From: Candidatus Macondimonas diazotrophica
GTDB lineage: Bacteria; Pseudomonadota; Gammaproteobacteria; UBA5335
Reading direction: 5' to 3'
NCBI RefSeq assembly: GCF_004684205.1
Contig: NZ_SRIO01000011.1
Location: forward strand, 1-64,000
DNA: 64,000 nucleotides
This document shows positions 1-64,000 of the stretch, in pieces. The translations under genes were made by a program, and so were the position numbers. The notes below the pieces were generated by a model. It was not told where the DNA came from and did not search any database. It saw only the letters and a program-made list of their open reading frames with translations. Each line of letters opens with the position of its first letter. Within the stretch, counting starts at the first letter, position 1.

Positions 1-604
1 AAGCCGATACTTCGTCGCTATCGGGGCGAGACGGTTTGCCCAAGCCTCGGCGCATCGCATGATTTGCGAAGGACTCCTCTTGCGAACCTTCCAGAGGCGA
101 AGGCAGATCCGGAACGGGAAGGATCTCGCGCACGAGCTTTTCGTCGATCGGAATAGGCCGCGTGGTGATGACAATTCGCGTCTGGCCGAGCTTGCCGTTG
201 ACGGCCTTTTTCAGGTTCTTGAGCGCCTGTCTGAACGAACCGACGCTGAGCGTCAGTTCGTCGAAGGAGTCGAGAAAGAAGGTCGCCGTATCGGACTGGG
301 AAACACGCCAGGCGCCCAGCCGTGCTGCCTCGTCGTTGTCCAGAAGATCGCGCAACGGCTGGCTGGCCAAAGAGGCCAATTCGACGAAAAAGGCGGGCTC
401 GCCCCGATCCCACAGAAGCCTAGACTGCGCTTGGCATTCGTAGGTCTTGCCGGCGCCCGCCTCCGAGATGATGAGTACCCGCTTCGAGCGCAGCAGATCC
501 TGCCAAGTTGTTCCGCGATCCCAACCCAGAGCCACCAGATATTCGTGCTGGTCGGCCTTGTCCATGTCGTCTTCCGGAACATTCTGAAAAGTTCGTTCAA
601 TCAT
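1..604 (-). CDS. NACHT/STAND-like P-loop ATPase, C-terminus cut by window edge
   Basis: An open frame runs from an ATG at 604 off the left edge, giving about 201 residues with no stop. It shows a Walker A motif EAGAGKT (residues 48-54), a Walker B of NACHT type FFLDSFDEL (109-117, with the extra acidic residues) and a sensor-like ITTRP (146-150). This order is that of STAND/NACHT ATPases, several of which act as bacterial antiviral sensors; the missing C-terminus would carry the sensor or effector, so the role cannot be fixed. The start is uncertain: the ATG at 604 has a poor ribosome site, and an in-frame GTG at 658 overlaps the stop of the upstream restriction-gene remnant (GTGA). The position next to an HsdR fragment suggests a decayed defence island. 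Confidence 0.75.
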   Translation of the reverse strand, partial: MIERTFQNVPEDDMDKADQHEYLVALGWDRGTTWQDLLRSKRVLIISEAGAGKTYECQAQSRLLWDRGEPAFFVELASLASQPLRDLLDNDEAARLGAWRVSQSDTATFFLDSFDELTLSVGSFRQALKNLKKAVNGKLGQTRIVITTRPIPIDEKLVREILPVPDLPSPLEGSQEESFANHAMRRGLGKPSRPDSDEVSA

Positions 605-654
605 TTCGTTTCGACATTTGAAGTCGGGCCGGTGGGAATCCTTTATCGGCCTCT

Positions 655-910
655 TCACAGCCCAAACAGAGCCTCCATATCGCGGCACGCGACCACGCCG
701 GTTCTCTCGGCCTCGATGACGCCGGCCGGCAGCGGGAATTCGCGCACCGCCACGCCGAGCGCGGCATTGCGGTCGAACTGGTCGCGGTCCTGCAGCAGCC
801 AGCCGGCGGCCGTCAGCAGCGCGTCGATGGATTGGCGGGCAAGTTGTTCTGGGGTTTGCAAGGCCAATGCCTTCTTTTCGGCGAGCCGGTACTTTCGAGC
901 GATCGGATGA
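655..910 (-). pseudogene. Truncated type I restriction HsdR N-terminal remnant
   Basis: The minus-strand frame ending at 655 contains a segment ARQSIDALLTAAGW followed by a FDRNAALGVAVREFPLPAG stretch, the pattern seen at the N-terminus of type I restriction R subunits. In such proteins the REFPL segment is normally followed by a DYLLFVD-type nuclease-domain strand before the VIEA(K) motif. Here PLPAG joins directly to VIEAERTG, so about 13 residues of the nuclease core are missing, and the frame stops 17 residues later. No HsdM or HsdS is visible. I infer a decayed fragment; the open frame extends upstream to 996 but that part looks unrelated. The stop overlaps a possible GTG start of the ATPase gene. 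Confidence 0.5.
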
Positions 911-1203
911 ACTATAGGGAACCGACACCGAGATTGACAGATATGTAATCCAGCGGATGCGGGCGGTAACCACGCGTCAGGGGCATTTGATCGCAAACCG
1001 GTGTTGGATCGCCTCGAATGCTGGCTTCGTGGGCATTTTCATGTTCGCGATCTTGACCGTATGTTTCACACGTAACGCGGAATCTCCAATCCTGCGAAGC
1101 GCTGGCGCTTCGGCGCCTTTAGGCTCGGGCGTATGCCGCACTCAACGGTCCTGATCTCCCCTCTTCCCCGCCATTCTCCCGGACGGAATTCGCGCCGAAC
1201 GCG

Positions 1204-1219
1204 TGTCGCGAAGCGGACA
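1204..1219 (+). promoter_or_regulatory. NifA-type upstream activator site
   Basis: TGT-CGCGAAGCGG-ACA matches the NifA consensus TGT-N10-ACA exactly. Its centre lies about 96 bp upstream of the start site expected from the sigma-54 element at 1281-1296, a usual distance. Confidence 0.55.
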
Positions 1220-1280
1220 AACGCGACATGCTGCTTTCGCGAGGCGCTCGTTTTCGATTCGAAATCAGTCGGTTGGGAAA

Positions 1281-1296
1281 CGGTCCCGATCTTGCT
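1281..1296 (+). promoter_or_regulatory. Putative sigma-54 promoter of the FmdB-ferredoxin pair
   Basis: CGGTCCCGATCTTGCT keeps the invariant GG and GC with 10 bases between and a good TTGCT -12 element; the -24 element is poor (CGGTCC against TGGCAC). It lies 47 bp before the FmdB start and 62 bp after the NifA-type site. The 437-bp gap from 905 to 1342 otherwise shows no recognisable gene. Confidence 0.5.
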
Positions 1297-1342
1297 TGGA
1301 ACGCTGGGCCGGCGCGGTGCCGGCGATCGGAGCGGCGATACC

Positions 1343-1570
1343 ATGCCCATCTTCGACTTTCACTGCGAGTCCTGCGGCCAGACCTTCGAGTTGCTGGTGC
1401 GCAACGAGGCGCCGGTGTGCCCGCATTGCGGCGGCCAGCGCCTGGAGAAGTTGCTGTCCGCGCCGAACGTTGCGGGCCAATCCAAGAAAATTATCGAGAG
1501 CGCCCGGCGTCAGGCGGCGCGCGAAGGCCACTTCAGCCATTACGCCCGTTCGGAAAAGCCGCGCCGCTAG
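1343..1570 (+). CDS. FmdB-family zinc-ribbon protein
   Basis: A 75-residue protein starting MPIFDFHCESCGQTFE with a second pair CPHCGG, the double CxxC zinc ribbon of the FmdB/CxxC_CxxC_SSSS family. The C-terminus is basic and has no further domain. The family is of unknown biochemical role; the name comes from a formamide/amide regulatory context that may not apply here. The start at 1343 is chosen because family members begin MPIY/FxF; the longer frame from 1133 would include the promoter. It sits 36 bp ahead of a [2Fe-2S] ferredoxin gene and behind NifA/sigma-54-like sites, so a supporting role in nitrogen fixation is a reasonable inference. Confidence 0.85.
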   Translation: MPIFDFHCESCGQTFELLVRNEAPVCPHCGGQRLEKLLSAPNVAGQSKKIIESARRQAAREGHFSHYARSEKPRR

Positions 1571-1606
1571 CCCGGTTGCGGACGCCCACGCTGTCCCGGA
1601 GGCATC

Positions 1607-1948
1607 ATGTCGACTGAAACCATTGAGCTGCCCGCCGTCTTCCGTCATCACGTGTTCTGCTGTTATCAGCAGCGTCCGCCGGGCCATCCGCGTGGAAGCT
1701 GCGGCGCGAGCGGCGCGGCGCCCCTGTGGGAGCACCTTGGCAAGCAGTTGCAGATCAAGAACCTCGCCGATATCGGCATGGCGGCGACCGGTTGCCTGGG
1801 GTTTTGCAGCGCGGGTCCGCTGATGGTGGTCTATCCGTCCGGCGTCTGGTACCAGCCGCGGAACGCCGAAGACATCGACGAGATCGTGCAGACCCATCTG
1901 GTCGGCGACGGCATCGTCGAGCGGCTGGCGGTGGTGCTGAAGCCCTGA
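1607..1948 (+). CDS. Thioredoxin-like [2Fe-2S] ferredoxin (Shethna-type)
   Basis: A 113-residue protein of the thioredoxin-fold [2Fe-2S] ferredoxin family. It has the segment RPPGHPRGSCGASG, the pair GCLGFCSAGP and a hydrophobic MVVYPSGVWY strand, all typical of Azotobacter FeSI/Shethna protein I, which is found near nif genes. The cysteines at about 18-19, 32, 62 and 66 supply the likely cluster ligands. The protein is predicted soluble, without signal peptide. It follows the FmdB gene by 36 bp and most likely shares its promoter. A related domain is fused to BluB at 36572. Its electron partner cannot be told from the sequence. Confidence 0.85.
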   Translation: MSTETIELPAVFRHHVFCCYQQRPPGHPRGSCGASGAAPLWEHLGKQLQIKNLADIGMAATGCLGFCSAGPLMVVYPSGVWYQPRNAEDIDEIVQTHLVGDGIVERLAVVLKP

Positions 1949-1987
1949 GCGACGGGCCTTCTGATCGACCGGCGGCCGTAAAGAACG

Positions 1988-2013
1988 GCTACGGGAAGAC
2001 GTGTCCCCGTAGC
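1988..2013 (+). terminator. Possible hairpin terminator after the ferredoxin
   Basis: A perfect 8-bp inverted repeat, GCTACGGG (1988-1995) with CCCGTAGC (2006-2013), has a 10-base loop and lies 40 bp past the ferredoxin stop. It lacks a clear T-run, so termination is only suggested. Confidence 0.35.
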
Positions 2014-2106
2014 TGAATTGAAGCGCCCAGTGAAAAGACGGGCGATTGGGCTGGAAATCGTTGCGGGCGCCGGTGGGTGGCCGAGGCCCGCGACAACAAG
2101 GCGGCC

Positions 2107-2592
2107 TCAGTCGTCGGCGACCTGAATGCGCCGCCCATCTGCGGAGACATCAAGGTCCAGCTTGTCGCCGTTTACCCGGCCGGCGAATTCGTACTGGACG
2201 ACTTTCTTGCTGGCCGAGTGGCTGGCTTCGATGAATTCGATTTCAAAATCGGGATAGCGACTCTCGACGGCTTTCAGCACGGCGCCGGGAACCAGATCAC
2301 GCGTGAATTCGACTTCGATTTCTTCGATCTCGCCCGATGGCAGGACATCCACCTCGATCTGGCGGTTATCGATCGTTCGGCCCTGAATTTCATAGACCAG
2401 CGTTCCATCCGTTTCCCGTTCGGTATTGGCTGACCGGAAACGGGCCTCCGGCATCGCGGTCCGGGCGGCACTCATGACCGATTCGGGCACTTCGGACAGC
2501 GCGATGGGCGTCTCTTCGCCGGCCATGGCGCCGGCGCCGAACAGCCAAACACACAGGGCAACGACGCTGGTGGCGAATGTTCTGGAAATCAT
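2107..2592 (-). CDS. Secreted PepSY-like domain protein
   Basis: A 161-residue protein with a clear N-terminal signal peptide (about 24 residues, ending AMA). After it come two alternating strand-rich units of the PepSY-like type: VPESVMSAARTAMPEARFRSA and VPGAVLKAVESRYPDFEIEFIE, each followed by a YE(I/F) strand and a vDV-G-I motif. Such proteins are periplasmic and of unknown ligand. The start codon overlaps the stop of the upstream coiled-coil gene (2589) by 4 bp, so the two are translated together, downstream of the phosphate symporter. A role in envelope stress or small-molecule binding is possible but not shown. Confidence 0.75.
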   Translation of the reverse strand: MISRTFATSVVALCVWLFGAGAMAGEETPIALSEVPESVMSAARTAMPEARFRSANTERETDGTLVYEIQGRTIDNRQIEVDVLPSGEIEEIEVEFTRDLVPGAVLKAVESRYPDFEIEFIEASHSASKKVVQYEFAGRVNGDKLDLDVSADGRRIQVADD

Positions 2593-2837
2593 GTGGACGA
2601 ATTCTCCCCGGACTTGTTGGACTTGCCGAACAACTCACGCAGCTCACTGGATACGATGCCCCAGAATTCGCGCAGGTTTTCCCATTTGTTGTCCATCATG
2701 GCGAGATACTCGTCGAGGTTGTCGATCGCTTGGTGTTGCTCTTCGACCTCGATCTGCCGAAGCTGGGTTTTCAATCCCGAAATGGCGGTCTCGAGTTCCT
2801 CGATCTTGGTTTCCAGATCCTGCTTTTTCGAGCTCAT
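2589..2837 (-). CDS. Small coiled-coil protein
   Basis: An 82-residue, charged protein without signal peptide or membrane segment. Residues about 5-45 form heptad-like repeats (LETKIEELETAISGLKTQLRQIEVEE), indicating a coiled coil; the rest is helical with a tryptophan-rich DNKWENLREFW segment. I do not recognise a named family. It lies 23 bp after the Na/Pi symporter gene and overlaps the PepSY-like gene by 4 bp, which argues for a three-gene unit. Confidence 0.7.
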   Translation of the reverse strand: MSSKKQDLETKIEELETAISGLKTQLRQIEVEEQHQAIDNLDEYLAMMDNKWENLREFWGIVSSELRELFGKSNKSGENSST

Positions 2838-2860
2838 GATGCTTCCTCGATGATTGAGTG

Positions 2861-4030
2861 CTAGCCCGCCAGGGCGCTGCCGCCGATCAGGACAAATGGA
2901 ATTACGAAGAACACCAGGCCGATGTAGGCGACAGCATAGAGTTTGTGCTTGACGGTGGCGTCGGCGAGTGTCTGTGCGGCGCGGATGGGGACCTCGCGAA
3001 GAAAGGGAATGCCGTAGATCAGAATGACGCCCAGCACGTTGTAGATCAGATGAACCAAAGCGATCTGCAAGGCAAAGATTGCATTGGCACCGGTCACGGC
3101 CGTTGCCGCCAGCAGCGCCGTGATGCAGGTGCCGATGTTGGCCCCCAGCGTGAAGGGATAGATCTGGCGCAACGAGAACACCCCACTGCCCGCCAGCGGG
3201 ACGACCAGGCTCGTGGTCGTCGAACTTGATTGCACCAGCACCGTGATGGCGGTTCCGGATGCGATGCCACTGATCGGCCCCCGGCCGACCGCGCTGTGAA
3301 GAATCTCCTTCGCTCGACCCACCATGAGCACCTTCAGCAGCCTGCCGATGTAGGTGATCACCAGAAAGATGGTGACGATGCCGAGTACGATCAGGAGAAT
3401 GCCGTTCAGCGCATCGGGCAGCCCGCTGAACACCGTGTTCTGGAGGAAATCGACCGGCGGCTTGACCAGCGGCTTGATGAAATCGAACCCGTTCATCGAG
3501 ACCGAGTCACCACCGACCAGCAACTGGGAACAATAGGCGCCGATTCGCTCCAGCAGCCCGAACATGATTTCCAGCGGCAGGAAGATCACCACGCTGACCA
3601 GATTGAAGAAATCGTGGATCGTGGCGGCCGAGAATGCGCGGCGGAACTCTTCGCCCTGGCGTACATGCCCGAGGCTGACGATGGTGTTGGTGATGGTGGT
3701 TCCGATGTTGGCGCCCATGACCATGGGAATCGCGATGCTGACCGGTAGTCCGCCGGCCACCAGCCCGACAATGATCGAGGTGACCGTGCTCGAGGATTGG
3801 ATCAGTGCGGTGGCAACGGTACCGACCACCAGCCCGGCAACCGGATTGCTGGCGAAGGCGAACAGCTCCTTGGCCTGATCTCCCGCAGCCAGCTTGAACC
3901 CGCCGCCGATCAGCGAGACGGCAACCAGAAGCAGGTAGACCAAACCGGCTACCTGCAGCCATTTCAGTCCATTCGGACCGTGGGCGGCCAAGGGTTCGGG
4001 ATGTTCCGTGGCGTGGGTTGTTGCCGTCAT
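2861..4030 (-). CDS. Na+/phosphate cotransporter (NptA/Na-Pi family)
   Basis: A 389-residue inner-membrane protein with about eight hydrophobic segments and the inverted duplicated signature of Na/Pi symporters: TALIQSSSTVTSI in the first half and TVLVQSSSTTTSLV in the second, each followed by a GANIGTTIT or GANIGTCIT segment. These QSSS motifs bind Na+ and phosphate in the family. Length fits NptA (about 380). The start has an AAGGA-like site upstream. Three half-sites with an 11-bp period lie about 80 bp upstream and resemble a Pho box, so phosphate-starvation control is plausible. Downstream genes (coiled-coil, PepSY-like) follow closely. Confidence 0.9.
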   Translation of the reverse strand: MTATTHATEHPEPLAAHGPNGLKWLQVAGLVYLLLVAVSLIGGGFKLAAGDQAKELFAFASNPVAGLVVGTVATALIQSSSTVTSIIVGLVAGGLPVSIAIPMVMGANIGTTITNTIVSLGHVRQGEEFRRAFSAATIHDFFNLVSVVIFLPLEIMFGLLERIGAYCSQLLVGGDSVSMNGFDFIKPLVKPPVDFLQNTVFSGLPDALNGILLIVLGIVTIFLVITYIGRLLKVLMVGRAKEILHSAVGRGPISGIASGTAITVLVQSSSTTTSLVVPLAGSGVFSLRQIYPFTLGANIGTCITALLAATAVTGANAIFALQIALVHLIYNVLGVILIYGIPFLREVPIRAAQTLADATVKHKLYAVAYIGLVFFVIPFVLIGGSALAG

Positions 4031-4106
4031 GATTGCAGATCCTGTCGGTAAGGAGGGCTGTCCCGTGCGGACGAACAGCGGATGGCAGGATCACGATAGG
4101 AGCGCG

Positions 4107-4137
4107 ATGTGACAGCGCAGTGATGATTTTGTGACTG
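4107..4137 (-). promoter_or_regulatory. Pho-box-like direct repeats
   Basis: Read on the minus strand, GTCAC, ATCAC and GTCAC recur at exact 11-bp spacing (plus-strand 4131-4135, 4120-4124, 4109-4113), and the last copy reads CTGTCAC, close to the PhoB half-site CTGTCAT. The middle copy is weak. The site is about 80 bp before the Na/Pi symporter start. Confidence 0.4.
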
Positions 4138-4251
4138 CGCGCGGTCAATCCGTCCTGACCACGTGCGGACGAGGCCGCAGGTTTTGGTCGCGTTTTCGGC
4201 GTGGTCGGCGGAGTCCAGAGGTTGAAGGATCGAGCCGGTCTGCGGGCGGCA

Positions 4252-4292
4252 TTTCCAAAAGAATCGGCCGCGAGGACACGCCCCGCGGCCGA
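4252..4292 (-). terminator. Rho-independent terminator of nifHDK
   Basis: A perfect 9-bp inverted repeat (TCGGCCGCG at 4264-4272, CGCGGCCGA at 4284-4292) with an 11-base loop is followed on the minus strand by TTCTTTT. It begins 20 bp after the nifK stop. Confidence 0.75.
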
Positions 4293-4311
4293 CAGATGCC
4301 GCTTGCGCGGA

Positions 4312-5868
4312 TCAGCGAATGATGTCGTAGCTGTAGTCGGTCTTGGCCGGAACGATGGTGTTCTTGTCGATCTCGTCGAAGATCTTGTCCAGGATCCACA
4401 CCAGCACGTTCATGGCGCCCTGATAGCCCCACACCGGGTAGCGGTGATGGTGGTGGCGGTCGAACACCGGGAAGCCGATGCGGATCAGTGGCGTGCCGGT
4501 GTCGCGCTCCAGGTACTTGCCGTAGGTGTTGCCGATCAGGAAGTCGACCGGTTCGGTGAACAGCAGCGAGCGCATGTGCCACAGATCCTTGCCGGCGTAG
4601 GCGTTGCAGCTCTTGCCGAAGGGCGAGCTGTCGAACAGCGCCTGCATCTTCGCGGCCCAGTCCTTGTTGCCGTTGGTGGCCAGGACGTGGGTCGGCTCGG
4701 CGCCCAGTTCCAAGAGGAACGCCGCCAGGCCGTAGCACAGGTCGGGATCGCCGTAGATGGCGAACTTCTTGCCGTGGATGTGGGCGTTGGAGTCGGCGAT
4801 GGCGTCGACCAGCCGGCCGCGTTCCTTGGCCAGCGCTTCGGGGATCGCCTTGCCGGTGAGCTTGGAGATGCCCATCAGGAACTGATCGGTGGCGGCGATG
4901 CCGATGGGATGGTTGAACGCCAGCGTTTCCTGACCCTTGTCGGCACAGAAGTCCAGCGTCTTGGTGGTGCAGTATTCCTGCATGGAGACCGTGGCCTTGG
5001 CATTCAGCGCCGCGGCAGCGTCGTCCAGCGTGGTGCCGCCGTCGTACATGCGGAACTCGCCGTCGGTGGGCGTATCCCACACGTCGGACGCATCGCACAG
5101 CAGGGTGTACTCGACGCCCATGAGATCGAACATCCGCGCGATTTCGCGTTGGTTGCCGACGGTGTAGCCGTCGAAGCCGCCGATGAAGTTGATCTTCTCG
5201 TTCGGCGTCCGCTCGGGCACCGGTACGGTGCCGGCCTTGCCGTCCCAGAAGTGCTTGAGCACGCCCAGCAGGGCGTTGTCGTAGCCGGTGATGTGGCTGC
5301 CGACGAAGGCCGGGGTGTGGGCGAAGGGCACGTCGAATTCTTCCGGCACCGAGCCCTTTTCCTTGGCGTTTTTGATGAACGCATTGAGGTCGTCACCGAT
5401 GACCTCGGCCATGCAGGTGGTCGACACCGCGATCATCTTCGGCTGATACATGGCGTAGGCGTTGGCCAGACCATCGACCATGTTGTTGAGGCCGCCGAAC
5501 ACGGCGGCGTCTTCGGTCATGCTGGAGGACACACAGGAGCTCGGCTCCTTGAAGTGCCGGCTGAAGTGGCTGCGGTAGTACGCCACGCAGCCCTGCGAGC
5601 CGTGCACGAACGGCAGCGTGCCCTCGAAGCCGACGGCCACGAAGACCGCCCCCAGCGGCTGGCAGGCCTTGGCCGGGTTTACGGTGAGCGCTTCGCGGGC
5701 GAAGTTCTTCTCACGGTATTCCCAGGTCTTGGTCCATTCCCGGGCCTGTTCGAGCTTGTCGGCTGGCTCGGGGTTCTCGAACTGTTTCTTGTTCTCGAAC
5801 ATCTCGATGTATTCCGGGCTGCGGAACAGGTTGAAATGGTCGAGCACGTTTTCAGCATTCTGGCTCAT
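4312..5868 (-). CDS. nifK: Nitrogenase MoFe protein beta chain
   Basis: A 518-residue NifK, the usual length. With NifD it forms the alpha2beta2 MoFe protein that reduces N2. Conserved features include [23 protein letters not shown] with the P-cluster cysteine region, the [16 protein letters not shown] segment, [13 protein letters not shown], and the C-terminal [20 protein letters not shown] block. The start at 5868 is chosen because it has AGGAG seven bases upstream and matches the MSQNAE-type family start; a longer frame to 5925 lacks this. It lies 92 bp after nifD in the same transcript. A strong hairpin terminator follows directly, so nifT/nifY are not adjacent here. Confidence 0.98.
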
Positions 5869-5960
5869 GGTGCTACTCCTGCTGGAATCGGTAGGGTGGG
5901 CAGGGCGGCCCGGCCCACCAGTCAATCAATCGGGTACGCCGCCCACCCTCCGTGTGCCGA

Positions 5961-7418
5961 TCAGGCAGCCTTCCACGGCGCCTGCGTCAGCGACCACACC
6001 GGGTTGTTGATGGCCATGTCCATGTCGCGGGCGAAGATGGCGAAGCCGTCATAGCCGTGATACGGACCGGAATAGTCCCAGGAGTGCATCTGCCGGAACG
6101 GGAAGCCCATTTTCTGGAAGACGTACTTTTCCTTGATGCCCGAGGCCACCAGATCCGGCTGCAGCGCATCGACGAATTGCTCGAACTCGTAGCCGGTCAC
6201 GTCGTCGTAGATCAGCGTGCCGTCCTTCACATAGTGGGTGGTGCGCTGGTAGTCGTCGTTGTGGCCGAACTCGTAGCCGGTGCCGATGACCTCCATGCCG
6301 AGATCCTCATAGGCGCCGATGACGTGCCGCGGGCGCAGACCGCCGACGAACAGCATCACCTTCTTGCCTTCCAGGCGCGGGCGGTATTTATCCACCACCG
6401 CCTGCATCAGCGGCTGGTACTTGGCGATGACGCGCTCGGCGCCTTCCTTGATCTTGTCGTCGAAGTGGTTGGCGATTTCGCGCAGACTGGCGGCGATCTT
6501 GGAGGGGCCGAAGAAGTTGTATTCCACCCACGGAATGCCGTACTTCTCTTCCATGTGCCGGCTGATGTAGTTCATCGACCGGTAGCAGTGCAGCACGTTG
6601 AGCTTGGCCTTGGGCGTGGCTTCCAGCTCGGCCAGAGAGCCGTCTCCGGACCACTGCGCGATCACGCGCAGACCCATTTCTTCGAGCAGGATGCGCGAGG
6701 ACCAGGCATCACCGCCGATGTTGTAGTCGCCGATGATGGCGACGTCATACGGCGTGGCCTCGAAGGTGGTTTTCTCGGGATCGAGCTTGTCGAACACCCA
6801 GTCGCGGATGGAGTCATTCGCGATGTGGTGGCCGAGCGACTGGGACACGCCCCGGAAGCCCTCGCAGCGCACCGGCACGATGGTCTTGCCTTCGTATTGC
6901 TTGGACTTCGACTTGGACACGGCCTCGATGTCATCGCCGATCAGGCCGATCGGGCATTCCGACTGCACGGTGATGCCGTGGTTCAGCGGAAACAGGTCCT
7001 GGATTTCATCGATGATCTTGGCGAGCTTCTTGTCGCCGCCGAACACGATGTCCTTTTCCTGGAAATCGGATGTGAACTGCATGGTCACGAAGGTGTCCAC
7101 GCCGGTGGTGCCGATGTAGTAGTTGCGCCGCGCGGCCCAGGAATACTGGCCGCAGCCCACCGGACCGTGGGAGATGTGGATCATGTCCTTGATCGGGCCC
7201 CACACCACGCCCTTGGAGCCGGCGTAGGCGCAACCGCGAATGGTCATGACGCCGGGAATCGACTTGACGTTGGATTTCACGCCGCAGTCGGACTTGCCTT
7301 CTTCATAGGTGCCGAGGTGCTTGCCGCGGCGCTTGGCCGTCTTGTCGGGATAGACCGACAGCACCTCGTCCACCAGCGCCTTGTTGCGCGCCTTGGTTTC
7401 TTCGACAGTCATGCTCAT
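5961..7418 (-). CDS. nifD: Nitrogenase MoFe protein alpha chain
   Basis: A 485-residue NifD. P-cluster cysteines sit in IRGCAYAG (about 63), [10 protein letters not shown] (about 89) and [11 protein letters not shown] (about 155). The FeMo-cofactor ligands are in [11 protein letters not shown] (Cys about 279) and [14 protein letters not shown] (His about 446). The start at 7418 has GGAGG five bases upstream. It follows nifH by 57 bp and precedes nifK, giving the standard HDK order. Nothing suggests a V- or Fe-only nitrogenase: there is no delta-subunit gene, and the alpha chain is of the Mo type. Confidence 0.98.
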
Positions 7419-7475
7419 GGGAGCCTCCAGAGGGAAAAGAGGCCGGGCGGATGAGCCGCCCGGCGGAAACCGGCT

Positions 7476-8504
<1,029 letters not shown>

Positions 8505-8579
8505 TCAATCGATATTCAAGAGCCTGATTTTCAAGGATATTTTCGGAGTTCTGCGCGCCGTGATGGCCGCGTCGCCGGC

Positions 8580-8595
8580 TGTGACAAACCCGACA
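8580..8595. promoter_or_regulatory. NifA-type upstream activator site (nifH-proximal)
   Basis: TGT-GACAAACCCG-ACA matches TGT-N10-ACA. It is centred about 115 bp upstream of the predicted nifH start site and could serve the divergent gene as well. Confidence 0.65.
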
Positions 8596-8609
8596 TCACC
8601 CCGCCTGTC

Positions 8610-8625
8610 TGTCTGAAACAAAACA
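8610..8625. promoter_or_regulatory. NifA-type upstream activator site (nifH-distal)
   Basis: TGT-CTGAAACAAA-ACA matches TGT-N10-ACA and lies exactly 30 bp from the other site, close to three helical turns. Paired NifA sites are common upstream of nifH. Confidence 0.65.
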
Positions 8626-8705
8626 TCCCGCGGGGCGCCTTCGGACAACGCGGCCGCGGCCGACGCGGGCGGCGCAGCGACCCGGGATTCAAGGCGGCGC
8701 CGGCG

Positions 8706-8721
8706 CGGTATGGATGTTGCT
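8706..8721 (+). promoter_or_regulatory. Weak sigma-54-like promoter for the receiver-like gene
   Basis: GCGGTATGGATGTTGCT-type sequence keeps GG (8707-8708) and GC (8719-8720) with 10 bases between and a TTGCT -12 element, but the -24 element is poor. The two NifA-type sites are at about -115 and -145 relative to its predicted start, mirroring nifH. Confidence 0.35.
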
Positions 8722-8789
8722 TGGGACCCCTGATGAGCCGGCGGCCGGGCGCGGCTCACCCCCTGCATCCCGGATCGGAGGACATCCCC

Positions 8790-9188
8790 ATGCAAATCGG
8801 AGTGGAAAGCGCCCGCGCGGTCGAAAACCGTCGCGTCTTCGTCGTGGACAGTGACGAAATCATTCGCGCCGCACTGCAGTTCATGCTGCACGACGAAAAC
8901 GAGGCCCATGAGATCGAGTCGATGGATGCCGCGATCCAGAAAGCCGCCGATTGGCCACCGGATCTGATTCTGGTGGGGCAGGAACTGCTGAGATCCGCTG
9001 GTTCGTCGGCGGTGCTGGAACGGCTGAAGGCCACGCTCGGGCCGGTGCCGGTCGTGCTGGTCGGCGATACCGCTGATGCGGCGGTCTGCCAGGCCCTCGA
9101 CGGCGGCGCGCAGGCTGTGATCCCGCTTCCGCTCAAGCTCGAATCGGTGCGCGCGGCGGTGGATCAGGCGCTGGGACGCCGTGCCTGA
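8790..9188 (+). CDS. Degenerate receiver-domain protein divergent from nifH
   Basis: A 132-residue protein with the fold pattern of a CheY-like receiver alone: RRVFVVDSDEIIRAAL (acidic pair at residues 20 and 22), PPDLILVGQELL, VPVVLVGDTADA and GGAQAVIPLPLKLESVRAAV. The expected phospho-acceptor Asp at the end of strand 3 is Gly (residue 63), and the usual Lys-Pro pair is altered, so phosphotransfer is unlikely. The start at 8790 has GGAGG nine bases upstream. No output domain is fused. Its position between nifH and the isc operon, next to NifA-type sites, suggests a binding or regulatory role in nitrogen fixation; that is inference. Confidence 0.7.
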   Translation: MQIGVESARAVENRRVFVVDSDEIIRAALQFMLHDENEAHEIESMDAAIQKAADWPPDLILVGQELLRSAGSSAVLERLKATLGPVPVVLVGDTADAAVCQALDGGAQAVIPLPLKLESVRAAVDQALGRRA

Positions 9189-9235
9189 GGTGGGAAAACG
9201 AGGTGCGCAGGCTCTGGCGGATGTCGGCCATGATT

Positions 9236-9251
9236 TGTCGGATTCGCGACA
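9236..9251 (+). promoter_or_regulatory. NifA-type upstream activator site of the isc operon
   Basis: TGT-CGGATTCGCG-ACA matches TGT-N10-ACA. It is centred about 123 bp upstream of the start predicted from the sigma-54 element at 9340-9355. Confidence 0.7.
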
Positions 9252-9339
9252 AGGCCGCCGGGTTCAGGAAGCAGGATCCGGCGCCGCGATTTGATTCGGA
9301 TCATCGCCAATCCAAACACTTAAGCGGTCCGGCGCAGAT

Positions 9340-9355
9340 TGGCACACGCATTGCT
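9340..9355 (+). promoter_or_regulatory. Sigma-54 promoter of the isc operon
   Basis: TGGCAC-ACGCA-TTGCT is a perfect match to the sigma-54 consensus TGGCAC-N5-TTGCW. The predicted start near 9366 is about 50 bp before iscS. Confidence 0.85.
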
Positions 9356-9417
9356 CAAGACCCTGTAGAAGCCTTGCACCGCAGGGCAGGAATCCTGATC
9401 ACACAGGGGTGTTCGAT

Positions 9418-10641
9418 ATGACCAGCGCCCGCCGCCTTCCCGTTTACCTCGACTATTCCGCCACCACGCCGGTGGCGCCGCAGGTCGCGGAAAAGATGAT
9501 TCCCTACCTGACGGATATGTTCGGCAATCCGGCCAGTCGTACGCATGCCTATGGCTGGCAGGCCGAGCAGGCGGTCGAAACGGCTCGGGAACAGGTGGCC
9601 GCGCTGGTCGGTGCGGATCCCAAGGAAATCATCTGGACCTCGGGCGCCACCGAATCGGACAACCTGGCCATCAAGGGCGCGGCGCAGTTCTACCGCGGCA
9701 AAGGCAACCACCTGATCACCCTCTCCACGGAACACAAAGCCGTGCTGGACCCGATGCGGGAGCTGGAGCGGGACGGTTTCGTGGTGACCTACCTCGATCC
9801 CGAGAGCAGCGGTCTGCTGAATCTCGATAGCTTCACCAGCGCCCTCACCCCCCAGACCATCCTGGTGTCGGTGATGCTGGTGAACAACGAGATCGGAGTC
9901 ATCCAGGACATTGCCGCGATCGGCGCGATCTGCCGCGAGCGCGGGATTCTGTTTCACGTCGATGCCGCCCAGGCACCGGGCAAGATGCCGATCGACCTCA
10001 AGACCCTGCCGGTCGATCTGATGTCGTTCTCGGCCCACAAACTCTACGGCCCCAAGGGTATCGGCGCCCTGTACGTCCGGCGCCGGCCGCGCGTGCACCT
10101 GACCCCGCTGATTCACGGCGGCGGTCACGAACGCGGTCTGCGTTCCGGCACCCTGCCCACCCACCAGATTGTCGGCATGGGCGAGGCGTATCGTCTGGCC
10201 GGCGAGTTGATGGCGAGCGAGAACGAACGCATCCGTGCCCTGCGCGACCGCTTTCTCACCGGTATCGCGGACATCGACGAGGTCTACGTCAACGGTGATC
10301 TCGAAGCGCGCGTGCCGCACAACCTCAATATCAGCTTCAACTTCGTCGAAGGCGAATCGCTGATGATGGCCGTCAAGGATCTGGCCGTTTCCAGCGGCTC
10401 GGCCTGCACCTCGGCAAGCCTGGAACCCTCGCATGTGCTGCGTGCCCTGGGTCGCAGCGACGAACTGGCGCACAGCTCGCTGCGTATCACGCTGGGCCGT
10501 TATACCACCGCCCAGGACATCGATTTCGCGGTCGCGCTGCTCAAAGACAAGGTCGCCAAGCTGCGTGCGCTCTCGCCCCTCTGGGACATGCATCTGCAAG
10601 GCATCGATTTGAACACGGTGCAGTGGGCGGCCGCTCACTGA
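9418..10641 (+). CDS. iscS: Cysteine desulfurase IscS
   Basis: A 407-residue PLP-dependent cysteine desulfurase that supplies sulfur for Fe-S assembly. It begins [22 protein letters not shown], the IscS start pattern; the PLP lysine lies in [17 protein letters not shown], and the active-site cysteine in [21 protein letters not shown]. The C-terminal tail and close fit to housekeeping IscS separate it from NifS. The ATG at 9418 has AGGGG eight bases upstream; a GTG at 9409 is the alternative. It heads an operon driven by a perfect sigma-54 promoter and no IscR gene precedes it, unlike the usual iscRSUA order. Confidence 0.95.
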
Positions 10642-10663
10642 GTCATCTGAAGGAGGTCATCCC

Positions 10664-11077
10664 ATGGCTTATAGCGACAAGGTAATGGATCACTACGACA
10701 ACCCGCGCAACGTCGGCAACTTCGACACCGGCGAGACCGCTGTCGGCACCGGCATGGTCGGTGCCCCGGCCTGCGGGGACGTGATGCGGCTGCAGATCAA
10801 GGTGAGCCCCGAGGGCATCATCGAAGATGCGCGCTTCAAGACCTACGGCTGTGGTTCGGCCATCGCGTCCAGTTCGCTGGTCACCGAATGGGTGAAAGGC
10901 AAGACGCTCGATGAGGCGCTCACGATCAAGAACGCCGACATTGCCGAGGAGTTGGCTCTGCCACCGGTGAAGATCCATTGCTCGGTGCTGGCCGAGGATG
11001 CCATCAAGGCGGCGATCACCGATTACCGCAGCAAACAGGGAGGCGATGCCTCCGAATCCGCCGCCTCGGCGGCCTGA
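10664..11077 (+). CDS. iscU: Fe-S cluster scaffold IscU
   Basis: A 137-residue scaffold on which [2Fe-2S] and [4Fe-4S] clusters are built. The three ligand cysteines are in [21 protein letters not shown] and [10 protein letters not shown], with the HscA-binding LPPVK motif just before the last. The C-terminal ~10 residues (an Ala/Ser-rich tail after SKQGG) extend past most IscU proteins. GGAGG lies seven bases before the start. It follows iscS by 22 bp. No NifU-type fusion (C-terminal Nfu domain) is present. Confidence 0.95.
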
Positions 11078-11099
11078 TCCAATTCCCGGGAGAATCGTT

Positions 11100-11453
11100 A
11101 TGTCTGCCGTCGCCACACCGACCCCCGCTCCGCTGCAGTTGACGCTCAGCGCCATCGGCAAGATCAAGGAGCTGCTCAGCGAGGAAAACAACGCCGATCT
11201 CAAGCTGCGGGTTTATGTCACCGGCGGCGGCTGTTCGGGTTTCAGCTATGGCTTCGCGTTCGAGGAAACCAACGCCGAGGATGACAGCCTGTTCGCGCAG
11301 GATGGCGTCGCGGTGGTCGTCGATCCGATGAGCTTTGCCTATCTGGCCGGCGCCGAGGTCGATTTCGAGGAAGGGCTTGAAGGCGCCCGTTTCATCATCC
11401 GCAACCCCAATGCCAAGACCACGTGTGGCTGCGGCAGCTCGTTTTCGGTGTGA
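11100..11453 (+). CDS. erpA: A-type Fe-S carrier, ErpA-like
   Basis: A 117-residue A-type carrier that passes clusters to target proteins. It reads [23 protein letters not shown] and ends [11 protein letters not shown], both patterns of ErpA more than IscA. The cysteines at GGGCSGF and CGCGSSF are the cluster ligands. It lies between iscU and a second A-type gene; ErpA is usually encoded away from isc in gammaproteobacteria, so its presence here is a notable departure. The start at 11100 follows a GGGAGAATCG site. Confidence 0.85.
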
Positions 11454-11463
11454 GGAATCGGTC

Positions 11464-11793
11464 ATGAGTGTGACATTGACGGAACGTGCCGCGGCCAGGA
11501 TGCAGCGTTCGCTGGCCGGACGCGGCAAGGGGCTCGGCATCCGGCTGGGCGTCAAGACCAGTGGCTGCTCGGGCATGAGCTACGTAATGGAGTTCGTCGA
11601 CGAGGTCGATGACGGCGACGCATGCTTCGAAAGCCAGGGCATGACGGTCGTGATCGACGCTCGCAGCATGCCGTATCTGATGGGTACCACGCTCGATTTC
11701 GTGCGCGAAGGCCTCAACGAGGGCTTCAAGTTCGAGAATCCCAACGCAAAGAGCGCCTGCGGCTGTGGCGAAAGCTTCAGCGTCAGTGCCTGA
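11464..11793 (+). CDS. iscA: A-type Fe-S carrier IscA
   Basis: A 109-residue A-type carrier of the IscA subgroup, beginning [18 protein letters not shown] and containing [24 protein letters not shown] and a C-terminal [11 protein letters not shown]. The three ligand cysteines are at the standard places. It begins 10 bp after the ErpA-like gene, so the operon carries two A-type carriers in tandem, which may serve different acceptors. Confidence 0.92.
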
Positions 11794-11820
11794 ACACGAA
11801 AACGCCTGAGGTCATTCGTC

Positions 11821-12357
11821 ATGACAGCAATGGTCGCGATCGACTATTTCGCGGTGTTCGGCTTGCCGCCTGCGTTCGCGCAGGACCTGACCGAGCTCGA
11901 GCACCGCTATCTCGACCTGCAGCGGCACGCCCATCCGGATCGCTATGCGCATCAGGATGCTGCGCAGCGCCGTGCCGCCGCCGAGGCGGCGGCGCACATT
12001 AACGAAGCCTATCGGCAGCTCAAGGATCCACTAGCCCGTTCCACCCACCTGCTTGCCTTGCGTGGGGTGGAGGTCTTGTCCGCCGGTTCCATCCCCTTGC
12101 CGGCGGACTTTCTTCTTCAACAGATGGATTGGCACGAAGCGCTCGACACTGCCCGTCGAGCCGGCGATGCCAGCCAGCTCAGCGGCCTGACTCGGGACCT
12201 GCGCGCCGAATGGGCGCGCCTCGAATCCCGGCTGTCCAGGGCGCTCGACGAGGGCGGCGACAATGCGGACGCCGCGGCCACCGTGCGCCAGCTCATGTTC
12301 CTGCGCCGATTGATCGAACAGGCGCAGAGCGCGCTCGATGCCGAGGAGTTGTCATGA
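11821..12357 (+). CDS. hscB: Co-chaperone HscB
   Basis: A 178-residue J-type co-chaperone that brings IscU to HscA. The N-terminal J domain carries the HPD motif in [14 protein letters not shown], followed by a C-terminal helical IscU-binding domain ([10 protein letters not shown] and [12 protein letters not shown]). Length matches the family (about 171). Its stop overlaps the hscA start (ATGA). Confidence 0.93.
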
Positions 12358-14228
12358 GTCTGCTGCAGATTCTGGAGCCCGGCAGTGCCGCGGAAACACC
12401 CGTTGCCCGTCGCCGCGCGGTGGGGATCGATCTCGGCACCACCCACTCCCTGGTCGCCACCATCGAAGCGGACGGCAGCAGCCGGATCCTGCGCGACGAG
12501 AACGGTGGCGCCCTGCTCCCCTCGGTGGTCTGTGTGCTGCCCGACGGGCAGGTTCAGGTCGGGCGGCCGGCGCAGGCCCTGGCCGGCACCCATCCGCAGA
12601 CGACCTTCCGGTCCATCAAGCGGTTCATGGGTCGCGGCGCGGTCGATCTCAGCGAAGCGGGCACCCTGCCCTACGCCATCGTTCCCGGCGAAGGCACCGT
12701 GCGGTTTCAAAGCGCGCGCGGCCCGCTCTCGCCCGTGGAAATCTCGGCCGAAATCCTCAAGCTGCTGCGCCAGCGCGCCGAGCAGGCTCTGGGCGGCTCC
12801 GTCGAAGGCGCGGTGATCACGGTGCCAGCCTACTTCGACGATGCCCAGCGCCAGGCCACGCGCGATGCCGCGCGGCTCGCCGGGATCGAGGTGCTGCGCC
12901 TGCTCAACGAGCCGACCGCCGCCGCCGTGGCCTATGGCCTGGACAATGCCAGCGAGGGGGTTTACGCCATCTACGATCTGGGCGGGGGCACCTTCGACCT
13001 GTCCATCCTGCGGCTGCGCCAGGGGGTGTTCGAGGTGCTTGCCACTGCCGGCAACACCGCGCTGGGCGGGGATGATTTCGATCGCCGTCTGGCCGAGTGG
13101 TTCATCTCCCAGATGGGATTGACGCCGAATGCAGCGGGCTTCGGCGAACTGCTCACCCAGGCGCGCCAGGTCAAAGAGGCCCTGAGCGCGACCGAGGCGC
13201 TGGAAATCGCTCTGGACACCGGCGCGGACGCTCCCGTGGTGCATCGCATCACCCGCGCCCAGTTCGGCGAGATGACGGCCGATCTGGTGGACAAGACGCT
13301 GCGGCTCACCCGGCGCGCGCTGCGCGATGCCGGCTTCACACCCGATCAGGTCGATGGCGTGGTGCTGGTGGGCGGCGCCAGCCGCATGCCGCAGGTCCGC
13401 GCAGCGGTCGCCGAATGCTTTGGCCGGCCGCCCTTGACCGATCTCGATCCCGACCAGGTGGTGGCGCTGGGCGCCGCGCGCCAGGCCGACGTGCTGGCCG
13501 GCAATCGCCGCGATGGAGATGACTGGCTGCTGCTGGATGTGATTCCGCTGTCGCTCGGCATCGAGACCATGGGCGGACTGGTGGAGAAGATCATCCCGCG
13601 TAACAGCACCATCCCCATCGCGCGGGCCCAGGATTTCACGACCTTCAAGGACGGCCAGGGCGCGATGAGCGTGCATGTGCTGCAGGGTGAGCGCGATCTG
13701 GCGGCCGATTGCCGCTCACTGGCGCGCTTCGAGCTGCACGGCATTCCGCCCATGGCGGCCGGTGCCGCGCGCATCCAGGTGATGTTCCAGGTCGACGCCG
13801 ACGGGCTGGTGAGCGTCTCAGCCACCGAACAGACCACGGGCGTCGCCGCCCAGGTGACCGTCAAGCCGTCCTACGGCCTCAGCGATGAGGAAATCACGCG
13901 CATGCTCGCCGATTCCCTCGCCCATGCCGGGGACGACGCGGCGGCGCGCATCCTGGTCGAGCAGAAGGTCGAGGCCGAGCGCCTGGTGGAGGCCACCCGT
14001 GCGGCCCTGAATACCGACGGTGCGGCCTTGTTGACCGATGCCGAAGTCGCGGCGCTGCTCCAGGCCCTGCACGGGATGGAGCAGGCCATCACGGGCCATG
14101 ACGGCAGCGCCATCAGCGCGGCCAAGGCGATGCTCGAGCCGCTCACCGATGCGTTTGCGGCGCGCCGCATGGATCACAACATCCGCACCGCACTGGCCGG
14201 GCGCCAGGTGGGCGAGCTTGGAGGCTGA
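12354..14228 (+). CDS. hscA: Fe-S assembly Hsp70 chaperone HscA
   Basis: A 624-residue specialised Hsp70 that uses ATP to release clusters from IscU. The nucleotide-binding domain shows [30 protein letters not shown] and [14 protein letters not shown]; the substrate-binding domain begins near [14 protein letters not shown]. Length equals E. coli HscA (616) closely, and the C-terminal lid is shorter than in DnaK. The start at 12354 overlaps the hscB stop by 4 bp; the longer in-frame extension to 12129 runs inside hscB and is not credible. Confidence 0.95.
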
Positions 14229-14229
14229 C

Positions 14230-14568
14230 GTGACCCGACTCACCGTGTTGCCGCATCCCGAACTCTGTCCCGAGGGCGCCGAGGTCGAGGCCGCGCCCGG
14301 CGTGCGCCTGTCCGATGCCCTGCTCAAGGCGGGCGTGGAAATCGAACATGCCTGCGAGAAGGCCTGCGTGTGCACCACCTGCCATGTGGTGATCCGCAAT
14401 GGTTTCGAATCCCTGCGTGCGGCCAGCGACGACGAGGAAGACCAGCTCGGCAAGGCCTGGGGACTCGAGCCGACCTCACGGTTGTCCTGCCAGGTGCGCG
14501 TACCGCAGAGCGGCGCGCTGGTGGTGGAAATCCCCCGCTACAGCCGGAACTTCGTGCGTGAACACTGA
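14230..14568 (+). CDS. fdx: Isc-type [2Fe-2S] ferredoxin
   Basis: A 112-residue adrenodoxin-like ferredoxin that delivers electrons to Isc assembly. Ligands are in EHACEKACVCTTCHV (C-x5-C-x2-C) and LSCQVRVP. The GTG at 14230 lies one base after the hscA stop and gives the family start TRLTVLPHPELCPEG. Operon order hscA-fdx-iscX is that of gammaproteobacterial isc operons. Confidence 0.92.
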   Translation: MTRLTVLPHPELCPEGAEVEAAPGVRLSDALLKAGVEIEHACEKACVCTTCHVVIRNGFESLRAASDDEEDQLGKAWGLEPTSRLSCQVRVPQSGALVVEIPRYSRNFVREH

Positions 14569-14578
14569 GGCGCCTGTC

Positions 14579-14773
14579 ATGAAATGGACCGACGTGCTGC
14601 CGATTGCCCAATCCCTGGCCGATCATCACCCCGAGGTGGATCCGCGCGCGCTGCGCTTCACCGATTTGCACCGCTGGGTAACCGAGCTCGACGGCTTCGC
14701 GGATGATCCCACCCGTTCCAACGAGCGGGTGCTCGAAGCGATCCAGATGGCCTGGATCGAGGAAATGGACTGA
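14579..14773 (+). CDS. iscX: IscX/YfhJ
   Basis: A 64-residue acidic protein, MKWTDVLPIAQSLADHHPEVDPRALRFTDLH onward, with the LHRWVTELDGFADDPTRSNERVLEAIQ helix. IscX binds IscS and iron and tunes the assembly rate. Length fits the family (66). It starts 10 bp after fdx. Confidence 0.92.
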   Translation: MKWTDVLPIAQSLADHHPEVDPRALRFTDLHRWVTELDGFADDPTRSNERVLEAIQMAWIEEMD

Positions 14774-14817
14774 ACGTGCTGTTTGTTAAGTATCTCTGCG
14801 TTTGAGGAGTTGCTGAA

Positions 14818-15126
14818 ATGTCCCTGCTCACCATCATGCCATCCGGAAAAACCATCGAGGCCGCCGAGGGGCAAACGCTGCTGGAGCTGATTCTGGCGGC
14901 CGGTGAATCCATCCCCCACAAATGCGACGGTAATGCCAAATGCGGCAGCTGCCACATTTTCGTTCAGGCCGGACGCAAGAGCCTGTCGAAAATCAGCCCA
15001 CTCGAAAACGAGAAGCTGGACAGCATCGTCGGCGTGGGGTCCAAGTCGCGCCTGGCCTGCCAGAGCCGCATCACCGGCACGGAAGACATCAACGTCGAGC
15101 TGCTCGGGTTCGCCTCCGGCTTCTGA
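14818..15126 (+). CDS. Second [2Fe-2S] ferredoxin at the end of the isc operon
   Basis: A 102-residue plant-type [2Fe-2S] ferredoxin with ligands in HKCDGNAKCGSCHIFV (C-x5-C-x2-C) and RLACQSRI. It differs from the Isc ferredoxin at 14230 and resembles ferredoxins encoded in nif regions of other proteobacteria. A GAGGAG site lies about 7 bases before the start. The 44-bp gap after iscX holds no obvious promoter, so it is probably the last gene of the operon. It may be the electron carrier specific for nitrogen fixation; that is inference. Confidence 0.85.
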   Translation: MSLLTIMPSGKTIEAAEGQTLLELILAAGESIPHKCDGNAKCGSCHIFVQAGRKSLSKISPLENEKLDSIVGVGSKSRLACQSRITGTEDINVELLGFASGF

Positions 15127-15141
15127 GTCCGTTCCACCGCA

Positions 15142-15165
15142 GCCGGGCCGATCCACTCGCCCGGC
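15142..15165 (+). terminator. Possible hairpin after the isc operon
   Basis: A perfect 7-bp inverted repeat (GCCGGGC at 15142-15148, GCCCGGC at 15159-15165, 10-base loop) lies 16 bp after the last ferredoxin stop. No T-run follows, so its strength is uncertain. Confidence 0.35.
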
Positions 15166-15325
15166 CGCGCGTGACGCTTGCCGCGATTCCCCATCGCCGC
15201 AATTCGCGCTTGCAGGACGCCGATCTTGACCGTCTGTTGGTCATTCCCGGCCTGATCTGCGCCTTGACCAACCTGCGTTGCTTTCGCTAACTTGTGACGA
15301 AATGGTTCAAAAGAACGGTGGAGTC

Positions 15326-15910
15326 ATGGCGACGGCCAAAGCAACGGATGATCGGTACTTCGAGCTTCATGGACTGAAATCACAAGCCCCGGAAGCGTTG
15401 AACCGGGCGCTGCAGGACGCCATCAGTGCGATGCACGAGACGCTCTACGGCCCCTCGACCGAGGAACTGCCCGCTGAGGAGCAGGCCCTGCTGAAGGGCG
15501 CCGGCATGCGCATGGCCGAGCGCGCGGGCGCGCCCGATCCGTTGCTGGACTACGCCACGTGCTTCGCGGCGCTGCTCGACACCAGCCTGACCCCCGCCGA
15601 GGCCGCATTGCGCCTTGGCGTGACACCGACCCGGGTGCGCCAGCTGATCAGCGATGGCGCGCTGTACGCGTTTCGGGTCGACCGCAACCTGCGCATTCCG
15701 CTGTTCCAGTTTCAGGGAAACGGGCTGCTGCCGAATCTGGCACCGGTCAATGCCGCGCTGACCAGCGATCTCGACCCGGTCTCGGTATGGCGCTGGTTCA
15801 GCGCGCCGGATCCCGAGCTCGAGACCGAGGCCGGTCCGCTGAGTCCGCTGTCGTGGTTGAAATCCGGCCGTGATCCCGAGGTGGTGATTGCGATCGCCCG
15901 GCAGTTGTGA
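15326..15910 (+). CDS. Antitoxin of a RES-type toxin-antitoxin pair (MbcA/ParS-like)
   Basis: A 194-residue protein. A helix-turn-helix-like segment LTPAEAALRLGVTPTRVRQLI lies near residues 95-115. The C-terminus PLSPLSWLKSGRDPEVVIAIARQL matches the toxin-binding domain of MbcA/ParS/Xre antitoxins. It is longer than most of these (about 110-150), with an extra N-terminal helical region. The ATG at 15326 has GGTGGAG four bases upstream. The stop overlaps the start of the RES gene (GTGA), the usual coupling of antitoxin and toxin. It probably binds and neutralises the toxin and represses its own promoter. Confidence 0.75.
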   Translation: MATAKATDDRYFELHGLKSQAPEALNRALQDAISAMHETLYGPSTEELPAEEQALLKGAGMRMAERAGAPDPLLDYATCFAALLDTSLTPAEAALRLGVTPTRVRQLISDGALYAFRVDRNLRIPLFQFQGNGLLPNLAPVNAALTSDLDPVSVWRWFSAPDPELETEAGPLSPLSWLKSGRDPEVVIAIARQL

Positions 15911-16542
15911 CGGCCCGGATTCCCGTCGAGCCGGACTCTGAGCGGCTCGCCGAACTCGACCCCGAGCTGCGGACGCTGCCGGCCGGCAGTCTGCTCTGGC
16001 GGGTTTATTTCCGCGCCGGCGCGCATCCGACACGATGGCGCGATTTTCGCCACTACGGCCCCGCCGACGCCCGTTTCGACCACCATCGCGATCTCCGACC
16101 CGGCTTGCAGGCCCAGGCCGTGATGTATCTGGCCGAAAGTCCCACGACCTGCCTCGCCGAAGTGTTCCAGAAAACCCGCGTCATCCATCGCGAAAGCCGT
16201 CAGCCCTGGCTGGTCGGGCTGCGTCTTGCCGCTGCGGTGGATTTGCTGGATCTGAGCGGTGCCTTTCCCACCCGCGCCGGCGCATCCATGGGCCTGATGA
16301 GCGGGCCGCGCTCGGTCGGGCGTAACTGGGCGCGGGGGTTCCATCGGGCCTATCCCGCAATCCACGGGCTGTATTACCCCTCCTCCATGCATGCCAACCG
16401 GCCCGCGCTGGTCCTGAACGAACGCGCCGAAGCTGCTGGCGTCATTCCGGTCATTCCCCAGTTTCACCGCGCCCTGGCCGATCCGGCCCTGCTGGCCGTT
16501 CTCAAGAACGCCGCGCTGGACATCGGATTCGCTCTGGGGTGA
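15907..16542 (+). CDS. RES-domain toxin
   Basis: A 211-residue RES-domain protein. The conserved Arg, Glu and Ser of the family are seen in LLWRVYFRAG, VMYLAESPTTCLAEVF and GLYYPSSMHANRPALVL. Characterised RES toxins (MbcT, ParT, PA1030) break down NAD+ or modify targets with it, so this is likely an NAD+-depleting toxin. The GTG start at 15907 overlaps the antitoxin stop by 4 bp. The pair sits alone between the isc operon and the FIST/SelO genes and could be an acquired stabilising or anti-phage module. Confidence 0.8.
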   Translation: MTARIPVEPDSERLAELDPELRTLPAGSLLWRVYFRAGAHPTRWRDFRHYGPADARFDHHRDLRPGLQAQAVMYLAESPTTCLAEVFQKTRVIHRESRQPWLVGLRLAAAVDLLDLSGAFPTRAGASMGLMSGPRSVGRNWARGFHRAYPAIHGLYYPSSMHANRPALVLNERAEAAGVIPVIPQFHRALADPALLAVLKNAALDIGFALG

Positions 16543-16741
16543 TTTCCCCGGAAATGGCTACAAGGCCGACGATGGGACGCGTGGTGTGCCTTGCCGTCAC
16601 CGCAGCGCGGAATCACCGGCATGCTCGGGGCTTATCCCGCGATACGACGCGGGTTGGGCGACGCATCGGATCTCAACGCGGTTTTATGCGCCGTCCTGTG
16701 CCGGGAATCGGCAGCATCCAACCGTGCGTCCGCAAAAACCC

Positions 16742-17884
16742 TCAGCCGAACAGCAGCAGCACGCCGGTATAGCCGTAGAGTCGATCGTGGGCGATCTCAC
16801 CATTGCAGAAAAAGCCAGCCAGCGGCACGTCCCCAAGCCGTTCCTGGATGATGGCGAGTTCGGCTGAACGGCGGCCAAACAGGCGCTCGCCGCGGCCGAG
16901 GCAGGAGAAATAGAGCCCGCCGCGAGGCGGCCCGGCGAGCCCGGCGCGGATCTCGTCGAGCATGCGCAACAGATCCTCGTGAGCGCTTTGGGTGTCGCGC
17001 CGGCAGAACAGGATGGACTGGCCGGCTTGCACCAGATCGCCGATGACCAGCCGGCCCTGCTTGCGGTCGATGCCCAGCAGGTTGCGTACCAGGTAATCGC
17101 CCGTATCCGAACCAGCCACGGGCAGTCCGATATGGACGCTCTGGAGATGATCCCGCAGATCGGGATCGGTGGCTTCGATGCCCAGCGCTTCGCACAGCAC
17201 GTCCAGCGCCGGGCGATGATCGAGCGAGGTGATGACGTTCCCCTCGCCCGCGGTGATCATATGGCGCGGTGCGTGGGCAGTGAGCGGCGCGCAACCCTGT
17301 GTGAGACGCACTGCGAGGGGCACAGCTGCCGAAAACACCACGCCGGACAGCTTGTCCTCGAAGGCGGCGCTGGCGAAGTGATAGCTTCGGGTGCGCGAGC
17401 TGGTGATGCCGCCTACCAGATAGCCGCTCGCGAGCCCGCCGCACAGTTCGGCGAGCTGGGCAGGCAGGGTTTCGTCATGGGATCCGGCGTGCACCAGCGC
17501 CAGATGGGCCGCATCGAATCCGCTGGGCGTCTGGCTGTTCAATGCCGGCGGTGCCGCGGCCGGCGAGAACACCTGAAACTCGCCTTCCGCAAAGCCGCCC
17601 AGCATCACCACCACGGCCGGTTCGTCGAGATATTCGACCCCGGTGGCGAGAATCCCGACGCCGACCGAGCCGACCCAGTCCTCCACGCCCGTGGCCTGTT
17701 GCAGATAGCGCACGATGGCCCGGCCCGCCGGGGCGAGGTGATCGGTCACATAGACGAATCCCAGGTTGGCGCCGGGCGGTGGATCGCCGATTTGACGCAG
17801 TGCAGCTTCCACGGCGTCCTGCCAGTGTTCGTGCCGGCCGTGCCCCACCCGGAAATCCGTTCCTCGCCCCTGTGCCTGCTGCAT
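16742..17884 (-). CDS. FIST N/C-domain sensory protein
   Basis: A 380-residue cytoplasmic protein. The N-terminal half has FIST_N features (VEDWVGSVGVGILATG, ASGYLVGGITSSR), and the C-terminal half FIST_C features (DYLVRNLLGIDRKQGRLVIGD, GGLYFSCLGRGERLFG, PLAGFFCNGEIAH, LYGYTGVLLLFG). FIST proteins are small-ligand sensors, usually linked to signal transduction, but no kinase or cyclase domain is attached here. It lies 22 bp before the SelO gene in the opposite reading order (selO is upstream on the minus strand), so the two are probably co-transcribed. Confidence 0.8.
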   Translation of the reverse strand: MQQAQGRGTDFRVGHGRHEHWQDAVEAALRQIGDPPPGANLGFVYVTDHLAPAGRAIVRYLQQATGVEDWVGSVGVGILATGVEYLDEPAVVVMLGGFAEGEFQVFSPAAAPPALNSQTPSGFDAAHLALVHAGSHDETLPAQLAELCGGLASGYLVGGITSSRTRSYHFASAAFEDKLSGVVFSAAVPLAVRLTQGCAPLTAHAPRHMITAGEGNVITSLDHRPALDVLCEALGIEATDPDLRDHLQSVHIGLPVAGSDTGDYLVRNLLGIDRKQGRLVIGDLVQAGQSILFCRRDTQSAHEDLLRMLDEIRAGLAGPPRGGLYFSCLGRGERLFGRRSAELAIIQERLGDVPLAGFFCNGEIAHDRLYGYTGVLLLFG

Positions 17885-17906
17885 CGTCCTGCGTCCTCTG
17901 GCGTGC

Positions 17907-19415
17907 TCAGCTCGAACAACTCACCGTCAGGCCCGTCGCCCAGTCCGGTGGCGGCGCGGCATAGTGCGCAAGCTGCGGATGTTCGTCGAACGGTCGGCGC
18001 AGACAGGTGAGTACCTCGGCCACGCCACCAAAATCACCCTCGCGCGCCTGGCGGATGGCTGCCTCGGCCACCCAGTTGCGCAGCACATACTTGGGGTTGA
18101 CGGCGCGCATGGCCGCCTGGCGCTCGGCGTCGACCGAGCCTTCCGCCGCCAGCCGCGCGCGCCAGCGGGTCAGGAAGGCGTCGCAGCCGGGCCGGTCGGC
18201 AAACAGATCGCGTACCGGCGCATCGATGCGGCGACGCGCCGCCGTCTCGACCGTTCCCGGAAGCTGGCTGAGCCCGCGGAAGAACGCGGGATAATCGGTC
18301 CGCCCCGCCTGCAAGAGGCCGAAGAGTGCATTGATGAGTTCGGTGTCGTCCGCACGCGCGGTGGCCAGGCCGAGCTTGGCGCGCATCAACTGCAGAAACC
18401 GCGCCTCGAACGCTGCCGGAAACGCCTCGTCGATGATCGTCTTGACCTCTTCCGGCCGGCCGATGAGCGCGCTCAAGGCATCACCCAGGACATAGAGATT
18501 CCAGTACGCCACGCGCGGCTGGGCGCGGTACTGGTAGCGGCCGGTGTGGTCGGAATGGTTGCAGATGTGGCCGGCGTCGAAGGCTTCCATGAAGCCGAAC
18601 GGGCCGTAGTCCAGCGTCAGGCCGAGGATGGACATGTTGTCGGTATTCATCACCCCGTGCATGAAGCCCACGGCCTGCCAATGAGCCATGAGTTCGCCGG
18701 TGCGCTGCGCCACGTCGCGCAGCAAGGCGGCATAGGGCTGCGCGGCCTCACGCAGTGCCGGCCGGCAACGGTCGATGACATGATCGGCCAGGATGCGCAG
18801 TTCATCGGTGCGGTCGTGGGCGTGCCAGTGCTCGAAGGAGCCGAAACGCACGAAGCTGGGCGCAAGCCGCGTCACCACGGCGGCCGTTTCCTGCGTTTCA
18901 CGCTGCACCGGCGTATCTGAGCCGACCACGCACAGGGCGCGGGTGGTGGGCACGCCCAGGGCGGCCATGGCCTCGGAAGCGAGAAACTCGCGGATCGAGG
19001 AACGCAGCACGGCGCGGCCGTCGGCAAAGCGCGAATACGGCGTGGGGCCGGCGCCCTTGAGCTGGATCTCCCAGGGCCCGTCGGCACCGTCGAGCTCACC
19101 CAGCAGATGCGCACGGCCGTCACCGAGCTGCCCGGCCCAGACGCCGAACTGATGCCCCGAATAGACCGCCGCCAGCGGCTCGGCCCCTTCGGGAAGGCGG
19201 TTGCCGGCGAACAGCGCTGGGAAATCGGGGTGATCGATCAGCGCCGGATCCAGACCCAGCAGAGCCGCGGCATCAACGCTGCCGGCGACGAGATAGGGTT
19301 CCGGCAAGGGCGTCGGCGGCAGCCGGGTGTGAAACGCCGCAGGCAGCCGGGCGAAACCGGTTGAAAGACGCAGCCCATCGAGACTGCCGTAGCGAATGTG
19401 GGGAGATGAAGCCAT
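17907..19415 (-). CDS. selO: Protein adenylyltransferase SelO (YdiU)
   Basis: A 502-residue SelO pseudokinase, which transfers AMP to Ser/Thr/Tyr of redox proteins. Visible family motifs are [47 protein letters not shown], and [27 protein letters not shown] in the active site. The C-terminus ends SCSS, where the conserved penultimate-region Cys takes the place of the selenocysteine of animal SelO. The start at 19415 matches the family N-terminus; a longer frame to 19580 is not supported. The minus-strand position puts it upstream of the FIST gene. Confidence 0.92.
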
Positions 19416-19609
19416 GTCGTCGAACCAGTCGCGCCGTGCGTTGCCGAAAATATCATTGCTCACTATAGCCCTGGTGAGCACCGGGCTCATACCGCCGCCG
19501 CTCCCGAAACGCCGCGGGGGCCTCATGCAAGTTGAGCTCCAGATCACGCCAGTCGGCGGCGTCAACGGGTTTTCGGGCAACCCCCGCGCCTCAGGTGTGA
19601 TTCCTGTCG

Positions 19610-19625
19610 TGTCGCATGTGCGACA
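19610..19625 (+). promoter_or_regulatory. NifA-type upstream activator site of the bolA cluster
   Basis: TGT-CGCATGTGCG-ACA matches TGT-N10-ACA and its core is itself palindromic. It is centred about 120 bp upstream of the start site predicted from the sigma-54 element. Confidence 0.65.
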
Positions 19626-19710
19626 AACCCGACACCCACGGCGTCGACGCCAAGGCGATCATGGCCCGCAAACCGGGGATTTGCCGCGCTTGACGCGCGC
19701 TGCGCGCCGT

Positions 19711-19726
19711 TGGCGTGTGCATTGCA
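19711..19726 (+). promoter_or_regulatory. Sigma-54 promoter of the bolA cluster
   Basis: TGGCGT-GTGCA-TTGCA keeps the invariant GG and GC and the TTGCA -12 element, with two changes from the -24 consensus. It lies 71 bp before the BolA start; the rest of the 382-bp gap from 19416 shows no gene. Confidence 0.75.
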
Positions 19727-19797
19727 TCACCTGCAGCGAAGCGACACGGCCGCTGCCGGTCGCCGGTTCGGCCGGCTGATTGCGTGGAGAACATCCT

Positions 19798-20082
19798 ATG
19801 GGGATTGCACAGGAACGAGTGGACCGCTTGCGGGCCCGTCTGGAAGCGGCACTGGATCCCGCAGCGCTCGACATCATCGATCACACCGAGGCGCATGGCC
19901 ACGACCCCCAGGCCAATGGCGCGGGGCACTACCTGATCCGGGTGGTGTCGCAGCGCTTTGACGGCGTGTCGGTCATCGGCCGCCATCGCCTGGTGTACGA
20001 CGCCGTGGCCGCGATGATGCCGGCCGAGGTGCATGCGCTCAGCATCAAGGCGCAGACGCCAACCGAAGCGGGGGTGGCGTGA
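19798..20082 (+). CDS. BolA-family protein
   Basis: A 94-residue BolA-fold protein. The family core is visible as DPAALDIIDHTEAHGHDP, AGHYLIRVVSQRFDGVSVIGRHRLVYDAVAAMM and AEVHALSIKAQTP. BolA proteins bind a [2Fe-2S] cluster together with monothiol glutaredoxins and take part in Fe-S and iron handling. The ATG at 19798 has GGAG eight bases upstream. It is the first gene behind the sigma-54 promoter and overlaps the next gene by one base (TGATG), which links it to a cluster of unfamiliar genes. A glutaredoxin is not in the window. A role in nitrogenase cluster supply is inferred from the promoter. Confidence 0.9.
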   Translation: MGIAQERVDRLRARLEAALDPAALDIIDHTEAHGHDPQANGAGHYLIRVVSQRFDGVSVIGRHRLVYDAVAAMMPAEVHALSIKAQTPTEAGVA

Positions 20083-20441
20083 TGGCACAGGAACAATCGG
20101 ACTTCCAGGCGGGCGACGCGGCGGAAACGCCGGTGCTCATCCGGCACACCCAGGACGGTCGGCGGGTCGAGGTCATCGGCCGCTTCCTCTGCCTGGATGG
20201 GCGCCGTGAGACCGATGCACTGGTCGATGTGCGTCAACATCCCAACCGCATGGCCATCTGGCAGGCCGCACCCGAGGCCACCCACATGGCGGGCCGCATC
20301 CCGCTCACGCGCGAGGAAGCCGCCCGCGCCCAGGCAGCGCTGGACGCGGCCCGCGCCGTCTACGAAGCAAGCCCCATGGCCATCTCCGAGCGCATCCGCC
20401 ACGCGGCGGACGACATTCTGCGGTTGCGCATCGATGAATGA
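20082..20441 (+). CDS. Uncharacterised protein of the bolA cluster (119 aa)
   Basis: A 119-residue soluble protein with no signal peptide and no cysteine pair to suggest an Fe-S site. The first half is strand-rich (VLIRHTQDGRRVEVIGRFLCLDGRRE), the second half a long helix (LTREEAARAQAALDAARAVYEASP). I recognise no family. The start codon shares its first base with the BolA stop, so translation is coupled. Confidence 0.7.
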   Translation: MAQEQSDFQAGDAAETPVLIRHTQDGRRVEVIGRFLCLDGRRETDALVDVRQHPNRMAIWQAAPEATHMAGRIPLTREEAARAQAALDAARAVYEASPMAISERIRHAADDILRLRIDE

Positions 20442-20471
20442 GCACGCCGCCCCGGCCGGGAACGCGACGCC

Positions 20472-20939
20472 ATGATTCATGTCGTGGAGGTGCCGTGGGA
20501 CGGCCGTCCGCAGGCCTGGTTCGCCTTCGATGAAGACGATCTGATCGGCAAGATTCAGGCTCGGCGTACCGGGGTCGGCCAGCAGATCTACGCGGTGGCC
20601 ACGCCGGGCGAACTGCTGGCGGCCGCTGGGGTGGATTCGGATGCGCCGCCGCAGTGGATCGCCGACCTCGCCGCGCAGCATGGCTGGGACACACCGCTGT
20701 ATCGCGCCGATGCGCTGCTCGAGCCGGGGCACTACCAGCGCGAACCGGTGAACGTTCTGCACGCGCATCTGGCCGCCTTGGCCGAGCCCCTGCAATCGTG
20801 CCGCGTGCATCCGGACGATGAAAGCGCGCTGGAGGCGCTCTATGGCGATCCGGCCTATCAGGCGCGTGCCGGATTCTACGCGCACATGGCGCTGCGCGAG
20901 CAGCTCATCGCGCTGGAGGTCCTGGCCGATGACCTCTGA
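20472..20939 (+). CDS. Uncharacterised protein of the bolA cluster (155 aa)
   Basis: A 155-residue soluble acidic protein beginning MIHVVEVPWDGRPQAWFAFDEDDLIGKI. It has a mixed N-terminal part and a helical C-terminal part rich in Leu and Ala, with no motif I can assign. The 30-bp gap after the preceding gene and 12 bp before the next keep it in the same transcript. Confidence 0.7.
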   Translation: MIHVVEVPWDGRPQAWFAFDEDDLIGKIQARRTGVGQQIYAVATPGELLAAAGVDSDAPPQWIADLAAQHGWDTPLYRADALLEPGHYQREPVNVLHAHLAALAEPLQSCRVHPDDESALEALYGDPAYQARAGFYAHMALREQLIALEVLADDL

Positions 20940-20951
20940 ACGCCGCGCGCC

Positions 20952-21728
20952 ATGACCGAGTTTCTGCCGATCGACGGGCAGGACTTGCAGCGGCTGCTGC
21001 AGGACCCGCGCACGCGCATCATCGATGTGCGCTCATCGCGCGCCTATGCGGCGGGACATCTGCCCGGTGCCCGGCACTTTACCCGGAGCCTGCTCGGCCG
21101 TATGCGCCGGGAATGGCCCGGTGATGTCCCCATCGTGGTCTATGACGACGCCACCGGCGCCAGCGAGCAGATCGCGCAGCTGCTCAACCATCTGGGGTTC
21201 ACGGCGGTCCACAGCCTGCGGGGCGGCTACGCCGCCTGGCGCATACCGCGCTCCCGACGCAGCGCCGGCGTCCTCCGGCTTTCGGCGGCCCTGCGCGCCT
21301 GGCTGCTCGATCAGGGCTTCGACACCGAGGATCTGGAACGCGCCACAGCCAACGGCATGACCGCCCTGCTCCAGGCCTGCCGGATCGGCCATGCGGCCCA
21401 TGTCCACGCCCTGCTCGAGGCCGGCGCCAGCCACAATGCGGTCACCGTGGACGGCACGACCGCGTTATGGCTGGCCTGCTTCGCCGACAGCCCGCTCTGT
21501 GCGCTGCACCTGATCGAACGGGGCTTCGACGTCGACCACGCCAATCCAACCGGCGATACCGCGCTGATGTACGCCGCTTCGGCAGGGCGCGACCGCATGG
21601 TGCGGCTGTTGCTGGAAGCCGGCGCCGATCCCGGGCGCTGCAATCAGGATGGATTCACCGCCTTCGACATGGCCGCGACCCAGAACGCCTATTTCCTGTT
21701 GCGACCCAAACGGCCACAGGTCGCCTGA
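20952..21728 (+). CDS. Rhodanese-like domain fused to ankyrin repeats
   Basis: A 258-residue two-domain protein. Residues about 5-100 are a rhodanese-like fold (IIDVRSSRAYAAGHLPGARHF, then IVVYDDATGASEQIAQLL and SLRGGYAAW). The active-site loop, where a catalytic Cys is expected, has Asp65 (VVYDDATG), so sulfurtransfer by the classical route is unlikely. Residues about 115-245 hold at least three ankyrin repeats (NGMTALLQACRIGHAAHVHALLEAGA; GTTALWLACFADS; GDTALMYAASAGRDRMVRLLLEAGAD), suited to protein binding. A nif-linked rhodanese (RhdN) is known in Azotobacter. The likely role here is a binding platform. Confidence 0.85.
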   Translation: MTEFLPIDGQDLQRLLQDPRTRIIDVRSSRAYAAGHLPGARHFTRSLLGRMRREWPGDVPIVVYDDATGASEQIAQLLNHLGFTAVHSLRGGYAAWRIPRSRRSAGVLRLSAALRAWLLDQGFDTEDLERATANGMTALLQACRIGHAAHVHALLEAGASHNAVTVDGTTALWLACFADSPLCALHLIERGFDVDHANPTGDTALMYAASAGRDRMVRLLLEAGADPGRCNQDGFTAFDMAATQNAYFLLRPKRPQVA

Positions 21729-21746
21729 AGCGCGGGGAGATTCCGC

Positions 21747-22184
21747 ATGAGCTCGATTTTCATCAGCATCAACAAGTCCGATACGCTGGAAAAGTCGCCC
21801 ATTGACAAGGCGATCACCCGCACGGCTGCCGCCCTTGCCCGCCAGCGCGCCCTGTTGCCACCCGGCCCGGGTCTGGAGGTGACCTTCATGCCCGCCTCGG
21901 AGGATTGGCAGCCGGATTTCATGGGCATGCGCATGGGCGGCTACCATGACGACGATCCGGTGCTGCGCTTTCAGGTGGCGATTCCGGCGCATCTCGCGCA
22001 CTCGCCGCTGGCCCTACGCTATGTGCTGGCGGTTCTGGAGGATGTCCTGGCCAATGCCCAGGCCTATTTCGATGAGCAGCGCATCGTCTTCGACCATGCC
22101 GCCTGGCAACGCGCCTTGAGCGTTGCTGCCAGCGTTTCGGAGGATCCACCCGAATCGGCCTGGAACGAATATCCCCTCGAATGA
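21747..22184 (+). CDS. Uncharacterised protein of the bolA cluster (145 aa)
   Basis: A 145-residue soluble protein, MSSIFISINKSDTLEKSPIDKAITRTAAAL onward, with a Met-rich FMGMRMGGYHDDDP segment in the middle and a helical C-terminus. I recognise no family. GGGGAG lies six bases before the start, and the gene follows the rhodanese/ankyrin gene by 18 bp, as the last member of the cluster. Confidence 0.7.
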   Translation: MSSIFISINKSDTLEKSPIDKAITRTAAALARQRALLPPGPGLEVTFMPASEDWQPDFMGMRMGGYHDDDPVLRFQVAIPAHLAHSPLALRYVLAVLEDVLANAQAYFDEQRIVFDHAAWQRALSVAASVSEDPPESAWNEYPLE

Positions 22185-22501
22185 CGCCGCCGCTGAACCG
22201 CTGTCAATCCGGGGCCGGCCAAGCCGTCTGCGGTCGCGCACCATCCCGCCCGTCAGGACGACCCCGCGACGATTTGCCGCATTCCCAAAGAAAACCCGAG
22301 TTTCTACTATCGGGGCAGAGTTCCCTCATGGCACGACCGTGCCCGAAGGCGCTGTGACGCCATCCGAGAAGGGGCCGTTGTTCCGCGCTGTCTTCCGCCA
22401 TTGAAAACAAATGCGCTCGATTCGCCACCCGGCGGCTCACGACGCGCCTGCGCGGCCGGTTCACTGGCTCGCGCTCAAGCCCGATTTGAGAGGTGATTTT
22501 G
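22185..22501. other. Intergenic region before the TonB receptor
   Basis: This 317-bp stretch holds no convincing gene. It contains a small inverted repeat GGCACGACCGTGCC at 22330-22343. No copper, zinc or sigma-54 promoter was recognised. Confidence 0.5.
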
Positions 22502-24808
22502 ATGGCACGCCGCCAACCCACGACAAGCCTGCGACCCGGCCCGGTTCCGGTCACCGTTCTGATGCTGCTCGCGCCCCTGATCGCGGGCGCCGAAACGGCG
22601 CAGAAACTTCCACCCGTCACCGTCACCGGGGAAGCGGAAGCCCTGGAAGCTTTCGGCGGCAGTCCGGTCCGTGAGCAGGATCTCGCCGCTCGGCGTGCGG
22701 CCACCAGCGATACGGCCCGCTTGCTGGCCGATGCACCCGGTGTCGCAGTCAATGCCGCCGGCGGTATCTCGAGCCTGCTCAGCTTGCATGGGCTGGCGGA
22801 CGACCGGCTGCGCATCCTGGTGGACGGCATGAGCCTGATCTCGGCCTGTCCGAATCACATGAATCCGCCATTGTCGTATCTCGATCCGGCCCAGGTCGAA
22901 TCGATCAAGGTCTGGGCCGGCCTCACGCCGGTGAGCGTCGGCGGCGACGCCATCGGCGGCACCATCGCCGTCGAGTCGGCCGCGCCGGAATTCGCCAAGG
23001 ACGGTGCGCAGCGCCTGACCAAGGGCGAGATCGGCGGCGGCTATCGCAGCAACGGCGATGCCTATCGCGGCCATGTGTCCGTGACCCAGGCGAGTGAAAA
23101 CATCAGCCTGCGCTATGACGGCGCCTACGCCCAGTCCGACAACTACGAGGCCGGGGGGGACTTCAAGAATTTCACCGCCACCGGCCGCCCCGGTCAGGAC
23201 CTGCCGCGCGATGAGGTCGGCTCCACCGCCTACGAGGTGCACAGCCACCAGCTTGGCCTGGCCTTCAAGGATGGCGAGCAACTGATCGAGGCCCGGGCCG
23301 GCTATCAGGACATCCCTGAGCAGAACTACCCCAACCAGCGCATGGACATGGTGGACAACACCGAATATCGCTTCAACCTGCGCTACCGGAATCGCTATCA
23401 ATGGGGCCGGCTGGATGCGCGCGCCTACTATGAAGACGTCGATCACAAGATGGACTTCGGCGATGACAAGCAGTTTATCTACGGCGCTGCGCCCGGCATC
23501 GTGGCTCCGGGCATGCCGATGGAAACCGAGAGCCAGAACATCGGCGCCCGGCTGATGGGGAGCATCGATCTCAGCGAGGCCGACATCCTGCGACTGGGCG
23601 GGGAATACCAACGTTACCGCCTGGATGACTGGTGGCCGCCCTCGCCAGCGGATCTGACCGGTATGCTCAATGCCGACGGTGAGCCGGCCACCTTCGGCGG
23701 CATGGCGCCGAACATCTTCTGGAACGTCAACGATGGCCAGCGGGACCGGATGGCCGTGTTCGCCGAGTGGGAACGCACCATTGATGCCCAGTGGAGCACG
23801 CTCCTCGGCGGGCGCTACGAGCGTGTCACGACCGATACGGGACCGGTGCAGGGCTACAACGACATGTCCGCCGGCTATGCGCAGTCGGCGGCTGTCTTCA
23901 ATGCCGAGGATCGCGAACGCAACGACGACAACATCGATCTGGCCGCGCTGGCGCGCTATCGGATCGATCCGACCATGGATCTCGAGTTCGGTTACGCCAT
24001 GAAGACCCGCTCGCCGAACCTCTACGAGCGCTATGCCTGGTCGCAGAACGCCATGGCGGCCATCATGAACAACTTCGTGGGTGACGGAAACGGCTATGTG
24101 GGCAATCCGGATCTCGATCCGGAAACGGCGCACACGGTCTCGGCCAGTTTCGACTGGCACAGCGCCGACCATGCGCGCGGGCTCAAGGTCACGCCCTTCT
24201 ATACCTACGTCACCGATTACATCGACGCGCAGCGCTGCGCCGGAAGCGGCATGATGATGAACGCGTTGTGTGCGGGACCTGCCAACGACATGGCGCGCGA
24301 TCAGTTCGTGGTCCTCGAATATGTCAACGAGACAGCGGTGCTCTACGGCGTCGACCTGTCCGGGTATCTGCCGCTGGCCGACACAACCCTGGGCGCCTTC
24401 GGGGTCAAGGGGCTGGTGAACTACACCAAGGGCGAGAATCGCGACACCGATGACGGGCTCTACAACATCATGCCGCTCAACGCCAAGGTCGCCCTCACCC
24501 ACGCGCAGGGCCCCTGGGATAACGCCGTAGAAGTCGTGATGGTCGATGCCAAGGACGATCTGTCGGATGTGCGCAACGAGATCGAAACCGCCGGCTATGC
24601 CCTGCTCAATTTGCGGGGCGGCTATGAACGCCAGCAGGTGCGCTTCGATTTTGGTGTCGAGAACCTGTTCGACACGCTTTACGACCTGCCCACCGGCGGC
24701 GCTTATGTCGGACAGGGCACCACCATGGGCATCAACAGCATTCCCTGGGGCATCGCCGTGCCGGGCCTGGGCCGGACGATCTACGCTGCGGCCACGCTCA
24801 AGTTCTGA
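22502..24808 (+). CDS. TonB-dependent outer-membrane receptor, OprC/NosA-like (copper)
   Basis: A 768-residue TonB-dependent receptor. It has a signal peptide (about residues 1-30), a TonB-box region near PPVTVTG, a plug domain (ARLLADAPGVAVNAAGGISSLLSLHGLADDRLRILVDGM and the GGDAIGGTIAVES end), then a 22-strand-type barrel ending in an aromatic-poor LKF. The plug has SACPNHMNPP with Cys116-x3-Met120, and the barrel has His315-Lys-Met317. The CxxxM and HxM pairs are the copper-binding motifs of Pseudomonas OprC, so copper uptake is the best guess. GAGAGG lies upstream of the ATG at 22502. The nearby B12 riboswitch does not precede this gene, so cobalamin transport is less likely. Confidence 0.85.
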   Translation: MARRQPTTSLRPGPVPVTVLMLLAPLIAGAETAQKLPPVTVTGEAEALEAFGGSPVREQDLAARRAATSDTARLLADAPGVAVNAAGGISSLLSLHGLADDRLRILVDGMSLISACPNHMNPPLSYLDPAQVESIKVWAGLTPVSVGGDAIGGTIAVESAAPEFAKDGAQRLTKGEIGGGYRSNGDAYRGHVSVTQASENISLRYDGAYAQSDNYEAGGDFKNFTATGRPGQDLPRDEVGSTAYEVHSHQLGLAFKDGEQLIEARAGYQDIPEQNYPNQRMDMVDNTEYRFNLRYRNRYQWGRLDARAYYEDVDHKMDFGDDKQFIYGAAPGIVAPGMPMETESQNIGARLMGSIDLSEADILRLGGEYQRYRLDDWWPPSPADLTGMLNADGEPATFGGMAPNIFWNVNDGQRDRMAVFAEWERTIDAQWSTLLGGRYERVTTDTGPVQGYNDMSAGYAQSAAVFNAEDRERNDDNIDLAALARYRIDPTMDLEFGYAMKTRSPNLYERYAWSQNAMAAIMNNFVGDGNGYVGNPDLDPETAHTVSASFDWHSADHARGLKVTPFYTYVTDYIDAQRCAGSGMMMNALCAGPANDMARDQFVVLEYVNETAVLYGVDLSGYLPLADTTLGAFGVKGLVNYTKGENRDTDDGLYNIMPLNAKVALTHAQGPWDNAVEVVMVDAKDDLSDVRNEIETAGYALLNLRGGYERQQVRFDFGVENLFDTLYDLPTGGAYVGQGTTMGINSIPWGIAVPGLGRTIYAAATLKF

Positions 24809-24835
24809 TCATCTGCGGCACGAAGCCGGCGCCCG

Positions 24836-25170
24836 TCACGGCGCCGGATTGGCGTGCGCCCGCTCGACCCGAGCGATCCTGACCGCATAATGCGCATACC
24901 ACGCGCTTGGGCGGCACGATGATCCACATCCGCCTTCCAGGCCGCGATGGCCTCGGTGGATGCCCAATAGGAAACCGTGATGCCGAAACCATCGGTGCCG
25001 CGCACGCTGTCAATACCGAGAAAACCCGGCCGGCGCGCCGCCAGCCGGGTCATCCTCTCGGCCATCTCCCCGTAGCCGTGATCCCCTTCCGTGCGCTGCG
25101 AGGAAAAGATCACGGCGTAGTACGGCGGCGCGGGCATTTGGGCGAATCCGGTTGCAGCGTTCATGGTCAC
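24836..25170 (-). pseudogene. Antibiotic biosynthesis monooxygenase (ABM)-family gene with a frameshift
   Basis: The minus-strand frame starts MTMNAATGFAQMPAPPYYAVIFSSQ and follows the ABM dimeric alpha-beta pattern (GYGEMAERMTRLAARRPGFLGIDSVRG, FGITVSYWASTEAIAAWKAD). At about 24902-24906 the frame goes wrong; the expected end WYAHYAVRIARVERAHANPAP, the typical ABM C-terminus, is found intact in another frame and stops at 24836. One missing base would restore a 111-residue protein. As written, the frame runs to 24781 with an unrelated basic tail. It is either a recent disabling mutation or a base error. Confidence 0.7.
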
Positions 25171-25320
25171 AGCTTCCCGCCAATCTCAAGACGATCATGC
25201 CCTGGGATGGGGCCGGGGTTTCACCCCGGATACGCGCGCTTCGATGTGCCCGCCCCTCCAGTGGACTTTGCGCCCGAGCCTTGCTCCGCCGGCCGGCCCG
25301 CGCTTATGATGAAGTCCGCT

Positions 25321-25530
25321 TCAGGTGTCCCACGGGCGTTCCGCCCACGGGATGAAACGGGAAGCCGGTGCGTTCAGGATCTCTTGCGGATCCGAACCAG
25401 TCCGGCGCTGCCCCCGCAACGGTAGGCGAGTCAAGACGGATCACAGCTGCCACTGCGCTTTCGGCGCGGGAAGGCGATCCGTCCGGATCCTCGGGGATCT
25501 GCTCGCAAGCCCGGAGACCGGCCTGAAGCC
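25321..25530 (+). promoter_or_regulatory. Adenosylcobalamin riboswitch
   Basis: The class-I B12 riboswitch landmarks occur in order: GGGAAGCCGGTG (25359-25370), the B12-box-like GCTGCCCCCGCAACGGTAGG (25407-25426), CCACTG followed by GGGAAGGCG (25450-25475) and the closing AGCCCGGAGACCGGCCTG (25508-25525). It precedes the cobalamin operon by about 130-230 bp and should lower its expression when AdoCbl is abundant. Confidence 0.92.
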
Positions 25531-25596
25531 ATCAAGGGCATTGCGGAGGGCGATGCGTGCGGCGTGCCGGTCTGCGAGACCGTCCTGCGTCTGTTC

Positions 25597-25659
25597 GTTT
25601 CCTCCGCCTTGTCCCGCAGTCCGGCGAACCGCGTGCGGGTGAGCACGCCTGGAGGAAAC
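25597..25659 (+). promoter_or_regulatory. Ribosome-site-sequestering hairpin (riboswitch expression platform)
   Basis: GTTTCCTCC (25597-25605) is the exact complement of GGAGGAAAC (25651-25659), the ribosome site of the leader ORF at 25664. Inside it, CCCGCA and TGCGGG can pair too. This helix would hide the ribosome site and is a good candidate for the translational switch controlled by the riboswitch. Confidence 0.65.
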
Positions 25660-25663
25660 CGAC

Positions 25664-25762
25664 ATGACCAATCTGTCCCCGAGCGGGTCGGCGTTGCCTG
25701 CGCCAATGTACCGCGATCGCTTCCCGTCCCCTGCCTGCCTGCTGCGTGCCGCCCGGCGATGA
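25664..25762 (+). CDS. Small leader ORF coupled to the adenosyltransferase gene
   Basis: A 32-codon frame (MTNLSPSGSALPAPMYRDRF...) follows the strongest ribosome site in the region, GGAGGAAAC four bases before its ATG. Its stop overlaps the start of the corrinoid adenosyltransferase gene (ATGA), which itself has no visible ribosome site. The peptide resembles no family I know. I read it as the translation entry point of the operon, although an unrecognised small protein is possible. Confidence 0.5.
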   Translation: MTNLSPSGSALPAPMYRDRFPSPACLLRAARR

Positions 25763-26364
25763 GCGCTGCGGATGCCGAACAGCGCCACCAGGACCGGATG
25801 GCGCGTAAAAAGGCGGTCGTGGATGCCGGCATCGCCCGCGCGGACCGCGATCAGGGCCTGCTGCTGGTGCTGACCGGGCCGGGCAAAGGCAAGTCCAGCT
25901 CAGCCTTCGGCATGGTGGCGCGCGCGCTGGGGCACGGCCTCACCGTCGGCGTCGCGCAATTCATCAAGGGCCGCACCGATACCGGCGAACAGGCGTTTTT
26001 CCAGAACCATCCCGGCGTGCGCTGGGAACTGCTGGGCGAAGGATTCACCTGGGAAACCCGGAACCTCAAGCGCGACACCGAAACGGCGCGGCTCGGCTGG
26101 GCGGTTGCGCGGGACATGCTGCACGATCCCGCGCTGGGGTTGGTGGTGCTCGACGAGCTCACCTACCCCATTCGTTACGGCTGGCTGCCGCTCGAGACCG
26201 TGCTGGCCGATCTCGCGGCCCGGCCGCCCCTGCAACATGTCGTCATCACCGGCCGCGGCGCACCCCAGGCATTGCGCGAGGCGGCCGATACCGTCACCGA
26301 ACTGCGCGATGTGAAGCACGCGTTCCGGGCCGGGGTGCGCGCCCAGAAAGGGGTGGACCTGTGA
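25759..26364 (+). CDS. cobO: Corrinoid adenosyltransferase (CobA/CobO type)
   Basis: A 201-residue ATP:corrinoid adenosyltransferase that attaches the 5'-deoxyadenosyl group to cobalt. The P-loop GPGKGKSSSAFG is near residue 39; VAQFIKGRTDTGE, LGEGFTWETRN and LVVLDELTYPIRYGWL follow as in CobA/BtuR proteins, and VVITGRGAP is near the end. The start at 25759 (MSAADAEQRHQDRMARKKA) is favoured by family length and by coupling to the leader ORF. It overlaps the next gene by 4 bp. Confidence 0.93.
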   Translation: MSAADAEQRHQDRMARKKAVVDAGIARADRDQGLLLVLTGPGKGKSSSAFGMVARALGHGLTVGVAQFIKGRTDTGEQAFFQNHPGVRWELLGEGFTWETRNLKRDTETARLGWAVARDMLHDPALGLVVLDELTYPIRYGWLPLETVLADLAARPPLQHVVITGRGAPQALREAADTVTELRDVKHAFRAGVRAQKGVDL

Positions 26365-27683
26365 GCGAACGCCGCTGCCCCGCCCTGCTCGTGGCCGCCC
26401 CCGCCTCGGGCCAGGGAAAAACCACCGTCACGGCCGCGCTGGCGCGCGCGCAGCGGGCGTGCGGCCGGCACGTGCGTGTCTTCAAGACCGGCCCGGATTT
26501 TCTCGACCCGATGATTCTGGAACGTGCATCCGGCGCGCCGGTCTACGCGCTCGACCTGTGGATGGGTGGCGAGGCGCATTGTCGGACGCTGCTGTTCGAG
26601 GCCGCGGGCGAGGCCGACCTCATCCTGATCGAGGGGGTGATGGGCCTGTTCGACGGGCAGCCTTCCAGCGCCGATCTCGCTGCCCTGTTCGGTATTCCGA
26701 TCCTCGCGGTGATCGATGCCTCGGCCATGGCGCAGACCTTTGGCGCCATCGCACACGGCCTCGCCAGCTACCGACCCGAGCTGCCTTTTGCCGGCATTTT
26801 CGCCAATCGGGTCGCCGGCGAACGGCATCACGCCATGCTGACCGAGAGCCTGCCCGCCCATCTGCCGACGCTGGGCTGGCTGCCCCGTGATCCCGACATC
26901 GCCCTGCCGGAACGGCATCTGGGCTTGGTTCAGCCCGGCGAAATCGGGGATCTGGACATGCGCATCGATCGCGCTGCCCTGGCCTTGAACGGAATGACGG
27001 CCGACCTGCCGCCAGCCGTCTGCTTCAGCGCGCCCGCCGTCGCGCCGCTGCCTGACCGGCCGCTTGCGGGCGTGCGCATCGCCATCGCGCGCGATGCGGC
27101 ATTTGCCTTCCTCTATCGCGCCAATGTCGATCTGCTGCGCGCCCTGGGCGCGGAACCCGTATTCTTTTCGCCCCTGGTGGATGGCGATTTGCCGGCGAAC
27201 AGCGATGCGCTCTACCTGCCCGGCGGTTACCCCGAGCTGCATCTGAACGCGTTGTCCGCCAACCGCACTCTCCACGGCGCGATTCGCGCCCATCACGCAG
27301 CGGGCAGGCCGATCGTCGCCGAGTGTGGCGGCATGCTCTATCTGGCCGACTCGCTGACCGACCGTGCCGGCACCCGCGCCGCCATGGTCAGCATCCTGCC
27401 CGGTCACGGGGTCATGGGTGAACGGTTGGCCAACATCGGGTTGCATGGCGTCGCGCTGCCCGAAGGCGCGCTGCGTGGCCACAGCTTTCACTACTCGCGC
27501 TTCGAAAGCCCGCTCGATCCCATCGCTTGGAGCGAGGGCGCGCGCGCCGGCCAGCGGGGCGAGCCGGTCTACCGGTTGGGACGCCTGACCGCTGCTTACC
27601 TGCATGCCTATTTTCCCGCCAACCCCTTGGCCACCGCGCGGCTGTTCGCGCCTGCGCTGTCCACCTTCAACCCCGAGGATTGA
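26361..27683 (+). CDS. cbiA: Cobyrinic acid a,c-diamide synthase
   Basis: A 440-residue enzyme that amidates the a and c side chains of cobyrinic acid using glutamine and ATP. The N-terminal ATPase domain starts VAAPASGQGKTTVTAALARA, has VFKTGPDFLDPMIL and IEGVMGLFDG; the C-terminal glutamine amidotransferase domain contains LYLPGGYPELH and the nucleophile region PIVAECGGMLYLADS. GTG start overlaps the cobO stop (GTGA). Confidence 0.95.
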   Translation: MSERRCPALLVAAPASGQGKTTVTAALARAQRACGRHVRVFKTGPDFLDPMILERASGAPVYALDLWMGGEAHCRTLLFEAAGEADLILIEGVMGLFDGQPSSADLAALFGIPILAVIDASAMAQTFGAIAHGLASYRPELPFAGIFANRVAGERHHAMLTESLPAHLPTLGWLPRDPDIALPERHLGLVQPGEIGDLDMRIDRAALALNGMTADLPPAVCFSAPAVAPLPDRPLAGVRIAIARDAAFAFLYRANVDLLRALGAEPVFFSPLVDGDLPANSDALYLPGGYPELHLNALSANRTLHGAIRAHHAAGRPIVAECGGMLYLADSLTDRAGTRAAMVSILPGHGVMGERLANIGLHGVALPEGALRGHSFHYSRFESPLDPIAWSEGARAGQRGEPVYRLGRLTAAYLHAYFPANPLATARLFAPALSTFNPED

Positions 27684-27686
27684 CCC

Positions 27687-27881
27687 ATGCCCACCCTACC
27701 CGCGAGCGCTCCACAAACCCCGATCGCTGCACCACAAACCGTCGCGGCCAGGATGGTGCCCGCAGTCGTCTTTGCCCTGCTCGGCGGCGCGCTGCTTTAT
27801 CTGGCCGGCTTTGCCGCATCGCCCAGCCTGCACAACGCTGCGCACGATACGCGTCATGCCGTTGTCTTCCCCTGCCATTGA
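27687..27881 (+). CDS. cbtB: Cobalt transporter subunit CbtB
   Basis: A 64-residue membrane protein with a single hydrophobic helix (ARMVPAVVFALLGGALLYLAGF) and a C-terminal histidine-rich segment HNAAHDTRHAVVFPCH, as expected for CbtB, the small partner of CbtA in cobalt uptake. It starts 3 bp after cbiA and precedes cbtA. Confidence 0.88.
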   Translation: MPTLPASAPQTPIAAPQTVAARMVPAVVFALLGGALLYLAGFAASPSLHNAAHDTRHAVVFPCH

Positions 27882-27891
27882 GCGTCAGCCG

Positions 27892-28566
27892 ATGCACGCC
27901 GCCGGATTTCGACATCGCCTGCTGATCGCGCTGACAGCGGCCATCATAGCCGGAACGCTGCTCACGGCCGTGCAGCAGGTCCGGGTCGTGCCGCTGATTC
28001 TCGAAGCCGAGCGCTATGAGCACGGCGCCCATCCGCAGGGGATGGACGGCCCTGCGGGGGGGCATGATTCTCGCGCCGGCAGCGCTCTGCGCGCCGTGCA
28101 GACCGCCATGGCCAACCTGGTGATGGCCTGCGGTTTTGCCATGCTGCTGGCGGCCGCAACGACGCTGCGCGGCGTCCGGCTTGACGGGCGCTCAGGCCTG
28201 TTCTGGGGGATTCTGGGCTATGCCGTGTTCTTCGTGGCGCCGGCCATCGGCCTGCCGCCCGAGCTGCCCGGCGCGCAAACCGCCGAATTGGCGGCACGCC
28301 AGCAAGGATGGCTGCTGGCCGTGGGCGGGGCCGCCTCGGGTCTTGCGATGATCGGGTTCGCCGCGAGCCCGTTGATCCGGGGCTTCGGCCTGGTGCTGAT
28401 CCTCGCGCCTCACCTGATGGGCGCACCCGAGGCGGCGCGCGCCCTCGGTACCGTGCCGCCCAATCTGACGCACGCCTTCATCGTCGCCACAGCCGTGACC
28501 AATGCCCTGTTCTGGCTCGTGTTGGGCGGCACGTTCGGCCTGCTCGACCAGCGCTGGAGCCCTTGA
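27892..28566 (+). CDS. cbtA: Cobalt transporter subunit CbtA
   Basis: A 224-residue inner-membrane protein with about five hydrophobic helices (LLIALTAAIIAGTLLTAV, MANLVMACGFAMLLAAATTL, LFWGILGYAVFFVAPAIGLPPELPG, WLLAVGGAASGLAMIGF, AFIVATAVTNALFWLVLGG). It carries the CbtA hallmark ...FVAPAIGLPPELPG. Together with CbtB it should import cobalt for the chelatase. The start at 27892 is preferred to an ATG at 27856 inside cbtB; the ribosome site is weak, so coupling to cbtB is likely. Confidence 0.88.
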   Translation: MHAAGFRHRLLIALTAAIIAGTLLTAVQQVRVVPLILEAERYEHGAHPQGMDGPAGGHDSRAGSALRAVQTAMANLVMACGFAMLLAAATTLRGVRLDGRSGLFWGILGYAVFFVAPAIGLPPELPGAQTAELAARQQGWLLAVGGAASGLAMIGFAASPLIRGFGLVLILAPHLMGAPEAARALGTVPPNLTHAFIVATAVTNALFWLVLGGTFGLLDQRWSP

Positions 28567-28568
28567 GC

Positions 28569-29366
28569 ATGGGTACGGTGTGGTTCGTCGGCGCCGGACC
28601 GGGTGATCCCGACCTGATCACGGTCAAGGGGCGGGATCTGATTGCCTCCGCCGGCGCGATTCTCTATGCCGGCTCGCTGGTGTCCGAGGCGGCCTTGCGT
28701 TGGGCGCCGCCCGGTTGCGCGGTGGCCGATTCGAAGACCATGACGCTGGAAGAAATCAGCGCCTGGCTGATCGGACAAGCGCAGCGCCACGCAGTTGTGG
28801 TGCGTCTGCAGACCGGCGATCCGAGTCTTTACGGCACCCTGATCGAGCTGGCGCAACCGCTGGATGCGGCGGGCATCGATATTGCCGTCGTTCCGGGCAT
28901 TTCCTCGGCGATGGCGGCGGCGGCCAGCGCGGTGGAAAGCCTGACACTGCCGGAGATCACTCAGACGGTGATCCTGACCCGTGTCGCCGGACGCACCCCC
29001 ATGCCCGCCGGCGAGTCGCTCGCCGAGCTGGCGCGCCATCGCTGCACGCTGTGCCTGTTTCTGTCCATCACCCTGCTCAAGACGGTGCAGGATGAATTGC
29101 GCGATGCCGGTTGGCCGGACGATGCGCCGGTGCTGGTGGTGCACAAGGCGAGCTGGCCCGGGGAGGAACGGATCATCCGGGGCACACTCGCCGATATCCG
29201 CGAGCGCTGTCGCACCGCCCGAATCAACAGTCAGGCCATGATCATCGCCAGTCCGGCACTGGGCGCGCGCCACTGGCCGGTGGTCGCCAAATCCCGGCTT
29301 TACGACCCCACCTTCACCCATCGCTTCCGCCGCGGCGCAACACCACCGGTCGAGGACAAGCCATGA
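28569..29366 (+). CDS. cbiF: Cobalt-precorrin-4 C11-methyltransferase
   Basis: A 265-residue SAM-dependent tetrapyrrole methylase, MGTVWFVGAGPGDPDLITVKGRDLIASA onward, with VVRLQTGDPSLYGTL and VPGISSAMAAAASAVESLTLPEITQTVILTRVAGRTPMP, which is the CbiF/CobM signature. It methylates C11 of the corrin ring. ATGA overlap with cbiX. Confidence 0.93.
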   Translation: MGTVWFVGAGPGDPDLITVKGRDLIASAGAILYAGSLVSEAALRWAPPGCAVADSKTMTLEEISAWLIGQAQRHAVVVRLQTGDPSLYGTLIELAQPLDAAGIDIAVVPGISSAMAAAASAVESLTLPEITQTVILTRVAGRTPMPAGESLAELARHRCTLCLFLSITLLKTVQDELRDAGWPDDAPVLVVHKASWPGEERIIRGTLADIRERCRTARINSQAMIIASPALGARHWPVVAKSRLYDPTFTHRFRRGATPPVEDKP

Positions 29367-30205
29367 ATGACGTCATCCTGCTCATTGGTCACGGCTCGCG
29401 CGAGCCGGCGGGCAACCACGAGATCGAGATGTTTGCCCAGATCTGGCGACAGCAGCAGCCCGACTGGACGATCGAGGTGTGCTTCATCGAATTTGCCGAG
29501 GTGCTCATCGCCGAGGGCCTGGCGCGGGCAGCACGGCGGGCCCGACGGGTGGTGGTCGTCCCGCTCATCCTCAATGCCGCTGGCCACGTGAAGATGGAGA
29601 TCCCGGAACACATCGAGGCGGCGCGCCGCAACCATCCCGAAACCGAGTTCGTCTACGCGCCGCATCTGGATGCCTGCGATCCCATCCTGGCGATCCTGAA
29701 GCGACAGCTGCGCACCGCCATGCACGAGCTGGACATGCCCGACCCCCGCACCACCGGCGTGATCCTGCTCGGCCGGGGGGCTTCGGACCGCATGGCCAAC
29801 GGCGAGGTCGCCAAGATGGCGCGCTGGCTGCAGGAGTCCAGCGACCATGAACTGGTCGACACCGCCTTTACCGGCATCACCCATCCACGCCTGGAGCGGG
29901 TCGTCCAGCGTCACGCGCAGCTGGGCATGATGCAGCTCATCGTCCTGCCCTACTACCTCTTTACCGGAACGCTGATGCAGCGCATCGAGCGGCAGGTGGC
30001 CCATCTGCAACGGCAGTACCCGCACCTGCGCATTGCCTGTGGCGTGCATTTCGGTTTCGAGGCGGAAATCTTCGACCTGCTCACCCTGCGCGTCGCCGAG
30101 GCGGGCTGCGAGACCACGCGCATGCCCTGCGACGGCTGCAAGTACCGTGAATTCGCCCACACGCACGGCCACGGTCATCATTCGCATGCGGTGGCGATGC
30201 CGTGA
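29363..30205 (+). CDS. cbiX: Sirohydrochlorin cobaltochelatase CbiX (long form)
   Basis: A 280-residue two-domain chelatase that inserts cobalt into sirohydrochlorin, the first committed step of the anaerobic route. The first half begins VILLIGHGSREPAGN with the metal-handling His, and the second half repeats the fold (GVILLGRGASDRMANGEVAKMARWL). The C-terminus holds MPCDGCKYREF, the MXCXXC-type Fe-S motif of long CbiX, and an HTHGHGHHSHAV histidine run. This identifies the cobalt-early (anaerobic) pathway. It overlaps cbiF and cbiC by 4 bp each. Confidence 0.93.
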   Translation: MNDVILLIGHGSREPAGNHEIEMFAQIWRQQQPDWTIEVCFIEFAEVLIAEGLARAARRARRVVVVPLILNAAGHVKMEIPEHIEAARRNHPETEFVYAPHLDACDPILAILKRQLRTAMHELDMPDPRTTGVILLGRGASDRMANGEVAKMARWLQESSDHELVDTAFTGITHPRLERVVQRHAQLGMMQLIVLPYYLFTGTLMQRIERQVAHLQRQYPHLRIACGVHFGFEAEIFDLLTLRVAEAGCETTRMPCDGCKYREFAHTHGHGHHSHAVAMP

Positions 30206-30864
30206 CCAATACCATCACCGAGCAGCTGACCCCGGCCGGCCGGCAGATCGAGCACGATTCCTTCGCCATCGTCGATCGCGAAGCCGGTGCGCACACCTAC
30301 AGCGCCGCCGAGTGGCCGATCGTGCGGCGCATGATTCACGCCACCGCCGATTTCGAATTCAACGGCCTGACGCGCTTTCATCCTCAGGCGGTCGCCGCAG
30401 GCGTTGCGGCCATTCTCGCCGGCCGGCCCCTGGTGGCCGATGTCGAGATGATCCTCGCCGGACTGTCGGCGCCGCGTCTGGCCCATTTCGGCGTGGCTCT
30501 GCACCAGTTCATCGCGGCGCCGGAAGTCATCGACCAGGCGCGCAGCGCAAACACCACCCGCGCAGTGCAGGCCATGCGCTGCGCCCATCGGCGAGGGCTG
30601 CTCGAGGACGGCATCATCGCGGTTGGCAATGCGCCCACCGCCCTGCTCGAGGTGGTGCGTCTGATCGAGGTGCATGCGCTGCGCCCCGCGCTGGTCATCG
30701 GCATGCCGGTGGGTTTCGTATCGGCAGCGGAGTCCAAGGCCACGCTTGCCCAGCTCGAGCGAGTGCCCTGGATTGTCATCGACGGCCGCAAGGGCGGCTC
30801 GACGCTGGTGGTTGCGGCCATCCATGCGCTGCTGGCGCTGGCCGAGTCGCAGCAGTCGGCGTGA
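30202..30864 (+). CDS. cbiC: Cobalt-precorrin-8 methylmutase
   Basis: A 220-residue methylmutase that moves the C11 methyl group to C12 to give cobyrinic acid. The family block RRMIHATADFEFNGLTRFHPQAV, the His in the ISH-like region, NAPTALLEVVRLIE and RPALVIGMPVGFVSAAESKATL are visible. GTG start overlaps the cbiX stop. Confidence 0.93.
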   Translation: MTNTITEQLTPAGRQIEHDSFAIVDREAGAHTYSAAEWPIVRRMIHATADFEFNGLTRFHPQAVAAGVAAILAGRPLVADVEMILAGLSAPRLAHFGVALHQFIAAPEVIDQARSANTTRAVQAMRCAHRRGLLEDGIIAVGNAPTALLEVVRLIEVHALRPALVIGMPVGFVSAAESKATLAQLERVPWIVIDGRKGGSTLVVAAIHALLALAESQQSA

Positions 30865-30883
30865 GACGGCGAGGCGGCGCGGC

Positions 30884-31996
30884 ATGATGTCCAAGACCCG
30901 AACCCGAGGGACGCGCACCGGTTTCACCACTGGCGCGTGCAGCGCCGCTGCGGCAAGGGCGGCGACCCTGGGGCTGATGCGCGGGGTCGTGCCCGAGACG
31001 GTGGAGTGTCTGCTGCCCAATGGCGAGGAGGTGCGCTTTCCCGTCTGCGAGGGCGGCTTCGAAGGCGGCATCGCCCGGGCCGTGGTCGTCAAGGATGCCG
31101 GTGATGATCCGGACTGTACCCACGGCGCCCACCTCACCGCTGCGGTGGGTCCCCTCCCCGCAGCGCCGGGCGAGGTATGGCTCAAGGGCGGCCCTGGCAT
31201 CGGCGTCGTCACACTGCCTGGGCTGGGCCTGCCGGTCGGTGAGGCGGCGATCAATCCCGTGCCGCGCCGCAACATCGAATCCAACGTTCGCATCGCGGCC
31301 GGCGATCTGCTGCGCATCCTCGGCCTGGAGGTGACGCTCTCGGTTCCCGAAGGTGAGGCCATGGCGCGCAAGACCCTGAACGCCCGTCTCGGCATCGTCG
31401 GGGGTATCTCCATCCTCGGCACCACCGGCATCGTACGCCCCTACTCCACGGCCGCGTTTCGCGCCAGCGTGATCCAGGGCGTCGAGGTGGCGGTGGCGCA
31501 GGGACAGGATACCGTGGTGCTGACCACGGGTGGCCGCACGGAGAAGTTCGTCATTCAGGAACTGCCTGATTTGGCACCAGCCTGTTTTGTCCAGATGGGG
31601 GACTTTCTGCGCTATGCCCTCGACACGGCGGTCCGCACCGGCATCCGGCACGTGGTGATCGGCGGCATGGTCGGCAAGCTCACCAAGATGGCCCAGGGCG
31701 AAACCATCACTCACGCCGGACGCGCCGAGGTGGACATGAATCTACTGGCCGGACTCGCCGCAGGCTGCGGCGCGCCGGCAGCCGTCTGCGCAGACATCCG
31801 GGCGGCGGAAACGGCGCGTTATGCCGCCGAGCGCATGGCTGAACTGGGCCTGGCGGCAGCCTTTCACCACGCTTTGGCCTGCGCCGTGATCGACACGCTC
31901 GTCGGGCGCTACCCCAGGCGATTCACCCTGCGGGTTCTGGTCTGTGACTTCGACGGCCACAAGATGGCCGAGGAATACCATGATGGACGCTGCTGA
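30884..31996 (+). CDS. cbiD: Cobalt-precorrin-5B C1-methyltransferase CbiD
   Basis: A 370-residue CbiD, the anaerobic-pathway C1-methyltransferase that has no counterpart in the aerobic route. Its start MSKTRTRGTRTGFTTGACSAAAARAATLGLM is the CbiD signature; RNIESNVRIA, GGISILGTTGIVRPYSTAAFRASV and VIGGMVGKLTKMAQGETITHAGRAEVDMNLLA also match. Start is at 30884 or the adjacent ATG at 30887. Overlaps the next gene by 17 bp. Confidence 0.95.
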   Translation: MMSKTRTRGTRTGFTTGACSAAAARAATLGLMRGVVPETVECLLPNGEEVRFPVCEGGFEGGIARAVVVKDAGDDPDCTHGAHLTAAVGPLPAAPGEVWLKGGPGIGVVTLPGLGLPVGEAAINPVPRRNIESNVRIAAGDLLRILGLEVTLSVPEGEAMARKTLNARLGIVGGISILGTTGIVRPYSTAAFRASVIQGVEVAVAQGQDTVVLTTGGRTEKFVIQELPDLAPACFVQMGDFLRYALDTAVRTGIRHVVIGGMVGKLTKMAQGETITHAGRAEVDMNLLAGLAAGCGAPAAVCADIRAAETARYAAERMAELGLAAAFHHALACAVIDTLVGRYPRRFTLRVLVCDFDGHKMAEEYHDGRC

Positions 31997-33314
31997 ACAT
32001 CGGGCTTGCCCGCCCGGCCCCGAACCGCACCCCCGTTGCCGCATCATCGGCGTGCTGGACGACGGCCCTGCCAGCCTGGGCGCGCGGGCACTGGATCATC
32101 TGGCGCATGCGGATCTGGTGATCGGCGCGGCGCGCACGCTGGCGCTGTTCGCCGGGCACCTGCCCGCACAGGCCGAGCGGCGCGACCTGACCGGCCGGCT
32201 GCGCGCGGTGCCGATGTGGATTCGCTCGGCGCTGGGCGAAGGACGGCGCGTCGTCGTGCTGGCGACGGGCGATCCACTGTGCCATGGCATCGCCGCGTAC
32301 CTGCAGGCGCATCTGTGCATCGATGCGTGCGAGGTGCTACCGAATGTGTCCACGGTGCAACTGGCCTGCGCGCGGTTGGGGCTGCCGTGGCACGACCTGA
32401 AGATCGTCTCGGTGCACGGCCGCGATTGCGGGGAATGGTTGCCCGATGCCGATCCGGACCACGGCCTCTACCCGCTACGGCATGCCCTGGAACAGGCCGA
32501 AAGGCTGGCCATTTTCACCAGCCCCGACAACGGCCCGGACCGGATTGCCCGCATGCTGGTGGCCGCGGGGGTCGACGCGGACTGGCACATGGCGGTCGCC
32601 GAGCGGCTGCTGCAGGCCGGAGAGCGCGTGCGCGCCGACTGCACCATTGCCGAGGCGGCGCAGATGCGCTTCGCAGACCCGAACGTCGTGCTGCTCTGGC
32701 GCGCCACGCCACGGCCGCGACCGGTACGGTTTGGTCTGCCCGATGAGTCCTATCAGCCGCGCCAGCCGGACAAGGGGCTGATCACCAAACGTGAAGTGCG
32801 CGCGCTGGTGCTCGCGCGCTTGCAGCTGCGCACCGACAGCATCGTCTGGGACATCGGTGCGGGCTCCGGGAGTGTGGGTCTGGAGGCGGCGCAGCTCTGC
32901 CCGGACGGCTATGTCTATGCCATCGAGAAGAACGCCGAGGATGCCGTTATCGCCGCCCGCAACGGCGCGCGGCTGGGTGTGCACAACTACGCCCTGGCTC
33001 ACGCCAAGGCGCCGCAAGGCATGGCGCACTGGCCTGCGCCCGACGCTGTCTTCATCGGCGGCTCGGGCGGCGAACTGGACACGCTCATCCGCATCGCGCT
33101 GATGCGTCTGAAGCCGGATGGTGTTCTGGTGATGAGCTTCGTCACCTTCGAAAACCTCGGCGCCGCACTGGCCACGCTGAAGGCATTGGGCGCAGTGTGG
33201 GACATCACGCAACTGCAGGCCGCACGCAGCCGCCCTTTGCTCGACATGCACCGCCTCGCCGCCGAGAACCCGGTATGGGTCGTGTGCGCCACACCCGGAG
33301 CGACCGATGACTGA
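31980..33314 (+). CDS. cobL: CbiE-CbiT fusion (CobL type)
   Basis: A 444-residue two-domain enzyme. Residues about 20-225 form the C5-methyltransferase CbiE (IIGVLDDGPASLGARALDHLAHADLVIGAARTL, VVVLATGDPLCHGIAAYL, VLPNVSTVQLACARLGLPW). Residues about 255-440 form the C15-methyltransferase and decarboxylase CbiT (ITKREVRALVLARLQLRTDSIVWDIGAGSGSVGLEAAQL, VFIGGSGGELDTLI). Fusion is common in proteobacteria and is called CobL even in anaerobic-type operons. Start at 31980 or 31983. Confidence 0.93.
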   Translation: MMDAAEHRACPPGPEPHPRCRIIGVLDDGPASLGARALDHLAHADLVIGAARTLALFAGHLPAQAERRDLTGRLRAVPMWIRSALGEGRRVVVLATGDPLCHGIAAYLQAHLCIDACEVLPNVSTVQLACARLGLPWHDLKIVSVHGRDCGEWLPDADPDHGLYPLRHALEQAERLAIFTSPDNGPDRIARMLVAAGVDADWHMAVAERLLQAGERVRADCTIAEAAQMRFADPNVVLLWRATPRPRPVRFGLPDESYQPRQPDKGLITKREVRALVLARLQLRTDSIVWDIGAGSGSVGLEAAQLCPDGYVYAIEKNAEDAVIAARNGARLGVHNYALAHAKAPQGMAHWPAPDAVFIGGSGGELDTLIRIALMRLKPDGVLVMSFVTFENLGAALATLKALGAVWDITQLQAARSRPLLDMHRLAAENPVWVVCATPGATDD

Positions 33315-34086
33315 ACCGGGCACGCTCTATGGTCTGTCCCTCGGTCCCGGCGATCCGGCACTCATCACCCGCCGCGCCTGGACACTGCTGCACGGCGAAG
33401 CCCTGTGGGCCTACCCGGTGCGCCGCAAAGGCGGCGCCAGCTATGCGCTGGACATCGTCCGGCGCGCCGGACTCGCGGTACCGCCGGACGCCACCGCGCT
33501 GCAGTTTCCCATGACCCACGATGCCACACGTCTGACCCGCTATTGGCTTGCCGCGGCTTACACGGTGCAGGCGCATCTGGCCGTCGGACGGGATGTCTGT
33601 TTTCTGGTGGAAGGCGACGCCTCGACCTATTCCACCTTCGGCCATCTGGCCCGCACGCTGGCCGCGCTCGAGCCGGCAGCACGCATCGTGACGGTTCCGG
33701 GAGTGAGCGCCTATCACGCCGCCGCGGCCCGGCTGGGCATGCCGCTGGCCGATACCGACGAGGCCATTGCCATCGTTCCGGCGGCCTACGGCATCGACAC
33801 CGTCGAAGCACTACTCGATGGGTTCGACACCCTCGTACTGCTCAAGGTCAAGCCGCTGCTCGATCCGCTCATCGCACTGCTGTCGCGGCGCGGGCTGTTG
33901 GCGCACACCCGGTTCATCGAAAAGATCGGCACGCCCGAGGAACGTACGGTCTGCGACGTGACGCGGCTGTGCAATACCGAGGTGAACTATCTGTCATTGC
34001 TGCTGGTGCGCAATCCGTACCGGGCGCGCGGTCCCATGGTGCGGGGCTGCCGCCGGAAATCCTCCACCCCGGAGCCTCCCCCATGA
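33307..34086 (+). CDS. cbiL: Cobalt-precorrin-2 C20-methyltransferase
   Basis: A 259-residue tetrapyrrole methylase, TLYGLSLGPGDPALITRRAWTLLHGEALWAYPV onward, with FLVEGDASTYSTFGHLARTL, VPGVSAYHAAAARLGMPLADTDEAIAIVPA and LLKVKPLLDPLI, which mark the C20-methyltransferase CbiL/CobI. Overlaps cobL by 8 bp and the following cbiG gene by 4 bp. Confidence 0.93.
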   Translation: MTEPGTLYGLSLGPGDPALITRRAWTLLHGEALWAYPVRRKGGASYALDIVRRAGLAVPPDATALQFPMTHDATRLTRYWLAAAYTVQAHLAVGRDVCFLVEGDASTYSTFGHLARTLAALEPAARIVTVPGVSAYHAAAARLGMPLADTDEAIAIVPAAYGIDTVEALLDGFDTLVLLKVKPLLDPLIALLSRRGLLAHTRFIEKIGTPEERTVCDVTRLCNTEVNYLSLLLVRNPYRARGPMVRGCRRKSSTPEPPP

Positions 34087-34835
34087 ATGTCGATCCACCC
34101 CGCGTCGCTCTCGTCGCCATCACCCGCCACGGCGCAGCCCAGCTCGTCCGGCTCGCGCCCGCTCTGCCCCAGGCGGAAGTCGTGGTCCCGGAAAAGTTCG
34201 CGGCCACCATGGCCGACCTGCCCCATTGCGTGCAGGTCTACGCCGGTGCCCTGAGTGCACAGATCGGCGGCCTGTTCACGCGCTATGACCAGATCGTGTT
34301 CTTCATTTCCCTGGGCGCGGTGGTGCGCCTGATCGCGCCGCATCTCAAGTCCAAAGACGAGGATCCGGGCGTGCTGGTGGTGGACGATGCCGCGCAATTC
34401 GTCATTCCCGTCTTGTCCGGCCACGTCGGCGGCGCCAATGCCTATGCCGAGCAGCTCGCCGACCGGCTGGGCGCCACGGTGGTCCTGACCACGGCATCAG
34501 ATGTGGGGGCCACCATTCCGGTCGATATTCTCGGGCGCGAGCTCGGCTGGCGGCTGGAGGCGCCCAAAATCAATGTGACCCGGGTTTCCGCCCATGTCGT
34601 CAATGGGGAGCCGATCGCCTTCGTCCAGGAGGCCGGCGCGCGCAACTGGTGGACGCGCCAGACGCCGTTGCCCGCCAACATCGTGTGTTTCGACCGGTTC
34701 GAGGCGGTGGTGCTGGAGCGCTTTCGCGCCGTGCTGTGGGTGACGCACCGCAACATTGATCCGACGCTCTGGCAGCAGCTGGCGGAGCGGCTGGTGGTCT
34801 ACCGGCCACCGCAGGAGCCGGCGTGCGCCAGGTGA
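34083..34835 (+). CDS. cbiG: Cobalt-precorrin-5A hydrolase, CbiG N-terminal part
   Basis: A 250-residue CbiG core that opens the lactone ring of cobalt-precorrin-5A and releases acetaldehyde, a step unique to the anaerobic route. The segments YDQIVFFISLGAVVRLIAPHLKSKDEDPGVLVVDD, VIPVLSGHVGGANAYAEQLADRLGA and TTASDVGATIPVDILGRELGW are diagnostic. The usual CbiG C-terminal (CobE-like) domain is missing and is encoded by the next gene, overlapping by 13 bp. Confidence 0.92.
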   Translation: MNVDPPRVALVAITRHGAAQLVRLAPALPQAEVVVPEKFAATMADLPHCVQVYAGALSAQIGGLFTRYDQIVFFISLGAVVRLIAPHLKSKDEDPGVLVVDDAAQFVIPVLSGHVGGANAYAEQLADRLGATVVLTTASDVGATIPVDILGRELGWRLEAPKINVTRVSAHVVNGEPIAFVQEAGARNWWTRQTPLPANIVCFDRFEAVVLERFRAVLWVTHRNIDPTLWQQLAERLVVYRPPQEPACAR

Positions 34836-35224
34836 TCGTCGGGTTGGGCTGCGACCGGGACGCTGCGATCGGCACCGTGCGCGCGGCGGTGGATCAGGCG
34901 CTGGCGTTGGCCGGCCTCGAATCCACCGCGGTCGATGCGGTCGCCACCATCGACCGGAAACGCGATGAGGGCGCGATTCTCGCACTGGCCGCCGAGCGCG
35001 GCTGGACGCTGCATTTCTTTAGCGCCGCGGCGCTGGCGGTCGTGGCCGTACCCAGTCCTTCGGAAACAGTGCGGCGCCACATGGGCACGCCATCAGTGGC
35101 GGAAGCGGCTGCCTTGCTCGCGGCAGGCGCTGGCATCGAGGCGCTCGTTCTCGAAAAGCACAAACACCGGGGCACCGATGGCAAGCACGCCACGGTTTCC
35201 ATTGCCAGGAGGACATCGGCATGA
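34823..35224 (+). CDS. cobE: CobE / CbiG C-terminal domain protein
   Basis: A 133-residue stand-alone version of the CbiG C-terminal domain: RQVIVGLGCDRDAAIGTVRAAVDQALALAGL, AVATIDRKRDEGAILALA and VVAVPSPSETVRRHMGTPSVAEAAALLAAG match CobE. Its GTG start lies inside the cbiG stop region, so it is translated with cbiG, and together the two supply what many organisms have in one chain. Overlaps the next gene by 4 bp. Confidence 0.88.
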   Translation: MRQVIVGLGCDRDAAIGTVRAAVDQALALAGLESTAVDAVATIDRKRDEGAILALAAERGWTLHFFSAAALAVVAVPSPSETVRRHMGTPSVAEAAALLAAGAGIEALVLEKHKHRGTDGKHATVSIARRTSA

Positions 35225-36579
35225 GCAAGGGCAGGATTTTTCTGGTCGGTTTCGGCCCGGGCGCCGAAGCGCACATGACCCAGCGGGCGCGCGAGGCCAT
35301 CGCCGCTTCCGATGTGGTGATCGGCTACGCCACCTACATCAAGTTGGTCACACCCCTGCTGTCCGGCAAGCGGGTGATCCGCAAGGGCATGACCGAAGAA
35401 ATCGATCGTTGTGTCGAGGCTCATGCCCACGCGCGGGAGGGCCGTACCGTCGCGCTGATCTCCTCCGGCGACATCGGCATCTACGGCATGGCCGGTCCCA
35501 CCTACGAAGTCCTGCTGCAGGCCGGGTGGCATCCGGACAGCGACATCGAGGTCGAGGTCGTTCCGGGGGCAACCGCCCTGTCGGCCTGCGCCGCGCTGGT
35601 GGGCGCTCCCCTGACCCATGATTTCTGCGCCATCTCGCTCTCCGACCTGCTCACGCCCTGGCCGGTCATCGCGCGGCGGCTCGAGGCGGCCGCGCGCGCC
35701 GATTTTGTCGTGGCGCTCTACAACCCCAAGAGTGGCCGACGCACGGGACAAATCGTCGAGGCACAGCGTATCCTGCTCCGCCATCGCGCGCCGGATACCC
35801 CGGTCGCCGTGGTCAAGTCAGCCTACCGCCCGAAACAGTCGATCCAGGCCACGCGTCTGGCGGACATGGCCGACTGCGAGATCGGCATGCTGTCCACGGT
35901 GCTGATCGGCAATCGCAGCACCTACCGCCAGGCGGGGCTGATGATCACACCGCGCGGCTATGCCAACAAGTACGACGGGATCACCGGCGCGCTGAAATCC
36001 GGCGAACGGGCCGGGCGTTCGCTGAGCATGGGGCTCGACGGATGGCCGGCGTGCGTCCGGGCCTATCTGAGCGCGATGCCATCGTCCTCGCTGTCGGCGA
36101 CGGCGCAGGCGTTCGATGTGTCCATAGGAGAGGTCCTCTCGGCCATCGGCGGTGCCTCGGCGACCGATCCGGCCGGCGGCTACGTGGCTGCCGGCGCGCG
36201 TCCCGGGACCGAAATCGCCGTGCTGGAGGCGGCGCGCCGCTGGGGCCGCCTGCGCCTCGCCATGCACCACGAATCGGGCATCGCGGGCGAGCTGCAGTGC
36301 GCGGGGGATGACCTGTACACCTCCGGAGAACAGATGGAACTCGTCACCGCGCAGTTGCGCATGCACATCGACCTGACCCGCATCCACCGGATCTGGTTTG
36401 CCCGCTGCGGTGAACAGCGGCGCAGCGTGTACGGCGTCGATGCCGCGGGGGCGGGCGTGTTCACGCTGTCTCTGGACGCGGATGACCAGGACATCGATCC
36501 GCAGGCGGCGCAGCGCTTCGATCAGGACTGGCGCACCCTCACCCACCCCACCGAAATGGAGTTGCTGGCGCATGGCTGA
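35221..36579 (+). CDS. cbiH: Cobalt-precorrin-3B C17-methyltransferase with a HutX/ChuX-like C-terminal domain
   Basis: A 452-residue fusion. Residues 1-about 245 are the C17-methyltransferase ([104 protein letters not shown]). The remaining ~190 residues, after a [13 protein letters not shown] linker, look like a haem-utilisation HutX/ChuX fold: a helix-turn-helix-like [20 protein letters not shown], then [35 protein letters not shown]. Most CbiH proteins are about 250 residues. A fused haem-binding-like domain could carry or sense the tetrapyrrole; this is inference. Confidence 0.85.
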
Positions 36580-37627
36580 ACCGGAACAGACCCCGATCGA
36601 CAAACCTCGCATGGGCCCCTACGCCCGCCATCTGCTGGTCTGCGTCGGACCGCGCTGCACCCAGGATGGGCAATCGCAACGCCTGTTTGACCAGCTGGGC
36701 GAGAAATTCAAGGCCGCTGGCCTCGACAAGGGTGCGTTGCGCGTCAAGCGGACCCGCACGCATTGCTTCGCCACCTGCAAATCGGGCCCCATCGTCTGTG
36801 TCCAGCCGGACGGCATCTGGTATTGCGATGTCACCGAGGCCAATCTTGACCGCATCATCGCCGAGCACCTCGTCGGTGGCGTGCCGGTGGCGGATCTGAT
36901 CTACCACCGCGGTCCGGATGGCCACGCGCGCGTGGCGGATTTCTCGGCCGCCGATCGGGATGCGGTCTACCGCGTCATCGCCGAGCGCCGCGACATGCGC
37001 CATTTCGTGGCGGGCAGCCGCGTGAGCGAAGCGACGCTTGCGCGCCTGCTCTCGGCTGCTCATCAGGCGCCATCGGTTGGACTCATGCAGCCGTGGCGCT
37101 TCATCCGCATCACCGATGCCGGCCTGCGCGGACGCATCGCGACCCTGGTCGAGGCCGAGCGCACCGCGACGTCGCATATCTTGGGATCCCGCGCCGCCGA
37201 ATTTCTGCGGCTGAAGGTGGACGGCGTGCGCGAGTGCGCGGAACTGCTGGTGGTCGCCCTGGCGCCCGACGACGGCACGGTTTTCGGTCGACGTACCTTG
37301 CCGGAAATGGATCTGGCCTCGGCCGCCTGCGCCATCCAGAATCTATGGCTGGCCGCGCGCGCCGAAAATCTGGGCATGGGCTGGGTCTCGATGTTCGATC
37401 CAGCCGCGTTGTCGGCGTTGCTGGAACTCCCCGAAGCGGCCCGTCCGATGGCGATCCTGTGCCTGGGGCCAGTGGCATCCTTCTATCCCGAGCCCATGCT
37501 GGTGCAGGAAAACTGGCGGCCGGCGCAACCGCTGTCCGCGATGGTGTTCGCCGATCGCTGGGCCCAGCCCGACCCGGCGATCTCCGGAAATGTCGATGCA
37601 CAGGCCGGCATGGCGGGCACGTCGTGA
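36572..37627 (+). CDS. bluB: [2Fe-2S] ferredoxin domain fused to BluB
   Basis: A 351-residue fusion. Residues about 10-115 are a thioredoxin-like [2Fe-2S] ferredoxin ([41 protein letters not shown]). Residues about 125-345 are BluB, which makes 5,6-dimethylbenzimidazole, the lower ligand of B12, from FMN ([79 protein letters not shown]). BluB consumes O2. The start at 36572 overlaps cbiH by 8 bp; the longer frame upstream is a shadow of cbiH. The ferredoxin may feed electrons to reduce FMN. Confidence 0.9.
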
Positions 37628-38430
37628 GCAGCCCGCGCGGTGCCCGGCGCATCGTCTGCCTGACCGAAGAGACCACCGAAACGCTCTACCTGCTCGGGGC
37701 GCAGGCACGCATCGTCGGCATCTCGGGCTTCACTGTGCGCCCGCCACAGGCACGCCGCGAGAAGCCGAAAGTCTCGGCCTTTACCAGCGCCCGGATCGAT
37801 CGGATTCTCGCCCTCGAACCCGATCTGGTGTTGGGCTTTTCCGACCTTCAGGCCGACATCGCGGCGCAACTGATCCGCGCCGGGGTCGCGGTGCATGTCT
37901 TCAACCAGCGATCCGTCGCCGGCATCCTCGAAATGATCCGTCTGGTCGGCGCCATGGTCGATGCGGCGGACAAGGCTGCCCGTCTCGACGAGACGCTGCG
38001 CGGCGGGCTGGCCGAGATCGCCACATCGGCCGCCACCCTGCCGCGTCGGCCGCGGGTGTATTTCGAAGAATGGAACGACCCACTCATCTCGGGCATTGGC
38101 TGGGTCTCCGAACTGATCGGCCTTGCCGGCGGTGACGACTGCTTCGAGGAGCTCGCCGCATCGCCCGACGCCCGTGGCCGCATCATCGCCGATCCCGGCG
38201 AGGTGGTCCGCCGTGCCCCGGATCTGATCATCGGTTCCTGGTGCGGCAAGCGCTTCGCGCCCGAACAGGTGGCGGCACGGCCGGGTTGGGCCGCCCTCCC
38301 GGCGGTGCAGGCAGCGCGCCTTCATGAGATCAAGTCCTGCGACATCCTGCAGCCGGGCCCGGCCGCGCTTACCGATGGCGTGCGCCAGTTGCACACCCTG
38401 ATCCGGCGCTGGGCCGAGGCTGCCGCGTGA
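37624..38430 (+). CDS. BtuF-like cobalamin-binding protein without signal peptide
   Basis: A 268-residue protein of the periplasmic-binding class III fold: [77 protein letters not shown] and [16 protein letters not shown]. This resembles BtuF, the cobalamin-binding subunit of B12 import. The GTG at 37624 overlaps the bluB stop and gives no signal peptide, so the protein may remain in the cytoplasm or the true start could differ. No BtuC/BtuD is adjacent. Confidence 0.8.
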
Positions 38431-39332
38431 TCGGCTGGGTTGTGCTCGCCGCGCTCCTGCTCGATGCCGCACTGGGCGAACCGCGCCGGTGGCACCCCCT
38501 GGTCGGCTTCGGCAATCTGGCGCAGTGGCTGGAACAGCGCCTGTACGCCGATTCGCGGCGGGCAGGAACCGTGGCGGTGGCGCTGCTGCTCCTGCCCGGA
38601 CTGCTCCTCGCCACGGCGATCGCCACCCTGCCCAGCCCGGCGATCGCCGAAGTGCTGGTGCTCTATCTCGCCATCGGGGCGCAGAGCCTGCGCGCGCATG
38701 CCGAGGCTGTGTACGCGGCCCTGGGGGCGGGCGATCTGCCCAGCGCCCGGCAGGCCGTGGCGCGTCTGGTCAGCCGCGACAGCGCCGCACTCGACGCCTC
38801 GGGGGTTGCAGGCGCAACGGCGGAATCGGTGCTCGAAAATGGCAACGATGCACTGTTCGCATCGATATTCTGGTATGCCTTGGCAGGCATACCCGGTGTC
38901 GTGCTGCATCGCCTGGCCAATACGCTGGATGCCATGTGGGGCTATCGCAATGCCCGCTACGGACGCTTCGGCTGGGCCGCGGCGCGGCTGGACGATGGAC
39001 TCAACTACCTTCCCGCCCGTCTGACCGCGCTCAGCTACGCCGCCGCGGGCGATTTTTGCAGCGGGCTGCGCTGCGCGCACCGACAGGGCCGGCACTGGAA
39101 GAGTCCCAACGCCGGACCGGTGATGGCGGCGGGTGCCGGCAGCCTGGGCATTCGCCTCGGGGGACCGGCATGGTACGACGGCCGCCTGCAGCAGCGCGGC
39201 GTGCTGGGCCGTGGCCGCGCCGCACAGCCACAGGACATCCGCCGCGCCCAGGAGCTCGTGCGCCGGGCGCTCATCCTGTGGCTGGTGGCCTTGTTCGGGG
39301 TAGCGTGGATCCATGAATCCGGGCTGGTCTGA
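38427..39332 (+). CDS. cbiB: Adenosylcobinamide-phosphate synthase
   Basis: A 301-residue inner-membrane enzyme that attaches aminopropanol phosphate to cobyric acid. Features: LDAALGEPRRWHPLVGFGNLAQWLEQRLY at the start, DASGVAGATAESVLENGNDALFASIFWYALAGIPGVVLHRLANTLDAMWGYRNARYGRFGWAAARLDD and the final helix. Hydrophobic segments span residues 1-20, 50-90, 150-175 and 280-300. GTG start overlaps the previous stop. Confidence 0.93.
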   Translation: MIGWVVLAALLLDAALGEPRRWHPLVGFGNLAQWLEQRLYADSRRAGTVAVALLLLPGLLLATAIATLPSPAIAEVLVLYLAIGAQSLRAHAEAVYAALGAGDLPSARQAVARLVSRDSAALDASGVAGATAESVLENGNDALFASIFWYALAGIPGVVLHRLANTLDAMWGYRNARYGRFGWAAARLDDGLNYLPARLTALSYAAAGDFCSGLRCAHRQGRHWKSPNAGPVMAAGAGSLGIRLGGPAWYDGRLQQRGVLGRGRAAQPQDIRRAQELVRRALILWLVALFGVAWIHESGLV

Positions 39333-40350
39333 ATCCACTGCCGCCCTCGCGCATGGGGGCCGCATTCTTGCCGCGGCCCGGCACTACGGCATCGCGCCCG
39401 ATGGATGGCTCGATCTGTCGACCGGCATCAATCCGCACGGCTGGCCGGTACCCGCCCTGCCGTCCACATGCTGGCAACGGCTACCCGAAGACGATGATGG
39501 TCTGGTGGCGGCTGCACGTACCTATTACGGCGCCGCGCACATCCTGCCGGTGGCGGGGTCGCAAGCCGCGCTCCAGATGCTGCCGCGCTTGCGTCCGGCC
39601 TGCCGGGTCGGTGTGCTGACTCCCGGTTACGCCGAGCACGCGCTGGCCTGGCGACGCGCTGGGCATCGGGTGCAACCGGTATCGGTTCCCGAGCTGCCGG
39701 ACGCGGTGGCGCAGTGCGACGTCATGGTCCTGATTTCACCGAACAACCCGACCGGCGAGCGCTTCAATCCCGAGCGATTGCTCGACTGGCATGGCGCGCT
39801 TGCCGCGCGCGGCGGCTGGCTGGTGGTCGACGAGGCCTTCATGGACATGACGCCCGAGACGAGTCTGTGCGCCGCGGATGCGCGGACCGGACTGATCGTG
39901 CTGCGCTCGCTGGGCAAGTTCTTCGGCCTGGCCGGTCTGCGCATGGGTTTCGTCTGCGCAGTGCCGGCCCTGCTGGACCGGTTGAGCGCCGCGCTCGGTC
40001 CGTGGGCCGTGAGCACGCCGGCACGGCACGTCGCCTGCACCGCCCTGGCCGATCGGGTCTGGCAGGCGGACATGCGCAAACGCCTGGCCGCGGATGGGGG
40101 CCGGCTGCACGATCTGCTCGTGCGCCACGGCCTGGCACCCACCGGCGGCTGCGATCTGTTCCAGTGGGTGGCCACCCCACTGGCGGCCGATCGGCATACG
40201 GCGTTGGCGCGCCAGGGGATCCTCACGCGCTACTTCGATCAGCCGCCCAGCCTGCGCTTCGGACTACCGGGATCCGAACCCGACTGGGCGCGGCTCGAGA
40301 CGGCGCTCCTCGCCGTCCACGGGACACCTACCGGTACGGGATCGCCATGA
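39313..40350 (+). CDS. cobC: L-threonine-O-3-phosphate decarboxylase
   Basis: A 345-residue PLP enzyme of the CobC/CobD aminotransferase-like group that makes (R)-1-aminopropan-2-yl phosphate for the nucleotide loop. It shows [15 protein letters not shown], the [15 protein letters not shown] turn, [16 protein letters not shown] and the PLP-lysine region [17 protein letters not shown]. The start overlaps the cbiB stop by 20 bp. The same gene is called cobD in Salmonella-type naming. Confidence 0.9.
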
Positions 40351-41819
40351 CGATACGCACGCTGATGATTCAGGGGACGACCTCCGATGCCGGCAAGAGT
40401 CTGCTGGTGACGGCGCTGGGTCGCTGGCTGCATCGCCAGGGCGTGCGTGTCGCCCCGTTCAAGCCGCAGAACATGGCGCTCAACAGCGCGGTCACGGTCG
40501 AGGGCGGCGAGATCGGCCGTGCGCAGGCGGTCCAGGCCCAAGCCTGCGGCGTGGTGCCACACACCGACATGAATCCGGTGCTGCTCAAGCCCAATACCGA
40601 TATCGGCGCGCAGGTCATCATCCATGGTCAGGCGATCGGCACCATGGATGCGCGCGGATATCACGATTACAAACCCGTCGCGCGCGCGGCCGTTCTCGAC
40701 GCCTATCACCGCCTCGCGGCGCGTCACGAATTCGTGTTGGTCGAAGGGGCGGGTTCACCCGCCGAGATCAATCTGCGCGCCGGCGATATCGCCAACATGG
40801 GTTTCGCCGAAGCCGTGGATTGCCCGGTGATCCTGATCGCGGACATCGATCGGGGCGGTGTCTTTGCTCATCTGGTCGGTACGCTGGCCTTGCTCAGCGA
40901 GACGGAGCGCGCGCGTGTGACGGGGCTGGTGATCAACCGTTTCCGCGGTGATCCGGCGCTGCTCGATTCGGGCCTGGAATGGCTAGAACGCCATACCGGC
41001 AAGCCCGTGCTGGGGGTGCTGCCCTACCTGCAGGGTCTGCATCTGGAGGCCGAGGATGCGCTGCCGCCGCCGTCGGCCTTGCGCGCCGGCACGGTGGACG
41101 ACCGGTTACGGGTGCTGGTTCCTGCCCTGCCGCGCATCAGCAACCACACCGATTTCGATCCGCTGCGGCTGCATCCGTCGGTTGTCCTGCACTACGTCGG
41201 CCCCGGCGCGCGCATCGAACCCTGCGACCTTATCGTCCTGCCCGGTTCCAAGAGTGTGCGCACTGATCTGGACTGGCTACGCGCGCAGGGCTGGGATGCG
41301 GCCATCGCGCGGCATCTGCGTTACGGCGGCAAGCTGATCGGCATCTGCGGGGGGTTTCAGATGCTGGGACGCGCCATCCACGACCCGCATGGCCTGGAAA
41401 GCGCACCGGGCAGCAGCCCCGGCCTTGGGCTATTGGACATGGAGACCACTCTGGCGCCGCACAAGCAGCTGCGCAATGTCACCGGCGAGCTGGCCTGGGA
41501 TGGCGCTGCGGTGAGTGGCTACGAAATCCATGCCGGCATCAGTACCGGCCCCGCCCTGCGCCATCCCGCGATGCAGCTCGGGCATGGCCCGGATGGCGCC
41601 CGAAGCGCGGACGATCAGATCTTCGGGACCTATGTCCACGGCCTGTTCGATGCCCCGTCAGCCTGCCAGACGCTGCTCGATTGGGCTGGCGTGGAAAGCA
41701 GTGCGCCGTTCGACTATCCGGCGCTGCGCGAGCAGGCCTTCGACCGGCTGGCCGAGACCGTGGAGGCGCATCTGCAAGCCGATTGGTTGCGCAGGTTGCT
41801 GCTGTCGACATCGGCTTGA
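40347..41819 (+). CDS. cbiP: Cobyric acid synthase
   Basis: A 490-residue glutamine-dependent amidase that makes cobyric acid. The ATPase domain has [53 protein letters not shown] and [15 protein letters not shown]; the amidotransferase domain has [17 protein letters not shown] and [18 protein letters not shown]. The start at 40347 overlaps cobC (ATGA). It is the last gene of the operon; no CobK/CbiJ, CobU, CobS or CobT is seen in the window. Confidence 0.95.
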
Positions 41820-42040
41820 CCGCGCATGGCCGCGCCGCGTGTTGCGCGTCGACGCCGCAAACCGTGCTGGGCAACGCCCTGATTCAGGCTGTTTTCGGGT
41901 GCGTAGGGTTCGTGCGTTGCACGCGCTGAGTGAGCGTACGCCAGCGCCGGCAATACCAATCGGTCACGGGATGGTCGTCGCGCGGGCGATCCGTCGAGGA
42001 AGGCTGCGGCTGCGTTGAATTGCCACCGGCCGCTGGACGA

Positions 42041-43597
42041 TCAGGAACCTCCACCATCGAGACGTTTGAGCAGGCGATGCAGATTGGCTGGATCGAGGCC
42101 GAGTTCGCGCGCGGCAGCCGCGCGGTTGCCGCCATGGCGTGCCAGCGTGTCCGCCACCATCGTCTGTTTGAACGTGTCCACCGCTTCGCGCAAGGTGAGC
42201 GTGGGGGTTTTGGAGTCGGTCGGCGGCGCGGGTACGAACGGGGCGATGCTCGGTGCCAGATCCAGATGCGCGGCATGCAGCGTCACGATGCGGATCGAGT
42301 TGGGCTGCTCTTGTGCGACCGCCCGGACTGCCGCCCGGCTGATGAGGTGTTCGAGTTCCCGCACGTTCCCGGGCCAGGACTGACGTTGCAATGCGGCCTG
42401 TGCGTCGGAAGCCAGCCGCAAACCACGCAAACCCAGGCGAGCCCGGTTTTCCTCCAGAAAGCCACCGGCCAGCAGCAACACATCGTGTCCGCGCTCGCGC
42501 AGCGGCGGTACGTGCAGTGGATAGACGCTCAGACGGTGATAGAGGTCGGCCCGGAAACGTCCGGCGCGCACCTCCGCAGCAAGATCGCGATTGGTGGCCG
42601 CCAGCACCCGGACATCAACACGATGCTCCCGATCCGAACCCAATCGCTCGATCTGCCCACTCTGAAGGACGCGCAGCAGTTTTGCTTGAATGGGAAGCGG
42701 CAGTTCGCCAATCTCGTCCAGCAGGAGGGTGCCACCGTCAGCGAGTTCAAAGCGACCGCGCCGCTCCCCAACTGCACCGGTAAACGCGCCGCGCACGTGA
42801 CCGAACAGCTCGCTTTCGACCAGATGTTCCGGAAGCGCCGCGCAGTTCAGGGTGATCAACGGCCGGCCCGCTCGGCGTGAGCGGGCATGAACGGCCTGCG
42901 CCACCAACTCCTTGCCCGTTCCGGTCTCGCCGGTGATCAAGACAGTGAGATCGGTATGGGCAACGGCCTCGATCTCCTTTTCCAAACGGCGCATCGCCCC
43001 GCTGTGCCCGGTGAGCGTCCGACCACCGTTCGGACCTCGAGCCTCGAACAGCAAGCGAGCCACCTGCTGATCCTGTTCGGCACGCCGGGCGAGACGTTCG
43101 AGACGTTCGACGGCGATCACGGTTGCGGTGGCCAGCGTGGCGAATGCCTGCAGCACGACTGGGTCGCAGGCCTCGAAGGCCTCCGGCTGCAAAGCGTCCA
43201 GGGTAAGCAGTCCCCAGAAATGGTCCTCGACGTACAGCGGACACCCCATGCAGTCGTGGATTTCGAGTTGGCCGGTCAGTCCCTCGATCAAGCCGTCGTA
43301 CGGATCAGGAAGGCCGCAGTCGCTCGGGAGTCGGGTTGGGCCGCGTCGGTTCACCATCGTCAACAACCGTGGATGGTCGACCAGTCGGAAACGTCGGCCC
43401 AGTGTGTCGTGGCTGAGCCCGGTAACGGCCAGTGGTACGAGGCTGTCACCTTCCAGACGCAACAGGGCTGCGGCATCACATGGAAACACGCTCCGCAGCC
43501 CATCGAGGAAGGCCCGATAGCGTTCCTGGGGGGTAAGCTCCCGGGGCAGGTTCCCGACCAGTCCGACGTAGGTGGAAAAGAATGTGGGCGGAGTCAT
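42041..43597 (-). CDS. norR: NO-responsive sigma-54 activator NorR
   Basis: A 518-residue NorR (525 if the ATG at 43618 is used). It has an N-terminal GAF region (to about residue 175), a AAA+ domain with GETGTGKELVAQAVH, the GAFTGA loop (HVRGAFTGAVGER) that contacts sigma-54, and LLLDEIGEL. The C-terminal helix-turn-helix is AARELGLDPANLHRLLKRL. NorR senses NO through a mononuclear iron in the GAF domain and activates NO-detoxifying genes. It is divergent from hmp, and three GT-N7-AC boxes fill the space between. The start is uncertain because neither ATG has a good ribosome site. Confidence 0.9.
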   Translation of the reverse strand: MTPPTFFSTYVGLVGNLPRELTPQERYRAFLDGLRSVFPCDAAALLRLEGDSLVPLAVTGLSHDTLGRRFRLVDHPRLLTMVNRRGPTRLPSDCGLPDPYDGLIEGLTGQLEIHDCMGCPLYVEDHFWGLLTLDALQPEAFEACDPVVLQAFATLATATVIAVERLERLARRAEQDQQVARLLFEARGPNGGRTLTGHSGAMRRLEKEIEAVAHTDLTVLITGETGTGKELVAQAVHARSRRAGRPLITLNCAALPEHLVESELFGHVRGAFTGAVGERRGRFELADGGTLLLDEIGELPLPIQAKLLRVLQSGQIERLGSDREHRVDVRVLAATNRDLAAEVRAGRFRADLYHRLSVYPLHVPPLRERGHDVLLLAGGFLEENRARLGLRGLRLASDAQAALQRQSWPGNVRELEHLISRAAVRAVAQEQPNSIRIVTLHAAHLDLAPSIAPFVPAPPTDSKTPTLTLREAVDTFKQTMVADTLARHGGNRAAAARELGLDPANLHRLLKRLDGGGS

Positions 43598-43603
43598 TTT
43601 CAC
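43593..43603. promoter_or_regulatory. NorR-type box 1
   Basis: GTCATTTTCAC fits the NorR core GT-N7-AC and overlaps the predicted norR start codon, which may allow self-control. Confidence 0.5.
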
Positions 43604-43613
43604 ATTCAGTAAT

Positions 43614-43624
43614 GTCATATTAAC
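43614..43624. promoter_or_regulatory. NorR-type box 2
   Basis: GTCATATTAAC fits GT-N7-AC. It shares the GTCAT start with the other two boxes and lies 21 bp from box 1. Confidence 0.55.
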
Positions 43625-43638
43625 AATGGTCAGTCGTT

Positions 43639-43649
43639 GTCATTGTGAC
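43639..43649. promoter_or_regulatory. NorR-type box 3
   Basis: GTCATTGTGAC fits GT-N7-AC and is the most palindromic of the three. It lies 25 bp from box 2 and about 45 bp before the sigma-54-like element of hmp. Confidence 0.55.
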
Positions 43650-43691
43650 CTGATGAAGCATTGATCTCAATCATATCAGCAGCTTCTCTCA

Positions 43692-43708
43692 TGGCACGAA
43701 ATCTGTCT
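43692..43708 (+). promoter_or_regulatory. Sigma-54-like promoter of hmp
   Basis: TGGCAC-GAAAT-CTGTC has a perfect -24 element, but the -12 reads CTGT instead of TTGC, so the call is moderate. It is about 70 bp before the hmp start and downstream of the NorR boxes. Confidence 0.45.
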
Positions 43709-43763
43709 CCTGGAGCACAGGCGCGCATGGCGCGCCGTCACCGGCAACCAGGAGGATGATTCC

Positions 43764-44942
43764 ATGCTTTCGGCTCAACACCGCGACATCGTCAAGGCCA
43801 CCGTCCCGCTGCTCGAAACCGGCGGCGAGGCGCTGACGCGCCACTTCTACGGAATCATGCTCGCCGAGTATCCGGAGGTCCGCCCGCTGTTCAACCAGGC
43901 GCACCAGGCCAGCGGCGCGCAGCCACGGGCGCTGGCCAACGGCATCCTGCAGTACGCCCGGCACATCGACCGGCTGGACACGCTCGGCCCGCTGGTCGGG
44001 CAGATCGTGCAAAAGCACGTGTCGCTGCAGGTGCTGCCGGAGCAGTACCCCATCGTCGGCAGCTGCCTGCTGCGCGCCATCCGCGAGGTGCTGGGACCGG
44101 ACATCGCGACCGATGCCGTCATCGAGGCCTGGGCGGCGGCCTATCAGCAACTGGCGGATCTGCTGATCGGCGCCGAGGAAGATGTGTACGCCGCCGCCGC
44201 GGCGACCCCCGGCGGCTGGCGCGGCGCGCGGCGGTTCGAGGTGGTGCGCAAGGTGCCGGAGAGCGTCGAGATCACCTCCCTCTACCTCAGGCCGGCCGAC
44301 GGCGGCGCCGTGATGCCATTTAAGCCCGGCCAGTACATCGGCATCCGGCTCACCGTCGACGGCCAGGAAGTGCGGCGCAACTACTCGCTCTCAGCCCCGC
44401 CGAACGGCAGCACCTACCGCATCAGCGTCAAGCGCGAACCCGGCGGCGTGGTGTCGAACCACCTGCACGACGCGCTCGGCATCGGGGCCGCGATCGACCT
44501 GTTCCCGCCGGCCGGCGAATTCGTGCTCGCGCCCGGCGAACGGCCGCTGGCGCTGATCAGCGGCGGTGTCGGCATCACCCCCACGCTGCCCATGCTGCAC
44601 GCGGCGCATGAGCAGCGCCGGCCGGTCACCTTCGTGCATTTCGCGCGCAATGCGGCGGTGCATGCGTTTCGGGACTGGGTGGACGACCTGGTCGCACGCA
44701 GCCCGCAGGCACGACGCTTCTACTGTCACGAACAAGCCGGCACCCTACCGGTGGACGCCCACGGCCGCGCGTGCACCGACCTGTTGGCGCGCTGGCTGCC
44801 GCAGGCGCGCGACATGGACGCGTACTTCATCGGCCCGCCACCGTTCATGGCGGCCGTGAAGCGGGCCCTGGGCGAGCTTGGCGTACCGCCGGCGCAGATG
44901 CACTGGGAGTTCTTCGGCCCGGCGGCGGCGCTGGAGACCTGA
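43764..44942 (+). CDS. hmp: Flavohaemoprotein (nitric oxide dioxygenase)
   Basis: A 392-residue Hmp that turns NO and O2 into nitrate. The globin domain (to about 140) begins MLSAQHRDIVKATVPLLETGG, with the haem His in QIVQKHVSLQ; the FAD domain has RNYSLSAPPNGSTYRISVKRE, and the NAD domain LALISGGVGITPTLPML and YFIGPPPFMAAVKRAL. Length equals E. coli Hmp. AGGAGG lies before the start. It leads a cluster with hemerythrin, DUF488 and nitronate monooxygenase genes, opposite norR. Confidence 0.95.
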   Translation: MLSAQHRDIVKATVPLLETGGEALTRHFYGIMLAEYPEVRPLFNQAHQASGAQPRALANGILQYARHIDRLDTLGPLVGQIVQKHVSLQVLPEQYPIVGSCLLRAIREVLGPDIATDAVIEAWAAAYQQLADLLIGAEEDVYAAAAATPGGWRGARRFEVVRKVPESVEITSLYLRPADGGAVMPFKPGQYIGIRLTVDGQEVRRNYSLSAPPNGSTYRISVKREPGGVVSNHLHDALGIGAAIDLFPPAGEFVLAPGERPLALISGGVGITPTLPMLHAAHEQRRPVTFVHFARNAAVHAFRDWVDDLVARSPQARRFYCHEQAGTLPVDAHGRACTDLLARWLPQARDMDAYFIGPPPFMAAVKRALGELGVPPAQMHWEFFGPAAALET

Positions 44943-44999
44943 GAGGATCTGGAGCGCTGCCGGCGGCTGACCCTGCCCCATCCGGAGGAGGAATCCACC

Positions 45000-45572
45000 A
45001 TGCCCCATGACAACCCCATCCAGCAGCTCACGCACGAGCATCACCACATCCTGCAGGTGGTGCACGGCCTGAGCGCCATCGATCAGGAACTGGCCGCAGG
45101 CAACCGGCCGGACCCTGCACGCCTGCGAACCATCGTCGCCTTCATGCGCGAGTTCGCCGACCAGTGCCACCACGCCAAGGAAGAGGCCATCCTGTTCCCG
45201 GCCATGGAGGACAAGGGCGTGCCGCACGGCGGCTGCCCGCTGGAGGCGCTGCGGCGCGAACACGTGCTCGGACGCGAGCGGGTCGGCGCCCTGGCGGCGG
45301 CCATCGACGCCCTGGAGCGTGGCGACAACGACGCCCCGGCCGCGCTGCACGGGGCCATCGCCGCGCTCCAGCAGCTGTACCCGAACCACATCTGGAAGGA
45401 AGACCAGATGGTGTTTCCGATGGCCGAGCGCCTGTTCACCCCGGCGGAGCTGGACGCGCTGAACGCGCGCTTCGAACAGGCGGAAATCGAGCTGGGGCAG
45501 GACCACGACCGCTACGTGGCCTTTGCCGAGGACATGGCCGCGCTGCTGGGGCAGACGCCGGCGCAGGCATGA
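45000..45572 (+). CDS. Hemerythrin HHE-domain protein
   Basis: A 190-residue hemerythrin-like protein binding a di-iron site. Histidine and acidic ligands are suggested by LTHEHHHILQVVHGLSAID, FADQCHHAKEEAILFPAM, RREHVLGRERV and LYPNHIWKEDQMVFPMAERLF. Such proteins sense or store O2 or NO and repair iron centres. AGGAGGAATCC lies before the start, and it follows hmp by 57 bp, so it probably shares control by NorR. Confidence 0.88.
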   Translation: MPHDNPIQQLTHEHHHILQVVHGLSAIDQELAAGNRPDPARLRTIVAFMREFADQCHHAKEEAILFPAMEDKGVPHGGCPLEALRREHVLGRERVGALAAAIDALERGDNDAPAALHGAIAALQQLYPNHIWKEDQMVFPMAERLFTPAELDALNARFEQAEIELGQDHDRYVAFAEDMAALLGQTPAQA

Positions 45573-45621
45573 ATGACCGGTATGGGGTCGCGCTGCAGCA
45601 AAGGCGCTCCTACGGCCCGAA

Positions 45622-46011
45622 ATGCACGCCGTACTGATGCCGGCCGACATTCGCGTCAAGCGCATCTATGAGCCTGCGCACGCCGACGATGGCGCGCGTG
45701 TGCTGGTGGATCGCCTGTGGCCACGTGGGGTGCGCAAGGAGGCAGCGGCGCTCACACGGTGGCATCGAGCCGCCGCGCCGAGTGCTGCGCTACGACGATG
45801 GTTCGGCCACGACCCAGCGCGATGGGAGGCATTTTGCGCCCGCTACCGCGCCGAGCTCGACGCCAATACCGATGCACTCACGCCGCTGCGCGAGTTGACC
45901 GATACAGGTCCGCTCACGCTGCTGTACGGCGCCCGCGACGATGTGCACAACCATGCCATCGTGCTGGCGGAATACCTGCGTGAACACATGGAGACAGAGG
46001 AAGGACCATGA
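45622..46011 (+). CDS. DUF488-family protein (YeaO-like)
   Basis: A 129-residue protein with the DUF488 pattern: RVKRIYEPAHADDGARVLVDRLWPRGVRKEAAAL, WFGHDPARWEAFCARYRAEL and LTLLYGARDDVHNHAIVLAEYL. Function unknown. An alternative ATG at 45637 is possible. It overlaps the next gene by 4 bp and lies 49 bp after the hemerythrin gene. Confidence 0.85.
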   Translation: MHAVLMPADIRVKRIYEPAHADDGARVLVDRLWPRGVRKEAAALTRWHRAAAPSAALRRWFGHDPARWEAFCARYRAELDANTDALTPLRELTDTGPLTLLYGARDDVHNHAIVLAEYLREHMETEEGP

Positions 46012-47468
46012 AAAGCTCACTGCACCGCCCTGTGTGTGACTTGCTTGGCTGCCGCTATCCGCTGGTATTGGCCGGTATGGGTGGCGTGGCACGCGCGGAG
46101 CTGGTGACGGCCGTGAGTCGCGCCGGCGGCTTCGGCTTTCTCGGCATGGTGCGGGAACCGGTGACGCGCATCCGCGCGGAGGTCGCGGCCGTACGCGCGG
46201 CCGGGGTCGAGCACTTTGGCGTGAACCTGATCCCGGCGGGCACCGACCCGGCGCTGCTGGAGGCGCAGATCGAGACACTGATCGCGCTCGCCGTGCCGGT
46301 TGTGGGGTTGTTCTGGGACGTACCCGCAGCGCTCATCGGGCGGTTGCGCACAGCGGGCCTGCGCATTGTCTGCCAAGTGGGCTCCGTCAAAGAGGGATGT
46401 GCCGCAGAGCTTGCTGGCGCCGATGTGCTGATCGCTCAAGGTGTCGAGGCCGGCGGGCACGTGCGCGGCGATCAGCCGCTGCACGCGCTGCTCGGCGATC
46501 TGGTGCCGATGACAAATGCACCCGTGCTGGCAGCGGGCGGGCTTAGTGACGGCGCGGATGTGGCCACCGTGCTTGCGCTCGGCGCGCAGGGCGCTGTGTT
46601 CGGTACGGCGCTGATCCCAACGCCGGAGAGTTTTGCCCACGATTTCCATAAGCAGCGACTCATCACCGCCAGTGCCGCCGATACGCTACTCACCGAGGAT
46701 TTTCACATCAACTGGCCAGAGGGCGCCAAGGTCCGGGTGTTGCCCAACAGCGTCACCCGCGGTGAACACGGTGATCCCCGTTCCGGCCCACCGACGGTCA
46801 TCGGTGAGGACGACGGGCGGCCGATCTATCGCTTCAGCACCGACTCACCGCTGCGCTCAACAGCGGGCGATCTCGAGGCCATGGCGCTGTATGCCGGGAT
46901 GGGTATCGACCGCATCGATTCCATCATGGGTGCAGCCGAACGGGTTGGGCGGATCGCCGCGGAGGCCGAGGCCCTGCTGGCAGTCGACGCAAGTCCGCCA
47001 GCCGGATCGGGGCGCATGAGTTCATCTCCCCCGCAGCGTCCGAGCCGCGTCGCGCAGGAGGCGCTGATCGCGACTCTGAACGAACTGTTGGAGGCTGAAC
47101 GCGCCGGTGCGCGCGTCGCGCTGCAGACGCTCAAGGAGGCGCCCGCCACGCTTCTGTCACTGATGCGCACCATCCAGCACGATGAGGCGCGCTGGTGTGC
47201 CTTGCTCGTCCAGGCCATCCAACATCTCGGCGGCAAGCCATCGCGCCGGACCGGAAGCTTCTACGCCAAAGCGATGGCTATCGAGGACTTGCCGGCACGG
47301 CTAGTTTTCCTGAATCACGGCCAACGCTGGGTGCTGCGGCGGCTGCGGGCGATCCTGCCTCAGGTAGACGATCCCCATTTACAGGCCGGACTTCAGGCCA
47401 TGCGCACCGCACATGAGGATAATGTTGAACGCCTCGCAGCCCGGATTGACGCGCAAAACGCCGATTAG
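46008..47468 (+). CDS. Nitronate monooxygenase fused to a ferritin-like C-terminal domain
   Basis: A 486-residue protein. Residues about 1-330 are a flavin-dependent nitronate monooxygenase/2-nitropropane dioxygenase fold (YPLVLAGMGGVARAELVTAVSRAGGFGFLGM, VGLFWDVP, VLIAQGVEAGGHVRG, VLAAGGLSDGADVATVLALGAQGAVFGTAL), with the usual flavin and His-near-GGH features. A Ser/Pro-rich linker leads to a helical C-terminal part, about 350-485 (ATLNELLEAERAGARVALQTLKEAP, TIQHDEARWCALLVQAIQHLGGKPSRRTGSFYAKAM), of ferritin-like type. Nitronate oxidation fits a nitrosative-stress operon. The fused helical domain is unusual. Confidence 0.85.
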   Translation: MKSSLHRPVCDLLGCRYPLVLAGMGGVARAELVTAVSRAGGFGFLGMVREPVTRIRAEVAAVRAAGVEHFGVNLIPAGTDPALLEAQIETLIALAVPVVGLFWDVPAALIGRLRTAGLRIVCQVGSVKEGCAAELAGADVLIAQGVEAGGHVRGDQPLHALLGDLVPMTNAPVLAAGGLSDGADVATVLALGAQGAVFGTALIPTPESFAHDFHKQRLITASAADTLLTEDFHINWPEGAKVRVLPNSVTRGEHGDPRSGPPTVIGEDDGRPIYRFSTDSPLRSTAGDLEAMALYAGMGIDRIDSIMGAAERVGRIAAEAEALLAVDASPPAGSGRMSSSPPQRPSRVAQEALIATLNELLEAERAGARVALQTLKEAPATLLSLMRTIQHDEARWCALLVQAIQHLGGKPSRRTGSFYAKAMAIEDLPARLVFLNHGQRWVLRRLRAILPQVDDPHLQAGLQAMRTAHEDNVERLAARIDAQNAD

Positions 47469-47998
47469 ACGGCTGCCTGATGCCGACGCAAGATCGGGTC
47501 GCGATACGCTGTCTTGATGCAACGACGAAGCTGATCAGCTTGGCTCGCCAGTCCGTCGTCTCCCGCCGCGGTATTCGCTTCGCGTCAGAACCTCCAGTCG
47601 GTTCTGCCTGAGCACTGAAGCAGCAGCACGGAAACGTGAGATGACGATGCTCCGCGCAGGTCAATCAACCGATTCCGCCACGCCATGGCGTAGCAGCCGA
47701 CGGAACCCGTAAACTCCGCCGACCGTGATCGGGCCGTGTCGCCGATCCCGAGAGCCGAAGCAATGTCGGAGCGCGCTGCCCTTCCCCTTGGAGGGCGAAG
47801 TTCGCCCGATTGGACGATCCGTACCGGGGATCAGTGTCACGTGTTCCAAGAGCACGTCGATACATGACTGACTTTCCAAGAGTCTTGGCCAAGCCGGGGT
47901 GGTTGACCGCTCGACGAAGCGATGAAGGAGACCGGCTGAACCACCCAGAGAAATGCAACAGAGTTGTGATGTTTGGCCGATCGTGTTGAACTGTGTGC
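47469..47998. other. Intergenic region before the Fur-family gene
   Basis: About 530 bp without a convincing gene; short minus-strand frames here have no recognisable motif or ribosome site. The right end holds the Zur-like palindrome at 47952-47970. No terminator or insertion-sequence end was recognised. Confidence 0.5.
47952..47970. promoter_or_regulatory. Imperfect Zur-like palindrome before the Fur-family gene
   Basis: AATGCAACAGAGTTGTGAT shares its first half with the two perfect palindromes at 48462 and 48499, but the second half is altered. It is about 30 bp before the regulator start, so self-control is likely. Confidence 0.55.
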
Positions 47999-48424
47999 AT
48001 GGGAAGAATCAACCGAAGTGCTGAAGATGCGCTAGCCATGATCCGCAAGATGGGATTGCGCGCCACCGCGGCACGGGTCACCGTGCTGGACGTGTTGCTG
48101 TCGGCCGACCATGCACTCTCCCATAGCGAAATCGAACGCGCCGTTGAAACAACGCACGACGTGGTAGAGCGTGTGACCCTTTACAGGGTCCTGGATTGGT
48201 TGGTAACGCAAAAGCTTGCCCATAAAGTCGTTGGTGCGGATCGGGTTTGGCGTTTCAATGCGACCCCCACCGCCGATCATGCACATTTCAACTGTACGCG
48301 CTGCGGCCAGATTTACTGCCTGGAGAATCTGACGCCCGCTGTCGCTCTGACCCTGCCTGAAGGCTTCAGCCTGCAACATGCCGATGTCGCGGTACAGGGG
48401 CTCTGTCCCCACTGCAGCCGCTGA
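47999..48424 (+). CDS. Fur-family metalloregulator, probably Zur
   Basis: A 141-residue Fur-family repressor. It has a winged-helix region (MGLRATAARVTVLDVLLSADHALSHSEIERAVETTHDVVERVTLYRVLDWLV), a metal site including HAHFNCTRCGQIYCLE and the C-terminal CPHC pair. The Cys-x2-Cys pairs form the structural Zn site. The neighbours (COG0523 GTPase, His-rich DUF2796) make Zur the best assignment. A weak Zur-like box precedes it; the ribosome site is weak. Confidence 0.85.
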   Translation: MGRINRSAEDALAMIRKMGLRATAARVTVLDVLLSADHALSHSEIERAVETTHDVVERVTLYRVLDWLVTQKLAHKVVGADRVWRFNATPTADHAHFNCTRCGQIYCLENLTPAVALTLPEGFSLQHADVAVQGLCPHCSR

Positions 48425-48461
48425 CTTCAGATTCGTTAGCCTCCAGCGCCATTCCACTTTT

Positions 48462-48480
48462 AATGCAACAGAGTTGCATT
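48462..48480. promoter_or_regulatory. Zur-like palindrome 1
   Basis: AATGCAAC-AGA-GTTGCATT is a perfect 8+3+8 palindrome upstream of the DUF1826 gene. Confidence 0.75.
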
Positions 48481-48498
48481 ACTTTTCGTCCCGCGTAA

Positions 48499-48517
48499 AA
48501 TGCAACCATGTTGCATT
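48499..48517. promoter_or_regulatory. Zur-like palindrome 2
   Basis: AATGCAAC-CAT-GTTGCATT is a perfect palindrome with the same arms as palindrome 1 and lies 37 bp from it, just before the DUF1826 start. Confidence 0.75.
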
Positions 48518-48536
48518 CTTTGCGGTAGGCATCCCG

Positions 48537-49178
48537 GTGACAGCGTTACGGTCACACCGATCGGCCCACTGTCGAGTGGATTCACTCGACGCGTTTGGCC
48601 GTATTCATTCTCCCGAGTCGTCGCTCGTGATCTGGGATCGCCCGGTGTTGGCCGCCATTGGCCTTGAACTGGAGATCGTGGGGGCCGACGCATTTCCCGA
48701 CGTGCGGGCGCGCGTCCATTCCGGGAAGGCCCGCGACGGGCTCGCGGCGCTGATTTCGGCGCAGGGTTATGACGCGCTATCCGCGTTCCCCGGCTGGCTC
48801 GACGATATGACCAGGCTGTCGGAAGTGTTTTTCGATTTCGCCGGCCACCGGCCTGTCACGGTGCGCCTGGAGACGCTGGCACGCACCGGCTGTCCCCGTT
48901 TCCATGTGGATCATTCGTACTTGCGCTTGGTATGCACCTATCGCGGACCGGGTACCGAGTGGCTGGACGATGCACAGGTGGATCGTGCGGCGCAGGCGAG
49001 CGGAGCGCCGAACGAAGCGATCGTTCGCTTTGGCTATCCCCGCTGCATGCCGACGTTTGCCGTCGGCCTGATGAAAGGTTGCGGCTATCCCGGTTGTGCC
49101 GATGCCGGCCTGGTACACCGTTCACCGGCGGTTGAACCGGGCGATCCGGCTCGTGTGCTGTTTTGCTTGGACTGTTGA
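48537..49178 (+). CDS. DUF1826-family protein
   Basis: A 213-residue soluble protein of the DUF1826 family, recognised by [21 protein letters not shown] and [49 protein letters not shown]. The conserved His/Asp in FHVDHSYLR and the many cysteines near the C-terminus could bind metal. DUF1826 genes are usually found beside Zur and COG0523 genes, as here. GTG at 48537 is chosen with an AGG site upstream; the longer frame would run through the Zur boxes. Confidence 0.8.
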
Positions 49179-49209
49179 TGAACAAGAGAACGTGTGTGGA
49201 GCAACGACC

Positions 49210-50403
<1,194 letters not shown>

Positions 50404-50404
50404 G

Positions 50405-50935
50405 ATGCAACGGCCATTGGATCTGCTCGCCATCTCGATTTCCGGCCTGTGCGCGGTGCATTGCCTGCTGATGCCGCTGGTCCTGATCATATCGCCGGTG
50501 CTGTCCGGCAGTTTGTTCGCAGGCGAGGACTTTCATCAGTTGCTGCTTTGGGTCATCCTGCCGACCAGCGGATTTGCCCTGTGGCTGGGTTGTCGGCGAC
50601 ACAAGGACAGACCGGTATTGCTGTTCGGTGTGGCCGGATTGTCGTTGTTGCTGCTGGCGGCTTTTCTGGGACATCGCTGGTTTGGCGAATGGGGGGAGCG
50701 CTTGCTGACCGTGCTCGGCGGGGCCATCATGGCCAGCGGGCATGTGCGGAACTACCGCTTGTGCCGGCGCGACCATTGTGCTGCCCAAACCCCGTCAATG
50801 CTTGCAAACCCCTGCTTCCATTCGGCCCTACCGCAGGTTCCGCCGCGACCTGTCTCGGAGATTCGTCATGACCGTACTGAAGCCGATTCTCGTACTGCTG
50901 TTGGCCACCAGCGGTCCTCTGGCGCTCGCGGATGA
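50405..50935 (+). CDS. MerC-domain membrane protein with an odd C-terminal tail
   Basis: A 176-residue protein whose first ~125 residues match MerC: ISGLCAVHCLLMPLVLIISPVLSG (with the Cys-Cys metal pair near the first helix), then three further helices and HVRNYRLCRRDHC. MerC proteins carry metal ions across the inner membrane. The last ~50 residues are low-complexity and overlap the next gene by 68 bp, so the real protein may end earlier through a small frame change. It starts just after the GTPase stop. Confidence 0.75.
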   Translation: MQRPLDLLAISISGLCAVHCLLMPLVLIISPVLSGSLFAGEDFHQLLLWVILPTSGFALWLGCRRHKDRPVLLFGVAGLSLLLLAAFLGHRWFGEWGERLLTVLGGAIMASGHVRNYRLCRRDHCAAQTPSMLANPCFHSALPQVPPRPVSEIRHDRTEADSRTAVGHQRSSGARG

Positions 50936-51446
50936 ACAACGTCAACACGGTGCCCATGCGCATGGCGTTGGCCGACTCGATGTTGCGCAGGAGGGCACCA
51001 CGCTGCATATCGAGCTCCACAGCCCGGCGGTGAATATCGTGGGCTTTGAGCACGCGCCGCGTAGCAAGGAAGATCATCACACCCGGGAAAGCGCATTGGC
51101 GCGGCTCAAGGATGGCGCTGCCCTCTTCGCGTTGCCAGAGGCGGCTGGTTGCCATCTGGTTCATGCCGATGCGCGTACACCGCGGATGGACGAAGCCCGC
51201 CATGACGACGAACACCACGAAGCGCATGCACCCCACCCCGAGCAAGAACAACGGCATGAGGAGACGCACTCGGATATCATCGCGAGCTGGCGTTTCGACT
51301 GTGCGCATCCCGAAGCACTGGATCGGGTCAAGGTCGGCGTGTTCGCAGCCTTTCCCCAGACCGAGCGGCTTCACGTCCAGTTCATCACTGAAAAACGCCA
51401 AGGCGCCGCCGAACTGCGCGCATCGCGACCGGAACTGCACTTTTGA
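50868..51446 (+). CDS. His-rich periplasmic DUF2796 (ZrgA-like) protein
   Basis: A 192-residue protein with a signal peptide (about 1-22, ending ALA). The mature part begins with HGAHAHGVGRLDVAQEGTTLHIELHSPAVNIVGFEH, the DUF2796/ZrgA pattern. A histidine-rich loop (DEARHDDEHHEAHAPHPEQEQRHEETH, about residues 105-131) should bind zinc. ZrgA is needed for zinc uptake in Vibrio. CGGAG lies before the start at 50868; it overlaps MerC by 68 bp. Confidence 0.85.
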   Translation: MTVLKPILVLLLATSGPLALADEQRQHGAHAHGVGRLDVAQEGTTLHIELHSPAVNIVGFEHAPRSKEDHHTRESALARLKDGAALFALPEAAGCHLVHADARTPRMDEARHDDEHHEAHAPHPEQEQRHEETHSDIIASWRFDCAHPEALDRVKVGVFAAFPQTERLHVQFITEKRQGAAELRASRPELHF

Positions 51447-52201
51447 ATCAGGAACGCAGGGACGCTGCCCAGAGCCTGTCTGCAGTGGACAGGGCCGTCG
51501 ATATCCGCCATCTGTCATTCCGCTGGCAGCGGCAGGCGCCTATCGCTCTGGCGTTGGATCGCCTTAGTATCGGAAAAGGCGAACGTGTTTTCATCGAGGG
51601 TCCCAGCGGTAGCGGCAAGAGCACGCTGCTGAGCCTGCTGGCCGGTGTCACCGTGCCGCAGCAGGGCGAGCTCACGGTCCTGGGCCGGCGGCTGGATCAG
51701 CTGGCCGGCGCGCAACGGGATCACTTCCGGGCGCACCACATTGGTTACGTTTTCCAGATGTTCAACCTGATCCCGTATCTGTCGATGGTCGACAATGTCG
51801 TGTTGCCCTGTCGCTTCTCCAAAGCGCGTCATGACAAGGCCGTGCAACGTTCACGCTCACTGAAGTCGGAAGCCATGCGCCTGCTTGAACATCTGGATAT
51901 GGCGCAGGCGGATTTGCTGCACCGTCCGGTGACGGCGCTCAGTGTCGGGCAGCAACAGCGCGTGGCAGCCGCGCGTGCACTGATGGGTGAGCCCGAACTG
52001 CTGATCGCCGACGAACCGACGTCTTCGCTGGACGCGAATCGTCGAGAGGCGTTTGTCCGCCTGCTGTTCCAGGAGTGCGAACAAGCTGGTTCCACCGTCG
52101 TTTTCGTGAGTCACGACACATCGCTGGAAGGTTTGTTCGATCGCACCATCCGGCTTGCCGAACTCAATACGGCGGGTGAATCGCGTGCGCGAGCGGATTG
52201 A
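51443..52201 (+). CDS. ABC transporter ATP-binding protein (LolD/MacB type)
   Basis: A 252-residue ATPase with Walker A GPSGSGKSTLLSLL, Q-loop FQMFNLIPYLSMVDNVVLPC, signature LSVGQQQRVAAARALMGEP, Walker B LLIADEPTSSLD and H-loop VFVSHD. It belongs to the MacB/LolD group that serves FtsX-type permeases. TTG start overlaps the DUF2796 stop. It works with the next gene. Confidence 0.9.
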   Translation: MNQERRDAAQSLSAVDRAVDIRHLSFRWQRQAPIALALDRLSIGKGERVFIEGPSGSGKSTLLSLLAGVTVPQQGELTVLGRRLDQLAGAQRDHFRAHHIGYVFQMFNLIPYLSMVDNVVLPCRFSKARHDKAVQRSRSLKSEAMRLLEHLDMAQADLLHRPVTALSVGQQQRVAAARALMGEPELLIADEPTSSLDANRREAFVRLLFQECEQAGSTVVFVSHDTSLEGLFDRTIRLAELNTAGESRARAD

Positions 52202-52206
52202 CGACC

Positions 52207-53466
52207 ATGCCCATCGTGCGCCTTGCCTGGAAGAGTTTGCTCAACCGCCGCCTGACTGCCGGCCTGACCCTGTTGTCGATCGCGCTCAGCGTGACCCTGC
52301 TGATCGGAGTGGAACGCGTGCGCGTGGAGACGCGCGAGAGTTTCGCTCACACGATTTCAGGGACCGACCTGATCGTCGGGGCGCGTTCAGGTGGCGTACA
52401 GTTGTTGCTGTACGCCGTGTTCCGCATCGGCAACGCCACGAACAACATATCCTGGAAAAGTTACCAGGATATCGCCGCGCTGCCGAATGTGGCCTGGAGT
52501 CTACCGATCTCGCTCGGAGACTCGCATCGCGGATATCGGGTTATGGGTACCACCGAGGATTACTTCCGCCAGTACCGCTATGCTCGTGACCGCGGCCTGA
52601 CATTCGATCAGGGCCACGCTTTCGATGATCTGTACGATACCGTGCTTGGTGCCGAGGTCGCCGAGGCGCTGGGCTATCAGCTCGGCGATTCGGTGGTGAT
52701 CGCGCACGGCGCCAACGACGTCCGTTTCGCGCGCCACGAAGACAAGCCATTCAGGGTCGCCGGTGTTCTCAAGCGGACCGGGACACCGGTGGATCGTACC
52801 GTGCATGTGAGTCTTGAGGCCATTGAAGCGATTCACATCGACTGGCGCGGCGGTGCGCCGTTGCCCGGCCTGTCGACTTCCGCCGAAAAGGCACGCCACA
52901 AGGACCTGACCCCCAGGGCGATTACCGCGGCCCTGGTTGGCCTCGAGTCCAAAATCGCCACGTTTCAGGTACAGCGCACGATCAATGACTACGCGGAGGA
53001 ACCGCTGACCGCCATCCTTCCGGGAGTGGCGCTCAGCGAATTGTGGGGCATCACCGCCATCGCGGAAAATGCCCTGCTGATCGTCTCCGGCTTCGTGGTG
53101 GTGGTCGGCCTGTTCGGGATGCTTACGGCGCTTTTTACCGGTCTCAACGAACGCCGTCGTGAAATGGCGATCTTGCGCTCGGTTGGCGCCCGCCCTATGC
53201 ATGTATTCGCGCTGATCATGGGCGAGGCCGCGGCGCTCACTTTGGCGGGCATCGGGGTGGGGCTGGGCCTGCTGTATGGTCTGTTGGCGGTAGCCCGGCC
53301 CATCATCGAAGCCCGGTACGGAATCCACATCTCGCTCGGCGGCTTGAGCCGGCACGAACTGCGGCTGCTCGGTATCGTGGTGCTGGCGGGCCTGGTGGCG
53401 GGCATGCTCCCCGCCTATCGTGCCTACAAGCTATCGCTTGCCGATGGCCTGTCGATTCGGATCTGA
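52207..53466 (+). CDS. FtsX-family ABC permease
   Basis: A 419-residue permease with one N-terminal helix (LTAGLTLLSIALSVTLLIGV), a ~220-residue periplasmic domain and three C-terminal helices with LRSVGARPMHVFALIMGEAAALTLAGIGVGLGLLYGLL and AGLVAGMLPAYRAYKLSLADGL. The arrangement is that of MacB/LolC-type machines that move lipoproteins or drive periplasmic partners, probably not a zinc importer itself. Starts at the ATG 52207, just after the ATPase stop. Confidence 0.88.
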   Translation: MPIVRLAWKSLLNRRLTAGLTLLSIALSVTLLIGVERVRVETRESFAHTISGTDLIVGARSGGVQLLLYAVFRIGNATNNISWKSYQDIAALPNVAWSLPISLGDSHRGYRVMGTTEDYFRQYRYARDRGLTFDQGHAFDDLYDTVLGAEVAEALGYQLGDSVVIAHGANDVRFARHEDKPFRVAGVLKRTGTPVDRTVHVSLEAIEAIHIDWRGGAPLPGLSTSAEKARHKDLTPRAITAALVGLESKIATFQVQRTINDYAEEPLTAILPGVALSELWGITAIAENALLIVSGFVVVVGLFGMLTALFTGLNERRREMAILRSVGARPMHVFALIMGEAAALTLAGIGVGLGLLYGLLAVARPIIEARYGIHISLGGLSRHELRLLGIVVLAGLVAGMLPAYRAYKLSLADGLSIRI

Positions 53467-53480
53467 TTGGAGAGTGGACA

Positions 53481-54101
53481 ATGCAACGACGTCGGCTGAT
53501 GCGCATCTTCATGGCGCTGAATCTGTACGGGCTGCTGGCGGCTTGTGACGGAAACAACCCGGAGACCACCCGGCCGGTTGCTGAAACAACGGCGCAGGAC
53601 CCCGTGACGGTCGCGAGGCAAGCCGATGTGACCGCGCCAACGGCTCCCGAACCCATCGAACTTGATTGGGACGCGTTGATCCCGGCGGACTGGCAGTTGG
53701 ACAAACTGATGGACGAATTCGATGCCGAAGATCTCAGTGATGATGATCCCCGCGCTCAGGAGTTGCTGGAAAAGCTCAAGACATTCTGGCGAGAAGCACC
53801 AGTGGTCGAAGACCACGACGGCAAGTTCGTCAAGCTGCCGGGGTTTGTCGTCCCTCTTGAAACGGATGCCAAGTCCATACGGGAATTTCTGCTGGTCCCG
53901 TACTATGGCGCCTGCATTCATACCCCGCCGCCGCCCGCCAATCAGACCGTATATGTCGTAACCGATATAGGGCATGCCTACGAGGGGCAGCTGTTCGACA
54001 CCGTCTGGGTGACCGGGGTGCTCAAAGTGGAAAAGCTCTCAAGCAAGCTTGGCGATGCGGGATATCGGATTGAGGCTCGTTTTGTCGAGCCGTATCAATA
54101 A
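53481..54101 (+). CDS. DUF3299 lipoprotein
   Basis: A 206-residue protein with a lipoprotein signal (hydrophobic FMALNLYGLLAAC, lipid-attached Cys near residue 22) and a linker rich in Thr/Pro. The folded part carries the DUF3299 pattern: VKLPGFVVPLETDAKSIREFLLVPYYGACIHTPPPPANQTVYV. GAGAG lies before the start, 14 bp after the permease gene. As a lipoprotein it might be the substrate or the partner of the ABC pair; inference. Confidence 0.8.
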   Translation: MQRRRLMRIFMALNLYGLLAACDGNNPETTRPVAETTAQDPVTVARQADVTAPTAPEPIELDWDALIPADWQLDKLMDEFDAEDLSDDDPRAQELLEKLKTFWREAPVVEDHDGKFVKLPGFVVPLETDAKSIREFLLVPYYGACIHTPPPPANQTVYVVTDIGHAYEGQLFDTVWVTGVLKVEKLSSKLGDAGYRIEARFVEPYQ

Positions 54102-54298
54102 GATGCCGATTCACGATGAAGACTAGCCTACGGCTGATACCGGCCTTTGGCATTCGATGCAGGTTCCACGACCGGTTCAGTGCGGCGCTGCGTCGCCTAC
54201 CCACTTTGCGAGACTGGCGGCCCGAAGGAATGATGCGCTTTTGCCATGGGCGTTGATCGTCGATGTCGATGCTCGGACTCATCCCAGTGTGTGATTGA

Positions 54299-54327
54299 TT
54301 GACACAATGAGCGAAATTTGGGATGAT
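54299..54327 (+). promoter_or_regulatory. Possible sigma-70 promoter of tRNA-Lys
   Basis: TTGACA (54299-54304) is a perfect -35; 17 bases later comes GATGAT, a weak -10. It lies about 48 bp before the tRNA. The rest of the gap 54102-54374 shows nothing recognisable. Confidence 0.3.
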
Positions 54328-54374
54328 CTCGGGCTGTTTCGGCCTTTCTCTGGCCAGGCTCTTCTGATCGTTTC

Positions 54375-54449
54375 GGGCCGTTAGCTCAATGGTAGAGCAG
54401 CTGACTCTTAATCAGTAGGTTCGGGGTTCGAGTCCCTGACGGCCCACCA
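54375..54449 (+). tRNA. tRNA-Lys (anticodon CTT)
   Basis: A complete cloverleaf: acceptor GGGCCGT pairs ACGGCCC, D arm GCTC...GAGC, anticodon arm GCTGA-CTCTTAA-TCAGT with anticodon CTT, T arm with GGTTCGAGTCC and encoded CCA end. The CTT anticodon reads AAG lysine codons. Confidence 0.95.
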
Positions 54450-54537
54450 TATCCCACTGCTACACTGCGGCGTTTGGCCTCCCCGCCAAACGGCGTTTGG
54501 TCGCGCCGGCGTTTGCCGCGCGGCCCGTTCGGCGCCC

Positions 54538-55725
54538 TCAGGCGAGGGTGCGCCCCAGATCCTGCATCAGGTCATCGACGGACTCCAGCCCAACGGACAG
54601 GCGCAGCAGGCCGTCGCCGATTCCCGCGGCGTGCCGATCCTCGGGGCTGAGCCGCCCGTGGGTGGTGGTTGCCGGGTGAGTAATGGTGGTCTTGGTGTCG
54701 CCCAGATTGGCGGTGATGGAAATCAGCCGGGTGGCGTCGATCAGCCGCCAGGCAGCGGCCTGCCCTCCGCTCAATGAGAAGGAGACGATGCCGCCGAAAT
54801 CCGACTGCTGCGCTGCGGCCAGATGGTGCTGCGGGTGATCGGGCAAGCCCGGGTAGTGCACACGCGCAACGCCGGGCTGCTGCTGTAGCCAGCGCGCCAG
54901 GACCAGTGCGTTTTCACTGTGGGCGCGCATGCGCAGGGCCAGCGTTTCGAGCCCTTTCAGAAAGACCCAGGCATTGAATGGACTCAACGTGGGTCCGGCC
55001 GTACGCAGGAAGCCGAAGATGTCCCTGCCGACCGTTTCGGCATCCCCGACCACCGCGCCGCCCATGCAGCGTCCCTGCCCGTCGAGGTACTTGGTCGCGG
55101 AATGGATCACGATATCGGCACCCAGCGCCAATGGGCGCTGCAGTGCGGGCGTGCAGAAACAGTTGTCCACGATCAGGCGGGCGTCGGCCGCATGGGCCAT
55201 CGCGGCAAGTTTTTGAATATCCACAACTTCGGTCAGGGGATTGGTGGGGGTTTCCACGATCAACAGCCGCGTGCGCCCGGCCTCGATCGCCTCGGCCCAA
55301 GCGGCATAGTCGGTAGCCGGTACGAAACGGACTGCAACCCCGAAGCGGGTCAGGTACTGGTTCAGCAGGCTGGTGGTCGTGCCGAACAGCCCCTGCGCGG
55401 CAACGACCTGATCTCCCTGGCGTAGCAGGGCCATGCACACCGAGAGAATCGCCGACATTCCAGAACTGGTGGCGACGCAGGATTCGCCGCCCTCCAGCGC
55501 TGCCAGCCGGCGTTCGAACATGCGCACCGTGGGATTGGTGAAGCGGCTGTAGATATTACCGGGGCGCTCGCCCGAAAACCGGGCCGCTGCCTCCTCCGCG
55601 CTCTCGAAGACGAAACTGGAGGTGGCGTAGATGGCCTCGGCGTGCTCGCCCTGGGCGCTGCGCTCGATACCCGCGCGGATAGCGCGTGTCTCGAAGGCGA
55701 ATTCGTCCAGATCGTGTTCATCCAT
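54538..55725 (-). CDS. metZ: O-succinylhomoserine sulfhydrylase
   Basis: A 395-residue PLP enzyme of the Cys/Met metabolism family that makes homocysteine directly from O-succinylhomoserine and sulfide. Seen: EAIYATSSFVFESAEEAAARFSGERPGNIYSRFTNPT, ATSSGMSAIL, VDNCFCTPALQRPLALGADIVIHSATKYLDGQGR (PLP lysine in SATKYLDG) and the C-terminal LRLSVGLESVDDL. The gene is 4 bp downstream of purF, as in many gammaproteobacteria. Confidence 0.93.
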   Translation of the reverse strand: MDEHDLDEFAFETRAIRAGIERSAQGEHAEAIYATSSFVFESAEEAAARFSGERPGNIYSRFTNPTVRMFERRLAALEGGESCVATSSGMSAILSVCMALLRQGDQVVAAQGLFGTTTSLLNQYLTRFGVAVRFVPATDYAAWAEAIEAGRTRLLIVETPTNPLTEVVDIQKLAAMAHAADARLIVDNCFCTPALQRPLALGADIVIHSATKYLDGQGRCMGGAVVGDAETVGRDIFGFLRTAGPTLSPFNAWVFLKGLETLALRMRAHSENALVLARWLQQQPGVARVHYPGLPDHPQHHLAAAQQSDFGGIVSFSLSGGQAAAWRLIDATRLISITANLGDTKTTITHPATTTHGRLSPEDRHAAGIGDGLLRLSVGLESVDDLMQDLGRTLA

Positions 55726-55729
55726 CGAC

Positions 55730-57247
55730 TCAGATCCCGTTGTAGATTTCGATCACCGGAAAATCGCTACCCGGCGCATTCCCCTTGGCCCCGTCGGAAC
55801 GCCGCATCGCCAGGCTGTCGAGATAGGCGGGCGTGACATCACCAGTGACATATTCACCCGAAAAGCAGGAACTGTCGAAACGATCGATGCGCTCACCGTC
55901 CTTTTCCCAGCGCACGGCGCGCTCCAGATCAGTCAGATCCTGATAAATGAGCCGATCGGCGCCGATGGCCCGGCAAATCTCCTCTTCGGTGCGACCATAG
56001 CCGACGAGCTCGGAAGACACCGGCATGTCGATACCGTACACGTTCGGATACCGAACCGGGGGCGCCGCGGAGGCAAAGTAGACTTTCCGGGCGCCTGCTT
56101 CTCGGGCCATTTCGATGATCTGGCCCGAGGTGGTGCCGCGTACGATGGAATCATCCACCAAGAGGACGTTCTTGCCGCGAAACTCCAGATCGATCGCGTT
56201 GAGCTTCTGGCGGACCGATTTCTTACGCAGCTGCTGGCCCGGCATGATGAAGGTGCGCCCGATGTAGCGGTTCTTCATGAAACCTTCGCGGTATTTCACG
56301 TTCAGGTGGTGCGCCAGCTGCACCGCCACCGTCCGGCTGGTGTCGGGAATCGGAATCACCACATCGATATCCCGGTCATGCCATTCACGCTCGATCTTCT
56401 TGGCCAGATAGTCGCCCATGCGCAAACGCGCCTTGTAGACCGAGACGTTCTCGATGATCGAATCGGGCCGCGCGAAATAGACGTATTCGAAGATGCAGGG
56501 CGAATGCAGGGTATCTTCGGCGCAGACCTTGCGATGAATCTGCCCGTTGAGGTCGATGAATACCGCTTCCCCCGGCATGACGTCAGCGACCGGTTCGAAG
56601 CCGAGCACCTTCAGTGCCACGCTTTCCGAGGCGATCATGTAACTGGTGCCCTTGGGCGTTTCGCGCCGCCCGTAGATCAGCGGCCGAATCCCGAAGGGAT
56701 CACGAAAACCGACGATGCCATAGCCGGTGATCATGGCCACGACGGCATAGGCGCCACGGCAACGGCGATGCACTCCGGCCACAGCGGTAAAGATATCCTC
56801 AGGCTGAATGCGGATCTTGCCCTGCCCCTGCAGTTCGTGGGCGAACACGTTGAGCAACACCTCCGAGTCCGACGAGGTGTTGATGTGACGCATGTCCTGT
56901 TCGAACAATTCCCGCTTGAGCACCTCGGCATTGGTGAGATTGCCATTATGGGAAAGCGAAATCCCGAAGGGGGAATTGACATAGAACGGCTGCGCTTCGG
57001 CCGCGGTGGCGCAACCGGCCGTGGGATAGCGGGTATGGCCGATGCCCATGTTGCCCAGCAGGCCGTACATGTGCTGTGCCTGGAAAATATCGCGCACCAG
57101 ACCATTGTCCTTGCGCAGATAGAGGCGATCACCATCGCAGGTCATGATGCCCGCGGCGTCCTGTCCCCGGTGCTGAAGCACCGTCAAGGCATCGTATAGA
57201 TCCTGGTTCACTGGCGCTTGGCCAACGATGCCGACTACACCGCACAT
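55730..57247 (-). CDS. purF: Amidophosphoribosyltransferase
   Basis: A 505-residue enzyme of the first step of purine synthesis. It begins [33 protein letters not shown], with Cys2 as the glutamine-hydrolysing nucleophile after Met removal; the phosphoribosyl-transferase part carries [26 protein letters not shown]. The start at 57247 follows from the N-terminal Cys; the longer frame to 57325 cannot be right. Confidence 0.95.
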
Positions 57248-57284
57248 AATCTTCAATCCTCGGAACTGTGAAGCAACAATGTCG

Positions 57285-57791
57285 TTACCGGGTATCGGCT
57301 TCGGACAGGAAATCAGTGTGCGCATCCATGGGAAGCTTTTCCCGCAGCTGCGTTGCCAAGGGCAAGAAATAGGGAATCAGTCGCGATTGGAGCCACCAGT
57401 CGCCTCGCGGCAGGCTGGTGAGTTGAGCCAGCAGGATGGCGACCGTGATCAGGGCGGTCGCTCGAAATGCGCCGAAGCCCATGCCCAGCAGGCGATCCAT
57501 GCCGCTCAATCCCAGACGCCGCACGCTTTGCGACAGCAGGCGATTGAGGATACCGCCCAGTATGAGCACCAGCACGAAGACCACAACCCCGGCCAGGACC
57601 CGGCGCGCGGTCTCATGGGCGATCAACCAGGACAGATACGGCGCAGCTGGCTCAGAGCCCCAGTAGCCGGCAGCAGCGGCAGCAATCCAGGTGGCCAACG
57701 ACACGCTCTCCTGAACCAAGCCGCGCAGAAAGGCCACACCCAGAGAGACCGCCAGGACCACCAGGATAAACGCATCGATCGGATTCAGCAT
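57285..57791 (-). CDS. cvpA: CvpA-family membrane protein
   Basis: A 168-residue inner-membrane protein with four hydrophobic helices ([74 protein letters not shown]). It is needed for colicin V production in E. coli and is usually next to purF. The ATG at 57791 follows AAGGTGG. The gap to purF is 37 bp. Confidence 0.92.
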
Positions 57792-57824
57792 CGCCACCTT
57801 TTCAGGGAATCGTACAGACCGCCA

Positions 57825-58508
57825 TCACGGATTCGGCACGACCCGACCGTTCAAGCCCATGGATTGCTCGATGCGCGCGCGTAGCGCCTCGGCTTCCTCC
57901 CGCCGGGCCATATGGCCCACGCGAACCCGATACAACGTTCGCCCATTGAGTACCAGCGTGCTCACCTGGGCACCGTGTTGATGTTGTCGCAAGCGCGCCG
58001 CCAGACTCTGGGCATTTTGCAGATCTCCGAAACTGCCCACCTGGACGGACCATCCCGCACCCTTGGTGGCCGCCGGGGCGCGGCTCACGGACGGCGCCGA
58101 AGATGACGCCGCTCTGGGAATATCAGAAGCGCGCGGCGGTGCTGATCGGTTCGAGGCGGCGACCTCATCGGCCGGCCGTGCGGGTTCGACTGGTGCGGAG
58201 ACCGGCTGGGCCGTATCGGTCACGGCCTCTGCCGTCCCATCCGGCTGCCGCTCGGCCGGCGCCAACCGGGCCAACTCAGGGGGCGCCCCCTCTGCAGGCC
58301 TGCTCCCTTCGGACGGAACCGTTTCACGCAACGGCGGCGGTGCGAGATCAATCGTTCGCATCTCGCGCTCCGGATCCTCCGCGGCCACGAAGGTGGTTTC
58401 CGCCCCTTCTTCGGGATTCTGATCCAGAATCCAGGGCAACAGCAGCATGGCGCCAAGCCACAATACCGCCGCCCCAGCCAACCGCCGCTTCAGGACCGGA
58501 TCCATCAT
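57825..58508 (-). CDS. SPOR-domain protein (DedD-like)
   Basis: A 227-residue protein with one N-terminal helix (AGAAVLWLGAMLLLPWIL), a long Pro/Ala-rich linker and a C-terminal SPOR domain (WSVQVGSFGDLQNAQSLAARLRQHQHGAQV, RTLYRVRVGHMARREEAEALRARI). SPOR domains bind denuded peptidoglycan at the division site. GGGAGA lies before the ATG at 58508. It lies between folC and cvpA, as dedD does in gammaproteobacteria. Confidence 0.9.
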   Translation of the reverse strand: MMDPVLKRRLAGAAVLWLGAMLLLPWILDQNPEEGAETTFVAAEDPEREMRTIDLAPPPLRETVPSEGSRPAEGAPPELARLAPAERQPDGTAEAVTDTAQPVSAPVEPARPADEVAASNRSAPPRASDIPRAASSSAPSVSRAPAATKGAGWSVQVGSFGDLQNAQSLAARLRQHQHGAQVSTLVLNGRTLYRVRVGHMARREEAEALRARIEQSMGLNGRVVPNP

Positions 58509-58551
58509 GATTCTCCCTGCCTGATCATGGACGCGCATCCACAACCGCCTA

Positions 58552-59823
58552 TTATACGGGCGCGGGACTCGCAAGAGCCACGGTCAGGAACGAGCCGGTT
58601 ACCACCACGCGATCCGTTGGCCCGCTGTCCGCCAGTGCCTGCGTACGCGCCTCTGACGGGGTCGCGAACTCAGTCACCGGTGCATGCGGCGCGAGCGCCC
58701 GTACCAGGGCCGCCAGCGCCACGGCCGTATTGCCCCGGGACCCGGGAAGGTCCGTCACATACCAGACATCGGTCTGGGGCCGCAGGGTTTCGATCATGGC
58801 TGAGGCGTCCTTGTCCTGGAGGACACCCAGAATCGTGCGCCGCGTTCCGGCAACGGGTATCGTGGCCAGGTGCGCCGCCAAGGCCGCTGTGCCGGCCGGA
58901 TTGTGAGCAACGTCGTACCATTGCGTGACCGGACCGGCGCGACGTTCCAGCCGCCCGGGAAGTCGCGCGTGGGTCAACCCGTCGACCACCGAGCGCCGAT
59001 CCGGCTGGAGTCCCGATGGCAGCAAGGCCAGCACGGCCAAGGCGCCTGCCGCATTTGCGTACTGATGTTCACCCGGTAAGGCCGGGGGCGGCAGATCGCT
59101 CCAGCAGACCGTGGCGCTGAGGAAATCCCAGCGACGGGCCTCGCGCCGCAAGACTCGATAATCTGAGCCTGCACACCATCGCGGTGAGCCCAGCCCATGC
59201 TGCAGCAGTCCGAGCGGTGGCTCCGGGTCGGTGCAGACCAGCGGCCGGGTCGCCCGGCTGATGCCGGCTTTTTCCCGACCGATGGCGTCTCGATTCGGGC
59301 CCAGCCAGTCCATATGGTCGAGCGCAATCGGCGTAATGAGCGCGACATCGGGATCCATCACGTTGACGGCATCCAGGCGCCCACCCAGGCCGACCTCGAG
59401 CAGCGCCACTTCGAGATCGGTGCGGGCGAATAGATCCAGCGCCGCCAGTGTGCCGAACTCGAAATAGCTCAGGCTGACTCCGTCGCGTGCCTGTTCGACC
59501 CGCTCGAACGCCGCGCACAGCGCCGCATCGTCTACTGGATGGCCATTCAGCCGGACCCGCTCGTTGTAGCGCCACAAATGGGGAGAGGTATAGCTCCCGA
59601 CTCGCCGCCCCGCAGCCACGAGAATGGCCTCGAGAAAGGCTACGCTGGAGCCCTTGCCGTTGGTCCCGGCCACGGTAATGACCGAAGGCGCCGGTCGTGG
59701 CGCACCCATGGCCGCATAGACCGCCCGGATTCGCCCCAGTCCGAGGTCGATCTCGCGCGGATGCAGCTGTTCGAGATGCGCCAGCCATTGCGCCAGCGTG
59801 CGTGCCTCGGGAGTTGCGCTCAC
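58552..59823 (-). CDS. folC: Dihydrofolate synthase / folylpolyglutamate synthase
   Basis: A 423-residue Mur-ligase-like enzyme that adds glutamates to folate. The P-loop is [18 protein letters not shown]; others are [59 protein letters not shown] and [18 protein letters not shown]. Starts overlap accD (ATGA); 43 bp before the SPOR gene. Confidence 0.95.
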
Positions 59824-60689
59824 TCGGTTGGGGCGGCCGGCATCCCCATCAGGACGCGCAGTAGCGTAGCGAGGCGATCACGCATCTGACGCCGATCGAG
59901 GATGAAATCCACGGTACCGTGTTCGAGCAGAAACTCACTGCGCTGGAATCCTTCGGGCAGAGTCTGACCGACCGTCTGCTGAATCACACGCGGGCCCGCG
60001 AAACCGATCAGGGCGCGCGGTTCTGCCACATTGACATCCCCCAGCATGGCGAGCGACGCCGACACGCCGCCGGTAGTGGGATGGGTCAACACCGAGACAT
60101 AGGGCAGTCGGGCAGCCGACAGCTCGGCCAGCGCAGCGCTGGTCTTGGCCATCTGCATCAAGGAAAACAGGTTTTCCTGCATGCGCGCCCCACCACTCGC
60201 GGAAAAACAGACCAGTGGCGCCCGGTCGGCGAGACTTTGGCGAACTGCGCGGGCGAATTTCTCGCCGACGACGGCGCCCATGGAGCCAGCCATGAACCGA
60301 AAATCGAAGGCAGCCGTGACGACCGGCAGATGCTTGAGCAGGCCTTTCATGACCAAAAGTGCGTCCTTTTCGCCGCTCGACTTCTGCGCCTGCGTCAAAC
60401 GATCCTTGTATTTTTTACTGTCCCGAAATTTCAGGGCATCGACTGGCTCGATGCCGGCAAACAGTTCCACGGCCGAATCCGTGTCAAGGAACTGTGCCAG
60501 CCGGCGCCGCGGCTCGATGGGGCCATGATGTCCACACTTGGGGCAGACCTCCAGATTACGCTCGAGCTCGGGGCGATACAGCGTCGCCTCGCAAGCCTCG
60601 CAGCGATGCCATACGCCCTCGGGAACCGCGCGTTTCTGCTCTCCCTCGGTGCGAATGCGTGAGGGCATCAATTTGGTAAACCAGTTCAT
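59820..60689 (-). CDS. accD: Acetyl-CoA carboxylase carboxyltransferase beta subunit
   Basis: A 289-residue subunit that, with AccA, transfers the carboxyl group to acetyl-CoA. The N-terminal zinc ribbon is [26 protein letters not shown], and the carboxyltransferase core has [43 protein letters not shown] and [20 protein letters not shown]. Four-base overlaps with trpA and folC. Confidence 0.96.
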
Positions 60690-61525
60690 CGCTCATCCTC
60701 CAGGGCCGGCCGCGCCACCCCATCCATGGCCACACGCAAGGCCCGAACCTGGGCTTCAAGCTGATCCGGCAACGTCTCGGGTACACCGCCCGCGATCGTC
60801 TTGACCAGTGCACTGCCGACAACAACCGCATCGGCAATGGCCGCCATCTTCCCCGCCTGTTCGGGGCCCGAAATTCCGAAACCCACACCCACCGGGAGGC
60901 GCGTCAGGCCTCTCACGACGGCGAGACGATCGCCGACGGCGTCCATATCCAGGCTGGCCGCGCCCGTCACGCCCTTGAGTGATACGTAATAGACGAAGCC
61001 TTGTGCCTGATCACAGATCCAGGCCATGCGCCGGTCCGTCGTGGTCGGTGAAACCAGAAAAATGGGCGCCAACTGGGTCTCGCGCAGTGCCGGCAGCAAT
61101 CCATCGCCTTCCTCGGGCGGCAGATCCACGGTCAATACGCCGTCCACGCCGGCACTTGCCGCGGCCTGGGCAAATGCATGGTAGCCCATGCGTTCGATGG
61201 GATTGAGGTAGCCCATGAGAACGACCGGCGTATGTGAATCTTTCTCGCGAAAGCGGCGCACGACATCGAGCACGCCCAGCAGCGTCATCCCCGAACGCAA
61301 GGCGCGATCGGCCGCCAGCTGAATGGCAACCCCATCGGCGACCGGATCGGAAAACGGCACGCCTAGTTCGATCACATCGGCGCCGCCGGCCACCAGGGCA
61401 TGCATGAGTGCAACCGTGGTGTCGGCATCCGGATCGCCAGCCATGAGATAGGTGACCAGTGCCGCTCTACCCTGCTCGCGCAGGTCTGCAAAGCGGTGAT
61501 CGATACGCAACGGCGCACGGCTCAT
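60686..61525 (-). CDS. trpA: Tryptophan synthase alpha chain
   Basis: A 279-residue TIM barrel that cleaves indole-glycerol phosphate. Catalytic Glu and Asp are in [21 protein letters not shown] and [27 protein letters not shown]-like and [10 protein letters not shown] segments are present. It overlaps trpB and accD by 4 bp each. Confidence 0.95.
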
Positions 61526-62736
61526 AGCGCGATGCCCTCCCGCGCGGCGATGGTGGGAATGTCTTTGTCGCCTCGACCGGAGAGGTTGACGACGATGATC
61601 TGTTCGGGCGACATCCGCGCCGCGAGACGCTCGGCATACGCCAGCGCGTGCGAACTTTCCAGTGCGGGAATGATGCCTTCGGTACGCGTCAGTCGGTGGA
61701 AGGCTGCCAGCGCCTCTTCGTCATCGGCGTAGACATACTGTGCGCGCCCGCAATCCTTCAGCCAGCTGTGTTCCGGTCCGACGCCGGGATAATCAAGACC
61801 GGCGGAGATCGAATGCGCCTCCTGGATCTGGCCGTCCGCATTGTCGAGCAGATAGGTCCGGCTGCCGTGCAGCACGCCCGGCCGGCCCGCCGAGAGCGGT
61901 GCCGAGTGCTGTCCCGATTCCAGCCCATGGCCGGCCGCCTCGACACCGTAGAGCGCCACTTCTCGATCGTCCAGAAACGGATGAAACAGCCCCATGGCGT
62001 TGGAACCGCCGCCGACACAGGCGACCAGGGCGTCGGGTAGACGGCCTTCCAAGGCCAGCATCTGCTCACGGGTTTCACGGCCAATGATGCACTGGAAGTC
62101 GCGCACCATCATGGGATAGGGATGCGGTCCCGCGACCGAGCCGATGACATAGAAGGTATCGTCCACATGGGTGACCCAGTCGCGCATCGCCTCGTTCATG
62201 GCGTCCTTGAGCGTGCGGCTGCCGGACTCCACGGGCCGCACCTCGGCGCCCAAGAGCTTCATGCGATAGACGTTCGGCGCCTGGCGCTTGACATCCTCGG
62301 CACCCATGTAGACCACGCAGTCGAGCCCCAGCCGGGCCGCCACGGTCGCGGTCGCCACGCCATGCTGACCGGCGCCGGTTTCGGCGATGATGCGCCGCTT
62401 GCCCATGCGCTGGGCGAGCAGGATCTGGCCGACGGTGTTGTTCACCTTATGGGCCCCGGTATGGTTCAGATCCTCTCGTTTGAGGTAGATGCGGGCACCA
62501 CCCACCTCGCCGGTCAAGCGTTCGGCCAGATACAGTGGCGAGGGTCGCCCCACGTAATGCGCCAGATCCACATCGAGTCGGCGGCGGAACTCGGCATCCA
62601 GCCCGATCTCGTGATAGGCCTCGGCCAGCGCCTCGAGCGCGGCCATCAAGGTCTCGGGGACGAAGCGCCCCCCATAGGGGCCGAAATGCCCCCGCGCGTC
62701 GGGAAGCGAATTTCCTGCACCATCAAGCTTCGGCAT
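61522..62736 (-). CDS. trpB: Tryptophan synthase beta chain
   Basis: A 404-residue PLP enzyme that joins indole to serine. The PLP lysine is in [58 protein letters not shown] and [17 protein letters not shown] are also seen. The ATG at 62736 (MPKLDGAGN) fits the family; it overlaps trpF by 14 bp. Confidence 0.96.
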
Positions 62737-63361
62737 CGGCACGTCTGATCCTCTCCATAAATTCACGCATGCGCTGCGGATCCTTGATTCCGGGCGCGCA
62801 CTCCACCCCGCTGCTCACATCCACTGCCCAAGGCCGTACCTGGCGAACGGCATCGGCGACATTCGTCGCGTCCAGTCCGCCCGCAAGAATCAGCGGCAAC
62901 GGCCGCTCGGTAGGGATCTCCGCCCAGGCGAAACGAAGCCCCCGCCCCCCCGCCTCGCCGGGCGCATGGCTGTCCAGGAGCATCCCGCGCGCATGCGCAT
63001 GGGAACGGGCTTGCGCCAGGACATCCGTCCCAGCACCGCCCATGCCCAATGCCTTGATGTAGGGCCGTTGGTGACGCTGGCAATCGGCCGGCGTCTCGAC
63101 ACCGTGAAATTGCAGCATATCCAGATCGATCTCGGCCAGCACGTCGTCGACAAAGGCCGGATCGGCATTCAGGAACAGGCCGACCACCGTCACGAAGGCC
63201 GGCACGCGATGGATCCACTGCGCCGCAGTCGTAGCCGCAAGATAGCGTGGGCTTTTCGGGTAAAACACCAACCCGATGGCATCCACCCCCAACTCCGCTG
63301 CCTGCAGGGCATCGTCGAGACGGGTAATGCCACAGATCTTGACCCGTGTACGGATCGCCAC
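62723..63361 (-). CDS. trpF: Phosphoribosylanthranilate isomerase
   Basis: A 212-residue TIM barrel of tryptophan synthesis: [66 protein letters not shown] and [15 protein letters not shown]. The GTG at 63361 has GGGAGG five bases upstream and removes an unlikely extension of about 67 residues. It is the first gene of the trpFBA-accD-folC unit. Confidence 0.94.
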
Positions 63362-63476
63362 CTGGCCTCCCAAAAGTGGTGAGCTTACCAAATGCGCCGC
63401 CAAACCGGGACCGGCCCCGCTGCGCTGCCCATGCGCCTCGTCGGCCAGCCCACCAATCATGCGCGAATCTTCTGCC

Positions 63477-64000
63477 TTACGGACGCCTGATTCGGCGCGG
63501 CCAGAGGTAATCGATGCGCGCGGCCTCGATCCAGTTCTGGTACAACCCCTGCAGGGCAGCATCGCCGGTCGACTCGAGAGGAAGCGGCGCCCCGATCTCC
63601 AGGTGCGGGCGGCCGCCCTCGCGCCGGCATCCCACGGGGAGGACTATGGCGCCGGTCCATTGCGCCAGGCGCGCGATGCGTTCCGCGGCCGGCGCCGACT
63701 GGGGACTCTGATCCAGGGGATAATCCGCCAGGATCAGCACTGTCCCGCCGCGCTGCAATGCTCGGACAATGGCTTTGGGGTTACCGCCGTCGATCAGACA
63801 GCCGCCCGTCCGCTGGGCCAGACGCGCTACGGGACGACGAAACGCCGGATGCCGGAACAGACGCGCGACCAACTGGACCGGCACCCGTTCGGCCAGTGCA
63901 CGCACCCCGGCGGGCAGATCGATGAAATGACCGGCGATCAGGATCACGGCGACGCCTTGACGCTGATACTGCACCAACTGTGGCCAACCGGTCACCGACG
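63477..64000 (-). CDS. LpxL/HtrB-like acyltransferase, N-terminus cut by window edge
   Basis: About 174 residues of a lysophospholipid acyltransferase-like protein whose start lies past the right edge; a GTG at 63995 is in frame but the frame stays open. It has VAVILIAGHFIDLP, FRHPAFRRPVARLAQRTGGCLI, VRALQRGGTVLILADYP and GAIVLPVGCRREGG. In lipid A acyltransferases the first motif is HX4(D/E); here the residue four after GH-F is Pro (GHFIDLP), so activity is doubtful or the motif has moved. The family assignment is moderate. Confidence 0.6.
   Translation of the reverse strand, partial: SVTGWPQLVQYQRQGVAVILIAGHFIDLPAGVRALAERVPVQLVARLFRHPAFRRPVARLAQRTGGCLIDGGNPKAIVRALQRGGTVLILADYPLDQSPQSAPAAERIARLAQWTGAIVLPVGCRREGGRPHLEIGAPLPLESTGDAALQGLYQNWIEAARIDYLWPRRIRRP

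Follow-up and report, generated by a model that had tools for sequence, protein, structure and literature searches.

The locus under study lies on the forward strand of a 64-kb stretch of DNA (the window) and consists of five consecutive genes. The first, bolA (19,798–20,082), encodes a BolA/IbaG-family protein of 94 residues (Pfam BolA, 3e-23) and overlaps by one base with the gene of p119 (20,082–20,441). After 30 bp follows p155 (20,472–20,939), which features a predicted alpha/beta fold, and after a further 12 bp a gene for a protein of 258 residues, in which a rhodanese-like domain (PF00581) is fused to ankyrin repeats (20,952–21,728). The last gene, p145 (21,747–22,184), starts 18 bp downstream. 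p119 and its pair partner p155 as well as p145 represent unnamed families linked to nif genes. The overlapping or tightly spaced run of five genes described in an earlier note on this DNA is borne out, with all genes on the same strand. An intrinsic terminator could not be detected 3′ of p145, and the operon locus shows neither terminator-like nor sigma-70-like sites.

The operon is preceded by a NifA upstream activator site (UAS) of the form TGT-N10-ACA (TGTCGCATGTGCGACA; 19,610–19,625, forward strand) and a strong sigma-54 −24/−12 promoter element (TGGCGTGTGCATTGCA; 19,711–19,726, forward strand). The distance of 101 bp between them falls within the range of approximately 80 to 150 bp accepted for such pairs; the element shows the GG-N10-GC arrangement with TGGC and TTGC blocks, and bolA starts approximately 71 bp 3′ of it. 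The sigma-54 element alone is insufficient as proof because its pattern occurs 92 times in the whole genome. A promoter was defined as a UAS and a strict sigma-54 element that share a strand and lie 50 to 250 bp apart. Simulated sequences yield 0.04 such pairs per 64 kb, with any pair at all in eight of 200, and the window contains three—at nifH (8498, reverse strand), iscS (9340, forward strand), and bolA (19,711, forward strand)—which is far above chance. Both sites are kept and aligned before bolA in three relatives (L023, L024, and L029), with the intervening spacer diverged. At three further loci without BolA at this spot (L013, L014, and L022), this UAS/sigma-54 pair lies directly 5′ of p119. 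The bolA-operon promoter is real as judged by chance expectation, conservation, and relocation before p119. The earlier note had named both sites and had proposed control of the NifA/sigma-54 type; the sites are present, and such control is well supported by the promoter pair and its conservation in relatives. Conserved NifA sites before bolA were reported for Alphaproteobacteria in a comparative study, with the reason given as not known (PMC4999443). The two cases share a bolA gene under predicted NifA control; here, however, bolA heads an operon with p119–p155, and the host is gammaproteobacterial. No gene for NifA itself was identified in the stretches examined; the sole near match (42,041–43,618) was rejected, as it is NorR adjoining a flavohaemoglobin gene. 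NorR and the NO-inducible flavohaemoglobin (together 42,041–44,942) are divergent, with a TGT-N10-ACA match at 43,704 between them.

The two other NifA/sigma-54 promoters of the window belong to nifH, nifD, and nifK (4312–8369, reverse strand; sigma-54 element at 8483–8498, UASs at 8580 and 8610) and to an isc operon (9236–15,126) comprising iscS, iscU, iscA-type genes, hscA, and fdx. The sigma-54 element of the latter (9340–9355, forward strand) has its UAS 104 bp upstream at 9236. Since this promoter combines both sites and the operon encodes the only IscS above the family cut-off in the genome, NifA appears to control the main Fe–S system. Methylococcus nif clusters (L089) contain an isc block of similar kind. 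A second 2Fe-2S ferredoxin of 102 residues (14,818–15,126), possibly a Shethna-type protein, adjoins the isc operon and is found again in other nif clusters, where SIR2/DegT or nifW genes are its neighbours. Divergent from nifH lies the gene of a small stand-alone receiver-domain protein (8784–9188), which belongs to no NCBIfam family and is conserved beside nifH in G150, G169, and L035 at approximately 50% identity. Between the isc and bolA operons, genes for an HTH protein and a RES-domain protein (15,326–16,542) look like an Xre/RES-type toxin–antitoxin pair.

The BolA protein of the operon matches PF01722 over its full length (82 bits against a cut-off of 25.7) and is one of the genome's three BolA paralogues. 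It is 43% identical to a BolA from the nif cluster on a Methylococcus plasmid; BolA genes of the Methylococcus nif cluster have grxD or a SIR2 gene as a neighbour. The rhodanese domain is recognized by PF00581 (1.5e-18), and the NCBIfam GlpE match (4.9e-15) stays below its cut-off. Its active-site loop reads VYDDATGAS in the window as opposed to IYCYHGxAS or VVCDHGHSS in nif-linked relatives—the catalytic Cys is replaced by Asp, a loss found only in the window organism among the relatives seen. A sequence that we take to be E. coli GlpE served as the guide row of the alignment; the conclusion on the Cys residue rests on the fetched relatives instead. We infer a loss of sulfurtransferase activity, and an active role of this kind was rejected for this organism. 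Because the catalytic Cys is gone, the protein is probably a binding module. It shares a recognizable rhodanese domain with single-domain rhodaneses of the GlpE type but differs from these by the ankyrin fusion and the Cys-to-Asp replacement. The previous description as a rhodanese-like/ankyrin protein stands for the domain and the repeats, with the reservation that the active-site Cys is absent. Other nif clusters carry members of this family at different positions, some of which consist only of ankyrin repeats. In two genomes (G045 and G184), p145 relatives are located beside a flavodoxin gene, close to nifEN.

The protein p119 features a core of approximately 105 residues with the motifs EHPNR and ATHMAGR. 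Searches with single proteins and profiles yielded no Pfam, NCBIfam, or PDB sequence relative for p119, p155, or p145, and none of 46 p155 members and 41 p119 members matches Pfam. Chance-level matches to O-FucT (1e-4) and HEPN_AbiV (0.14), neither of which reaches its curated cut-off, and to BGL14 (0.011) were discarded. Confident AlphaFold models were obtained, at a pLDDT of 92.9 for p155 and 86.7 for p119; Foldseek found no significant match to either in the PDB, the best E-values for the two models being 0.47 and 2.1. The alignments of p119 and p155 contain no conserved Cys/His set suggestive of a metal site, and neither protein shows a known redox fold or a conserved Cys pattern. Pairwise distances of p155 track those of NifD and NifK (r = 0.78–0.79), with p155 being far more diverged. 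In the deposited genome of Paraburkholderia aromaticivorans, p119 and p155 are annotated as 'hypothetical protein' in the order nifK–p119–p155–nifE. No paper describing the genes of the operon together was found in the literature, and the text of an Azoarcus transcriptome study does not mention ankyrin or rhodanese.

The distribution of these families was determined in a class sample of 369 genomes, approximately 31 to 32 of which carry nifD. The profiles of p155 and p119 each match six genomes, and these six are identical (hypergeometric p ~ 3e-13). All six bear nif genes (p ~ 3e-7 counting the fragmentary genome G347; 2e-5 without it): five contain a full nifD, and G347 contains only a nif fragment. 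The profile of p145 matches seven genomes, all nif-bearing. In the GTDB collection of genomes, p155 is encoded at 56 loci, and all of these belong to Beta- and Gammaproteobacteria; carriers are Methylococcus, Methylotetracoccus, Paraburkholderia, Derxia, Hydrogenophaga, Leptothrix, Sphaerotilus, Ideonella, Rubrivivax, and MAGs. nifH, nifD, or nifK lies within the fetched stretch at 38 of the 56 loci, and nifK lies just upstream of p155 at 35. Of 17 loci with none of the three in the stretch, 16 are in genomes with nifD or nifE elsewhere, the exception being a MAG. Burkholderiales usually show the order nifHDK–p119–p155–nifENX. p119 and p155 hence show the confinement to nifHDK genomes and the usual linkage expected of nif accessory genes. 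The earlier note had only inferred a link to nitrogen fixation, which a lack of co-occurrence with nif would have spoken against. The link survives this comparison: all three unnamed families are restricted to genomes with nif genes, mostly at positions inside nif clusters. On this genomic evidence, the operon almost certainly belongs to nitrogen fixation. The genes could also be passengers that ride on nif islands with no direct role in the process, as the cluster has no known phenotype and p119–p155 is absent from 26 of the 32 nif genomes of the class sample. Such a reading is hard to reconcile with the conserved promoter footprint, with the exclusiveness of p119 and p155 to nif genomes over many genera, and with the retention of the pair when unlinked—in G136, p119 lies approximately 590 kb from p155, yet both are kept—and is considered very improbable.

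The full set of five genes was seen, beside the same FIST and SelO genes, only in the close relatives L023 and L024; the sequence of L029 ends after p155. A further locus (L022) carries p119–p155–p145, with the rhodanese–ankyrin gene absent at its position, and the p119–p155 pair usually occurs without an adjacent BolA or rhodanese–ankyrin gene. To the question of whether the same five genes recur beside nif genes elsewhere, the answer is hence divided: the p119–p155 core does and p145 is nif-linked, but there is no fixed five-gene set. The conserved core is p119–p155, and BolA, rhodanese–ankyrin, and p145 are nif-linked modules that move independently. Other small blocks recur in nif clusters as well. 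One (L085, 13,816–16,572; L089, 35,244–38,643) consists of NifT, a DegT-type aminotransferase, and a SIR2-family protein, and includes BolA in its L089 version; we know of no role of this block in nitrogen fixation. Another, found at many loci (L017, 38–2693), is a trio of an ATP-binding protein of approximately 565 residues, a protein of 83 residues, and a fumarylacetoacetate-hydrolase-type protein.

This modularity bears on an explanation by Fe–S or sulfur supply, according to which BolA, the rhodanese-like protein, and the unnamed proteins pass [2Fe-2S] clusters or sulfane sulfur from a NifA-controlled Isc system to nitrogenase. The NifA/sigma-54 promoter of the isc operon with its sole above-cut-off IscS would fit, as would the joint occurrence of BolA and grxD in the Methylococcus nif cluster. 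However, the core pair usually lacks BolA and rhodanese–ankyrin alongside, p119 and p155 carry no conserved Cys/His sets, and the catalytic Cys of the rhodanese is Asp in the window genome, so that this explanation is deemed unlikely.

The position of p119–p155 invites comparison with NifY/NafY, known from Azotobacter and Klebsiella as factors that bind the apo-MoFe protein and FeMo-co. They bind the FeMo-co-less MoFe protein awaiting its cofactor (PMC6016461; PMC8496260). A paper on the Rhodoferax antarcticus genome notes the absence of nifY (PMC5374385). Like p119 and p155, NifY/NafY are small nif-encoded proteins of the nifK–nifE interval, and the genomes examined have one, the other, or neither, never both. 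The NifY/NafY N-domain (PF16844) is found in none of the six p155 genomes of the class sample as opposed to 21 of 26 nif genomes that lack p155 (Fisher p = 5e-4). A search of 50 further p155 genomes gave no match either—0 of 56 overall—although this search had no internal positive control, the same family having matched 21 genomes in the class sample. No match occurs anywhere in the window genome. p119 and p155 are not themselves NifY/NafY proteins: they match neither PF16844 nor the NifX/NafY core domain nor any other Pfam family, and their predicted folds match no PDB entry. G138, from the family of the window genome, and G184 have NifY/NafY N-domain matches inside the nifK–nifE interval, and G138 has a NifT-like gene after nifK; in such gamma-type clusters other genes fill the interval that p119–p155 occupies in Burkholderiales. 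p119 and p155 also resemble NifW, NifZ, and NifT in being accessory genes of nif clusters that some diazotrophs lack, but are unrelated families; NifT is present separately in the window genome (contig C14).

The mutual exclusion of p155 and NifY/NafY was not upheld as statistically independent. It mostly separates two nif lineages of the NifD tree: 18 of 19 NifY/NafY rows fall into one long-branch clade, and the p155 rows belong to the other lineage. The latter also includes G303, which has NifY/NafY, and G013, G207, and G213, which have neither, and the association loses significance within this lineage (p = 0.44). Because the last three genomes lack both, neither p155 nor NifY/NafY is essential. 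Loss of NifY/NafY and gain of p119–p155 may be separate events. Since the exclusion largely tracks two nitrogenase lineages, replacement is put forward as a hypothesis only: p119 and p155 could conceivably be a two-protein, nonhomologous substitute for NifY/NafY and, hence, a new kind of MoFe-maturation chaperone in the beta/gamma nif lineage with folds unseen in the PDB, a proposal we hold tentatively and consider rather doubtful.

In Azotobacter, NifY/NafY, NifW, and NifZ bind immature or vulnerable MoFe protein and leave the mature enzyme. By analogy, p119 and p155 would be made together with nitrogenase from the NifA/sigma-54 promoter, would bind immature or vulnerable MoFe protein (NifDK) as assembly or stability factors, and would leave the mature enzyme; in the beta/gamma-type nif cluster, the pair may take the place of NifY/NafY. 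The probable task of BolA is the handling of [2Fe-2S] clusters together with a monothiol glutaredoxin, next to the rhodanese–ankyrin protein as the probable binding module. The operon may serve as a nitrogenase maturation or protection unit. That p119 and p155 act on MoFe-protein assembly is an evenly balanced proposition. Against it, NifX—a relative of NifY/NafY that appears to be present in the window genome and its relatives—could cover the same task, the pair and nifHDK are on opposite strands of the window genome, approximately 12 kb apart, and the exclusion of NifY/NafY is confounded with nif ancestry. Alternatively, p119, p155, and p145 may shield or repair nitrogenase or adapt its electron supply when aerobic free-living diazotrophs experience oxygen or redox stress, with no part in cofactor insertion. 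Most carriers are free-living or microaerobic (Methylococcus, Derxia, Paraburkholderia, Hydrogenophaga, and Sphaerotilus); nifD occurs on 239 plasmids, mostly of rhizobial symbionts, and p155 on only two plasmids of the collection; and the flavodoxin gene beside p145 relatives points the same way. However, the absence from symbionts may merely reflect nif ancestry, p119 and p155 lack the redox features named above, and the nifK–nifE position with predicted co-expression from nif promoters suits assembly at least equally well. A protective function is hence possible but somewhat unlikely.

Which genes an efficient nitrogenase requires is still being worked out, and attempts to transfer the enzyme into plants draw on a parts list mostly from Azotobacter and Klebsiella. 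Three families unnamed in Pfam and NCBIfam are kept inside the nif cluster by many free-living diazotrophs, and p119, p155, and p145 probably assist in the assembly or protection of nitrogenase as factors not described so far. If p119 and p155 do the job of NifY/NafY, they would add new parts to the nitrogenase list and would offer a testable answer to how diazotrophs without NifY finish their MoFe protein.
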